Virus record (IMG/VR): IMGVR_UViG_3300005095_000067
Span: 1 to 45,467 of that record
DNA length: 45,467 nucleotides
Origin: a virus
Strand: one strand, 5' to 3'
In this document: in pieces, positions 1 through 45,467 of the stretch
How positions within the stretch are numbered: the first letter of the stretch is position 1
Layout: every line of letters begins with the position of its first letter
Notes under the pieces: model-generated
The model's input: the letters and a program-made list of their open reading frames with translations, nothing else
The model's database searches: none
What the model was told of the DNA's origin: nothing
Made by a program: the position numbers and the translations under genes

Positions 1-208
1 ATAAATATAATATGTATAATATATATGCTATTTTAGATGAATATATATATATAAGTAAATTTACCCCCCCCCTGTATGTCCATACTGGCTTGCCAATCTC
101 GTTTAAAAAATTTTTAATAAATCTTGATTTTCCTCCACCATAGGCAGCACTGTCTTCTTCTTCTAGTAGGGCCCAAATTTGCCTAGTTTTCAACAAAGTG
201 GGCCATAC
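1..208 (-). pseudogene. Open leftward frame running off the left edge, possible gene fragment
   Basis: On the minus strand one frame stays open for 69 codons from the stop at 209-211 to the window edge, through the nine-G run. Its middle part reads like real protein (WALLEEEDSAAYGGGKSRF, then an IGKPVW stretch), and YGGGKS resembles a degenerate P-loop. There is no ribosome-binding site and no good start, and the frame becomes Ile/Tyr-rich low complexity after the poly-G. It may be a decayed fragment, or coding by chance. Function unknown. Confidence 0.2.
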
Positions 209-269
209 TTACTAGTGCCGGCGCGCGTGTGGAACTAGCTTAGTAGCCTGCCCAATTTGCACCAACCTA

Positions 270-289
270 GCCTGCTTTTAAAAGCAGGC
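270..289. promoter_or_regulatory. 20-bp perfect palindrome, candidate operator
   Basis: GCCTGCTTTTAAAAGCAGGC is fully self-complementary. It sits about 66 bp upstream of the first promoter's -10 box. A second palindrome with the same GCCTG/CAGGC ends lies 21 bp further on, which suggests two binding sites for one dimeric regulator. Alternatively it is a cruciform at a replication or packaging site. Confidence 0.55.
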
Positions 290-309
290 GACCTGCCTAA
301 TCTACACTC

Positions 310-321
310 GCCTGTACAGGC
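310..321. promoter_or_regulatory. 12-bp perfect palindrome, candidate operator
   Basis: GCCTGTACAGGC is perfectly self-complementary and shares its outer GCCTG/CAGGC arms with the 20-bp palindrome at 270-289. It ends 9 bp before the conserved upstream element of the first promoter, so a bound protein would be next to RNA polymerase. Confidence 0.5.
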
Positions 322-329
322 TGACTGCC

Positions 330-365
330 TAATGTTAGTTTAAGCTTAACTTGATATAATATAAT
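330..365 (+). promoter_or_regulatory. Sigma70-like promoter with the shared TAATGTTAGTTTAAG element
   Basis: TAATGTTAGTTTAAGC occupies 330-345, the TTTAAG box starts at 339 and TATAAT is at 355-360, a 16-nt start-to-start distance. The same 15-nt element recurs before the promoters at 514, 42542 (minus) and 38460 (minus). No gene follows directly; the transcript would cover 367-572 and run into the gene at 573. Confidence 0.7.
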
Positions 366-470
366 CAAGGTTGGTGCAGACTTACTCAATCCAGGTTCAT
401 ATTCATCATACTCTGCCCACTGAATACGCACGGCTCATTTTTCGCCTGTGATAAATACCACTGATACTCA

Positions 471-491
471 AAAGGAGGCAACATGTTTTAA
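471..491 (+). other. Strong ribosome-binding site with a two-codon frame
   Basis: AAAGGAGG at 471-478 is followed with ideal spacing by ATG TTT TAA at 483-491, coding only Met-Phe. It may be the remnant of a deleted gene, or a start-stop unit that holds ribosomes on the leader RNA made from the promoter at 330-360. Confidence 0.4.
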
Positions 492-513
492 TTTTATTTA
501 TTCTGCCACAATT

Positions 514-545
514 TAATGTCAGTCTAAGCAAACTTTCGATATAAT
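514..545 (+). promoter_or_regulatory. Sigma70-like promoter for the gene at 573
   Basis: TAATGTCAGTCTAAGC at 514-529 is a slightly diverged copy of the shared upstream element, and TATAAT lies at 540-545, 17 nt after the TCTAAG box. Transcription would begin around 552, leaving a very short leader with AAAGGAC (561-567) before ATG 573. Confidence 0.7.
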
Positions 546-572
546 ATATAAATTTAAATCAAAGGACGAAAA

Positions 573-1055
573 ATGAAAGTTTTATATACTAAGGATGACG
601 CAAATAACGTAGCGCTAAATATACTTGATTATGTTGGTTGTCACGAACAACTTGATGTAGTTATGACATCGTATATAGTAAATGATATTCAATATAAAAT
701 TGTGTTAATTAAAAATAATACGGTAAGTGAAATAATAGAAGATGCGATTGAGTGCCTCGGTAAAAATAGTAGGCTTGTAAATTTGTTTGACACTACTATA
801 TATAAGCACTTACAAAGTATAGATAGTGCGAACATTGATTTAGTAGACATAGTACTAAAGCACGAAGCCACACTACATGTTAATATTGCTGGTAGTAGAG
901 ATAAATTAGAGGTAACAAATAACGGGTTAATTATCAATGGTAAGTTACTATTGCACGAAGATATATGTATATCGCGGGTTGAATCAATGTTACATGAGAG
1001 TAAAGTAGCAAAAACAATAGTAGATAACTATTATTATTATACACATATGGAATAG
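573..1055 (+). CDS. Unknown early protein, 160 residues
   Basis: I do not recognise this protein. It starts at ATG 573, five bases after AAAGGAC. It is 160 residues, soluble-looking, rich in Ile, Val, Asn and Asp, with two scattered Cys and no membrane segment. The second half alternates hydrophobic and charged residues (LEVTNNGLIINGKLLL), as in a beta-rich domain. It is the only rightward gene on the left arm, has its own promoter (514-545) and is followed by a hairpin at 1059-1085. That isolation, and a promoter element shared with replication-block promoters, suggest an early-expressed regulator or host-interaction protein. This is inference. Confidence 0.75.
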   Translation: MKVLYTKDDANNVALNILDYVGCHEQLDVVMTSYIVNDIQYKIVLIKNNTVSEIIEDAIECLGKNSRLVNLFDTTIYKHLQSIDSANIDLVDIVLKHEATLHVNIAGSRDKLEVTNNGLIINGKLLLHEDICISRVESMLHESKVAKTIVDNYYYYTHME

Positions 1056-1058
1056 TAG

Positions 1059-1085
1059 CGTGAGCCATTATGGCTTGCGTTATAT
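1059..1085 (+). terminator. Hairpin after the gene at 573-1055
   Basis: AGCCAT at 1063-1068 and ATGGCT at 1070-1075 form a short stem, with further partial pairing outside it (GCGTG with TGCGT), followed by an AT-rich TTATATTTT. It is three bases after the stop codon. A modest intrinsic terminator is likely. Confidence 0.45.
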
Positions 1086-1090
1086 TTTAA

Positions 1091-1180
1091 TATTAATCAA
1101 CCTGCGCAAGTAGCGGAGCTATTTTGGAAATGATTGAAACTTTCTTTGCAGTTGCGTAGATATTAATCAACCTGCGCAAG
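1091..1180. repeat. Two direct copies of a 20-bp sequence
   Basis: TATTAATCAACCTGCGCAAG occurs at 1091-1110 and again at 1161-1180, with a partly conserved tail after each copy (TAGCGGAGCTATT against CTGCAGAGTTATT). The core CCTGCGCAA occurs once more in reverse orientation at 2061-2069, beside the iteron array, so these may be sites for one DNA-binding protein. Confidence 0.65.
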
Positions 1181-1189
1181 CTGCAGAGT

Positions 1190-1227
1190 TATTAAAATAA
1201 AATGTGGCATGTTTACCGTCATGCCAC
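1190..1227 (-). terminator. Intrinsic terminator of the leftward gene 1263-1733
   Basis: GTGGCATG (1204-1211) and CATGCCAC (1220-1227) form a perfect 8-bp stem with an 8-nt loop. Read leftward the stem is followed by ATTTTATTTT, so it is oriented as a rho-independent terminator about 36 bp after the stop codon. Confidence 0.75.
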
Positions 1228-1262
1228 GCACGTTTATAGATAGTCGTATTTAAAGCCTCTTG

Positions 1263-1733
1263 TTACACTAGTTCAGATAATTTATCTTTGAATTTCTTTT
1301 CAAAGTTAACTTGTTCGTTGATTACATCTTTTGGTGCATCTTGTTCAAAGTTATAATTATTTTTACTAGCTTCAAGCTTAGATATTTCTTTCTTAACTTG
1401 GTCTTCGGATAATTTACCTTTAAAGAAATTATCTTTAAGTTTAGTTATCTTAGCCGAGTATTGCTTAGCGCGTTTTTCCGCGTACCTACAATGACTATAT
1501 AAACCATCTTTAGACCTACTATTTCTAGGAAATGTTGTAGCAAGTTCATATTGTTTATGCTTGCTACACCACTTAGCCACTAGATTATTTTTGTCATCAT
1601 ATATACCAGGATGAGCACGAGTGTCCGAGTATGAATTAATCATAGCCTGTATTTGTGCAAGTGCTTCATCTGTTGATAACTTTTTGTTAGCCACTTGTGT
1701 TAAGATAGTTTTAATTTCGTTTGTATTTTTCAT
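1263..1733 (-). CDS. Small charged protein with a degenerate zinc-finger-like motif
   Basis: This is a 156-residue Lys-rich protein starting at ATG 1733 behind AAGGAC. The centre (about residues 56-90) reads CSKHKQYELA, F, R-N, S-KDGLYSHCR. This follows the short CxxC...KDGL..xCxxC module found in many phage HNH nucleases and DNA-binding proteins, except that the pairs are CxxH and CxxA, so zinc binding may be lost. The C-terminal 70 residues are a charged helix suited to coiled coil. A promoter lies at 1883-1910, a leader hairpin at 1772-1792, a terminator at 1190-1227 and an 18-bp inverted repeat brackets the gene. A DNA-binding role is possible. The function is not established. Confidence 0.75.
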   Translation of the reverse strand: MKNTNEIKTILTQVANKKLSTDEALAQIQAMINSYSDTRAHPGIYDDKNNLVAKWCSKHKQYELATTFPRNSRSKDGLYSHCRYAEKRAKQYSAKITKLKDNFFKGKLSEDQVKKEISKLEASKNNYNFEQDAPKDVINEQVNFEKKFKDKLSELV

Positions 1734-1771
1734 AGTTATGTCCTTATTGTTAATTATTAATTAGATTAACC

Positions 1772-1792
1772 CACGTATTGATTAAGTACGTG
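1772..1792 (-). promoter_or_regulatory. Leader hairpin upstream of the gene 1263-1733
   Basis: CACGTA (1772-1777) and TACGTG (1787-1792) form a perfect 6-bp stem with a 9-nt loop in the 5' leader of the leftward gene, about 40 nt before its start codon. On the plus strand the stem is followed by TTTT, so it might also stop rightward transcription weakly. Confidence 0.45.
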
Positions 1793-1882
1793 TTTTGAAT
1801 AAATACGACTATCTATATTTGACAATAATAATTTAAAGATCGCATAAAACGTTTGATAATCATTCATTCGTTTTATAATAAT

Positions 1883-1910
1883 ATTATATCATAGATTCTA
1901 TTAAATTAAA
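1883..1910 (-). promoter_or_regulatory. Leftward sigma70-like promoter for the gene 1263-1733
   Basis: Read leftward, TTTAAT begins at 1905 and TATAAT at 1888 (1888-1883), 17 nt apart, with GATATAATAT context as in the other promoters. It lacks the longer TAATGTTAG extension. Transcription would start near 1876, giving a leader of roughly 140 nt. Confidence 0.6.
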
Positions 1911-1982
1911 ATAAAACGCCTGCAATTTATTGATAATAAATTAAAATAATTGCGTTATAATAAATTTGTGTTAAATTGCGGA

Positions 1983-2082
1983 ATTATTAAGATAATTCAG
2001 TGTGTTACTAATGGTGACTGTTACTAATGGTGACTGTTACTAATGGTGACATTAGGCTATTTGCGCAGGCTATCTTAATAAT
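1983..2082. repeat. 12-bp inverted repeat enclosing the iterons
   Basis: ATTATTAAGATA at 1983-1994 is exactly complementary to TATCTTAATAAT at 2071-2082. The 76-bp interval holds the triple 16-bp repeat and an inverted CCTGCGCAA core. The arrangement could extrude as a cruciform that displays the repeats. Confidence 0.7.
2003..2050. repeat. Three perfect 16-bp tandem repeats (iteron-like)
   Basis: TGTTACTAATGGTGAC is repeated three times without mismatch at 2003-2018, 2019-2034 and 2035-2050. Perfect tandem copies in noncoding DNA, framed by a 12-bp inverted repeat, are the usual form of iterons bound by an initiator. Expansion by slippage is the alternative. Confidence 0.85.
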
Positions 2083-2153
2083 AGAATTGCTTCAATTTGG
2101 CTAGGTATGCCCCGGCTACGTCATGATTAGTGAAGCTACCTGCGCGGACGAGC

Positions 2154-2330
2154 TTGCGAGGGCTAAAAATGAAAAATTTTTCCCAGTTTTACTAATAATT
2201 AATTCAGAATTAACAAATATACACAAAAGCCTAAAACTAACAAACAAAAATAAATATGCTCATATATTTGCGAGGGCTAAAAATTAAAAATTTTTCCCAG
2301 GTTTACTAATAATTAATTCAGAATTAACAA
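2154..2330. repeat. Two 63-bp direct repeats
   Basis: The blocks 2154-2216 and 2268-2330 match at 61 of 63 positions by eye. Each starts TTGCGAGGGCTAAAAAT, contains an AAAAATTTTTCCC stretch able to fold back on GGGCTAAAAA, and ends GAATTCAG-like then AATTAACAA. They look like duplicated protein-binding or terminator modules. Confidence 0.8.
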
Positions 2331-2379
2331 GTACGCGCAAGAATTAACAAGTATACACCAGAATTAACAAGTATACATA
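2320..2379. repeat. Row of 20-bp repeats built on AGAATTAACAAGTA
   Basis: AGAATTAACAAGTACGCGCA (2320-2339), then copies with GTATACACC (2340-2359) and GTATACATA endings (2360-2379). A further related copy starts near 2206 in the first 63-bp block. The spacing is exactly 20 bp, about two helical turns, so bound proteins would line up on one face of the DNA. Confidence 0.75.
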
Positions 2380-2416
2380 AAGTATAATTCAGTATATCAA
2401 TTATTAAATTAAATTT

Positions 2417-2515
2417 AAAGTCCATAATTGGCCATAAACAAGCCCCAAAGTTAGGGCCCTAGGTCATATATTAAAAATTATATATAATCAAAATTTATAG
2501 CCAAAGACGGAGCCA
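2417..2515. repeat. Operon-end element, diverged copy
   Basis: The block begins AAAGTCCATAATTGGCCATA and ends AAAGACGGAGCCA. It matches in layout, and partly in sequence, the 104-bp elements at 31803-31906 and 38485-38588. All three lie just beyond the stop codon of a leftward transcription unit (here the terminase pair), so a 3'-end or terminator role is likely. Confidence 0.5.
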
Positions 2516-2563
2516 GGCAAGGTCATATAAATTTATATTCTACGGCTCATCCTTCGCCAGCGA

Positions 2564-4186
2564 TTAAATACCACCAACCCGTCTAAATCTACGTCTTCTC
2601 TTGAGACTGTCCAACCTACGCGCTTGAAATGCTTTATTGCTTTTTTCACTAGTATGAACAACTTTCTTCTTTTTGACACCTTTGCTACCCATTATACCTA
2701 CTCGTATAGCATCAGCCATATGACTCCAGAAGTTGTGGGCAGGTGTTGGTTTAGTTAGTTGTGTCTTCTCATCAAACTCTTTTACATAGTTTACCATAGT
2801 CTTCTGGACCATTTTGCAGGAGGTGTCAATGAGCATTTTTGGTATGTATTGTCGTACTCTATCTATACCATCTATTAATCCAGAACGCTTAACTACACGT
2901 ACTCGGAAGCCTTGCTCTTTGAAGGCCGTAGCGCGAGTCTTCTTGTCATTTAGTGATCTCACATTGGCGTCATGTGGTAGGTATAGTAGGTCAACTTCCC
3001 ATTCTCGTTGTCTCATAAGGTCAGCGTAGTATGGTATTGCTTCGTCGCTAGCATAGTCTTCTCCTATAATTCTGAAATCGTCAGCGCCATCTAGCTCTTG
3101 GAAATATATGATAGTAAATAGGTCATTCATACCGAGATCTGTAGCTGCATATACAGGGAGGCTAGGTTCGTAAACGCCATCTATTAGCCTTCCATCTTCA
3201 ATTAGATCTTGATATAGTGCTCCGTAGTACGATAGTTCTAGAGCTGCCTGGAAGGCCTCTTCAGGGGTGCTAGGGTACTCTTTAGTAATACGGGATTTTA
3301 GGCGGCGCTGCTTGGCAATGTAGAAATTCTTGCGGCGCTGGTCGGTTACTCCGATGCGAGCAAAATACTTTTCCATGGTTTCGGAGACTGGTTGGTAGGT
3401 ATCATTTACACAGTCTGGGTCATTCTGCCATGGTAGGAAGTGTGGTAGGAAGTCTTCTGGTGAACGCTCTTCATCAGGTATGTCATAGGCTTCATCCCAC
3501 ATATCTTTGAATTTATCTTCTCCTTCTGCCGTTGACTCTATACCAATATGATTACCAGGTATAGGTGCGCACGCTTCCATCGAGCCAGATATAATCTCGT
3601 TTGCCTTATCAGGATACTTATGGGCAGTTTTACCAAACTCTGATACGTGTAGGTCGTGGAGGGTAGCAGATCTGAATGACGTACGTATATAAATAGTAGA
3701 GTCATTACTAAAACCCTGCTCGAATGATGAGTTTTTGGTTCGCTCTATGTTACCTAAAGCGTGCATTTTATAGTTTGGGTCTAGGTGAGTCCATAAACGT
3801 ATGACACGTTCTAGTAGGGTTTTAGACTCTTCGCGGCCTTGAGCTTGCATACCTACAGTTCTATGTGGAATATGCATAGCATTATCAAAATAGAATATAA
3901 GGTAGAATGTGGAAAGTCCTTGCTGTCTAGATTTAAGGATTATTACACGGCCGTGCTGTAGTATCTTTGCGTATGTTAGTAGTTGTGCTCGGTTCATTAC
4001 AAATGGTATAAGACGACCCTGTTTATCAACAATAGTATACAGATTATTTAGGCGCCATAGTTGGCTAGTAGCGTAATTTTCAAGCATATCCTGGAAGTTG
4101 TCGGGTTCAGTATAGAAAATCCAGGAATACTCTTTGACTTGAGGTAGTATTTCTATGAGCTCTTGCTCAGTTACACCCATAGGCAT
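2564..4186 (-). CDS. terL: Terminase large subunit
   Basis: This is the DNA-packaging motor that pumps and cuts DNA at the portal. It is 540 residues, within the usual 450-600 range. The ATPase domain shows the degenerate Walker A KSRQQGLST (residues 85-93) and a Walker B-like stretch ending VSEFGK (E183 as the likely catalytic acid). The C-terminal RNase H-like nuclease carries D350 (AATDLGMND), D406 (LPHDAN) and D492 (ADAIR) as likely metal ligands. The tail is very basic (SLKRRRRFRR). It starts at ATG 4186, two bases after the small-subunit stop, so the pair is co-transcribed. Both genes run opposite to the capsid genes. Confidence 0.93.
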   Translation of the reverse strand: MPMGVTEQELIEILPQVKEYSWIFYTEPDNFQDMLENYATSQLWRLNNLYTIVDKQGRLIPFVMNRAQLLTYAKILQHGRVIILKSRQQGLSTFYLIFYFDNAMHIPHRTVGMQAQGREESKTLLERVIRLWTHLDPNYKMHALGNIERTKNSSFEQGFSNDSTIYIRTSFRSATLHDLHVSEFGKTAHKYPDKANEIISGSMEACAPIPGNHIGIESTAEGEDKFKDMWDEAYDIPDEERSPEDFLPHFLPWQNDPDCVNDTYQPVSETMEKYFARIGVTDQRRKNFYIAKQRRLKSRITKEYPSTPEEAFQAALELSYYGALYQDLIEDGRLIDGVYEPSLPVYAATDLGMNDLFTIIYFQELDGADDFRIIGEDYASDEAIPYYADLMRQREWEVDLLYLPHDANVRSLNDKKTRATAFKEQGFRVRVVKRSGLIDGIDRVRQYIPKMLIDTSCKMVQKTMVNYVKEFDEKTQLTKPTPAHNFWSHMADAIRVGIMGSKGVKKKKVVHTSEKSNKAFQARRLDSLKRRRRFRRVGGI

Positions 4187-4188
4187 AA

Positions 4189-4662
4189 TTAAGCTCTAGT
4201 ATTACTAACAGATGGCATGCTAGTAAAGTTATTTTGTGTGTTATTTACAGTTATATCCATATTGAACATTGACTTGCGGAGCATGGTAAAGCACTGTATG
4301 ATTATAAGCATATTTGCCATAGTCTCTGTCTCATTAAGCATTTCATTTAGCTTTAATACTATGTTGTTACCTAAATGTTGCATATTTTCATCTAGTCTTC
4401 TAAGGCCATGTAGCTCTTCTACCCATGGTATACCTGCTACAGACGCAGCTTTTAATAGTTGGGCATTAGTAGTAAGTCTAGTAATGGCATCATCTACTTT
4501 TAGTTCTTCGACTTTATCAAGAGTATTTAGCTCATCATAATGTTTACCTGTAATTTTATATTTTTTGATTATATGATCGCGTTTCATGCCAGATTGTATT
4601 GCGCGAATGACTTTATAGTCTAGTTCAGTTAATACATTTGATGCTTGTTTTCGTTTTGCCAC
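4189..4662 (-). CDS. terS: Terminase small subunit
   Basis: This is the DNA-recognition subunit of packaging. It is 157 residues and starts at GTG 4662 behind AGGAG. The N-terminal 60 residues carry a helix-turn-helix pattern (TELDYKVIRAIQSGM then IIKKYKITGKHYDEL), followed by a long helical oligomerisation region and a polar Asn/Thr/Ser-rich C-terminus. Assignment rests on the HTH-plus-helices layout and on its position directly upstream of the large subunit. Its promoter (4713-4735) is divergent from the scaffold promoter, and a 12-bp palindrome lies in its short leader. Confidence 0.8.
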   Translation of the reverse strand: MAKRKQASNVLTELDYKVIRAIQSGMKRDHIIKKYKITGKHYDELNTLDKVEELKVDDAITRLTTNAQLLKAASVAGIPWVEELHGLRRLDENMQHLGNNIVLKLNEMLNETETMANMLIIIQCFTMLRKSMFNMDITVNNTQNNFTSMPSVSNTRA

Positions 4663-4685
4663 TAGTATCTCCTATAATATAATGT

Positions 4686-4697
4686 TATGCGCGCATA
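4686..4697. promoter_or_regulatory. 12-bp palindrome in the terminase leader, candidate operator
   Basis: TATGCGCGCATA is perfectly self-complementary and stands out as an alternating GC core in AT-rich DNA. It lies about 16 bp downstream of the leftward -10 box, within the first transcribed bases, where a bound protein would block the terminase operon. Confidence 0.45.
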
Positions 4698-4712
4698 TAT
4701 ACGCATACATAT

Positions 4713-4735
4713 ATTATATCAAGTTGTTTATTAAA
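4713..4735 (-). promoter_or_regulatory. Leftward promoter for the terminase genes
   Basis: TTTAAT begins at 4735 and TATAAT at 4718 (to 4713) reading leftward, 17 nt apart, with the same TTGATATAATAT context as the first left-arm promoter. Divergent from the promoter at 4778-4799. Confidence 0.65.
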
Positions 4736-4777
4736 CCGAGTTTAAATAAATAATTTAGTTTATAATTTTATTAGGTA

Positions 4778-4799
4778 TTTATAAAAAACATGATATAAT
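4778..4799 (+). promoter_or_regulatory. Rightward promoter for the head genes
   Basis: TTTATA at 4778 and TATAAT at 4794-4799 are 16 nt apart with GATATAATATAAG context. It precedes the scaffold start (GTG 4837) by about 40 bp and would open the late operon. Confidence 0.65.
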
Positions 4800-4836
4800 A
4801 TAAGTATTTTACATACTAGCTAAGAAGGAGTTCAAC

Positions 4837-5388
4837 GTGGCAGATGATATAGAGAAGTTAAAGAAAGAGTTAGAGGCAGCAAAGAAGGCTTTGGCAGATA
4901 CCAAGGCTAGTTATACTAAGGGACAGCAAGCACTAGCAGCCACAAAGGCAGAGCTTAAAGTATTAGAAGAGGCAGGTGTTAAAATACCATCTGATATTAC
5001 TAAACTTAAATCTGAAGACCCTGAAAAGTATGCGTCTGAGTTAGAGAAATATAATAGTAAATTAACTAAAATGAGACAAGAGCAGGCGGAACAAGCAAAA
5101 GAGAAGTTGGTAGAGCAAACTTTAACTGACTTAGCTAAGCAAGCTAATATGACTGCGCAGGAAGTACAAGAGAATGTGCCACCAGCAATATATACTGCAT
5201 ATAAAAATGGTGATTTAAGCGCAGATCATGTGGTTAAGCTAGCAATTCAGTATAAGACAGGTAAGCCAGTAATAAAATCGCCTACTACCCAGAAAGAGTT
5301 TGATTTCTCATCTGTGGCAGGTGGTTTACTGGATGAGCATACAACTGAGCAAGATGATACGCTTAATCCAAAAGATTACATAATTTAA
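4837..5388 (+). CDS. Capsid scaffolding protein
   Basis: This is the probable scaffold that directs procapsid assembly. It is 183 residues, highly charged and almost entirely helical in appearance: residues 4-45 and 55-95 are Lys/Glu/Ala-rich coiled coil, followed by a helical C-terminal part and an acidic tail. It starts at GTG 4837 with AAGGAG six bases upstream. It lies immediately before the major capsid gene (10-bp gap), the normal scaffold position. Identification is by position and composition, since scaffolds have no conserved motif. Confidence 0.8.
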   Translation: MADDIEKLKKELEAAKKALADTKASYTKGQQALAATKAELKVLEEAGVKIPSDITKLKSEDPEKYASELEKYNSKLTKMRQEQAEQAKEKLVEQTLTDLAKQANMTAQEVQENVPPAIYTAYKNGDLSADHVVKLAIQYKTGKPVIKSPTTQKEFDFSSVAGGLLDEHTTEQDDTLNPKDYII

Positions 5389-5398
5389 GGAAGTACAG

Positions 5399-6559
5399 AT
5401 GGATAGATTTACTGGTCAAACAGGTGTTATACCTTACAAGAGTAGACTTGTTAGACAGAAATGGTTAAGAGAAGGTATTATTCCTGTTATGGAAACTTCA
5501 TTTTGGGGTGCCTATATAGGAAATAGTAAAAGTGCTGCAGTATACCAAGCGAATGACTTTTCAGCAGGCCACGAGCACAATGTCATATTTGATTTTGACG
5601 GGTTTTTGGTAGGAGAAGGTAAGCGTGGTAAAGAGCAAGCTTATGGCTATGGTGAGACTAAAAAGAAATTTTCAAGCCACCTTACAATTGAGCGCGGTAG
5701 ATATGTTGTGCATAATGGTGATGAGTTTGACCTTGAAAATTTAGATGCTGTTGATCTTTCTAAGCATAGTGACTCAAGAGATAAACTTGGTGATTTATGG
5801 GCTAGAAACAAAAACCAATACATCTTTGATATTGCACAAGGTTTTGCAGAAGGTAAAGAGCCAACACACATTTGGAGACCTAACAAAAGATCTACAGTAG
5901 CTGATTTAGAAGATACAGATGTTATCACAATGAATACACTGATTGATATAGAGTTAACTTGTAGAACTGGTAGAGGATTTGCAAAAGGTAGAGATAGATT
6001 GCCACTTATCCCTGTTTCTGGCAATAGAGGCGGTAGATATACTATGATTATTGACGCTTACTTAGAGGCAATTCTTAGAAAAGACCCAGATTTTCAAGAT
6101 ATTATGAAGCATGCAGATGTTAGAGGGCAAAAGAACCGTATTATACAAGGTTATATAGGGCATTTAGGTCAATTAGATATAGTTACAGCACCTAGTTTCT
6201 TTGGTACTAGTTCAAGTAACCTACAGTACAAAACATCAGTTGTTGCGAGTGGTATGAGAGCGCTAAATAGTGCTAATAAATTCCAAGGTGAGCAAGGTTA
6301 TACACTTGAAGGTGAAAAACAAGTTTCTAGAGCTATTATTTTAGGTCAGTCAGCTATTCAATTAGCAGGCGGTAAATCACCAGACTTTAAAATCCAAGAA
6401 AGCGAAGATTTTGGTATTGACTCTGAGAGTGCAATTATAGTTTACTCTAGAGGACAAAAAACACAATTAGAAGCAGAAACAGAAGATTATCAAAATGAAG
6501 CTAAGCAAGCTAACATAGATTTTGGTATGTTTGTTGCAGATTTCTATATTGCAGGTTAA
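5399..6559 (+). CDS. Major capsid protein (N4 gp56-like family suspected)
   Basis: This is a 386-residue shell subunit. Its position after the scaffold, its length and the very regular codon use fit a highly expressed coat protein. The N-terminal region (MDRFTGQTGVIPYKSRLVRQKW) and the following AYIGNSKSAAVY, FDFDGFLVGEGKRG and TIERGRYVVHNGDEFDLENL stretches resemble the N4 gp56-like coat family, an HK97-fold branch. The resemblance is from memory of the family's pattern and is moderate. AAGGAAG precedes ATG 5399. Confidence 0.85.
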   Translation: MDRFTGQTGVIPYKSRLVRQKWLREGIIPVMETSFWGAYIGNSKSAAVYQANDFSAGHEHNVIFDFDGFLVGEGKRGKEQAYGYGETKKKFSSHLTIERGRYVVHNGDEFDLENLDAVDLSKHSDSRDKLGDLWARNKNQYIFDIAQGFAEGKEPTHIWRPNKRSTVADLEDTDVITMNTLIDIELTCRTGRGFAKGRDRLPLIPVSGNRGGRYTMIIDAYLEAILRKDPDFQDIMKHADVRGQKNRIIQGYIGHLGQLDIVTAPSFFGTSSSNLQYKTSVVASGMRALNSANKFQGEQGYTLEGEKQVSRAIILGQSAIQLAGGKSPDFKIQESEDFGIDSESAIIVYSRGQKTQLEAETEDYQNEAKQANIDFGMFVADFYIAG

Positions 6560-6568
6560 GGAGAGATA

Positions 6569-7024
6569 ATGGCAAGAGCACCAGAAGAGCTAGTCACACC
6601 AAGTGATTTGGCTCATATGTTAAGAAATGACAAGAAAAGTCAACAAACACACTTAGTAGCGCAAATTGCAGCTGTAATGCCTAATGGCAGAACATATACA
6701 GCTACAGATGTTAGTTACCCTACTGTACTCATTCCAGAGAAAACAGTAGTTGGTACTATTAGAGTAGTATGTACTGAGGCATTTGATGCAGGTGCTACTT
6801 TTGATGTTGGTACAGCGGATGACCCTACATGTTTTTGTGAAGGTGTGAGTGGTAATGAGGTTACAACAGCTATAACAGATGTAATAAACCATAACAAATA
6901 TTATCCTGTAGCTACAGAAGTATTCATTAAACCTACTTATTCGGGTGATAATGAGACTGGTGAGTTATCAATAGTATTTGAGATTTACGAGCTAGAAGCT
7001 AGTATCGGTAGACATACTAGATAA
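6569..7024 (+). CDS. Small head protein, probable decoration protein
   Basis: A 151-residue protein directly after the coat gene, with GGAGAG before ATG 6569. After a helical N-terminus (residues 1-35) it is beta-rich, with TFDVGTADDPTCFCEG around residues 70-88 and a C-terminal TGELSIVFEIYELEAS strand pair. This pattern is common in small phage capsid-associated proteins. A head decoration or stabilising role is inferred from position and size. A GC-rich stem-loop (7033-7050) follows and may limit read-through to the next gene. Confidence 0.6.
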   Translation: MARAPEELVTPSDLAHMLRNDKKSQQTHLVAQIAAVMPNGRTYTATDVSYPTVLIPEKTVVGTIRVVCTEAFDAGATFDVGTADDPTCFCEGVSGNEVTTAITDVINHNKYYPVATEVFIKPTYSGDNETGELSIVFEIYELEASIGRHTR

Positions 7025-7032
7025 GTTTATAG

Positions 7033-7050
7033 GGGCCATTACGGTGGCTC
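7033..7050 (+). promoter_or_regulatory. Intercistronic stem-loop, copy 1
   Basis: GGGCCAT pairs with GTGGCTC around a TACG loop, with G.U pairs at two positions. It is flanked by ATAAGTTTAT (7021-7030), which contains the previous stop codon, and by TTATTAAG. The layout matches copies at 10459-10478 and 13964-13983. No U-tract follows, so it may stabilise or process mRNA rather than terminate it. Confidence 0.6.
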
Positions 7051-7077
7051 TTATTAAGCTTACAAATGGAGTATATA

Positions 7078-7509
7078 ATGGCGAAAATAAAAATAGGGCG
7101 ATCTGTAAAAGTAGTATACTATACAGGCATTAGTTACACAGATACTGCAGTACGTGGTAGTTTAAATATGGAAGATGATACTATTTATATTTTATCTGAA
7201 AGAGATGCTAATGCGCTTATAGGTAAAGGAGTAGTAGCAGAAGTTACAGAGTTGCCTAATATAGAATTGGATAATCCAGGTAAAGGTGTTACAGAAGCTC
7301 CGCCTATACTAGCATTAAGTATAGGAGCACATAGTAAAGGCGCAAAGAAAAAAGAAGCTGATATGGCTGCATATACACCTAAAACTGCTTCAGACTTAAA
7401 TCAACCTAATGAAGATGGTGAAGGGCTAACTATTACAGATGATAAAATAGTAGTAGAGAGTGATAAAGAAACAGGCAATGATTTTATATTTGAGGCAGAC
7501 GACCTGTAA
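7078..7509 (+). CDS. Head-completion region protein, unknown
   Basis: A 143-residue protein. I prefer ATG 7078 (MAKIKIGRSVKVVY) because GGAG at 7068-7071 is well spaced for it, while the in-frame ATG at 7066 has no ribosome-binding site. The N-terminal 60 residues look like a small beta-barrel (SVKVVYYTGISYTDTAVRG). The rest is acidic and low in complexity, ending FIFEADDL. It lies between the putative decoration protein and the adaptor, overlapping the latter by one base. A role in head completion is inferred from position only. Confidence 0.6.
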   Translation: MAKIKIGRSVKVVYYTGISYTDTAVRGSLNMEDDTIYILSERDANALIGKGVVAEVTELPNIELDNPGKGVTEAPPILALSIGAHSKGAKKKEADMAAYTPKTASDLNQPNEDGEGLTITDDKIVVESDKETGNDFIFEADDL

Positions 7510-8294
7510 TGACTACGCTGGAGTATTTAGCGTCTGATGGCGCTTTGCGTTATGCTATTAGGGATAGATTAAAGACTAGATTCAGTGATGAAGAGTTATT
7601 AATACACCTTAATGAAGCATTGCGTAAAGTTGCTAGAGATACTAGATACTATAGAGGATTTAGTATTATACAAGTTACTGCGTATAAGACTAATTATGTG
7701 TTAGACTATAGAATTTTAAAAGTGTTGTCGGCTTATACGGAGGGTTGTAGGTTAGATATCAGAGGTGCCACAATAGAGTGTGAAAAAACAAGTGAAAATA
7801 CACTAGAGTATATCACTCCTTCTTATGAGACGCGCTCTATATCTGTATATCCAACCTTAACCGACCCTCTCTATGAGCCTATAGATTTCGATAAAATAGT
7901 AGTAGAGAACGATTTAGATGGCATTGACGATTTAGGTATACCATTATATATTGACGATAATGGTAATGTGTCACCAATAGTAGGAGTTTCTGCTGATTAT
8001 AAGGAAGTTGTGTTATACACAGAATATTTTCCTGTGTTGACTATAGATGGTAATGTACCTGACCCAGTATTAGACACAGCAGAACTTGTTAATGTAGCTG
8101 CTGCGCATATAATTACTGCTAATAGTAGTATTAGGCAAACACAGTATTTACATAGTCAAACACACGATAGGTATACTATATTAGTAAAAGAGTTTAAACG
8201 ATTAGCAAATTCTAGACATGTGCAAGCTGAATACCCGCCTGTGTATAGGTCACCATTTTCACGTAAGAAGCATAGTAAGCGTAAGGATTTTTAA
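7509..8294 (+). CDS. Head-to-tail adaptor protein
   Basis: Likely the connector ring protein beneath the portal, comparable to P22 gp4 or other podoviral adaptors. It is 261 residues. The N-terminus has the typical adaptor helix RLKTRFSDEELLIHLNEALR (residues about 19-38), then a beta-rich insertion of about 130 residues, and a C-terminal helical segment (ELVNVAAAHIITANSSIRQT) ending in a basic Lys/Arg tail. It shares its first base with the previous stop and its last base with the next start, so translation is coupled. Confidence 0.65.
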   Translation: MTTLEYLASDGALRYAIRDRLKTRFSDEELLIHLNEALRKVARDTRYYRGFSIIQVTAYKTNYVLDYRILKVLSAYTEGCRLDIRGATIECEKTSENTLEYITPSYETRSISVYPTLTDPLYEPIDFDKIVVENDLDGIDDLGIPLYIDDNGNVSPIVGVSADYKEVVLYTEYFPVLTIDGNVPDPVLDTAELVNVAAAHIITANSSIRQTQYLHSQTHDRYTILVKEFKRLANSRHVQAEYPPVYRSPFSRKKHSKRKDF

Positions 8295-9469
8295 TGGCAT
8301 TAGCAACTGGAAAAATTGGTCTTGAAGACTTAGCTCTAGGATATGGGCAAGAGACACAAGATCTAGGGAACGATAGAACTAGGGTAATAACTAAAATTAA
8401 TGCTGGTAACTTACCTTTTGGTGAGAATACTACTTTTGAGCAAGCTATAGTAGATTTTGCTGAAGTATTAAGATCAGCTGAAGTATTAAACATAACAGAA
8501 AACAAACAAGCTATATTAAATTTAAATACAGAGTTACGTAAACTAGTATCTTTAAGCAATGAGTTAGATGGTCTTACAGCATTAGCAGATAGATCAGATA
8601 TATTAGATGCTTTAACAGATAATTTAGCTACTATAGCTAATTTACATAATAGTATAGTTAAAACAGAGCAAGCAGTTGCAGACGCTAAGTATAGAGAGTA
8701 CAGGATACTAAAAGCGGAGGAAGATGTAAGTAAACGGTTAGCTTATGTATCTAATTTATGTAATCAAGATATACTACCTATGAAGTCGCAGCTTGATATG
8801 CTTGTTGGTTTACTTGATAATAAGATAGCTACTATAAGAGCAGAGCTAGTTGAAGGCAATGAAATGGCTAGCAAATTAGCTAGTTATGAGTGGGTTTTAA
8901 ATGTAGTACGCGCGTGTAAAGTACCTAAATGGTATATAGATGATGCTAGAAGACAGATAGTATTAACTATGCCTCAACCTATATGTGCTAATAATGTAGA
9001 AGTTGATGCTACTATAGTTAGAGATAGTGTTAATGCTTATTTAGCTACATTACCTGATTTAGGTGGCTCTGGTATAGATGAAGCAGTAACAGTAGATGAC
9101 TTAGAGCCTATCGAATGGTACGATTTATTAGGTGCCACTACTAGCGGTCAAGTTAAAATTAGGTATGACTCTGATGACCATGGTATAGTATTATCTAGAT
9201 TTGCTAATGATGGTATGGAAGTGGATGATACTAGTCTTTTTATTATAAAAATTTATGACACTAATGGCACATTTGTTAGTAGATATGATTATAATGCAGT
9301 ATATGAGTCAGACCGCGAATTGATCAGTGTATATAATACTGAAGAGCACCCTTTAGGCTATATGTTATTATCATATAAAAAAGATAGTAATCAAGCTGAT
9401 TTTGATTTTACCGATGTAGTTGTTATATATGATACTAATGATAACAAATGGAAGGAACAAGGCTCATGA
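8294..9469 (+). CDS. Tail fibre or fibre-base protein, coiled coil
   Basis: A 391-residue protein. The N-terminus has KIGLEDLALGYGQETQDLG, then residues 50-210 are heptad-rich coiled coil (ILNLNTELRKLVSLSNELD). The C-terminal 130 residues are beta-rich and Asp-rich. Proximal tail-fibre proteins that dock on the virion and trimerise often look like this. The start motif KIG[LV]E.L.LG recurs in the protein at 13025, hinting at the same docking site. It overlaps the next gene by ATGA. Confidence 0.6.
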   Translation: MALATGKIGLEDLALGYGQETQDLGNDRTRVITKINAGNLPFGENTTFEQAIVDFAEVLRSAEVLNITENKQAILNLNTELRKLVSLSNELDGLTALADRSDILDALTDNLATIANLHNSIVKTEQAVADAKYREYRILKAEEDVSKRLAYVSNLCNQDILPMKSQLDMLVGLLDNKIATIRAELVEGNEMASKLASYEWVLNVVRACKVPKWYIDDARRQIVLTMPQPICANNVEVDATIVRDSVNAYLATLPDLGGSGIDEAVTVDDLEPIEWYDLLGATTSGQVKIRYDSDDHGIVLSRFANDGMEVDDTSLFIIKIYDTNGTFVSRYDYNAVYESDRELISVYNTEEHPLGYMLLSYKKDSNQADFDFTDVVVIYDTNDNKWKEQGS

Positions 9470-9879
9470 CAAAGTCTCAAAAAATAGATTATTATAATGT
9501 AATAAAAGCTGCTTTAGAACGCAAGTATCCTATATTATTAAATGCAAATATTCAGGACGAGTCTGGTACAGTTACACAAGAAGATATAGATGCTGCTATA
9601 GAGGAAGCTTTAGCTGGAGCTGGGATATCAGCTGGCAGTATTGCAGCTTTGGGTAACATTATTGCAGTAAAGAGTGCGTACGCAGATTTGCCTATTATAG
9701 ATCAACTAGGTAATGAGCTAACAGAAACTGATTTAGCTTTGCTTACACAAGATGATGGTGCCCACGCTCAAGGTATATATCATTATAATAATGGCGAATG
9801 GGTTAAGTTAGACCTTAATTTTGGGGGTACAACAGATGAAGATGTAACACAAGAAGAAGTAGACCAAGCAATAGAATAA
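9466..9879 (+). CDS. Short tail-fibre module protein A
   Basis: A 137-residue protein starting at ATG 9466, which overlaps the previous stop as ATGA and sits behind GGAAGGAAC; the in-frame ATG at 9448 is less likely. It opens MTKSQKIDYYNVIKAAL and contains a roughly 45-residue module, YADLPIIDQLGNELT then LLTQDDGAHAQGIYHY and a Trp, also found in the genes at 9896 and 13364. Related modules are common in phage fibre and fibre-associated proteins. It is probably a structural or adaptor piece of the fibre. Confidence 0.6.
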   Translation: MTKSQKIDYYNVIKAALERKYPILLNANIQDESGTVTQEDIDAAIEEALAGAGISAGSIAALGNIIAVKSAYADLPIIDQLGNELTETDLALLTQDDGAHAQGIYHYNNGEWVKLDLNFGGTTDEDVTQEEVDQAIE

Positions 9880-9895
9880 ATTTTAAGGAGAAAAC

Positions 9896-10450
9896 ATGAC
9901 TAAAGCAAATATTTTAGCATTAGTAACAAAGTTAGCTGTGACATTCAAGGCAATGTTCCCAACAAAAGCAGAATTAACAGCAGTAGATACAAAAGCAGAT
10001 AACGCTCAATCTGCAGCAGATGCAGCGCAAACAACAGCAAATACTGCGGTAGCTGGTAATACAACAGCTGAAGATAACGCCAAAGCATATGCAGATACTA
10101 AGTTTACTGAAGCTAAAAATTTAATGAGTTCATTAGGTACATTTTTAGGGGCTGCAACTACATATGCTGGATTACCAGTACAAGATCAGCTAGGTAATGA
10201 TATTACTACTGGTGATTTTGCTCATCTTACACAAGATGATGGTAATTATGTAAAAGGATTGTATAGATATGATGGTACTAGTTACATATTTATCTCTGGA
10301 GATGCAACTATTACAGCTACATTTAATGCCATGAAATATGAGGATTTAGATGATACTGTTGATGATAAGTTTGTAACACCTAAATGGGTTAAAGATTACA
10401 ATGATAGTCAACAACCAACGCAAGCTGAAGTAGATGATGCAGCAGCATAA
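9896..10450 (+). CDS. Short tail-fibre module protein B
   Basis: A 184-residue protein with AAGGAG before ATG 9896. The start MTKANILALVTKL matches the start of the large fibre gene (MTKAQILDLVKKI). Residues 35-70 are an Ala/Asp/Thr helix of collagen-like simplicity (ADNAQSAADAAQTTANTAV). Then comes the YAGLPVQDQLGNDITTGDF...LTQDDG...GLYRY module shared with its neighbours. It ends in Ala-rich sequence and is followed by the second intercistronic stem-loop. Confidence 0.6.
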   Translation: MTKANILALVTKLAVTFKAMFPTKAELTAVDTKADNAQSAADAAQTTANTAVAGNTTAEDNAKAYADTKFTEAKNLMSSLGTFLGAATTYAGLPVQDQLGNDITTGDFAHLTQDDGNYVKGLYRYDGTSYIFISGDATITATFNAMKYEDLDDTVDDKFVTPKWVKDYNDSQQPTQAEVDDAAA

Positions 10451-10458
10451 GTTTATTG

Positions 10459-10478
10459 GAGGGGTATTATTACCTCTC
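10459..10478 (+). promoter_or_regulatory. Intercistronic stem-loop, copy 2
   Basis: GAGGGGTA pairs with TACCTCTC around TTAT, 8 bp with one G.U. Direct repeats ATAAGTTTAT flank it (10447-10456, containing the stop codon, and 10481-10490), followed by AAAGGAAA for the next gene. Same cassette as at 7033 and 13964. Confidence 0.65.
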
Positions 10479-10506
10479 TGATAAGTTTATCTAAAGGAAA
10501 TGAGAT

Positions 10507-13023
10507 ATGACAAAAGCACAAATACTAGATTTAGTAAAGAAAATTGATAATGCATTAGCCAATAAATGGGGTTTCGCTAACATTGGGCAAGGTAGCGGTT
10601 TTGATATTACTATTAATAGACAAGATATAACTAAAAATATAACAGGGTTATCAGATACTGAAGTTACACAACTAGTTGAAGCTAAAACAGCAGAAATATC
10701 TAATGCTACAACAGCTATACAACACCCTACTTTAAATACAGTAACAAATTATATAACTATATATAATGAAACTGCTCCTATTACAAATGATACTATTTGG
10801 AAAGACCCAGTAGAAGTGCCAAATCCTGATACAGCAGATTTTTATAGTAGATTTGCAGTTCCATTTAAAGATGGGTATATAGTTGGTGGGTATAGAGGTA
10901 TAAGCATATATAATATTGATGCTGATAATAATGTTATAGACACAGTAGATATAGTAAACAATAATAGATATGGCGCTACTATTACTTGGGATGGTAAACG
11001 TATTATGTCTGTATATAATACTACTTTTTATATGTATGAAAAACAAGATGATGGCTCATGGGTAGAAACTAATATAGGTATTACAGAAAGTGGTAATTAT
11101 GGCGCATCTATGATTTCGTGGGATGGGCGTAAATTTTTAGGTCTGTCTGGTATATACGAAGTTCAGCCTGATGGTACCTGGTTAAAAACTGGTACTTATA
11201 CAGGATTAAATACTTATATATCTTTTGCTACACCTGATTTAAAATTTATATATGGTTATAACTGGAATGCGAACACAACTACTATAAGATTTGCAGAATT
11301 ACAAGCAGACGGCACTTATAATATATTACCAGATCTAGTAATAGATACTGATAATTATGAGTATTTAAGACCCGCTTATGTAACATTAGACGCAAAAAAA
11401 TTGGTGTGTAAAATTAGAAGGAAAGCAGATAATAAATATGTATTACATACGTATTATAGAAATGCGGATAATACTTGGTCTTTTATATGTGAAAATACTA
11501 GCGCTAATGGTTTAACTAGTGGTTCAGGTGGTGTATTATTATCGCTAGACGGTACTAAAGTTTATTCTGTAGGCGCAAGTTCTAGCTCAGCTTTACAATA
11601 TTTTGAGCAGGATATCGATGCATTAGCCTTAGACGCTTACTCTACAGACCCATTTGGTGATGGATCGTTAATACATTTTTACCCTTTTGATAATAGTGGC
11701 GAAGATATAGTAGGCTCAGTAGATGGTGTTGCGGCCGGAACTATTACTTATGATACTGTTAAGTACAATAGCGGTTTAACATCAGACACAGATAGCTATA
11801 TTGATATTTCTCCTGCTATAGAGCTAGATAGCGGTTCTATATCATTTTGGGTATCATTTGATGACCTTAATACTACTGCTGGTGGTTTATATACTATGAT
11901 TTTAGGTGGTGATGATGTAGGCAGCAATAAGTCATACTTATGGTATAACACTAACTCACAAGCACTTAGAATAGCTACACTAACTAAAAATTATAGTAAT
12001 GACGGTGAAGACATTCCATGTATACTAGAGGCTGGTACTTTATATCATATGGTATGGATATTTAATAGTACTGGATTTAAGGTATATATAGATGGATCTT
12101 TGGTAGGTGAAGCATCAATAGTATTAGACACATTTAAGTTAGAGCGTGTATTAGGTGCTTTTGATACAGACTATTATACATTTAAAGGTACATTAGACCA
12201 TTTACAAATATTTAATAGAGCTTTAACTGAAGAAGAGATAAATAAATTATATACGGCAGAAGATAATAATTATGCAACCTTAGATGCTAATAAAGTAGCT
12301 ATGCTAGATGACACATTTGATAACAACGATAATAATTGGACATTATCAACAGGTAGTACAATAGATCAAGGCGTATTAACTTTAGTAGAACAAGACCAAG
12401 GTGATGGTACATATTCAACAGCGACTGCAGAAGTTATAGCTTATGGTAAAGCTGGCGACTATACTATTACTGCCACGGTAGATAGCGATATATATGTTAC
12501 TTTAAAAGCTAATGGGTCTGGCACTTCTACGCTACTTAATGAAACTACAGGCAGCGGCGTTATTACTGTTGATGATTACTTTGATAGCATAGAAATATAT
12601 ACTGCTGATGTTGACACACATACAGCTAATGTGCAAGATATTAAAGTAGAGTATAGTACACCATATGTTATAGATGAAGTATTTAGCCCTACAATTTGGC
12701 GGGTAGCAGACGGTAACCCTAGCTTTGATAATGGCACAATTAGTTTAGGTACAAATACTTCTACAGGAGTAAATGATATTGTTAGTAGAGCGGTACAGTT
12801 ATATGATATACCTTATAAAATTACTTATTATGTAGACGGTGTATCTGCAGATAAACCACATTTATATTTAACATATTATGATAATTCTGATACTCAAGAA
12901 GTATACCCAGAATCTGGTACTTATACTAATGAATATTCAGTGACATTTACACCACTAAGTAATATTATTTCAATTTCATTAACTAGATCTGTAATTGATA
13001 GAGTGAAAATAGAAAAGGTTTAA
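10507..13023 (+). CDS. Large tail fibre/adhesin with LamG-like lectin domain
   Basis: An 838-residue protein, the best candidate for the receptor-binding protein. Residues 1-60 share the MTKAxILxLV start with the previous gene. Residues about 90-370 contain repeated TWDGKRIMSVYN, SWDGRKFLGLSG, SLDGTKVYSVG blades typical of a beta-propeller. Residues about 385-585 form a LamG/concanavalin-like jellyroll (SISFWVSFDDL, YHMVWIFNSTGFKVYIDG, LDHLQIFNRALTEEEINKLY). The last 230 residues look like two carbohydrate-binding beta-sandwiches starting near 600 and 725. Sugar binding on the host surface is likely. Confidence 0.75.
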   Translation: MTKAQILDLVKKIDNALANKWGFANIGQGSGFDITINRQDITKNITGLSDTEVTQLVEAKTAEISNATTAIQHPTLNTVTNYITIYNETAPITNDTIWKDPVEVPNPDTADFYSRFAVPFKDGYIVGGYRGISIYNIDADNNVIDTVDIVNNNRYGATITWDGKRIMSVYNTTFYMYEKQDDGSWVETNIGITESGNYGASMISWDGRKFLGLSGIYEVQPDGTWLKTGTYTGLNTYISFATPDLKFIYGYNWNANTTTIRFAELQADGTYNILPDLVIDTDNYEYLRPAYVTLDAKKLVCKIRRKADNKYVLHTYYRNADNTWSFICENTSANGLTSGSGGVLLSLDGTKVYSVGASSSSALQYFEQDIDALALDAYSTDPFGDGSLIHFYPFDNSGEDIVGSVDGVAAGTITYDTVKYNSGLTSDTDSYIDISPAIELDSGSISFWVSFDDLNTTAGGLYTMILGGDDVGSNKSYLWYNTNSQALRIATLTKNYSNDGEDIPCILEAGTLYHMVWIFNSTGFKVYIDGSLVGEASIVLDTFKLERVLGAFDTDYYTFKGTLDHLQIFNRALTEEEINKLYTAEDNNYATLDANKVAMLDDTFDNNDNNWTLSTGSTIDQGVLTLVEQDQGDGTYSTATAEVIAYGKAGDYTITATVDSDIYVTLKANGSGTSTLLNETTGSGVITVDDYFDSIEIYTADVDTHTANVQDIKVEYSTPYVIDEVFSPTIWRVADGNPSFDNGTISLGTNTSTGVNDIVSRAVQLYDIPYKITYYVDGVSADKPHLYLTYYDNSDTQEVYPESGTYTNEYSVTFTPLSNIISISLTRSVIDRVKIEKV

Positions 13024-13024
13024 A

Positions 13025-13354
13025 ATGGCAACATTACAAATTGATCAAGGTCAGAAGATAGGCGTAGAGCAGCTATTGTTGGGTGATGTAGAAATATCTG
13101 TGCGAGATTGTAATGGTAACCTCGTACAGATACATGGTCTTATGGCTAACGACTTACAAGTTAAAACATTACAAGGTGATGTTTTACCGTTAACAGATTA
13201 CATTATTAGTTATACTAGTGCTCAGCCAGAGTTAACTAGTGGGACAGTAACTAGTAGCAGTGGTAATGTAGTTAGCTTAGTAGAGGTGGTTGATGCTGTA
13301 GAAGATTTACAGTATGACTTAGCAGAATTACAAGAACAATACAATAACGGTTAA
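13025..13354 (+). CDS. Small fibre-associated protein
   Basis: A 109-residue protein one base after the large fibre gene. Its N-terminus MATLQIDQGQKIGVEQLLLG shares KIG[LV]E.L.LG with the fibre-base protein at 8294. The middle is beta-rich and the last 30 residues form a coiled coil (VVDAVEDLQYDLAELQEQY). This suggests a small oligomeric docking piece for a further fibre. I do not recognise a named family. Confidence 0.55.
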   Translation: MATLQIDQGQKIGVEQLLLGDVEISVRDCNGNLVQIHGLMANDLQVKTLQGDVLPLTDYIISYTSAQPELTSGTVTSSSGNVVSLVEVVDAVEDLQYDLAELQEQYNNG

Positions 13355-13363
13355 GGAGAGTAA

Positions 13364-13954
13364 ATGGCATATAGTTTACAAGCAAAAATAAAGTCTGAGG
13401 TTATAGATAAACTACTAGTAGTTATGAAGGCAGCAGATGTTAGATTAGAGGAACAGATAGCTGGTCTAGGTACTAGAGTTGGAGCTGTTAATACTTGGGC
13501 AGATCGTCCTACAGTAGATCAAAATGGTAAAGCAGTTACTACAGGTGATACATTTACTTTAACTACTGCAGATGATGGCCATCCAGCAGGTATATACAGT
13601 AGAAAAGCAGACAATACAGATTGGAATGATGTTCCTGATATTGATTTTGATAAGTTACAAATATCAAATTTATTAGAGACTGCAAAAGCAGACCCAGGAG
13701 CTATTACAGTAGGTGCAGATGGTACTATATCTGCTACAGAAGATGGTAAATTTACTACTCCTGTACAAATAAAAGAAGCTTTAAATGCTCTTAATAGTAT
13801 AAATGATAGTAAATATCATCCTAAGGGAGGTGATCAAAGTCTAAAAGTTGTAGGTGCTGATGCTGATGAAGGTACACAAGAATTTGTTACTGCTAATCAA
13901 TTGGCTTTAACATACAGTCAAGATGATATACAAGCGCAGTATGACGCACTATAA
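13364..13954 (+). CDS. Short tail-fibre module protein C
   Basis: A 196-residue protein with AAGGAG before ATG 13364. After a helical start it carries the third copy of the shared module (TWADRPTVDQNGKAVTTGD, TTADDG, GIYSR, W), then beta-rich Asp/Gly/Thr sequence ending QDDIQAQYDAL. It is paralogous in part to the genes at 9466 and 9896, so the fibre locus grew by module duplication. Structural role inferred. Confidence 0.6.
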   Translation: MAYSLQAKIKSEVIDKLLVVMKAADVRLEEQIAGLGTRVGAVNTWADRPTVDQNGKAVTTGDTFTLTTADDGHPAGIYSRKADNTDWNDVPDIDFDKLQISNLLETAKADPGAITVGADGTISATEDGKFTTPVQIKEALNALNSINDSKYHPKGGDQSLKVVGADADEGTQEFVTANQLALTYSQDDIQAQYDAL

Positions 13955-13963
13955 CATTTATTG

Positions 13964-13983
13964 GAGGAGGCTAATGCCTCTTC
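13964..13983 (+). promoter_or_regulatory. Intercistronic stem-loop, copy 3
   Basis: GAGGAGGC pairs with GCCTCTTC around TAAT. The flanks ATTTATTGG and TTATAAG match the copies at 7033 and 10459. It lies between a stop codon and the ribosome-binding site of the next gene (ATAGGAG before ATG 14009). Confidence 0.65.
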
Positions 13984-14008
13984 TTATAAGTATTATATAG
14001 GAGAAATT

Positions 14009-14701
14009 ATGGTTACACCACAAGAAGAATTTCCACGTAATTGGGTCTTTGAAGTAGTAAAAGGGTTTTTAACGCAGCTAAAAAATAGATTAGCTAATAT
14101 TAAATTAGAATATGTATATGCTAATAAAACACTTAAATTTTTTAATGCAGAAAATCAAGTTGCTGAAATTAGTCTTCATCCAGTTATGAATAATGGAGTG
14201 TTAACTGTGCGACCTAGATATGCTAGTAAACATTTATATGGTAATGATCTAGAAGGTTATATAGTAATAATGTTACCTGAAGCGTTTCCAATTAATACTA
14301 TGTTTTCGTGCTTTGTAGATATTTATATTTATAAATCAAATAGAGCTTTTAATTTTGTATTAAGTGGGTATAATTATCAATCACCTCATTGGTATAATGT
14401 AGCCGCTAAGCAGTTAATGAGTATTGCGTCTGATTATGATAAAGTTAAATTTGTTAGGTTTTTAAAAACAGGTGGGGATGCTAATAATGATAATGACTAT
14501 ACTAGATTCGGTTGGATTATAGGTGATGATGAAGATATAGAAGTTCCTTATTTTACTTGTTCAATTGATAAAATTATGATGGCTCATGGAGCATCTGCTG
14601 ATAATGTTGCTAATATAGTAGATAGTAATAATTGGATTATAGATACATTTACTGAAGATGAGTTGCCGCCATACAAATTAGATTATACAAAGGTTATGTA
14701 A
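14009..14701 (+). CDS. Fibre-region protein of unknown function
   Basis: A 230-residue protein. The in-frame TTG at 13961 would place the hairpin inside the gene, so I choose ATG 14009, which has ATAGGAG upstream. Residues 15-30 are helical and the remainder is beta-rich with many Tyr, Phe and Asn. No family recognised. It lies between fibre modules and a DUF4376-like putative chaperone, with TAATG coupling to the latter, so it is probably a fibre tip or accessory protein. Confidence 0.55.
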   Translation: MVTPQEEFPRNWVFEVVKGFLTQLKNRLANIKLEYVYANKTLKFFNAENQVAEISLHPVMNNGVLTVRPRYASKHLYGNDLEGYIVIMLPEAFPINTMFSCFVDIYIYKSNRAFNFVLSGYNYQSPHWYNVAAKQLMSIASDYDKVKFVRFLKTGGDANNDNDYTRFGWIIGDDEDIEVPYFTCSIDKIMMAHGASADNVANIVDSNNWIIDTFTEDELPPYKLDYTKVM

Positions 14702-15150
14702 TGGAAGATATAGTTATAACTGATGAGATGATAGCTGAAGAGCAAGCACTAGTAGAAGCAGAGTTAGCAAAATATGAGAAACGGAAAGCTATTGAAGCAC
14801 TAGTAGTAGATGTCAATGGTGTGCCGTTTGCTGGTGATGATATAAGCCAAAATAGGTTATCAGCTACAGGTACTATAGCTAATTATTTATTTAATAAGAA
14901 TATAGGCCCTACATTAAGAGCGCAAGCAAATGATGAAGGTACTGATGATGTAACTAAGGCTATGTTATTAGGGTTAGCAGATATTTTTGATGGTGTATAT
15001 CAAGCTGTATATGTACAACAACAAATAGGTTGGAAAAATGCTCAGGGTGATATTAGTATGGTGCACGGAGAACAAGTACTTGAAGCTTTGCATAAATCAA
15101 TGCAAGAAGTAGGAAAAATTATAACAGGAGTAAATGATGAAGAGAGTTAG
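14701..15150 (+). CDS. Putative tail-fibre assembly protein, DUF4376-like
   Basis: A 149-residue protein coupled by TAATG to the previous gene. The order RKAIEALVVDVNGVPFAGDD, S.NRL, then WKNAQGDISMVHGEQVLEAL follows the DUF4376 pattern: an Arg-rich helix, a GxxFxxD turn, an S-N-R helix, then W..ADG...ls..el. DUF4376 proteins are usually linked to tail-fibre assembly. The N-terminal 35 residues are an acidic helix. Chaperone function is an inference from family and position. Confidence 0.55.
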   Translation: MEDIVITDEMIAEEQALVEAELAKYEKRKAIEALVVDVNGVPFAGDDISQNRLSATGTIANYLFNKNIGPTLRAQANDEGTDDVTKAMLLGLADIFDGVYQAVYVQQQIGWKNAQGDISMVHGEQVLEALHKSMQEVGKIITGVNDEES

Positions 15151-15610
15151 AATATTAAAAGATTTTGCTATATTAGATAAAGGACCAGAAGAGGAAAATC
15201 CATTTGTCATAGTAGAAGACGTAGTTGTCAATGCTGACGGTTCTTTAGCTGACCCAGATTTAGGTGCTAAAGTAATGTCAAATGAAGCAGTACGTAAAGG
15301 TGCAACTAGAATAAATGGTAGTGATTGCGTTGAAATAGACCCAGAGCTAAAGTCATATAATGATAAGATAGTAGCTTTCAATGGCGGAGATCTTTATGTA
15401 CCGTATGATGGTGAGTGGGCTAGACAACAAGTAGTTGGTTGGGACCCTGTAGAACGGGAGCGTGCTTTAGAATATATAAATCATAGAGAAAATAGATATG
15501 CGTTTATGTTAGCTAGCGGTCTTATATCTGAAGATGCTAACGCAGAGTATTCTACTGAACCTACAAAAGGGTCATTTATAGACGATGTAAAAGACTGGCT
15601 AGGGATATAA
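15134..15610 (+). CDS. Unknown late protein, 158 residues
   Basis: Not recognised. It overlaps the previous gene by 17 bases; GGAG at 15126-15129 can serve ATG 15134 or ATG 15137. The first half is beta-rich with short acidic turns (IVEDVVVNADGSLADPDLG), followed by a helical segment (DPVERERALEYINHRENRYAFML) and an acidic C-terminus ending IDDVKDWLGI. It is two bases before the papain-like peptidase gene, so a joint tail-tip or entry role is possible. Confidence 0.5.
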   Translation: MMKRVRILKDFAILDKGPEEENPFVIVEDVVVNADGSLADPDLGAKVMSNEAVRKGATRINGSDCVEIDPELKSYNDKIVAFNGGDLYVPYDGEWARQQVVGWDPVERERALEYINHRENRYAFMLASGLISEDANAEYSTEPTKGSFIDDVKDWLGI

Positions 15611-15611
15611 C

Positions 15612-16151
15612 ATGCGTAACGCTAGAATAGCTTTTTACAAAGCAAAGCATGGTCAAGTAGACGATAAATTTATAGACTTTTTTAGCGGTAGAAAAGGGTA
15701 TTCACATTGTGAAATAGTTATAAATGATACTACTATGATTGGTGCTCATTATCTAGCTGGTGGTGTTAAAAAGTTTTACTATAACAATATATATGATAGT
15801 GAGTATTGGGATATATTTGAAATTCCTGATGTATCGCATGCTAAAGTATCAGCTTATGCGCATAAACAGTTAGGTTTAGGCTATGATACTGCAGGAGTAG
15901 TTTTATATTTTATTGGTTTAACTATGGGAGATAGTGAAGATAAAGTATGGTGTTCAGAATTATGTGCTCGGGCTTTAAACAATAATATGGATAAAAGATA
16001 TATATATCCATTAACTATGCCAAATGATTTATATTTAGATATAATATCTTTAGGCGCGCAGCAAGTAGGTAAAGTAGTAAATGCTACTAGTAAGCAGTCA
16101 TATAAACCTGAAGTAGATAGGTTTGGGAGGGTAGGTTATGCCGATAAATGA
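15612..16151 (+). CDS. Permuted NlpC/P60-like (YiiX-type) cysteine peptidase
   Basis: A 179-residue protein with the permuted papain-like order: the His motif GYSHCEIVI (about residues 29-37) comes before the Cys motif VWCSELCARAL (Cys at about residue 118). Such enzymes cleave peptide or amide bonds, in phages often in peptidoglycan or host-envelope substrates. No signal peptide is visible, so it may be virion-borne or act in the cell. It lies between fibre accessory genes and a one-TM lysis-like protein, and overlaps the latter by 14 bases. Substrate unknown. Confidence 0.65.
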   Translation: MRNARIAFYKAKHGQVDDKFIDFFSGRKGYSHCEIVINDTTMIGAHYLAGGVKKFYYNNIYDSEYWDIFEIPDVSHAKVSAYAHKQLGLGYDTAGVVLYFIGLTMGDSEDKVWCSELCARALNNNMDKRYIYPLTMPNDLYLDIISLGAQQVGKVVNATSKQSYKPEVDRFGRVGYADK

Positions 16152-16515
16152 TCATGATACTTTGATGCAGACCAAAGTCTTAACTGAGGCTAATGCAAAA
16201 GCTATAAAAGATTTAGCGCAAGCAGTTAAAGATTTGACTGAAACTGTGCGCGAAGAGGATAAAGAATTACGACATTCAGTAGCTAGACTTATAGAAGTGC
16301 AAACTGAATGTAAGTATAGATGGGAGTCTATAGAGCAAAGGCTTAGAGATAAAAAAGAAGTGTTAGACTTAATTAAGAATAAAATGGCCACTAAAGCAAA
16401 TAAATCTGACATACAAGAGATTAGAGCTTTTATACATAAGTCTTTATGGTGGTTATTTGGTGCTATGGGTGGTATAATAGTATACCTAATAAAAATGACA
16501 GTATTTAAGGGATAA
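16138..16515 (+). CDS. Coiled-coil protein with C-terminal membrane anchor (XhlA-like)
   Basis: A 125-residue protein. Residues 10-95 are heptad-rich and charged, followed by a single C-terminal membrane segment (WWLFGAMGGIIVYLI, about residues 103-117) and a short basic tail. This matches the layout of haemolysin XhlA-type phage proteins, which sit in the inner membrane and assist lysis. It could alternatively be a membrane-bound virion protein. Its start lies inside the peptidase gene, so translation is coupled. Confidence 0.55.
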   Translation: MPINDHDTLMQTKVLTEANAKAIKDLAQAVKDLTETVREEDKELRHSVARLIEVQTECKYRWESIEQRLRDKKEVLDLIKNKMATKANKSDIQEIRAFIHKSLWWLFGAMGGIIVYLIKMTVFKG

Positions 16516-16517
16516 AG

Positions 16518-16973
16518 ATGGATAAGTTAGTTATTAGTAAAGATTTAAAACTAGGTAAGCAAGAGATATTACTCGACCCTACTTTGCATGCAAATAAGTG
16601 TGGGTCTGAAGTAGACGCCCTAGTACTCAATGATTTATATTTTGTAGAATACGCAGCTGATGGTAGTATAGTTAGACAAGTGCCTGCTGTAGATTGGATA
16701 CTACAAGATCGTATTTCTATTGAGAATGCTCAAGCTACTGTAGAAGGTAATTCTATTACAATTACATGGGTTGGGGACAATGCTGTGCAGTTACAATTAG
16801 ATGACAGTGTACCTTTTGAATATACAGATACTACACAAAATAGTTATACATTTACTGGTGTAGCAGCTGGTGAGCATACTGTTAGAATACGAGCTCTTAG
16901 AGATAGACGAGGGTTAGAAGTTACTGTGACAATAGCTGAAGACGCAGAGCTATATGTTATAACATTTAATTAA
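16518..16973 (+). CDS. Ig/FN3-like small structural protein
   Basis: A 151-residue protein. The C-terminal 85 residues resemble a fibronectin type III or Ig-like sandwich: NSITITWVGDNAVQLQLDD then NSYTFTGVAAGEHTVRIRAL, with the usual Trp, Tyr and strand spacing. The first 60 residues are a separate unknown domain. Such domains in phages decorate heads or fibres and bind carbohydrate weakly. Two bases separate it from the membrane protein gene, and it precedes another fibre-like gene. Confidence 0.55.
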   Translation: MDKLVISKDLKLGKQEILLDPTLHANKCGSEVDALVLNDLYFVEYAADGSIVRQVPAVDWILQDRISIENAQATVEGNSITITWVGDNAVQLQLDDSVPFEYTDTTQNSYTFTGVAAGEHTVRIRALRDRRGLEVTVTIAEDAELYVITFN

Positions 16974-16982
16974 GGAATAAAC

Positions 16983-18413
16983 ATGGCAACAATAACACGC
17001 ATAACATTACCAGACTCATATGCTGGTGTTGAGTATCAAATAGATTTAAATGACAAAGTTCAAGCAACTAGCAATCCTATAGAGTTACAATTAGAGGAAG
17101 GTCCACACAATATACGCATATATACAGATGGTGAACTTACACTAAATAAAGATATACTAGTACCTAAGTCTATAGAAGAGGAAGTACAAGAAGAGATACA
17201 AGATTTAGGTCTTATAACTCCTGAGGCTCAAGAAGAGGCTATAGCTGCTGCTTTAGAAACTACTAATGGTTATTTTGATATAACTAAAATAGAAGACGGG
17301 TATATTTATTTTACAGTAGTAAATAAAACTCCTACATGTGTAAATGTAAAATTTACTAGAACTGATGATACTACTGTAATAGTAGCAGTAGAGGATTTAG
17401 AGGAGCGTTATCTACTTGGATTACACAAAAAAGTAGAAGCCTTAGCTGGTAATAATAGAGTTATAGATAGTCTTGACTTGCAATTACTAGTACCTACAGT
17501 AAATGGTACTACACCTATTACTTATATACGCATAGATTCTATGCAGCAAGATTATGGCTATTTTCAGCTTAAAGGTTTAATACCTAATATGACTTACTCA
17601 TTTATGACTATGCATAGAAATGGTGAGTCGCCTTATCATTCTGTATATGACTGTGTTGCTGATACTAATGGTGAGATTAAAATAGATAATCCAGACGCTT
17701 CTAATATACTAGTTATAGATGAAGATGTACTTTTATTATATAAGTCTGACTTAGATGCTATACCTGTAGATGATCGTACATATGATGGCGGCGGAGGTAC
17801 TCATTATGCTTCAAGTGCTGTTACATCTAAAACTATTGTTAACTTTTATTATATGTATGATACTTTTATATCAATCATACATGAAGATCAACCTGCTTAT
17901 CCTGATTGTCCTGAGTGCCCAGAATGTGCGGAGCCGTATACTGAATATAGAATATTTGGCGAAGCTGTATCTGACTATTCTTTTTCTGATACTACTTTTT
18001 TGGTAGATGGTGATGTTACTATAGATGATAATGGAGCTCATTTACATTGTCCTGGTAGTGGTAATGTAAATTTAGGGTTAGACTCTATGTTTGACGCACA
18101 TAATGTAGACCCTAGTGATATAACTGGTAATTGGCTTTTAACATTTTTTATAGAAAATAATAGTGGTGTTAGTATGACTGTAGCGTCATATGTATATTTT
18201 GAAGTAGATGGTGCTGTATATAAATCAAGAGGATTTTTTATAGCAGATAATACTACTAGTATGGATGTAGAATTTGTGTTACCTAATGTAACTACAGACT
18301 CACAAAAAAGTGTTAGGTTGTTTTTAAACTACTATAACGAAGACGATAGTGCTAGAACACTAGATATAGTAGGTTTTAGAATGGCAAAATTAGTAAATAA
18401 ATTATCGTTATAA
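16983..18413 (+). CDS. Second fibre-like protein with a CxxCxxC motif
   Basis: A 476-residue beta-rich protein with AAGGAATAAAC before ATG 16983. It begins with an Ig-like domain resembling the previous protein (YAGVEYQIDLNDKV, EEGPHNIRIYTDGE), has a short Glu-rich coiled coil (about residues 58-80), then a long beta region. C309, C312 and C315 form DCPECPECAE, a spacing suited to metal binding or interchain disulfides in a trimer. The C-terminal 150 residues look like a carbohydrate-binding sandwich. Probably a fibre or spike; the partner and receptor are unknown. Confidence 0.6.
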   Translation: MATITRITLPDSYAGVEYQIDLNDKVQATSNPIELQLEEGPHNIRIYTDGELTLNKDILVPKSIEEEVQEEIQDLGLITPEAQEEAIAAALETTNGYFDITKIEDGYIYFTVVNKTPTCVNVKFTRTDDTTVIVAVEDLEERYLLGLHKKVEALAGNNRVIDSLDLQLLVPTVNGTTPITYIRIDSMQQDYGYFQLKGLIPNMTYSFMTMHRNGESPYHSVYDCVADTNGEIKIDNPDASNILVIDEDVLLLYKSDLDAIPVDDRTYDGGGGTHYASSAVTSKTIVNFYYMYDTFISIIHEDQPAYPDCPECPECAEPYTEYRIFGEAVSDYSFSDTTFLVDGDVTIDDNGAHLHCPGSGNVNLGLDSMFDAHNVDPSDITGNWLLTFFIENNSGVSMTVASYVYFEVDGAVYKSRGFFIADNTTSMDVEFVLPNVTTDSQKSVRLFLNYYNEDDSARTLDIVGFRMAKLVNKLSL

Positions 18414-18428
18414 GGATAGGTGATTAGA

Positions 18429-18770
18429 ATGAAATGGATAAACAAAGGAAGAGTATTTTTTATATCTATGATAGCAGTAGCTAGTATAGGATATGTAGGG
18501 TGTGACCATAAAGCACACAAATCCCCTAGTAATATGCTAGTTAAAAATGATACTGTAAATGTAAATTTTGCAGGCTATGATAGAGGTTGTAAACAATACT
18601 ACAACCCTATATTTTGCGCAGATAAGTATAAACCTAAGAGCTCATTGCAAGCAGGTATAGGCGGTGATGATAATATCACTATTTATATAAAAGATAAAGA
18701 AGGTAAAGTTATAGTATTGGATAGAAACCAAACAGAATTTTTACTTAACTTAAAATATAAGGATAAGTAA
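18429..18770 (+). CDS. Small secreted protein, possible lipoprotein
   Basis: A 113-residue protein. ATG 18429 is preferred because AGGTGA lies five bases upstream; GTG 18420 is the alternative. Residues 1-24 form a signal peptide (basic KWINKGR, hydrophobic VFFISMIAVASIGYVG) ending at C25. The box YVGC is an imperfect lipobox. Two further Cys (RGCKQYYNPIFC) could form a disulfide outside the cytoplasm. Coupled by TAATG to the transglutaminase-like gene. An envelope role during lysis or exclusion is plausible, unproved. Confidence 0.5.
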   Translation: MKWINKGRVFFISMIAVASIGYVGCDHKAHKSPSNMLVKNDTVNVNFAGYDRGCKQYYNPIFCADKYKPKSSLQAGIGGDDNITIYIKDKEGKVIVLDRNQTEFLLNLKYKDK

Positions 18771-19666
18771 TGGGTGCAAATATAGTATTAAAAGCGAGAG
18801 GCAGAACGAAGTTTACAGTTGAAGAGTTAGCTTATATACAAAATAAGATAACTAAGCTTATGCAAAGGTGTGAACAAGAGACAGGCGTTAAAATATCTAC
18901 TAAAGGCACAATAAATTATATACATTTACAGTGGTGGTTAGCTTATGTACTAAGGCGTTTTAACTATACTACAGATACAATAAAGTTTAGTAAAGACGAT
19001 TTTTGGGATACCGCTGTATTTAATGTATTCATGTTAGACGACGCTGTATATGATGATTGTGACGGCGCAGGTTATTGTTTAATAGAAGGTCTGATACGCA
19101 TATTTGCTATGTATAAAAATAATGTATATAGAGTTGCTTGTGCAGCTGAGACCGGCGAAGGCCATTTTGTAGCTTGGGCTAAAGCAACAGATGGTGTGAC
19201 TTATCAAGTTGAAAACAGAGTTAGAAAGCCCAGAAGTCTTAGATATATGCATGATTTAGGGTATGAGTATTGGTACTATTCTAGTATGGCTAAAGCTGAG
19301 ATATCTAAAAACAAATGGCATAATGCTGATAATAAAGTTGCTAAGCTAATATATAATACACCTAGTAACTTAGCTGCAGATAAACCTGAATTCGCATTTA
19401 GTAAAATACTTAGAGTAGATAAGTCTAAAGATTTAGCGCTTAAGTGGGGGCAAGCTTTATTTGCAGGAGTTACAGCTACTTACGCATTTGTGCGTGACAA
19501 TGTTAATGAAGTAGTTATGACAGTACAAGCTAGTAAAGGTGACTTAGCTAATATATTAGATGTAAAGACCGTAAGCATAGTAATGTTTGTTACAAGTATG
19601 ATAGGCCTTTATATAAGAGCAGTAACTAATAAAGATGTAGATATGAAAAAGGATTATGATGGATAA
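18770..19666 (+). CDS. Transglutaminase-like cysteine peptidase with holin-like tail
   Basis: A 298-residue protein. Residues 85-150 show the transglutaminase-like peptidase pattern: DDCDGAGYC with C97, then TGEGHFVAW with H132, then YQVEN with N149 in the place of the usual catalytic Asp. The C-terminal 75 residues have two hydrophobic segments (about 225-241 and 266-282) separated by a charged loop and followed by a Lys/Asp-rich tail, as in small holins. It lies directly before the spanins and peptidase. Known: such enzymes act on peptide or amide bonds. Inferred: a membrane-linked lysis protein, with the tail acting as holin or anchor. Confidence 0.6.
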   Translation: MGANIVLKARGRTKFTVEELAYIQNKITKLMQRCEQETGVKISTKGTINYIHLQWWLAYVLRRFNYTTDTIKFSKDDFWDTAVFNVFMLDDAVYDDCDGAGYCLIEGLIRIFAMYKNNVYRVACAAETGEGHFVAWAKATDGVTYQVENRVRKPRSLRYMHDLGYEYWYYSSMAKAEISKNKWHNADNKVAKLIYNTPSNLAADKPEFAFSKILRVDKSKDLALKWGQALFAGVTATYAFVRDNVNEVVMTVQASKGDLANILDVKTVSIVMFVTSMIGLYIRAVTNKDVDMKKDYDG

Positions 19667-19985
19667 ACTATTTACGTGGTTTAAGAACCCACAGAATAGC
19701 TTAATGGTAGTAATTACTACATTTATCATTACAGCATTAGCTACTTATAATCATAATATGAATAAGTTAGCAGAATTAAAGTATAGAGATAGCGTGCAAA
19801 AAGACCAGCAGGAACTTATAGATAAGTATAAAGATGTTGAGAATGAGATAACAAAACGGGAGCGTGATACTATTAAATGGAATGAAAAGATAGTAGATAA
19901 AGTAAACAAGGAAATAGATAAACATGCGAAAGATAATAACGGGTCTTACTCTATTGTCGCTAGCGATGCTAATGACAGCTTGTAG
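19659..19985 (+). CDS. Inner-membrane spanin (Rz-like)
   Basis: A 108-residue protein. ATG 19659 follows ATG 19656; either may be used, both inside the end of the previous gene. One N-terminal membrane segment (about residues 13-32, LMVVITTFIITALATY) is followed by a charged periplasmic coiled coil (DSVQKDQQELIDKYKDVENE). The lipoprotein gene at 19924 starts inside its last 62 bases in another frame, the classic Rz/Rz1 arrangement. Together they would fuse inner and outer membranes at the last step of lysis, implying a Gram-negative host. Confidence 0.75.
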   Translation: MDKLFTWFKNPQNSLMVVITTFIITALATYNHNMNKLAELKYRDSVQKDQQELIDKYKDVENEITKRERDTIKWNEKIVDKVNKEIDKHAKDNNGSYSIVASDANDSL

Positions 19986-20250
19986 CCAAAAGCCGGTTTA
20001 TGTACAACAACCATTTTTAGGGTTTACTACATATCCTACACCTGGTGATATTAATATTACTGTAGAGCGAGGATGTATAGTACCATATGAAACAATAGAA
20101 GGGTACAAAAAATTTGACCATATAGGTGACTGTGTGCGTGTTAAAGATGTTAAAAAGCTAGCAGTTAAAATAAAACGACTAGAGAAGATAGCTGAGAATT
20201 ATGAATTAGACATAAAAGCGTATTTACGACTAAATAAGAAAGGACAATAA
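19924..20250 (+). CDS. Outer-membrane spanin lipoprotein (Rz1-like)
   Basis: A 108-residue protein. The signal peptide MRKIITGLTLLSLAMLMTAC ends in a lipobox with C20 as the lipidated residue. The mature part is periplasmic with a possible disulfide pair and a C-terminal helix (VKKLAVKIKRLEKIAENYELD). It is embedded partly within the inner spanin gene in a different frame. It is longer than lambda Rz1, more like separate two-component o-spanins. Coupled by TAATG to the next gene. Confidence 0.8.
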   Translation: MRKIITGLTLLSLAMLMTACSQKPVYVQQPFLGFTTYPTPGDINITVERGCIVPYETIEGYKKFDHIGDCVRVKDVKKLAVKIKRLEKIAENYELDIKAYLRLNKKGQ

Positions 20251-20468
20251 TGAATGCATATGAGGTTATAGATACTGTAAAACTAGTAAATGAGCGCGCT
20301 TATAGTACAGTAGTACAAAAGTTTGCTACAGATGTTAAAGCTTTTAATGCGTTTACTACTAAAGTAAGTGCTAATCCTTATGAAGCGCTAGTTAAAGAGG
20401 CTAACATAACGTCTATGTTATGTGAAGTAGAATTGCACTCACTAGAGGAGAGATTATGCGTAAATTAA
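20250..20468 (+). CDS. Small unknown protein in the lysis cassette
   Basis: A 72-residue helical protein without a membrane segment (MNAYEVIDTVKLVNERAYS...LHSLEERLCVN) and with two Cys. It starts by TAATG overlap with the outer spanin and its end overlaps the peptidase start by 13 bases, so it is translationally coupled on both sides. Possible roles are antiholin-like or endolysin regulation. No family recognised. Confidence 0.5.
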   Translation: MNAYEVIDTVKLVNERAYSTVVQKFATDVKAFNAFTTKVSANPYEALVKEANITSMLCEVELHSLEERLCVN

Positions 20469-20899
20469 CTTTATTATTAGCCGGGATATATGTAGTAGTA
20501 GCTACTTGGTTAGCCATTCCTACTGTTAAAGTAATGATGGAAGATTATGTAGAAGAGCATACTCTAGAAGCCGGTTTAAGCGATGAGCAATGGGAATTTC
20601 TTAAAGATGTGGCTTTATTAATTCAATATGCTGAAGACAATGGCTATAAGCTTACAGGTGGTGAGCTGTATAGAACTATGTATCAGCAACGGTATTATGT
20701 AGCTCATGGTTTAAGTTGGACTTATAATAGTTACCATTTAAAAAGGCTAGCTATAGATTTTAATCTGTTTATAGATGGTAAATATACCACTAAAAGGCAA
20801 GATTATATGAGTTTAGGCATTTATTGGGAAACTTTACACCCTAAAAATAGATGGGGTGGCAGATTTAATGACTCGCCACATTTTGAACGGAGAAAATAA
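20456..20899 (+). CDS. Endolysin: M15 peptidase with N-terminal signal anchor
   Basis: A 147-residue protein. The M15 (VanY / D-Ala-D-Ala carboxypeptidase or L-Ala-D-Glu peptidase) zinc motifs are present: H94 and D101 in SYHLKRLAIDF and H142 in DSPHFE, with W133-G134 before it. Residues 4-21 (LTLLLAGIYVVVATWLAI) are hydrophobic but rich in Ala, Gly and Thr after a basic MRK start, as in signal-anchor-release endolysins that are exported by the host Sec system and refold after leaving the membrane. It should cut peptidoglycan stem peptides. GGAGAG precedes ATG 20456. Confidence 0.8.
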   Translation: MRKLTLLLAGIYVVVATWLAIPTVKVMMEDYVEEHTLEAGLSDEQWEFLKDVALLIQYAEDNGYKLTGGELYRTMYQQRYYVAHGLSWTYNSYHLKRLAIDFNLFIDGKYTTKRQDYMSLGIYWETLHPKNRWGGRFNDSPHFERRK

Positions 20900-22911
20900 T
20901 GTTACATAAAATACAAGACTTTACTAGAGGAATACATAATAAATTACATAGTATGTATTTACGTCCTAATGAAGCTGTTGATGTGTTAAATATAAATATA
21001 GATAATGGTATATTAAATAGTAGTAAAGATATATTATGGGAAGATGTAAATATAAGTAATCCAGTAAAACTAGTTGATAAAGATAGTAATGATATAATTA
21101 TAGATAGTAGCACACATAATATGGTTAAACAGTTACATTCTAGAATATACAATACAAATATAGGAGAAGATAGTCCTGTAGAGATAGAGTATAATGGTGT
21201 TAAGCATTTAATACCTTTAGAGAAATTACACGAAGATAAATTAGTACTAGACTATGGTTATGTTGATGCTAACAATATTAACTATGAGTTTGAGGGCGAT
21301 AATGCTATAGACTTTAAGCAAGAAGACATAACTTTAGCTGTTACTAAGTATAACACTAAAACTGGTTATGAATCTGCTCCTATATTTAAAACTATAGACT
21401 CTACTGATTATATAGATTTACCTCATAAAGACTACGATGGGTCTGATGTAGGTTCTACTGTATACGAGTTAACTGAAGACTTTGCTATAAATGAATCTGA
21501 TTTATTGCATTATATAGATGCAGGTAAAATACGTTTAAAACGCGTAAGAAGCGAAAACAGAGTTACTGGTGGTGTTGACTACGCGTGGAGTGATCAAGTA
21601 GATGTATTTGTACAATATTGGATGCAAGATGCTACAGAACACTACGAGGCTATGTGGGTAGATCTAGTTATAGAGTACCCAGGTAAAGAGTATGGTATAG
21701 CTATAGATATTGCTCGTAAAGCTACAGACAGAAATATGACTGATGACTATAGAGAAAAACTATATCAATGGCTATATGATAAAAAGTTTGCTATAGCTAA
21801 TAGGTATAGATACGAATATGAGTATCAACCTAGTATAAAAAGTATTATAGTTAATTACTTAGATATGCCAGATCCAAACAGTCAATATAATGTATATATA
21901 CTTGGTAAATTTAATAACTATATACAAACAACAGAGTATGAGCTAGTAGACGGTAAATCTTATGGGTCTGCTATAATTATACAAGATGACATAATGACTG
22001 GGCAAGTATGCCCAACTACAAATCAGATAGACAGTCTAAATGTAAGTATGTTTGCAGTATCAACTACAAATCTATGGTTAGTAGAAAATAATACCAATAG
22101 AGTATGGTATACTGTACCTGGCTCATTAGACATTATAAATAGTGTATCTTATGTATCATTGCCTACTGTAATAACTGGTGTACATTATGTAAACAACACA
22201 CTAGTAGTATTTTGCGCAGATAATAGTATACATAGTATAACTGGTATGGATAGAGAAGATATAACATTACGTAGGCTAGCGGATGACATAGACTGTGTAC
22301 ATGTTAATACTATTAATAGAGTAACACAAACATTAATCTGGTTATCTAGTACAGGTTTATGTGCTACTAACGGTTTTAGCATACAGTTATTAAATAGAGA
22401 TACATTAAGTGAAAATACATTTACTTATGACGGTGCTATAATATCTAGTAGTAGTAGTAATGATGATTATTATTTGTTACTAGGTGAAGTTATATGGCAT
22501 TATAATATACGTAACAGAGTACTATTAAAATACAATAGTAATACAGCTAAAAAATTATGGCTTTACAAAGGTGAGGTACATGCTCATAATGGCGGGACAT
22601 TACTAGGTAAGCTATTTAGTGGTTCTAGACAATCCTTATACTATAAGACGGGTAATATAGTTATACCTGACTATACTACACATAAAGAGTTTCAGTATTT
22701 TAGAGTATCGTATATAGGGCAACCTACTATTAAAATATATATGGGTGATATTTTAGTAACAAGTATTCAGTTACCTAGTAGTGATACTATTACACATGAA
22801 GCATTCCAAGTAAAAGAAGGTGTTGTAGGCTATGATGCACATTTAGAAATACTAGGTGTGTGTAATATACTAAATATACAAATAGAGTATGATATAAGGG
22901 AAGAGCAATGA
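20899..22911 (+). CDS. Tail nozzle / tail tubular protein B-like
   Basis: A 670-residue protein. The opening (KIQDFTRGIHNKLHSMYLRPNEAVDVLN, summarised as F..G...K......NEA...N) is the usual start of podoviral nozzle or 'stabilisation' proteins, which define which gene products are attached to the virion. The rest is beta-rich, with a propeller-like section (YNVYILGKFNNYIQTTEY, VWYTVPGSLDIINSVSY, NTLVVFCADNSIHSITG). It forms the distal tail tube in this class. It starts on the TAATG of the peptidase gene. Confidence 0.7.
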   Translation: MLHKIQDFTRGIHNKLHSMYLRPNEAVDVLNINIDNGILNSSKDILWEDVNISNPVKLVDKDSNDIIIDSSTHNMVKQLHSRIYNTNIGEDSPVEIEYNGVKHLIPLEKLHEDKLVLDYGYVDANNINYEFEGDNAIDFKQEDITLAVTKYNTKTGYESAPIFKTIDSTDYIDLPHKDYDGSDVGSTVYELTEDFAINESDLLHYIDAGKIRLKRVRSENRVTGGVDYAWSDQVDVFVQYWMQDATEHYEAMWVDLVIEYPGKEYGIAIDIARKATDRNMTDDYREKLYQWLYDKKFAIANRYRYEYEYQPSIKSIIVNYLDMPDPNSQYNVYILGKFNNYIQTTEYELVDGKSYGSAIIIQDDIMTGQVCPTTNQIDSLNVSMFAVSTTNLWLVENNTNRVWYTVPGSLDIINSVSYVSLPTVITGVHYVNNTLVVFCADNSIHSITGMDREDITLRRLADDIDCVHVNTINRVTQTLIWLSSTGLCATNGFSIQLLNRDTLSENTFTYDGAIISSSSSNDDYYLLLGEVIWHYNIRNRVLLKYNSNTAKKLWLYKGEVHAHNGGTLLGKLFSGSRQSLYYKTGNIVIPDYTTHKEFQYFRVSYIGQPTIKIYMGDILVTSIQLPSSDTITHEAFQVKEGVVGYDAHLEILGVCNILNIQIEYDIREEQ

Positions 22912-23060
22912 TACAATTACCTGATAATATAGATGATGATATGCGTCTATTACTCACAGAGTTAAGCAAGCGTATAGATGAGTTAGAGGCTGATAATAAA
23001 CAGCTATATACTAGAGTACAAGAGTTAGAGGCTAAAATAGAAAAACAAGTTAATAAATAA
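22908..23060 (+). CDS. 50-residue coiled-coil protein
   Basis: A small gene starting by ATGA overlap with the nozzle gene and ending TAA at 23058-23060. The product has a Leu heptad through most of its length (LLLTELSKRIDELEADNKQL then YTRVQELEAKIEKQ), so it should be a trimeric or dimeric coiled coil. It is probably a small virion or assembly factor. A promoter follows directly. Confidence 0.55.
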   Translation: MIQLPDNIDDDMRLLLTELSKRIDELEADNKQLYTRVQELEAKIEKQVNK

Positions 23061-23071
23061 TTTAATTTTAT

Positions 23072-23093
23072 TTTAAGCTTATTTAGATATAAT
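23072..23093 (+). promoter_or_regulatory. Promoter for the ejection-protein and portal genes
   Basis: TTTAAG at 23072 and TATAAT at 23088-23093 are 16 nt apart, with TTTAAGCTTATTTAGATATAAT reproducing the first left-arm promoter's core. It would transcribe 23114-31780 separately from the upstream late genes. Confidence 0.65.
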
Positions 23094-23113
23094 GATATAT
23101 TAAGGAGATAGTG

Positions 23114-23758
23114 ATGGGTTTATTTTCTGCTATTGGAGCAGCTGGCGGAGCTTTATTTGGTGGTGTAGGAGCTAGTGTAGGTGGCGCTTTAGGTGGTATG
23201 ATAGATGGTAGCCTAAGTAAGCGTGAGTCTACAGAAATGGATGATTATACTGCATATAAAATACAACAAGAAAAAGAATGGGATGCTATGTATGGGCCTA
23301 TAGAGAAAAATCTTGTGTCTTATTATGAACACTTAAACGCTAACTCTTATGTAGCTAAAGGCAATGATATATTAGAACAGCAATATAAAGGCTCTATGGA
23401 TAGAGTAAACAAAGAACTTGCCGCGAGAGGGCTTGACACTAAAGGCGGAGTATCAACTAGTATTATGGCAGATAGTTTAAATATGTTAGCTAAATCTAAG
23501 TCAGAATTGCAATTACAAGCTGATGACTATGTAGCACAACAGCAGCAACAATTTTATGCTAGTATGAAATCAGGTAAGCCAGACACTAGTAAGCTAGTTA
23601 GCGCTAATCAAGAAATGAATGCTAAATATGAAGAGTACGATGATAAGATGCTAAGCGCTGGTATAGCTTCTGGAGTAAAACTAGGTACTGATATATTTAA
23701 TGGGGCTGTTGACGCAGGTATGATAGATGCTGATAAAATTAAGATAGGTGGTGCGTAA
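23114..23758 (+). CDS. Candidate ejection (internal virion) protein 1
   Basis: A 214-residue protein. ATG 23114 is chosen because AAGGAG at 23102-23107 fits it better than GTG 23111. The N-terminal 35 residues are a Gly/Ala-rich hydrophobic stretch (SAIGAAGGALFGGVGASVGG) that could insert into a membrane, followed by a helical Gln/Glu/Lys-rich region. Podoviral ejection proteins, which leave the capsid with the DNA and form a channel, often look like this. It overlaps the next gene by ATG within TAATG. Confidence 0.6.
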   Translation: MGLFSAIGAAGGALFGGVGASVGGALGGMIDGSLSKRESTEMDDYTAYKIQQEKEWDAMYGPIEKNLVSYYEHLNANSYVAKGNDILEQQYKGSMDRVNKELAARGLDTKGGVSTSIMADSLNMLAKSKSELQLQADDYVAQQQQQFYASMKSGKPDTSKLVSANQEMNAKYEEYDDKMLSAGIASGVKLGTDIFNGAVDAGMIDADKIKIGGA

Positions 23759-25320
23759 TGAATATGAGTGCAATTACTATTGGCGTAAATAATGGTATGG
23801 ATATGGTACGCCAAAGACAAGATCGTGAGCAAAAACTGCGTCAAGAGCAAGAACAACACCAAGCTAATATGGCTATAAATAAACAACAGCAATCTATGAA
23901 TGACTTAAAAATTCAACAGATGGAGCAAACTATAGACCAGACAAATAAAGCTATATTTAGAAAAGATACAGATGAAGCTTTAGATACTTGGTCTAAATAC
24001 GGTGACGCAACACTAGTTAAAAATCTAAAAGATAATAGTCAGTTTAAAAAGTTATTTGGCGATATTGCAGACATAAAAACTGTGTCAGAACTTAACGAAT
24101 TTGATGGCTTAGAAGACCAGCTACTATTAGAGAATGGTGTACCTGCTAATGAAATATCTAAGTTAACGCTTGATGAAAAGAAAGAAATTCTTAAAGCACA
24201 AGGTGATCACTTATTAGTTATGACTAGGGCTGATGGTAGTAAAATAACTACTAATTTAGAGGAGCTAACAGCGGCTACTGGAAGGCTTAATAGAGCAGAT
24301 AAGAAAAGAAAAGAAGAGTATACTAAAGCAATAGTATCTGGTAGGCTCGGTGGAGGACTAGTATTAGCTAAAATAAATGGCGACGATAAAACAGCTAAAG
24401 CGTTTGAAGAGGCAATAGCAGCTACAAAAACCAGTAAAACTAGTAGAGCAGATAGACCTACATCAGCTATGAAAAACGCAGAAGCCTTAGGCTATAAACC
24501 TGGTAGTGAAGAGTATAAAGAGTATATAAAAGATCAGACTACACCAGCTGAGGTTCGTAATAGAAATGCTAGAGCTGAGGTTATAGACAAAGCTCCGGAA
24601 CTTGCTAAAGAAATTGAGGTTGGCACATTATCGCCTACTAGTAAGTTAGTAGCTCCGGCTAAAGAGATAGAGACTAGAGTTATTAGTAAGAGTGAGCCTT
24701 TAAAAGCAATAGTTAAAGAGTATAGTGGTACCGTCGATGCTATGTATGGGTATGGTAGAGTAGTAGATTTGGCTGCTAAGCATAAGCTAACTAAAAATGC
24801 TATTACTAATATATCAGATAGAGTTGATGCTATGAGTAATAAAAAAGCTGGTTATGTTAGTGATATATGGGCAAATATGGATGATGCTAAAGAGTTTGAA
24901 AAATCTATACAAGATGATAAGTTATTACGTCGTATGGCAGATAAAGAACTTAAGCTTGCTACTGTTGCTTTAATTAAATCCATGTCTGGTTTAGCAGTAA
25001 CTGACGAAGAGAAAAAGATGTATATGAATTTAGCTGGTGCTGATAATATGTCTTCTATGGAAGAGGCAATGCTTGCAGCTATGACTTTTATATCTAGTAA
25101 AAGAGGCTTGCTTACTAAGCAACTAGATAGGCTGGCAGATGAAGCTCCTATACATGCTGCTATATATAGAAAGCAAATAAATGATACTTTAGGTTCGTTT
25201 GTGCATAAAGGTAGTAAACCTAGTAAAACTGATGAGAGAAAACAAATACAAGCTAGAAACAGAGAAGTAGAAAAGATATCAAACAATATATTTAAGACTG
25301 CAGTGGAGAACTTTAAATAA
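23758..25320 (+). CDS. Candidate ejection (internal virion) protein 2
   Basis: A 520-residue, almost wholly helical, highly charged protein. Residues 15-70 are Gln/Arg-rich coiled coil (RQRQDREQKLRQEQEQHQAN), and the rest is Lys/Glu/Ala-rich with no membrane segment. Position between ejection protein 1 and the portal, plus composition, suggest a second internal virion protein. No enzymatic motif seen. Ends in TAATG overlap with the portal gene. Confidence 0.55.
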   Translation: MNMSAITIGVNNGMDMVRQRQDREQKLRQEQEQHQANMAINKQQQSMNDLKIQQMEQTIDQTNKAIFRKDTDEALDTWSKYGDATLVKNLKDNSQFKKLFGDIADIKTVSELNEFDGLEDQLLLENGVPANEISKLTLDEKKEILKAQGDHLLVMTRADGSKITTNLEELTAATGRLNRADKKRKEEYTKAIVSGRLGGGLVLAKINGDDKTAKAFEEAIAATKTSKTSRADRPTSAMKNAEALGYKPGSEEYKEYIKDQTTPAEVRNRNARAEVIDKAPELAKEIEVGTLSPTSKLVAPAKEIETRVISKSEPLKAIVKEYSGTVDAMYGYGRVVDLAAKHKLTKNAITNISDRVDAMSNKKAGYVSDIWANMDDAKEFEKSIQDDKLLRRMADKELKLATVALIKSMSGLAVTDEEKKMYMNLAGADNMSSMEEAMLAAMTFISSKRGLLTKQLDRLADEAPIHAAIYRKQINDTLGSFVHKGSKPSKTDERKQIQARNREVEKISNNIFKTAVENFK

Positions 25321-27215
25321 TGAGCAATTACATAGATAAACCACAACCGCAAACTAAGTTATTAGAAACAGCACAGTCATGGTTTCAGCAGGCTGCTGAT
25401 GCTTGGGAAGCTTCACATAATGAGGCAGAACTAGTATTAAGGCTATATGATGATAATCAGTATACAGAAGAGCAAATTATGGAGCTACGCGAGGAAGGCC
25501 GTCCTATTGAAACTTATAATGTTATTAAAAAGTATACAAGAAACCTAGTAGGATATCTTAGTACTGTAGTAACAGATATAAATATAAAGCCTACTAGTTA
25601 CAATAGTATTGAGCAAGCTAAAGTGCGTGATAGTACTGTACAGTATATATTACGTAGAAATAACTGGGAAAGTATGCAGGACGATATAGTATCAAGATCT
25701 GCATTAACTGGTTTACTAGCTATTAAGTATACACCTAAAGATACTGGTAAGCTAGATGTAGCAGGTCGTAAAATTATAGATATAGATTTAAATTTAATCG
25801 ATAGTCGTCGTATACTACCAGACCCACTAGATAATACTTATGGCTATACTAATAGTAGATATACACACGAGTGGAAATGGTTACCTGAAGAGGAAATGTA
25901 TAGGCTATTTGGTAAGCGTAAAGTGCGTAAATTATTAGCTAACGGCGATATAAATATAGATATGCCACTAGCTAACTTCGAGTATAACTATATTGGTTTA
26001 GATGATGGTAAGTTTAAGCGACATAATCACTATTTAGTAGTACGAACTGTTATGTGGCATAAAGGTAAACACTATGACTTATATTGGTGTGGTAACCATG
26101 AACTACATAGGTCTGAAATAAACTATGAGCCTTATAGATGTATACGACTACATAAGGGTACAAAAGAGCCAGAATTTTACGGTGTATTTAGAGAAGTTAT
26201 AGGCTCACAACAAGCTATAAACCAAGCAGTATTGCAAATACAATTACTAGTTAATTCTGATAAAGTATTTGTTGACGAAAACGTAGTAGATAATATAGCT
26301 GAGTTTACTAGGTTATATAATAGAGTTAATGCTGTTATTGGGCTACCAGACTTAGAAGGTTATAGAATAGAGAACTTTAATAATGACATTATAAACCAAT
26401 ATCATATTATAGACTCAGCTATACAAAGAATACAAGCATTGCTAGGTATAAATGATAGTTTTCTTGGCTTAGCTGCTGCTTCAGATAGCGGTAGAAAAGT
26501 ACAATTACAACAAAATAGTTCAGTTGTAGCTCTAAGATATTTTACTAAACATATTGAGCATATTTATAGAGCTATAGGTGAAGACCTAGTTAAATTATCT
26601 CGCCAATATATGACTGCTCATAGAATTATGAGACTACAAACAGACATGGGTAAAGATACTTGGGTAGAGATAAATAAACCATTTTATATGCCTAGGCCTC
26701 AACTTGATTATAAAAATAGAATAGTGTATGACATAGTAACATCTCCTGAGATAGATAAGGATAAAGATTTTGTGCTAGACGCAGATGGTAACATAGTACA
26801 TAATGTTGTTAATGAGCCTGACACTGATATAACAACTGAAATAGATGTGGATATAGAAGTAAAAACTAGTGCTTATGGTGAAACTGAAGAGGTACAGAGA
26901 GTAGTATTAGAGTCTATGATGAATGGTAACCCTGGAGTTATGCTACAACAATTTAGCCCTGCTAGATACGCTAAACTTATAGAGATATATGTTAAATCTC
27001 TTAAATCTGAGTATAGCCCAGAGTTAGTAGAATTATTCCAAGGTGTACAAGAAGACTTAGGTGGTGTACCTGATAGAGACCCTAGAGATACAGATGTAGG
27101 GCAAGGTCAAGGTTTACAACAAGGTAATATATCAGCCAATACTGGTGCTCTTACTCAAGCTATGGGTATAAATAACAATCTAGCCCCTTCTGGGTATAAT
27201 GCTAAGAAAGGTTAA
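25320..27215 (+). CDS. Portal protein (P22-like)
   Basis: A 631-residue protein forming the dodecameric DNA channel at one capsid vertex. The start follows the P22-type portal pattern: a helix, then LRLYDDNQYTEEQIMELREE, RPIETYNVIKKYTRNLVGYL and KPTS, and later FYGVFREVIGSQQAINQAVL and the helical hairpin with GINDSFLGLAAASDSGRKVQ. Length is within the 550-750 range of podoviral portals. Unusually it is not next to the terminase or capsid gene but about 19 kb away, among ejection proteins. Confidence 0.88.
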   Translation: MSNYIDKPQPQTKLLETAQSWFQQAADAWEASHNEAELVLRLYDDNQYTEEQIMELREEGRPIETYNVIKKYTRNLVGYLSTVVTDINIKPTSYNSIEQAKVRDSTVQYILRRNNWESMQDDIVSRSALTGLLAIKYTPKDTGKLDVAGRKIIDIDLNLIDSRRILPDPLDNTYGYTNSRYTHEWKWLPEEEMYRLFGKRKVRKLLANGDINIDMPLANFEYNYIGLDDGKFKRHNHYLVVRTVMWHKGKHYDLYWCGNHELHRSEINYEPYRCIRLHKGTKEPEFYGVFREVIGSQQAINQAVLQIQLLVNSDKVFVDENVVDNIAEFTRLYNRVNAVIGLPDLEGYRIENFNNDIINQYHIIDSAIQRIQALLGINDSFLGLAAASDSGRKVQLQQNSSVVALRYFTKHIEHIYRAIGEDLVKLSRQYMTAHRIMRLQTDMGKDTWVEINKPFYMPRPQLDYKNRIVYDIVTSPEIDKDKDFVLDADGNIVHNVVNEPDTDITTEIDVDIEVKTSAYGETEEVQRVVLESMMNGNPGVMLQQFSPARYAKLIEIYVKSLKSEYSPELVELFQGVQEDLGGVPDRDPRDTDVGQGQGLQQGNISANTGALTQAMGINNNLAPSGYNAKKG

Positions 27216-27217
27216 CA

Positions 27218-30200
27218 GTGAACGAAAATATACAACCAGACGAAACTTTACAAGAATATAATGACAGAGTAGCTGTTACTACTGACTATGGATTTGGTGA
27301 TGCTGTAGATATAAATAGTAAAGGTCAACCACTAGATACAGATTATAACCATAGTATTATGGCTGAAAATGGTAGCGAATACACGCAGCCAGAGTATAGC
27401 ACGCCCGATGAACAAGTAGACTATAAGCAACAAGCTATAGAGCTTATGGCAGCTGGTTATGATAAAGTAGGAGCTAAAGAATATGCTAATACTGTTAATA
27501 TAATGCGACAGCAGGCGTTAGAAAGTGACGATCCAATAGTAATAGATACTTTTGATACTTTATTTCATGAGTCTAATAAGATAGTCAAAACAAAACTAAG
27601 GTCTGAGTATAAAGCTAAGAAAGCACAAGCTAGAGAGAATGGTACATTAGGAGATCTTGCACAAGAGTATAGAGATAATCTACGCAGATTAAGTGGTGTT
27701 GTGCCTGCTACAAGAGTTGATGATGAAGTGCGTAGACAACTTGGCGGTTGGGCTTTTGATATAGTAGAGTCTTTAGGTGAATTTATATACAATAAAACTG
27801 CAGACACTATAGATGGTGGTAATAGAACAGAAAAAGCAGGCTTAGAAAAACGATATAAAGCTAGACAAATGACAGACCAGGTCACTAAACAACACCCAGT
27901 AGCTACTATAGATATGTCAACTGTTAAAGGGTTATTTACAGATGAAGATTTGCACGGCTGGGATATGCCTATAGTAGTAGATGGAGTATTTGTAGGCTCT
28001 ATGCTAGGTATGGGTGGTGTTGGTAAAGTAGCTGAGGTAGGAAGTTGGTATACTAGAGGTGCTATGACAGCTGCCGGCTTAGGAGCTAAAACAGGTAAGA
28101 TAGCTACAGCCACTAATACATTTAGTAAGTTAACACACAAAATAACTACTGCTAGTAATTTACGTCCATTAGGTATATCAGCTAACGCTTTAGGTGGCGC
28201 AGCTTTTGCTATAGATAGTGGAGCTACTGACTTCAATGATATAATTAAAGGTGCTACTATAGGAGTTGTATTACCTAGTACTATAGAAGGTGCCGGTAAA
28301 GTAGTAGGCAAAGCAGGTAAAGCTATAACTACTCCTATAGATGAAAAGGTAGTATTAAAAGCAGAGAAGCTATCAGGCGATACAGCTGAGAACATAAACA
28401 AAAAGTATATAAAATATTTAAAAAATACTGGGGACTATGAAAATCCTACTATAAGCGATGGTGAGTCTCCTTCAGAGTTTGTAGCTAGAAAAAAGAAGTA
28501 TGAGCGAGATGTTATAAATAAAATGTCTACTGCAGATAAGTTAGCAGTACTACGTAAAAACTATGATTCAGTATCAAATCCTGTATTTGCATCTGAAGTA
28601 GGACATGCTGAAGGCCAAGCTAAATCACAAGCTAAGTCTCAAGAGCAGTTTGCAGCAATAACTAGAGAACTATTTGATGTAGAGTTTACAGAAGACGCAG
28701 GTCCAGCATCAATAAAAGGTGCTATTAGTAAACAAGTGCAAGCATTAAAAGATAGTATGGCCGGTGCTATACAAACGGCTAAAAAGTCATTGGATGACTA
28801 TAGTGCAGGTTTTAAAAAGTCATACGAAAAAACTAAAATTGATGAGCCTATAAATATAGATGATATACTAGATGACCATATAGATAGTATGCCAGATAAG
28901 TTGTTTGATGACATAACTAGTATGGGTATAGATAAGCCAGACCTTGAGACTGTAGCTGATGTAAAAGAATTGTATGATATAGTACAAGGTAAAGATATAG
29001 TAGATAGCAATGGTAACCTATTAGATGACTATTTACAAAGTATTATAGAAGAGAGTATAGAACCTACTGGTATACATAGATTTATGCAATATACTGATAT
29101 ACAAAAATTGCATGACTGGCTTAACGACACTAAAGGTATATCTTATATGTTTAGACATGATGTAACAGATAAACAAATAGCAAACAATTTACTTAAGATA
29201 ATGCAAACAGATAGCTATGCTCCTATTACTAAAGTATTAGAACCAGAGCATATTAAACAACTAGAGAAAGTAGCGCTAGGTTCGTTATTCTTAAAAGATG
29301 GTATACTTACTGAGCGTGGTAGAATTAACTTTTGGTCATTGCTAAGAGATGCTAGAAGTATAAGGGCTGTCTCTAAAGATATGGTTGCGGTAAAAGAACT
29401 TATGAGAGTATACGCAGAGAATGTAGGTTCTAGTAGAGTAAATCCTGCTAAAGGAGCTAAAGGTATAGAGTTAGGTACTAAAGGTAGAGATGATGTGCTG
29501 AGTGAATTTAGAGCTCGTGGTATAGGTCAAGTAATAGCTATGCTACATCAGTATTTACCTACTGAAGATGGTAGAAGTACTTATATTTATAGACATGCAG
29601 TTAAACTTATAGAGGGTGAAACTGTGCCTAATACAGACAATATACTAGAGGCTAGACTAAATGGTTTGCTTGCTCGTAGTCTTATAGATAACAATACTCA
29701 ACTGCGTAGACAAGGTATATCGCCAGCAACTAGTAGTGCAGAGCTAGCAGACCTTACAGGTTCAAATGCAGATAGTAAACTATATAATTTACAATACGGT
29801 GATAATAAAGTGTTATCTCATACAGATGATACTAGCTCTGTTATGACAAGCCGTAAACATGACAGTAATGGTAAAGCTTACTTATCGTGGTTTAATAATG
29901 ATATGCATGTTATGAAGCTAAATAGTAAAGTAAACAAAGACTTTGAAAGTGGTACTAGTGTATTAGATGTTATTAATTCTGAGTCTCTTAAGCAAGCGTA
30001 TCCGGAGTTAGGTGACTATGTTGTTATAAAAGGTAAAGGTACAGATGTAGATCATTTTGGTAAGGTTATAACTATAGACGAGAATAGTAAAACAATAGTA
30101 AATGATTTATTACACGAGATACAACATGCTATGAACCATGTAGATGATCTTATATTTGTAGGTAGTAACCCTATTAAACATATAAACGCAGTTAAATCTA

Positions 30201-31780
30201 TATTACCAGAATTTACTGATACATATATAAAAACTACTGTTATATCGGATCCTAAATATTCAGTAGAAGTAGCTAGTGCTATGTTTGAAAAGCAGTCTCC
30301 TAATGCAGATTGGCATAGTTTAGATCATAGTATGAAAATTGGTTTTGTAGGTCAATTACCTATTATACAATACTATAAGAACCCAGGTGAACGCTTGTCA
30401 AGACTAGTAGAAAACAACATTATAACTGAAGCTACTAGTACTGAACTTGCTGATGCTTACGCTCAAACAGCACATACATATGTAAATGATATAATAGCTA
30501 GAATAGATAACGATATACTGCCAGAAGGTAATATAGATAGGCTTAGTGCTATTGTTGAGCAGGCTAAGAAAGCTGATATAGCTGAGCAACAAAGCATAGC
30601 TAAAGACTATAAAGTAGAGTATAATCCAGACTATAATAGCAGACAGTTTGATATAGCTAATCAAGCGCTAAAGAAGCTTATAGACGACGGTAAAGATTTC
30701 GCAATGACTCCAGACGCTATTAAAAAGTATTTGCGAGGACATGGTGTTACTGATGTGCATATGGAAGATGCCGGTATAAATAAACTTATAGGTAATAATA
30801 AAATAACCCCTAGTAACTTACTTGGTAAATTAGAAGGCAATGCTGTAGGTATTGAGTATAATATAAAGCGTGAGTATGAGTATTTATTTTATGATAATGA
30901 GTATACTTTAGCTACACATAATGCAGATGGTAAACCTATATGGCCTAAAAGCTTAGAGCCTAAATCTATAGACAACTATACTTATAAAGATATAGTATTG
31001 CTAGGAGATAAACCTACTGGTGAGAGTACACACTTTGAAGGTGAAGAGAATTATAAATCTCATGTTATACTGCAAGATGCTACGCTAGTTAACGGCGAAA
31101 CTACAACTCATATACTAGAGATACAAAATGACTTAGAGAGTATAAAAGGTATACCAGATAAAGAGTATAGTAAATACAATAATTTACGCGATACATTTAA
31201 TAATATTGTAAATGAACTTAGTGAATTACAGCAAATCCAGCCTTCTGATGCTTTGAAATATAATGACTGGGCCGACTCAGTTGATAAGTTAGAAGAAAGC
31301 TTAGGCTTTGTACAAAGCGAATTAAATAGTATTCCTAATGTAAATAACGAAATACTTAGTAAGAGCGTACAAGAGTTAGAGCCTTTACCTAAGCAATTAC
31401 AAGAGTCAGAAATTAAAAATGCTAGCCATATAACAGACACTAATGCGTTTATAAGAGAAGGCTTTAATGTTGCTTTAGAGAATGCAAAGATGTCAGGTAG
31501 TAAAACAGTTTCATGGCCTGTAGCAGATGTACTAGTAGATAGGTACTATAGTGCTTACTTAGACTCTAAAACATACGCTAATAATAAGAAGTTGTATAAG
31601 CGCATATATGATACACAAATGGTTAAAACTGCTAAGAAATATGCCAGAGCACATGGCTTAAAAATGCCATATAAGGTTGGCGATGTATGGGTTCTTGACA
31701 TAGAGTCAACAGTAAAACGCACGTTAACACCTACTGAAAAAGAAGCTAAAAACAAAGCTCGTATGGATAGACTTTGGTAA
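27218..31780 (+). CDS. Giant polyvalent ejection protein with HExxH motif
   Basis: A 1520-residue protein starting at GTG 27218. Residues about 250-380 are Gly/Ala-rich with hydrophobic stretches, suited to membrane insertion. H966-E967...H970 in LLHEIQHAMNHVDD is a zinc-peptidase-type HExxH in the form seen in phage polyvalent proteins. H1298-Q1303 (HILEIQ) and the following SWPVADVLVDRYY, YDTQMVKTAKKYARAHG match a large polyvalent-protein-associated domain. These proteins travel with the DNA into the host. A metalloprotease activity on host or capsid proteins is inferred, not shown. Last gene of the late block. Confidence 0.7.
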   Translation: MNENIQPDETLQEYNDRVAVTTDYGFGDAVDINSKGQPLDTDYNHSIMAENGSEYTQPEYSTPDEQVDYKQQAIELMAAGYDKVGAKEYANTVNIMRQQALESDDPIVIDTFDTLFHESNKIVKTKLRSEYKAKKAQARENGTLGDLAQEYRDNLRRLSGVVPATRVDDEVRRQLGGWAFDIVESLGEFIYNKTADTIDGGNRTEKAGLEKRYKARQMTDQVTKQHPVATIDMSTVKGLFTDEDLHGWDMPIVVDGVFVGSMLGMGGVGKVAEVGSWYTRGAMTAAGLGAKTGKIATATNTFSKLTHKITTASNLRPLGISANALGGAAFAIDSGATDFNDIIKGATIGVVLPSTIEGAGKVVGKAGKAITTPIDEKVVLKAEKLSGDTAENINKKYIKYLKNTGDYENPTISDGESPSEFVARKKKYERDVINKMSTADKLAVLRKNYDSVSNPVFASEVGHAEGQAKSQAKSQEQFAAITRELFDVEFTEDAGPASIKGAISKQVQALKDSMAGAIQTAKKSLDDYSAGFKKSYEKTKIDEPINIDDILDDHIDSMPDKLFDDITSMGIDKPDLETVADVKELYDIVQGKDIVDSNGNLLDDYLQSIIEESIEPTGIHRFMQYTDIQKLHDWLNDTKGISYMFRHDVTDKQIANNLLKIMQTDSYAPITKVLEPEHIKQLEKVALGSLFLKDGILTERGRINFWSLLRDARSIRAVSKDMVAVKELMRVYAENVGSSRVNPAKGAKGIELGTKGRDDVLSEFRARGIGQVIAMLHQYLPTEDGRSTYIYRHAVKLIEGETVPNTDNILEARLNGLLARSLIDNNTQLRRQGISPATSSAELADLTGSNADSKLYNLQYGDNKVLSHTDDTSSVMTSRKHDSNGKAYLSWFNNDMHVMKLNSKVNKDFESGTSVLDVINSESLKQAYPELGDYVVIKGKGTDVDHFGKVITIDENSKTIVNDLLHEIQHAMNHVDDLIFVGSNPIKHINAVKSILPEFTDTYIKTTVISDPKYSVEVASAMFEKQSPNADWHSLDHSMKIGFVGQLPIIQYYKNPGERLSRLVENNIITEATSTELADAYAQTAHTYVNDIIARIDNDILPEGNIDRLSAIVEQAKKADIAEQQSIAKDYKVEYNPDYNSRQFDIANQALKKLIDDGKDFAMTPDAIKKYLRGHGVTDVHMEDAGINKLIGNNKITPSNLLGKLEGNAVGIEYNIKREYEYLFYDNEYTLATHNADGKPIWPKSLEPKSIDNYTYKDIVLLGDKPTGESTHFEGEENYKSHVILQDATLVNGETTTHILEIQNDLESIKGIPDKEYSKYNNLRDTFNNIVNELSELQQIQPSDALKYNDWADSVDKLEESLGFVQSELNSIPNVNNEILSKSVQELEPLPKQLQESEIKNASHITDTNAFIREGFNVALENAKMSGSKTVSWPVADVLVDRYYSAYLDSKTYANNKKLYKRIYDTQMVKTAKKYARAHGLKMPYKVGDVWVLDIESTVKRTLTPTEKEAKNKARMDRLW

Positions 31781-31802
31781 TCTTTATTATTAAATAAATA
31801 TA

Positions 31803-31906
31803 AAAGCCCATAATCGTCCATATTTGGATTTTATTTATGGGCCTTTATATTACCCCTAATTTTAATTTTTTGTTTAAATTTGGTATGAAAGACGGAACCA
31901 TATAAA
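31803..31906. repeat. Convergent operon-end element with hairpin
   Basis: 104 bp, matching 38485-38588 at 98 positions without gaps by eye. AAAGCCCATAAT pairs with ATTTATGGGCCTTT (one bulge) around an inner TCCATATTTGGA hairpin, and it ends AAAGACGGAACCATATAAA. It lies between the converging late and early transcripts, so it is likely a bidirectional terminator or transcript-end signal. Confidence 0.7.
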
Positions 31907-31918
31907 TTATATATGACT

Positions 31919-33199
31919 TTACAATAGCCCTTCTGGTCTTTCAAGCTCAGTTGTCTCATCATAGTGCACTGGAATATAGTATTTATCTGTATAGTTTGCT
32001 TTATTAATAGCTACAGTATCATATATTTGTTGTGAGATAGCTTTCTTAACTAATAGGTAATGCACTTCTATTTTATCTTCTCTGTGCAAGTCACACATTC
32101 TAGCTCTTCTTTGTATATACTTGGCTGTCCTGTAATCCATGCTTAGTATAATATGATATTTATATGCAGATAAGTTAACACCTTCAGCATTAGAAGTACC
32201 TTGTAATATTTTAGCCTTTTTAAAGCTCTCTTCTAGTAATACCTTTTCTGCTTGATAGTTATACATAATAACCATATCACTAGTATCCCCCCAAGTATCT
32301 TTTATATACTCATACTTAAATAGCATTTTACGTAAATATATCCATTGGTCATTACCACCATCATCTTGGTATTTAATAGCACTACCTTCTAATTGATGTA
32401 ATTTAGTTCTAACACTAGTAGCAGTATCGGCTTTTATTACTATATCACCAAATTTAAGCATTTTATTTCTAGTTAAACTATTTATTATCTGTTTGAATGT
32501 TTCCGGAGGCTCCACAAAATGTATAATATCATTGGGGTCATGCTCAAACCCAAGATCTTTACGGGTATAAGATATAAATCCATCTTTTATATCCTCCCAT
32601 ACCATATCTTCTTTAGTTTCTTTTCTTTCTATTACTACTCTACCAGCAAAATACTTAGTCTCTGGTATGCCATATACATTATACCAATCAAAGAAACTCT
32701 TATACTGTTTCCACGGTGACCAAGTAGACATTCTAAGTTGGTTATATAACATATAGTAACCTTGAGCATTAGGAGTCGCTGACATAAATATAACTAGTTT
32801 ATCCTTGCACAAGAACCTAGCTACCTTTTGCCTAGAACTGTCAGACTTCTTACGCTGTCCTTTCTTCTTAGTTCTAGTAGTACTACCAAAATTATGCGCT
32901 TCATCTACTATTACTAGTTGATAGTTAGTATCTGGTACATTATCTAAGCTATCCATTGAAAATACTCTATATTCTTTAGTTATAGGTAAATTAGCTAGGT
33001 GCTCTTCCCAACCAGGTATTGCTTTAGCTGGTGTTATAACTAGTACACTTTTTACTTTAGGTAAATCTTCGCATACTTTTATAGCAACACCAGTTTTACG
33101 CGTACGCTCTTCCATAGCAAAATAAACCCAATACTGTTTATAAAGTATATCTATGGCTTCTTTTGCTATATCTATTTGATGCTGGTCATAATTCCACAT
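31919..33199 (-). CDS. SF2 (SNF2/DEAH-like) helicase
   Basis: A 426-residue protein. ATG 33199 overlaps the deaminase stop as TAATG, which I prefer over ATG 33232. Motif I is MEERTRKTGVAIK, a variant of the ExRxGKT form used by phage SNF2-type helicases with Arg in place of the Gly. VIVDEAHN is motif II, FMSATP motif III, and KYIQRRARMCDL motif VI with the arginine finger. ATP-driven DNA translocation or remodelling is expected. It is the promoter-distal gene of the replication block. Confidence 0.8.
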   Translation of the reverse strand: MWNYDQHQIDIAKEAIDILYKQYWVYFAMEERTRKTGVAIKVCEDLPKVKSVLVITPAKAIPGWEEHLANLPITKEYRVFSMDSLDNVPDTNYQLVIVDEAHNFGSTTRTKKKGQRKKSDSSRQKVARFLCKDKLVIFMSATPNAQGYYMLYNQLRMSTWSPWKQYKSFFDWYNVYGIPETKYFAGRVVIERKETKEDMVWEDIKDGFISYTRKDLGFEHDPNDIIHFVEPPETFKQIINSLTRNKMLKFGDIVIKADTATSVRTKLHQLEGSAIKYQDDGGNDQWIYLRKMLFKYEYIKDTWGDTSDMVIMYNYQAEKVLLEESFKKAKILQGTSNAEGVNLSAYKYHIILSMDYRTAKYIQRRARMCDLHREDKIEVHYLLVKKAISQQIYDTVAINKANYTDKYYIPVHYDETTELERPEGLL

Positions 33200-33603
33200 T
33201 ATAATGCCTTGCAACCTATAGCGTGTGACCATAGTATATCTTTAGTACCAGATGAACTGCTTGATATAGTACTATAGTATACATTTTTAATACCTGCATT
33301 TATTATCTTTCTAGCACAATTATTACATGGCATAAGAGTAACATACAAATCGCAACCGTCAGTAGCTATACTATTATTACCACAAAATCGTAATAAGTTA
33401 TCTTCAGCGTGTATAACTGTTTCAATAGTATTAAAGTTTATATCTTCACATACATTAGCAGCACCGGGTAAAGTACCATTATACCCAGTGGCTATAACTC
33501 TATTGTCTTTAACTAGTACTGCCCCTACTTTACGCTTTTTACAATACGAATGCCTACTTATAAGATATGCCATATCCATATGCGTTTGCTGATACTTATT
33601 CAT
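33199..33603 (-). CDS. dCMP deaminase
   Basis: Converts dCMP to dUMP, feeding thymidylate synthesis. It is 134 residues. The zinc and catalytic motifs are intact: H65-A-E67 (VIHAEDNL) and P92-C93-N-N-C96 (LMPCNNCARKI), with GAVLVKDNRVIATGYNG before them as in phage and eukaryotic dCMP deaminases. It overlaps its neighbours by a few bases on both sides. In this genome it would compete for dCMP with the Asp-type thymidylate synthase homologue, as dCMP deaminase and dCMP hydroxymethylase do in T4. Confidence 0.9.
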   Translation of the reverse strand: MNKYQQTHMDMAYLISRHSYCKKRKVGAVLVKDNRVIATGYNGTLPGAANVCEDINFNTIETVIHAEDNLLRFCGNNSIATDGCDLYVTLMPCNNCARKIINAGIKNVYYSTISSSSSGTKDILWSHAIGCKAL

Positions 33604-33953
33604 TGTAAATCCTCAAAGTCTGCTAACTCTTGCTGAAACTTAGTTCTACCAAATACATCATATTCAAGTATAAGCTTAACATCATTTATATTATCTGTAA
33701 CTATGGCTTGGCCGCCAGCTTCAATTACATCATTTAAGAATTCAACTTGTAATGGGTCAGGCTTAGTATACTTATCTCTTTTTACTTCTATTGCTATAAA
33801 TCTACCTTGGTAACATACTAGTATATCAGCTATACCATTAGTAGTAGCTACTATTACTTTTATAACAACTAGGTTTTCTTGTGCTCTTAAAAACTCTAGT
33901 ATCCTAGCCTGTACTTCACTCTCTAATTCACTAGTAACAAATATCTCATGCAT
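33600..33953 (-). CDS. VRR-NUC nuclease
   Basis: A 117-residue single-domain protein of the PD-(D/E)XK fold, VRR-NUC family. SELESEVQARILEFL opens the domain, then TTNGIADILVCYQGRFIAIEVK gives the D...E-V-K catalytic set, and DPLQVEFLNDVIEAGGQAIV the closing helix-strand. Stand-alone phage VRR-NUC proteins act on branched DNA and may resolve replication or packaging intermediates. ATGA overlap with the deaminase gene. Confidence 0.85.
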   Translation of the reverse strand: MHEIFVTSELESEVQARILEFLRAQENLVVIKVIVATTNGIADILVCYQGRFIAIEVKRDKYTKPDPLQVEFLNDVIEAGGQAIVTDNINDVKLILEYDVFGRTKFQQELADFEDLQ

Positions 33954-35193
33954 TTTCGTTATCCTCCTTATCCGCTCTTATTCCTACATATATTGGTATA
34001 GTAAGACTGCCTTCTGGTGTTACTTCATTATATGTAACTTCTATAATTTTACCTACAATGGCATCAGCAAATGCAATTTCACGCTCGTGATCTTTAAACC
34101 CCTGCCCTATATTAACTTTAACAAATTGGTTATTTATAGTACCAGTGCATACAAGACTACCTAATCTAGTACTATTAACTCCAGTACCATATTCCCAAGC
34201 TATGACTTTTAAATCTGCTGTCTTAGCTTCTTTATAGCGCATCCAGTCCCAATCTCGTTTCCATTTGTAATAAAAATATTTAGGCTTAATAACTACACCT
34301 TCATAACCTAAGTCTAGTTCTCTAGCTAAAAACCGTTTTGCCTCCGCTTTACTAGTTACTTCTAATTTAAACACTAAATCATATCTTGTAGGTAGTACTA
34401 ATACTACTGATTTTAGAGCTGTTAATCTATCAACATAATGAGTAGCGCAAAATTTTCTATCCCAGTAGTCTTTATGTATATAGTCTATACAATAAAATTG
34501 TAACTGCTCTTGCTCATGCACAGAAATAGTACGCTTTCTACCCTTAGTAATAAGCCCCTGTACTTTACTTCTAGTACCTAGTTTACCATCTTCTACGCAG
34601 CACTCAACTATCATTACTCCTGGTACATGTTTTACATCAGGTTCTAAATGTGGTAAATATACTCTATGGCCTTCACGAGTATAAAATTTACCTTCTATAA
34701 TATACAGATTATTACCATCATACTTACGCTCAACATAATAGTTATTAGTCTCAATAAACTTACTCCATACTAAGTCTTTAGCCTTCATAACTTTAAATTC
34801 AGTAATAAGTTTAGGTATAACTTTATTTATAGATGCAGGGCCGAGGCTAGCATTTGGTATTTTGCGATTTAAGATAGTATAAGCTATAATACCAAACTCA
34901 TCTATAATATCAACTACTATATTAAATGTGTCATAGCTATTTGTCCTTTCTTTGTCAAGATACTCTATAGCACCAACTAGTCTAATCCAATCACAATTTT
35001 TAGGGTTTAGGTCATACTCATATATTGTTTTTACTGAGACACCATATACATATTTCTTAGTATCATAAGTATACTTAAGAAAGTCTTTTATGACATCATC
35101 TTTAGCATATAACTCTACAAAATGTAGTAAGTCATTGCCGCTTCTTTTTTGTACACCGTTTATAAACTCTAGTATCTTAGAACAGTTTCCCAT
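33946..35193 (-). CDS. ATP-dependent DNA ligase
   Basis: Seals nicks during phage replication. It is 415 residues. Motif I is ERKYDGNN with K157 as the adenylated lysine. Later motifs include FYTREG (III-like), GYEGVVIKP (IV) and a KEAKTADLKVIAWEYG motif V region leading into an OB-fold that carries LGSLVCTG and FVKVNIGQGF. The N-terminal 140 residues are a helical extension unlike the minimal T7 ligase, closer to T4-type ligases in layout. Overlaps the MazG-like gene start by 17 bases. Confidence 0.9.
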   Translation of the reverse strand: MGNCSKILEFINGVQKRSGNDLLHFVELYAKDDVIKDFLKYTYDTKKYVYGVSVKTIYEYDLNPKNCDWIRLVGAIEYLDKERTNSYDTFNIVVDIIDEFGIIAYTILNRKIPNASLGPASINKVIPKLITEFKVMKAKDLVWSKFIETNNYYVERKYDGNNLYIIEGKFYTREGHRVYLPHLEPDVKHVPGVMIVECCVEDGKLGTRSKVQGLITKGRKRTISVHEQEQLQFYCIDYIHKDYWDRKFCATHYVDRLTALKSVVLVLPTRYDLVFKLEVTSKAEAKRFLARELDLGYEGVVIKPKYFYYKWKRDWDWMRYKEAKTADLKVIAWEYGTGVNSTRLGSLVCTGTINNQFVKVNIGQGFKDHEREIAFADAIVGKIIEVTYNEVTPEGSLTIPIYVGIRADKEDNENA

Positions 35194-35566
35194 GCTTATA
35201 CCCTCTCTTTCTATTATATTCAGACTTCCATTTAAGTTGTCTTTCTAAATCTAAGTCTAAGCCACCAACTAAATCCATAAATCTTAGCATGGCATCAGCC
35301 AATTCATCTTCTAGAGTGTCTTTTTGCTCATAACCATTTTTATTTTTTCTCAAAGCTTCTATTGCTTCACTTAACTCTGTTATTATAAGCGCTATTCTAG
35401 CAGTTAATAACTCATTATGTAATTTAAGCTCTTCCTCACTAGTAATACGATCTGCATCTTCTAAATCCATAACCATATCTTCAGACTCCCAAAAACCTTT
35501 CTGTCTCATTTCGTAGTGATGCTCTTTACACGCTTTATTTAGTCCATTTATCATTTTAATCTCCAT
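35177..35566 (-). CDS. MazG-like nucleotide pyrophosphohydrolase
   Basis: A 129-residue all-alpha NTP pyrophosphatase. LLTARIALIITELSEAIEAL provides the first E..E pair, and TLEDELADAMLRFMDLVG the E..D pair that bind Mg, both required by MazG-fold enzymes. These cut (d)NTPs to monophosphates, cleaning the pool or lowering alarmone. It sits among dCMP deaminase, a thymidylate-synthase-family enzyme and a second MazG-fold protein, pointing to control of dNTP composition. Confidence 0.8.
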   Translation of the reverse strand: MEIKMINGLNKACKEHHYEMRQKGFWESEDMVMDLEDADRITSEEELKLHNELLTARIALIITELSEAIEALRKNKNGYEQKDTLEDELADAMLRFMDLVGGLDLDLERQLKWKSEYNRKRGYKHGKLF

Positions 35567-35967
35567 TTTTCTATGCTTGTGCCTTCTATAAAGTAAGTTA
35601 ATATCTGTTTATACTTATCTCTATATCTAAATACTTTACCATTTCTAGTCCTATTACTAGGTGCTCTACTTCTTACTATGTATAACACAGGAGGCCTAAA
35701 ATCAAATGTAGATATCCCTAAATTAATTATACCAGTTTGATGTGCTATTACTGAGTCATACTCATAAATTACGCCATCAGAAATATTAATAACACTTCTA
35801 GGTAAACTGTCATGTACATTTTTACTACATAATATAGACTTATCACTAACCGCTATCATTAGTATAGTCTTATCATTATGTGGTCTTACAGGTAGATTAC
35901 CATTACTATCTATATACTTATCTTCTTGAGATAAAAGCAATAAACCAAAATATTTTTCAGTAAACAT
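35551..35967 (-). CDS. Unknown protein next to ThyA homologue, possible diverged DHFR
   Basis: A 138-residue protein. The order YIDSNGNLPVRP, then ILCSKNVHDSLP, then PPVLYIVRSRAPSNRTR loosely follows dihydrofolate reductase (N-G-x-LP after strand A, the K/R-N-T-W-x-SLP turn, then the strand ending IVLSR). The family's Trp after LP is missing and the protein is about 20 residues short. Its place beside the thymidylate-synthase homologue supports the idea, but I hold it only as a possibility. The alternative is an unrelated nucleotide-metabolism protein. Confidence 0.35.
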   Translation of the reverse strand: MFTEKYFGLLLLSQEDKYIDSNGNLPVRPHNDKTILMIAVSDKSILCSKNVHDSLPRSVINISDGVIYEYDSVIAHQTGIINLGISTFDFRPPVLYIVRSRAPSNRTRNGKVFRYRDKYKQILTYFIEGTSIEKWRLK

Positions 35968-35968
35968 G

Positions 35969-36781
35969 TTAAGCCTTCAACTCAAATTTTAATGTGCCAG
36001 CGTGCTTATATTTAGCTATAGTTAAATCTCTAGGTAAAAATAATCTAGGGTGCATTCTACTTCTAAATACATATTCTGGCTCATCATATATAGGCCTACT
36101 TAAATATAAATGTGCATTATCAATATGCTCTTCATATATATGAGTATCTCCAAGTACCATAGTAACTTTACCTGCTTTTAAATTAGTAGCCCCAGCAAAC
36201 GACAAAAGCATAGCCGCTGCAAATACTGCATCACTAGGTACTCCTACCATTAAGTCTGCGCTTCTTTGATGCCATATCATATCTAAATACTCAGGCTCTG
36301 ATGTAAGTGGATTAAACCTAACATAAAATTGATACATATAATGACAGCATGGTAAGTCAAGATTTGCTTGATTAGCAGGGTCCCAGCCACTTAATAATAA
36401 CCTTCTACTAGTTGGATTATTTTGTATTTCATTTAACAACCAATCTAACTGCAAAAACCCATTAAAGTCATTCCATTTATTGCCATAATCTATGTTTATA
36501 GTACCATTATCTCTAACCCACGTATCCCAGTAATTACAACCAAATATTTTAAAATCTTCTATAGTTTTAGGCCCTCTAATTATAGCAGCATATTCACCAA
36601 GTATACCTTTAGGATACATTTGTCTACCTGTTATCATAGGAAATTTATGATTGCTTAGGTCAAATACCAAAGTAGAATGAAATATACTTCTAGTATTGCC
36701 ATTTCTACCTGCCCTACTATCTCCATAAGCTAATACATTATATACTAAATCTACATATTGTTGCTCAAATGTTTTACTCAT
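35969..36781 (-). CDS. Thymidylate-synthase-family enzyme, predicted dCMP (hydroxy)methylase
   Basis: A 270-residue protein. The fold and active site of ThyA are clear: E63, Y99 (DYGNKW), R126-R127, nucleophile C146-H147 in LPCCHYMYQFYV, R173-S174, H214 and Y216 in GDTHIYEEH. At the position of E. coli ThyA N177, which selects dUMP, the motif reads VGVPSD with D184. Asp there marks dCMP-acting members such as T4 dCMP hydroxymethylase, and Asn-to-Asp mutants of ThyA shift to dCMP (known). I infer a dCMP hydroxymethylase or methylase. A plain thymidylate synthase is the alternative annotation. Confidence 0.75.
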   Translation of the reverse strand: MSKTFEQQYVDLVYNVLAYGDSRAGRNGNTRSIFHSTLVFDLSNHKFPMITGRQMYPKGILGEYAAIIRGPKTIEDFKIFGCNYWDTWVRDNGTINIDYGNKWNDFNGFLQLDWLLNEIQNNPTSRRLLLSGWDPANQANLDLPCCHYMYQFYVRFNPLTSEPEYLDMIWHQRSADLMVGVPSDAVFAAAMLLSFAGATNLKAGKVTMVLGDTHIYEEHIDNAHLYLSRPIYDEPEYVFRSRMHPRLFLPRDLTIAKYKHAGTLKFELKA

Positions 36782-37151
36782 TATTTGTCCTTATTAATTT
36801 ACCTGCACGCATAGCAGCAGACATTCTATCTATCTCTTCATCTGTTATATCACTATCTATAATTAAGCTTCTTTGTTGCTCTCTAAACCATATAAGAAAT
36901 GCTAAGTTAGTTATAGCGTGGTCTAAATGATGTAAGTGTGACTCTTCATCTATAGCATAGCCAGCTCTGTAAGCTTCTAAATGTCTATACAAAGCGTCTA
37001 TATATCGCTCTTCTGCGTTTTCTATTTTTTGCCAATTATTAGCTTCATATTTTTTAGCGCCATAGGTTAATACTTCAGCCAGAGCTTTTATTGCTTCAGG
37101 TGGTACTAAACTATATCTTAGCTTATCTTTATCATGCTTTAAACCATTCAT
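36774..37151 (-). CDS. dATP/dGTP diphosphohydrolase-like protein (DUF5664, MazG fold)
   Basis: A 125-residue protein. KHDKDKLRYSLVPPEAIKAL, EVLTYGAKKYEANNW, RYIDALYRHLEAYRAG and DEESHLHHLDHAITNLAFL follow the DUF5664 pattern step by step. This family, annotated as dATP/dGTP diphosphohydrolase, includes relatives of the MazZ enzymes used by phages with altered purines. Here it more likely trims dNTPs to monophosphates. Overlaps the thymidylate-synthase-family gene by 8 bases. Confidence 0.75.
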   Translation of the reverse strand: MNGLKHDKDKLRYSLVPPEAIKALAEVLTYGAKKYEANNWQKIENAEERYIDALYRHLEAYRAGYAIDEESHLHHLDHAITNLAFLIWFREQQRSLIIDSDITDEEIDRMSAAMRAGKLIRTNNE

Positions 37152-38134
37152 TAGTTAGCTCCTTTTGGGGATTGGTACAATTCTAAATGCCACTTAAAGT
37201 TAAACTTACCATCATTTGTAAAAGTAAGCTTATCTATTTTTACTTGAGTCATATCTGCTAATCTCATAGTTGCTATAAACTCTTGCTCACCTAAACCTTT
37301 AGATATATACTTATTTAATATAATATCATACATTTCAGCTTCACTCATATCAGGGTTTATCATTTTAGCTGCACCTACTTTACCAACACCTGGTATGCCT
37401 TTGTATCCATCTGTTGGGTCCCCAAGTATAGTCTGCCAATATTTATAAAATATAGCATATTTACTACTAGTATTATATAAAGCCTCGTCTGTACCTAGTT
37501 TACCATAGTTTAAATGATTACCTACAGTTTGATTTAATACATCTTTATCCAAAGCTGCCAAAAAGAATTCTTCTGGGTATGTATTACATAAAGATACACA
37601 TACATCATCTGCTTCTATATAATCAAACATCTCACTATTAAAATGCAAAGCCATAGCTTCCATTATAGTAATATACCCGTGTAATGGTTTTGATATACGC
37701 TTATGTTTATACCCATGCTCTAAACTATCATCTGCTATCTCATATCTAAAACATTTAACTATGTTATCGTAACCATACTTTTGTTTATATAAATGAGATA
37801 CTTTTTGTCCTGCAGTTAAGAATAACACATAATCTTCTATTTTAGGCTTTTCTTGAAAATCAACCGGCTCAGCAGTAACTGCTAAAATATCATTTGCATT
37901 ATCAATCATATCATCTATATAATCTTGTACTAGTTGTTTAGCAATTTCAATACTAGTTTCTATAACATAACTATGACCATCTTCATCAGTATGGTGCTCT
38001 AGTCTAGTAGTCTCTAACTCATTACCACTAAAACCATCTTCAGCCTCAAAACCTTTAGCTGCAGCGTCACCTACCACTATACATTTGTCTGCTAATTTAT
38101 ATGCTATACTATCAGCATCAATTACTAGTATCAT
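37151..38134 (-). CDS. 5'-3' exonuclease / flap endonuclease
   Basis: A 327-residue FEN-family nuclease. Metal ligands appear in ILVIDADSIAYKL, YIEADDVCVSL and AALDKDV, and the H3TH DNA-binding motif in LGDPTDGYKGIPGVGKVGAAK. It resembles T7 gp6 in role: degrading host DNA and removing RNA primers. A long insertion after the first Asp (residues about 25-75) is acidic and looks linker-like. Its start overlaps the gene upstream by 17 bases. Confidence 0.88.
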   Translation of the reverse strand: MILVIDADSIAYKLADKCIVVGDAAAKGFEAEDGFSGNELETTRLEHHTDEDGHSYVIETSIEIAKQLVQDYIDDMIDNANDILAVTAEPVDFQEKPKIEDYVLFLTAGQKVSHLYKQKYGYDNIVKCFRYEIADDSLEHGYKHKRISKPLHGYITIMEAMALHFNSEMFDYIEADDVCVSLCNTYPEEFFLAALDKDVLNQTVGNHLNYGKLGTDEALYNTSSKYAIFYKYWQTILGDPTDGYKGIPGVGKVGAAKMINPDMSEAEMYDIILNKYISKGLGEQEFIATMRLADMTQVKIDKLTFTNDGKFNFKWHLELYQSPKGAN

Positions 38135-38402
38135 CTATAACTCCTACTGACTGTATTACACCTTCTGTTTGTGCTCTTATATCATCACTATGTTTTACTA
38201 ATGTATAAAACACACCTTGTAACAACTCTTGCACTAGATCTGGCTTATCTTTTAGCTTCTCTAGTATAAACGCTACTGTATTAGTACCATCTTCATCTAA
38301 TTCATCATGATGAGTAGCCCATACAACTTGTTGCCACACTGCTGCCATTGGCATAGTCTCTAAATAGCCTTTCAAAATTTCTATGTTACTTGGTTCTTGC
38401 AT
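38118..38402 (-). CDS. Unknown small protein, first gene of the 38.4-kb operon
   Basis: A 94-residue acidic protein with AAGGAG before ATG 38402. It is mostly helical, with an acidic middle (HHDELDEDGTNTVAFILEKL) and no motif I know. It lies directly behind the promoter at 38430-38460 and is coupled to the exonuclease gene, so it may be a nuclease partner or a replication accessory factor. Confidence 0.6.
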   Translation of the reverse strand: MQEPSNIEILKGYLETMPMAAVWQQVVWATHHDELDEDGTNTVAFILEKLKDKPDLVQELLQGVFYTLVKHSDDIRAQTEGVIQSVGVIDDTSN

Positions 38403-38429
38403 TTTAACTCCTTCTTTAAATTATATTAT

Positions 38430-38460
38430 ATTATATCAAAATATCTTTAAACTAACATTA
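38430..38460 (-). promoter_or_regulatory. Leftward early promoter with the shared upstream element
   Basis: Read leftward: TAATGTTAGTTTAAA at 38460-38446, TTTAAA box from 38451, TATAAT at 38435-38430, 16 nt apart. The first 14 bases match the promoter at 330 exactly. It drives 38402 and the nucleotide-metabolism genes. Confidence 0.7.
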
Positions 38461-38484
38461 AGCAGGTAATATTAAACTAGTCTT

Positions 38485-38588
38485 AAAGCCCATAATCGTC
38501 CATATTTGGATTTTATTTATGAGCCCTTATATTACCCCTAATTTTAATTTTTTGTTCAAATTTGGTATAAAAGACGGGCCCATATAAA
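38485..38588. repeat. Operon-end element, second copy
   Basis: Matches 31803-31906 at 98 of 104 positions. It lies between the HNH gene stop (38592) and the next operon's promoter. Two of the changes weaken the hairpin (GGGCC to GAGCC), so termination may be leakier here, letting polymerase-gene transcripts reach the next operon. Confidence 0.7.
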
Positions 38589-38591
38589 GTC

Positions 38592-39086
38592 TTATATAGT
38601 TTTATACGGGCCTAACTTCTTTTTACTGTTTTCAGATACAGTTATCCATTGGCAATTATCTTTACTATAGTTACCATTGTTATCAATTCTATCTATAGCT
38701 AAAGTATCTTTGTATTCAGTATATGTAGCGTCAACATATCCATTAGCTAATGACCAGCTTTCAAAATCAAAAAAATCTGTAAACTCAACTTTTATACCTC
38801 TACCACCATATCTACTATATTTAGGGTGCGCTTTATTAGTACATCTTTGTAACATACCATAGTATACAGCGTATAATTTTGACGCACTCTTGCCGTGTTT
38901 TGTATTATGACCAGACGCCCGGCTACATTGATTACAAGTAGTAGCTTTCTTATATACATCTTTACGCATTTTACTTATAGAACCACAATTAGCACACTCA
39001 ATAGTATAATAAATATAACTTCTACCCTTAGCATTCTTTTCGCTAAACTGCTCTAATATTTTATGCTGGGAGACATTCGTACACAT
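38592..39086 (-). CDS. HNH-type homing endonuclease-like protein
   Basis: A 164-residue protein. N-terminal zinc-ribbon cysteines (CANCGSISKMRKDVY...CNQCSRA) are followed by HPKYSRYGGRGIKV and the signature LAIDRIDNNGNYSKDNCQWIT, common to free-standing phage HNH/homing-type nucleases. It starts at ATG 39086 behind GGAGGT, both inside the last codons of the polymerase gene. Such selfish genes often sit beside polymerase genes. No intron or split in the polymerase is seen, so it is free-standing. Confidence 0.8.
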   Translation of the reverse strand: MCTNVSQHKILEQFSEKNAKGRSYIYYTIECANCGSISKMRKDVYKKATTCNQCSRASGHNTKHGKSASKLYAVYYGMLQRCTNKAHPKYSRYGGRGIKVEFTDFFDFESWSLANGYVDATYTEYKDTLAIDRIDNNGNYSKDNCQWITVSENSKKKLGPYKTI

Positions 39087-41049
39087 TACATTCTACCTCC
39101 AATGGGATATCATCATACTTAAAGTAATCAGATTTAATAGTTTCAAACCAAGCCTCTTCCATACAAGACTTTACTAGGGTTTTGTAATACTCCGCTTTAT
39201 CTTCTGGTACATCTAAATATACCGCATCATGCAAAGGGAATATGAAATATTTTAAAAATTCGCCTTTACTTTGCATAACTAGTTTATGTATAGCTAGTTT
39301 ATAAATATCAGCTGCTGACCCTTGTATCATATTATTAATACCATCTGTGACGTACCTTGGTTTTGTGATGCGGCCGTATACAGTTGATACTAGCAATGGA
39401 GCTCTTCTCTTTAAATGATAGTGAGCTTTTATAAAATACTCTAATGCTCTGTCGACTTCAGGGTATGTATCTAAGTAAGTAGAATGTATACGCTTTGACT
39501 CATTTAATGTATACTTTAAACCGTAGTTAACATAAGCATAATCTTGGAAAGTTCTAGCTTGCATTCCAAAGGCTAAGCCGAAGTTCACTGCCTTCGCTTT
39601 AAATCTCTCTTCAGAGTCAATCTCTGATACATCTAAACCGCTTAATGATGCTGCAGTAGCCATATGCAAATCTATCTTAGCTTTTAATTTACCATACATT
39701 ACATCTTCTGCTTCCCACCAGTACTTATCTAATTTTACATTGTTTACTAGTAGCGAGTTATACTTAGATAAGTTCTTTCTTAAGTTAGGATATATACCAG
39801 CAATAGCCCTAAGCTCAATAGTAGGATAATCAGCACCAACTATAACATTACCAGTCCTAGGTATAAACATATTACGACGTGCTCTAGGTATTTGTTGTGT
39901 ATTAACGCCTCTAAATGTACCTTCACCACTACTAGTAAATCTGCCTGTTGCTGCCCCACCAACATTATAATTTGATACAACCCAGCCATGTTGATACTTA
40001 GATAGCATACCATATGACTTTAGTGCTCTACGCAATTTAAATATAATATCTGCTAGCTGTCTTACAGTCTCATTTGGCCCATCATTTGCTAGTTCTACTA
40101 GTGTTTGCTTATCACTACTATGTATATTAGGGGCTAGACCACTAAGAGCCGCTTTACATTGAACTGAAGATCGTACATTCAAATCACCATAACCTAAGTC
40201 ATCTAGTTTTTGTTTATATTCTCTAATAGTTTCATCATCCTCTTCCATACCTTTTTGAATTAGTACAGTATTAGTATACATCTTATGCTGTTGATAGAAA
40301 CTAGCGTACTTCTGATTTATGACATCTAACTTATACACTGGTTTATTACGCGCATTCTGTATTCTACTTTGATAAAATACACAGGCTGTAGCAATAGCAT
40401 CAGCAGCTGCATAATTGTATTGTGTATCTGTTAATTCATCAGCACCAAAGTTTGATTTTTGAGTACCCTTTTTATCTATAGTACCATATATATCATCATA
40501 CACACCAAACGCTTTAACCATACTATCTAAACCTTTATCTTCCATATATGGAAATGCTAACCTAGATAAATATAAAGTATCTTCTATAAAATATGGTAGC
40601 TTATTAGGCCTTATTATCTTTAAATCGTAAGCTGCATTATGATATACTACTATATTATTATCTAACATATCTATGACTTGTGATTTTATGTCTAAGTCAG
40701 CTATGTCAAATACATATACAGTATCATCTTTATAAGCAGGTGCATATACAGATATAAGTCTGCATTTAACTAGTGGTATAGCTTTACCTTTGTTATCATA
40801 ACCATTAAAATCATCGTCTAATTCACCAGGTTTATATTTAAATGTTTCTGTATCCACAAATATAATAGTTTCTTTTAATGTGAACATATCAGATACTACA
40901 TCTCTATGCTCTATTATATCCATAGTATCTTTTAATACTATTATTTTGTAGTTTTTCCAAATTTCATTAGTCAAGAAAGGCCGAGCATATTCTTGTATAA
41001 ACTCGGCCGTTGGGGTCTTGACATCATAATAGCTGACATCAAGCTTCAT
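39061..41049 (-). CDS. Family A DNA polymerase with 3'-5' exonuclease
   Basis: The replicative polymerase, 662 residues, T7-like in size. The proofreading domain has D66 and E68 (FVDTETF), NAAYD at 138-142 and Y213/D217 (YNYAAAD). Polymerase motifs: TGRFTSS (368-374), motif A D407 in VGADYPTIELR, motif B R482-K486-F490 in RFKAKAVNFGLAFG, motif C H607-D608 in PLHDAVYLD. The usual Glu after HD is Ala, and Phe at 490 predicts good discrimination against dideoxynucleotides. No thioredoxin-binding insert is obvious. Confidence 0.93.
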   Translation of the reverse strand: MKLDVSYYDVKTPTAEFIQEYARPFLTNEIWKNYKIIVLKDTMDIIEHRDVVSDMFTLKETIIFVDTETFKYKPGELDDDFNGYDNKGKAIPLVKCRLISVYAPAYKDDTVYVFDIADLDIKSQVIDMLDNNIVVYHNAAYDLKIIRPNKLPYFIEDTLYLSRLAFPYMEDKGLDSMVKAFGVYDDIYGTIDKKGTQKSNFGADELTDTQYNYAAADAIATACVFYQSRIQNARNKPVYKLDVINQKYASFYQQHKMYTNTVLIQKGMEEDDETIREYKQKLDDLGYGDLNVRSSVQCKAALSGLAPNIHSSDKQTLVELANDGPNETVRQLADIIFKLRRALKSYGMLSKYQHGWVVSNYNVGGAATGRFTSSGEGTFRGVNTQQIPRARRNMFIPRTGNVIVGADYPTIELRAIAGIYPNLRKNLSKYNSLLVNNVKLDKYWWEAEDVMYGKLKAKIDLHMATAASLSGLDVSEIDSEERFKAKAVNFGLAFGMQARTFQDYAYVNYGLKYTLNESKRIHSTYLDTYPEVDRALEYFIKAHYHLKRRAPLLVSTVYGRITKPRYVTDGINNMIQGSAADIYKLAIHKLVMQSKGEFLKYFIFPLHDAVYLDVPEDKAEYYKTLVKSCMEEAWFETIKSDYFKYDDIPLEVECNVYECLPA

Positions 41050-41050
41050 A

Positions 41051-41704
41051 TTACAATCCTTCTGGAGTGTCTTCTGTTACATCAGGAGTTTCATTACCTG
41101 TAAACTCGTTACTAGGCTCATCCTCACCTGTATAACCTTCTTCCTCTTCAAACTCGTTATCTACATACTCAACCAACTCAATGATTTGTATACTAGATAA
41201 ATAGCCAGAAACACCAGCATTTGTAGCTTTATAGTAAGAAGATATAGTACCAGCAATACGACCGATAGTGCCATTACCGACTTTTGTATCACCTAAATCT
41301 ATTTTCTTAGCTTTTGCGTTATACACTACTATTTTTACAGGCTTACCAACTTCCTCGCCCTTCTTAGGCTTATAAGTAGTGCCTGTTTTAAATCTAAACT
41401 GTACTTTACCAGTAGGTTGCTCATCATCATCTAAGACTTCAGAATAACCTTTGTGGAATTCCATTTTAGCTTGTAGTGCAGGCTTCGCATTTGCATAGTC
41501 TTCATCAAACTTTTTCTTATCAGCAGAATTTTCCCATAAAGTATCATACTTTGCTTGTAGCTCTTTGCATTCATTACTGTCTGCATCTAGCACAAGTGTT
41601 GCTTTATACTCATACTGATCATTTAAGTCATTAAGACTACCTTCGCCATCTATAAATACCCAATGCAACTCGCCCTTAGGAGTTGTAATTTTTTGTTTAG
41701 CCAT
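41051..41704 (-). CDS. Single-stranded DNA-binding protein (T7 gp2.5-like)
   Basis: A 217-residue protein. KITTPKGELHWVFID opens an OB-fold, FRFKTGTTYKPKKGE and VVYNAKAKKIDLGD, GNGTIGRIAGTISSYY follow as in gp2.5-type proteins, and the last 45 residues are strongly acidic with a short Gly-Leu end. The acidic tail normally contacts polymerase and helicase. It starts at ATG 41704 behind AAAGGAG, after a 180-nt leader with at least three stem-loops, and one base before the polymerase gene. Confidence 0.85.
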   Translation of the reverse strand: MAKQKITTPKGELHWVFIDGEGSLNDLNDQYEYKATLVLDADSNECKELQAKYDTLWENSADKKKFDEDYANAKPALQAKMEFHKGYSEVLDDDEQPTGKVQFRFKTGTTYKPKKGEEVGKPVKIVVYNAKAKKIDLGDTKVGNGTIGRIAGTISSYYKATNAGVSGYLSSIQIIELVEYVDNEFEEEEGYTGEDEPSNEFTGNETPDVTEDTPEGL

Positions 41705-41884
41705 CTTCGGCTCCTTTCAGTTTCCGCTTAGCGGTTATTTGGTGATGCTATAAGCACCATAAGCCCTCCACATATTTACAAGGAGCGTATACTAAGTGGA
41801 GGGTACAGTGATGAAAGGACACTGTATAAAAAATACACTGACTACTAAGTAGCCACAAGAAGACTCCGTAGAGCCCTCAAGTTA
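41705..41884 (-). promoter_or_regulatory. Structured 5' leader of the SSB gene
   Basis: A 180-nt gene-free gap with dense foldback: CCCTCCAC (41764-41771) with GTGGAGGG (41796-41803), 8 bp; TGGTG (41740-41744) with CACCA (41755-41759); and CCGCT/AGCGG (41724-41734), close before the ribosome-binding site. A further TGTAT/ATACA hairpin lies near 41825. This is the largest gap within the replication block and would suit translational feedback by SSB, as known for T4 gp32. Confidence 0.6.
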
Positions 41885-42466
41885 TTACTTAGCAGCCTCT
41901 GGTTTAGAGTCATCACTACCTTTTAGCTTATCATCAATTTGCTTATTTAACTTAGCAATTTGAGCTTCAAAGTTTTTGATAGCTTCAGTAGTTTTTACTG
42001 TACCTTGATTTGGTTGACCCATCGGCACAATTCTACTATAGTCTATAGCAGGCACACTTGATAATACTTTTTTGCATACATCTTTAGGAAGTATATCATT
42101 TTCAACACTACCTTTCCATACAAGATCTTTAGCCATTTTAGTATGCTTAACATGCTCTTTTGTAACTTTCTCTCTTGCTTTAGAGTGGTTTTTAAGGCCA
42201 TTCAATTTAGGGTTTGGTGACTTCTTATCTTCATAGAAGAACTCAGGTGTAGCTGGTAACCATACTTTAGCCACAGTATCAAAAATTGCAACTGTTTTAC
42301 CATTTTCTACTTTTGTAATCTCATCAAGATTGAGTCTTGTTGCACCGCCTCCTGCTTTAGGACCAACTTCTGCTATAAGACTATCCATAGCCTCTTTTGT
42401 AAATGGTTTACCAATTAATGGTGTAAGCGCCGCTGTAAGTACTGCTACTAATTCTTTCTTTGTCAT
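41885..42466 (-). CDS. Unknown abundant early protein, 193 residues
   Basis: ATG 42466 is preferred over the ATG at 42547 because AAAGGAG lies just upstream of it and the longer version would run through the promoter at 42512-42542. The protein is Lys-rich with a helical start (TKKELVAVLTAALTPLIG), a Gly-rich turn (PKAGGGATR) and a coiled C-terminus (NFEAQIAKLNKQIDDKL) with a Lys/Asp tail. No family recognised. First gene of the SSB-polymerase operon, so a replication factor is likely. Confidence 0.65.
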   Translation of the reverse strand: MTKKELVAVLTAALTPLIGKPFTKEAMDSLIAEVGPKAGGGATRLNLDEITKVENGKTVAIFDTVAKVWLPATPEFFYEDKKSPNPKLNGLKNHSKAREKVTKEHVKHTKMAKDLVWKGSVENDILPKDVCKKVLSSVPAIDYSRIVPMGQPNQGTVKTTEAIKNFEAQIAKLNKQIDDKLKGSDDSKPEAAK

Positions 42467-42511
42467 AATGACTCCTTTTGTAAATTTTTTAATCCCTGTT
42501 TGGATATTATA

Positions 42512-42542
42512 ATTATATCCTAAAAAGCTTAAACTAACATTA
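42512..42542 (-). promoter_or_regulatory. Leftward early promoter with the shared upstream element
   Basis: TAATGTTAGTTTAAGCTT reads leftward from 42542, TTTAAG starts at 42533 and TATAAT at 42517 (to 42512), 16 nt apart. The upstream element is identical over 15 bases to that at 330-344. It gives a leader of about 40 nt before ATG 42466. Confidence 0.75.
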
Positions 42543-42565
42543 GACAAGTGCTATGTTTTTAAACT

Positions 42566-42814
42566 TTAAATAGCCTCATTTTGCAATTTAGCATGCCACA
42601 AGTCTAACATTTCTATAGCTGGCATGCTAACCTCTATGTTTACTATATAATGTATGCCATTAAACTTTATATCTAATAACTCAGGTGTTGCGTATACTTC
42701 TTGTGCTTCAGGCGTTAACTTAGTAAATATAGTAAGTTTATCAAAAAATGGTATATTAATAGCTATTAAGTCTTTTATAGCATCTTCACTATCAACATTA
42801 GTGTCAATTATCAA
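42566..42814 (-). CDS. Unknown small acidic protein
   Basis: An 82-residue protein overlapping the helicase end by 11 bases. It has an acidic N-terminus, a central beta-like stretch (DIKFNGIHYIVNIEVSMP) and a short C-terminal helix. No motif recognised. Last gene before the 42.5-kb promoter, translationally coupled to the helicase. Confidence 0.55.
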   Translation of the reverse strand: MIIDTNVDSEDAIKDLIAINIPFFDKLTIFTKLTPEAQEVYATPELLDIKFNGIHYIVNIEVSMPAIEMLDLWHAKLQNEAI

Positions 42815-44225
42815 TGTACACCTCGTTTCTAGTTCTGCTCATAGCTGTGTAAAATAGACTTAAGTATTCCATTTTGTCTCTTTCATATAATTTTAGTAGA
42901 TCTTTATTACTAATATATACATCTTTTAAAGTTACACCTTGTGCTTTATGTACAGTGCTAGCGTAAGGTCTACTAACCATTGTTACATTATTCTGGAAAG
43001 TTAAATACAATCTCCAGGCCTTTCTACTAGCTTCTACATCAGGATGATTATAGTTAGCTGTCTTGACTTCTTTAAGTCTGCTTTTATCTATATTAAATGT
43101 ATCTACTATCTTTTGATTGGATGCTATTGCATTTTGCTTGAATAGCTTATCCATATTCATATAGTTCATATTACCAAATACATAAGGTTTAACATATCTA
43201 CCTTCACCTGGAAAATCTATATACATAAAATCAAAGTTATCTAATAAAAATGATATAGTATTATATGTGTCATTCTTTAAAGTCAATACTTGTTTATTAT
43301 TAGTTTTAACCGCTATATCTTTATCGCCCCTAAGTTCAAAGCTATCTGCAGACTCAAAAGTACAGTATAATTTATGTGTATCTACAAATATATCATCACC
43401 TTCAACTAGACCTTCACACATAGTATTATTTATTGCATTATATACAAAGCCATTAAACATGTCTACTGCAAAGTTAGTATAACATAGTATCTTATTATTA
43501 TGAAAGTCTATATCTTTACTAGTATACTCTTTAACTATGTCTACCTTTCTATGTACCACATCACATTCTGGGAGTCTACTTATATTACCTGTTTCTTTCA
43601 TCTCACGCAATTTATCTAATACTGCTACTAGGCATGTACTATCTGCTCTGTGATTTACTAGTAAGTTTATCTGATAAGCACCACGCGGGTATATAGTACG
43701 AGCAGACTTAACTGGAGGTAACTGCATAGCATCACCTATATAAATAGTTTTAACAAGTATTTCACCTGTCTCTTCATCCATACATAACTCACCTATATCC
43801 ATGTAATCCTCTTCACCAATCATACTATACTCATCAAATAATAGTACCTTTGGTGGCTCTGGTTTACCTCTTTTATTTGTTACATTCACTCTACGTATAT
43901 CTAAACTATTTACATTTACACCTGGTGACTTCTTTAAAAAGCTGTGTACTGTACGAATACTACTTACTGCTTCTGCTGACTCTGGGTCCTCAAATATCTT
44001 TTGTCTAAGTATTCTACATGCCGCATGTGTATACGCACCTAGCAAGAAAGGTATATTCTTATCTACAAGCTCTAGTATAAAGTGTATTAGTAAAGTTGTC
44101 TTACCACTACCACCAGCGCCAGATATATACATTTCATGTTCATCACTATCAGATAAAAACCTATTGAATATGCCAAGATGCTCTTTATCTATATCAAAAG
44201 GTGGGCTAATATATAGCTTGTTCAT
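42804..44225 (-). CDS. SF1B helicase (Dda/RecD/Pif1-like)
   Basis: A 473-residue helicase. Walker A GAGGSGKTT (36-44), TVHSFLKKSP (motif Ia region), LLFDEYSM (D130-E131, motif II), GDAMQLPPVKSA (motif III), and near the C-terminus STVHKAQGVTLKDVYIS (motif V) and YTAMSRTRNEVYI (motif VI). This set is that of 5'-3' helicases such as T4 Dda. It is the only clear processive DNA helicase candidate here and may load or restart the fork. Starts 20 bases inside the gene upstream. Confidence 0.9.
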   Translation of the reverse strand: MNKLYISPPFDIDKEHLGIFNRFLSDSDEHEMYISGAGGSGKTTLLIHFILELVDKNIPFLLGAYTHAACRILRQKIFEDPESAEAVSSIRTVHSFLKKSPGVNVNSLDIRRVNVTNKRGKPEPPKVLLFDEYSMIGEEDYMDIGELCMDEETGEILVKTIYIGDAMQLPPVKSARTIYPRGAYQINLLVNHRADSTCLVAVLDKLREMKETGNISRLPECDVVHRKVDIVKEYTSKDIDFHNNKILCYTNFAVDMFNGFVYNAINNTMCEGLVEGDDIFVDTHKLYCTFESADSFELRGDKDIAVKTNNKQVLTLKNDTYNTISFLLDNFDFMYIDFPGEGRYVKPYVFGNMNYMNMDKLFKQNAIASNQKIVDTFNIDKSRLKEVKTANYNHPDVEASRKAWRLYLTFQNNVTMVSRPYASTVHKAQGVTLKDVYISNKDLLKLYERDKMEYLSLFYTAMSRTRNEVYIDN

Positions 44226-44421
44226 TAGTACTCCTTGGTATAGCTGGACATACCCAAGTAACTTCTATAAGTCTATTCTTAGCATGTTGTTTATCAAAAC
44301 CGTAACTTTTCCACCACTGTAAATATTGTTTAAGGCATCTATACTTATCACCTCTTAACTCTAGTTTATCTGGATGTGCAAATGGGCTATCAAATTGTAT
44401 CACTGCTCCTATTACTCTCAT
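44206..44421 (-). CDS. Unknown 71-residue protein
   Basis: A small protein with two Cys, several aromatic residues (YLQWWKSYGF) and mixed charge; it overlaps the helicase start by 20 bases and the AP2 gene end by 4. No family recognised. The compact overlapping arrangement argues that it is expressed, probably early. Confidence 0.5.
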   Translation of the reverse strand: MRVIGAVIQFDSPFAHPDKLELRGDKYRCLKQYLQWWKSYGFDKQHAKNRLIEVTWVCPAIPRSTNEQAIY

Positions 44422-44660
44422 GAATTGCTCCTATTAGTATCTTTACCTTTCAAAGGCCTACCAACTCTAGGTAGACCATACTTGCGTTCCCACTCTCTAC
44501 GCCACCATACTGCATCATCTTTAGTTTTTAAATATAGTTCACAACGTATACCTTCTTTTTTGTTGCTATATGCAGCGCGCCATAAATTTTTAGTTTTGTC
44601 ATAGTAGACACCTCTAACTACATTGCCATTACTATCTCTTACTCTTCTATTTACTGCCAT
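44418..44660 (-). CDS. Small AP2-like DNA-binding protein
   Basis: An 80-residue protein. NVVRGVYYDKTKNLWRAAYS, then LYLKTKDDAVWWRREWERKYG follows the AP2 domain: G-V-Y-D...W.A strands and a closing A..R..... helix. Phage AP2 domains normally accompany HNH homing nucleases; here the domain stands alone. It may be the remnant of a homing nuclease or a small regulator. Overlaps both neighbours slightly. Confidence 0.65.
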   Translation of the reverse strand: MAVNRRVRDSNGNVVRGVYYDKTKNLWRAAYSNKKEGIRCELYLKTKDDAVWWRREWERKYGLPRVGRPLKGKDTNRSNS

Positions 44661-45453
44661 CTTCGACCTTTACATCTATAGCATAAGTATTATCAATTTT
44701 ACTTAACTCCTCTAGCATTCTCTTTGCTTCTGGGTCTGAGTCAGCTAACATTTTAAGCATAGCACGCTCTTCTATTTGCTTCTTTTTCTCTTCTAGTTGA
44801 GCTAGTAAATATTTTTGTTTTTCTGTAGCTTTAATTCTCGCTTCATGTGAGTTCATATCTACCATATCTACTACCCATGCTCTAGCCTCATTAGCTACTT
44901 TCAAAGCGTCAGGAGTATATTTGTCTAGCCATACTTTTTTAACCGTACCAACTGTTAAGCCATTATTATTGTCAACAACTACTGCTGAACCTTCAGTTAA
45001 TTGTGCTGATAGTAATGGGTCACATTTATATGAATACCATTTCATACTGCCCTCTCTAGTACTCGCTTCGTGTACTATACTCACTATTATACTTTCACCT
45101 ACATAATTTTTATTTGCCATCTTGTGCTCCTTATTTATTTTATTTGTTTTGTTTATTTTATTACCTAGTGTTGAAATATAATTAAAGTAATTATATTTAG
45201 CAGTTCGTATATCTTTATAGAATATACCTGCTGTGCCTATACGTCGTGCCAATAAGTCATCCTTATTAAGAGGTGACCCAACTCTACTTGTCATTTTAAA
45301 CTTAGTATTTCTATCTACATAGTCATATGTCAAGTAATAATAGTCACCTAGTTCTGGCACCCATATAAACCATAACTTATCCCAGCCAGCACGTGCTATT
45401 AGCACATCTTCTAAATGAGCACTATGCTGCTGCTCTATCTCTTGAATAGTCAT
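44647..45453 (-). CDS. Unknown early protein with likely internal start (268/157 residues)
   Basis: One open frame from ATG 45453 (AAAGGG upstream) gives 268 residues, but an internal ATG at 45120 has a much better AAGGAG six bases before it and gives 157 residues (MANKNYVGESIIVSIV). Between them lies a simple NKINKTNKINKEHK linker. The second part has a beta-rich domain and then a Lys/Glu coiled coil (KYLLAQLEEKKKQIEERAML). Either two products overlap in frame, or two genes have fused by loss of a stop. Function unknown; first gene at the right edge. Confidence 0.6.
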   Translation of the reverse strand: MTIQEIEQQHSAHLEDVLIARAGWDKLWFIWVPELGDYYYLTYDYVDRNTKFKMTSRVGSPLNKDDLLARRIGTAGIFYKDIRTAKYNYFNYISTLGNKINKTNKINKEHKMANKNYVGESIIVSIVHEASTREGSMKWYSYKCDPLLSAQLTEGSAVVVDNNNGLTVGTVKKVWLDKYTPDALKVANEARAWVVDMVDMNSHEARIKATEKQKYLLAQLEEKKKQIEERAMLKMLADSDPEAKRMLEELSKIDNTYAIDVKVEDGSK

Positions 45454-45467
45454 ATTTACCCTTTCAT

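Follow-up and report, generated by a model that had tools for sequence, protein, structure and literature searches.

We propose that a phage-encoded thymidylate synthase (TS) homologue is probably a dCMP C5-methylase, making 5-methyl-dCMP for phage DNA. The gene lies in an IMG/VR virus contig of 45,467 bp, the whole of which is referred to here as the window. Its 270-codon open reading frame (ORF; 35969..36781) is on the minus strand, running from an ATG start at 36781 to 35969, and the opposite (+) strand is crowded with stops. The product belongs to the thymidylate synthase superfamily, matching Pfam Thymidylat_synt (PF00303) with E=9.6e-59 over residues 7-268, and the record contains no other PF00303 gene; a search of the record for ThyX found none. 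Residue mapping identifies a complete TS catalytic set (Glu58, Cys146, Arg126′, Arg127′, Arg166, Ser167, Asp169, His207, and Tyr209), and an AF2 model (pLDDT 96.1) has TS, alone or in DHFR-TS chains, as all of its top 50 PDB matches. The active-site residues given in a preliminary description (C146, H147, R173, S174, H214, and Y216) are correct and correspond to C146, H147, R166, S167, H207, and Y209 of E. coli ThyA (EcThyA); its placing of D184 opposite ThyA N177 is confirmed by a gap-free alignment.

Asp184 (codon GAT, 36230..36232, minus strand) occupies the dCMP-selecting position, which is Asn177 in EcThyA. We collected relatives by tblastn of phage records and two IMG/VR scans, giving 77 distinct sequences including that of the window; Asp is present at position 177 in 75 of these and Asn in two (L086 and L092), and chance or sequencing error at D184 is excluded by this conservation. 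An N177D-type change turns TS into a dCMP methylase (Liu & Santi 1992; Hardy & Nalivaika 1992; both as cited in PMC8670742), and in the MetaGPA study position 177 is one of the two residues that rank highest in distinguishing contigs with modified cytosine from those without (PMC8670742), which supports the earlier suggestion that the enzyme prefers dCMP over dUMP. Judging from its sequence, the TS homologue is very likely specific for dCMP. It is highly improbable that it is an ordinary, dUMP-using TS that tolerates Asp at 177; although the remaining TS residues, the fold, and the tail are all present, dUMP could come from a dCMP deaminase, and two clade members carry Asn177, the Asn-to-Asp change shifts TS to dCMP (as cited in PMC8670742), Asp is kept in nearly all of the clade (75/77), and independent Asp177 lineages accompany modified cytosine. 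The two Asn177 members nevertheless retain Asp93 and Cys145. One of them, L092, is a 235-kb contig that also has a DHFR-like gene and a dNMP-kinase-like gene near the TS gene.

Isolates in the clade include Edwardsiella phage KF-1, Dickeya phage Amaethon, Vibrio phage VPMS1, Pseudoalteromonas phage PH1, and Pelagibacter phage Kolga, and the databases label the enzymes of all five as thymidylate synthase or putative thymidylate synthase. Many clade members come from phages of ~40–48 kb in the Edwardsiella KF-1/Vibrio VPMS1 group.

Asp177 is shared with T4 gp42, a dCMP hydroxymethylase of the TS superfamily with the same dCMP-recognition logic, and we compared the residues that mark the two chemistries. 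The T4 enzyme requires Asp145, three residues before the catalytic Cys, and a Ser two residues before Tyr, and it is without the TS tail; a D145N substitution abolishes hydroxymethylation (PMC6400193). Every oxygen-adding relative that we compared (T4 gp42, two relatives, SPO1 gp29, and a Mosigvirus enzyme) has an acid at this −3 position: Asp in T4 gp42, XG4, Eleri, and SPO1 gp29, and Glu in the Mosigvirus enzyme, whose gene we chose through homology and which is reported as a 5-hydroxy-dCMP synthase (PMC13390438). The corresponding residue is Leu in all 77 clade members and Asn in the Xp12-type enzymes. SPO1 gp29, a dUMP hydroxymethylase and likewise a phage enzyme of the TS superfamily, has the opposite combination to the window enzyme, with Asn177 and Asp at −3. 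At the second residue ahead of the catalytic Tyr, where we looked for Ser or Thr, the TS homologue has Ile, and 75/77 members have Val, Leu, or Ile. Trp83 is kept in 73/77, including the window, and 54 residues follow the Tyr209 equivalent, compared with 55 in EcThyA and 28 in T4 gp42; the full TS C-terminal tail is thus present here and absent from T4 gp42. The window enzyme differs from T4 gp42 at Asp145, Ser94, and Val85 as well as in its tail.

These markers and the phylogeny agree. In a maximum-likelihood tree, the clade groups with TS, apart from both the T4 gp42-type and the Xp12-type enzymes, with PK3/S144 as its near sister (99/93). Of the T4 likeness that had been noted, the Asp at 177 stands, but the hydroxymethylation acid, a Ser94-type residue, and tail loss are all missing, and for this reason we do not favor T4-style hydroxymethylation. 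A different hydroxymethylase is conceivable, in which water would replace hydride to give 5-hydroxymethyl-dCMP, with Asp93 standing in for the T4 Ser94/Asp145 pair. Besides the shared Asp177, one relative is labelled ‘pyrimidine hmase’, and Asp93 is clade-specific, present in 75/77 members at the structural counterpart of T4 Ser94, where it could activate water. We nonetheless consider such an enzyme unlikely, given the lack of an acid at −3 in 77/77 sequences, the retention of Trp83 and the full tail, the grouping with TS in the tree, the absence of a T4-type kinase, and a DHFR-fold partner that would be without a role. A unique coupling of Asp177 with Asp93 was considered and dropped: Asp93 is missing from PK3 and L014 despite their Asp177, and it accompanies Asn177 in L086 and L092. 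Methylation is the likely chemistry rather than hydroxymethylation. The residues, model, and tree fit a TS chassis switched to dCMP through one residue, like the engineered E. coli TS N177D and L. casei TS N229D, in which Asp on a TS-like active site yields a dCMP methylase, although in the window enzyme the Asp is natural and is accompanied by Asp93 and Cys145.

One of the closest known parallels is phage Xp12, whose DNA contains 100% 5-methylcytosine (5mC) by LC-MS (PMC7653180); we used its relative AXL1 as a stand-in for Xp12 (MT664984) in sequence comparisons. The Xp12-type (Bradleyvirinae) enzymes share Asp177 and the lack of an acid at −3 with the window enzyme, and they too are encoded with clustered pyrophosphatase, deaminase, and DHFR genes and no T4-type kinase. 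The gene order is pyrophosphatase-TS-deaminase-DHFR in AXL1 and MazG-TS-deaminase-DHFR in RcRudolph, and the same kit, with DHFR recognized by fold only, is clustered in the window operon. In contrast, the Xp12-type enzymes form a separate branch of the tree, outside the window clade, and have Asn at −3, Pro147, and Phe83 where the window enzyme has Leu, His, and Trp; their genomes are ~64 kb rather than 45 kb, and the DHFR-fold protein is much more divergent here. The retained His147 speaks against a methylase accompanying cytosine modification, as MetaGPA counts position 147 as changed (PMC8670742).

A second parallel is closer in the tree. The TS of Salmonella phage S144 (L106/MT663719), a Loughboroughvirus, is 100% identical to that of PK3, and resembles the window enzyme in having Asp177, Leu at −3, Trp83, the full tail, and an adjacent pyrophosphatase gene; it differs in having Val93, Pro145, and Tyr147 instead of Asp93, Cys145, and His147. 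Only SspI and PacI, whose sites consist of A and T alone, cut S144 DNA, which resists enzymes with C in their sites; from this the authors of the S144 study inferred a cytosine modification for which they found no gene (PMC7432712). They annotated the Asp177 TS homologue as a normal TS, and we regard it as a candidate for the gene behind that modification. The behavior of S144 DNA also lends weight to the earlier proposal that the window phage may carry modified cytosine. In the DNA of the window phage, 5mC probably replaces cytosine. For KF-1 and VPMS1, a literature search for data on restriction or bases gave nothing usable.

The TS gene is embedded in a minus-strand operon extending from an exonuclease gene (38134) to a helicase gene (31919), in which genes overlap or almost abut. 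Three of its genes, coding for DHFR-fold, MazG-like, and dCMP-deaminase proteins, do not figure in the preliminary description. The MazG-like all-alpha nucleotide pyrophosphatase (35177..35566, minus strand; PHROG 3301, E=4e-20) is a candidate dCTPase supplying dCMP, and a pyrophosphatase-like match is present in 74/91 clade loci, often beside the TS gene. The Zn-dependent dCMP-type deaminase (33199..33603, minus strand; PF00383, E=2.9e-24; PHROG 174, E=6e-46) is a candidate for converting either dCMP to dUMP or 5-methyl-dCMP to dTMP. In modified-cytosine contigs of the MetaGPA study, TS co-occurs with dCMP deaminase and a PRA-PH pyrophosphohydrolase (PMC8670742). We did not use as a marker the aromatic residue reported to lie close to the 5-methyl group in the deaminase of Xp12: the Manatee Spring relatives have it, the window deaminase does not, and it is also seen in other deaminases.

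The deaminase raises the possibility of an alternative route to thymidylate, in which 5-methyl-dCMP would be mainly deaminated to dTMP and the DNA would contain little modified cytosine. The genome has no other TS, a deaminase is encoded in 22 of the 24 clade records searched whole and lies near TS in many, and Xp12 converts 5-methyl-dCTP to dTTP (Wang & Ehrlich 1982; Kuo 1982; as cited in PMC12088426). However, in Xp12 this conversion coexists with full 5mC DNA, S144 DNA appears to be cytosine-modified, the pyrophosphatase suits removal of dCTP, and the isolates Kolga and VPMS1 have no PF00383 match; we think it quite unlikely that thymidylate is the main destination.

A PF18909 dATP/dGTP diphosphohydrolase-like gene (36774..37151, minus strand; E=2e-32) overlaps the TS start by 8 nt. 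A 5′-3′ exonuclease gene (37151..38134, minus strand; PHROG 107, E=3e-29) belongs to the same operon of overlapping genes, which also includes an ATP-dependent DNA ligase gene (33946..35193, minus strand; PF01068, E=2e-10; PHROG 114, E=3e-60). If the DNA contains modified cytosine, the family A DNA polymerase encoded in this replication cluster (39061..41049, minus strand; PF00476, E=7e-38) would have to accept modified dCTP. An HNH endonuclease gene at 38592-39086, between the polymerase and exonuclease genes, is probably a mobile homing element. We note that the PF18909 domain is fused to a dCMP-type deaminase in L004:11341-11949 (KF-1 ORF27), L023:5202-5807, and L009:9177-9824; in the window these are two separate genes.

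One nucleotide after the TS gene is an unannotated ORF (35551..35967, minus strand) coding for a 138-aa protein with no database matches of its own. Its AF2 model (pLDDT 84.7, pTM 0.80) has DHFR as all of its top 50 PDB matches in Foldseek (E=2e-7), and D32, which aligns with the catalytic Asp of DHFR, is invariant in 7/7 homologues. Profile matches are weak: Pfam DHFR_1 matches two homologues (E=0.003 and 0.009), and a PDB profile search gave DHFR in seven of eight matches, all with E>=0.07. With curated Pfam DHFR (PF00186), the window ORF has no match and the best homologue scores 17.6 bits against a cut-off of 25. The NADPH Gly-Gly motif is not found in the alignment and the NADPH loop is divergent or degenerate; by these features, the DHFR-fold protein may be inactive. 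The gene adjoins TS in just six of the relatives examined. A DHFR-fold gene is expected with methylation, which yields dihydrofolate; hydroxymethylases yield tetrahydrofolate and require no DHFR (PMC5175136). The minus-strand gene L008:329-1339 is probably mislabelled: its deposited name is ‘bifunctional dihydrofolate reductase-thymidylate synthase’, yet it matches no PHROG family.

The preliminary description saw no obvious kinase or glycosyltransferase, and this is upheld. The T4 gp1-type dNMP kinase (PF21448) is not found in the window, in 23 other clade records, or in AXL1 (it is absent from 24 of the 25 other records examined, T4 being the exception), and there is no glycosyltransferase among the genes scanned. 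It does not follow that the pathway is unusual, as had been suggested: the Xp12-type AXL1 also lacks PF21448, and the window has a near-complete Xp12-type kit. Because AXL1 and the 23 other clade records are without this kinase, its absence is no argument against modification. Kinase-like genes are present near TS in two relatives, L092 and L074; that in the latter (L074:8804-9436) overlaps the TS end and has PHROG family 38514 as its best match, which also matches a pyrophosphatase of the group, suggesting pyrophosphatase-kinase fusions elsewhere.

From the residues, their conservation in the clade, the gene kit, the folds, and the phylogeny we infer the substrate, product, kinase, incorporation, and biological role as follows. 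The MazG-like pyrophosphatase would lower dCTP and supply dCMP, which the TS homologue would bind through Asp184 and, keeping the TS methyl-transfer and hydride chemistry, convert with methylene-tetrahydrofolate to 5-methyl-dCMP and dihydrofolate. The folate would be recycled by the adjacent DHFR-fold protein, host DHFR, or both. Host kinases would raise 5-methyl-dCMP to 5-methyl-dCTP, which the phage polymerase would incorporate in place of cytosine, and the resulting 5mC would block restriction. The deaminase could supply dUMP, or it could act on the methylated nucleotide to give dTMP and dTTP, as happens in Xp12.

Both the Asp177 rule and the chemistry of Xp12 have been published before, and the window system is a variant of these rather than a new kind. 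In the literature we found, whole-genome 5mC made at the nucleotide level in a phage is documented only for Xp12 (PMC7653180). If the proposed pathway is correct, it would have a separate and widespread origin in a clade that includes cultured phages of Edwardsiella, Vibrio, Dickeya, Pseudoalteromonas, and Pelagibacter, accounting for genes currently filed as plain thymidylate synthase, and the Asp177 homologue of S144 would be a candidate for the unexplained modification there. The presence or absence of an acid three residues before the catalytic Cys may predict hydroxymethyl or methyl from sequence, a rule that is testable. More speculatively, and with a rather modest chance of being right, this could be a third, independent natural lineage of cytosine-nucleotide TS in which either Asp93 alters the chemistry to a new hydroxymethylation or the product is mainly deaminated to thymidylate, giving a dUMP-free route to dTTP.

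Two clade members, L107:5001-5783 and L108:5001-5777, are in contigs binned as Gracilibacteria and are open only if TGA is read as Gly. Each has 15 TGA codons and keeps Asp177 (GVPSD), and these are probably phages using the recoded code of their hosts.
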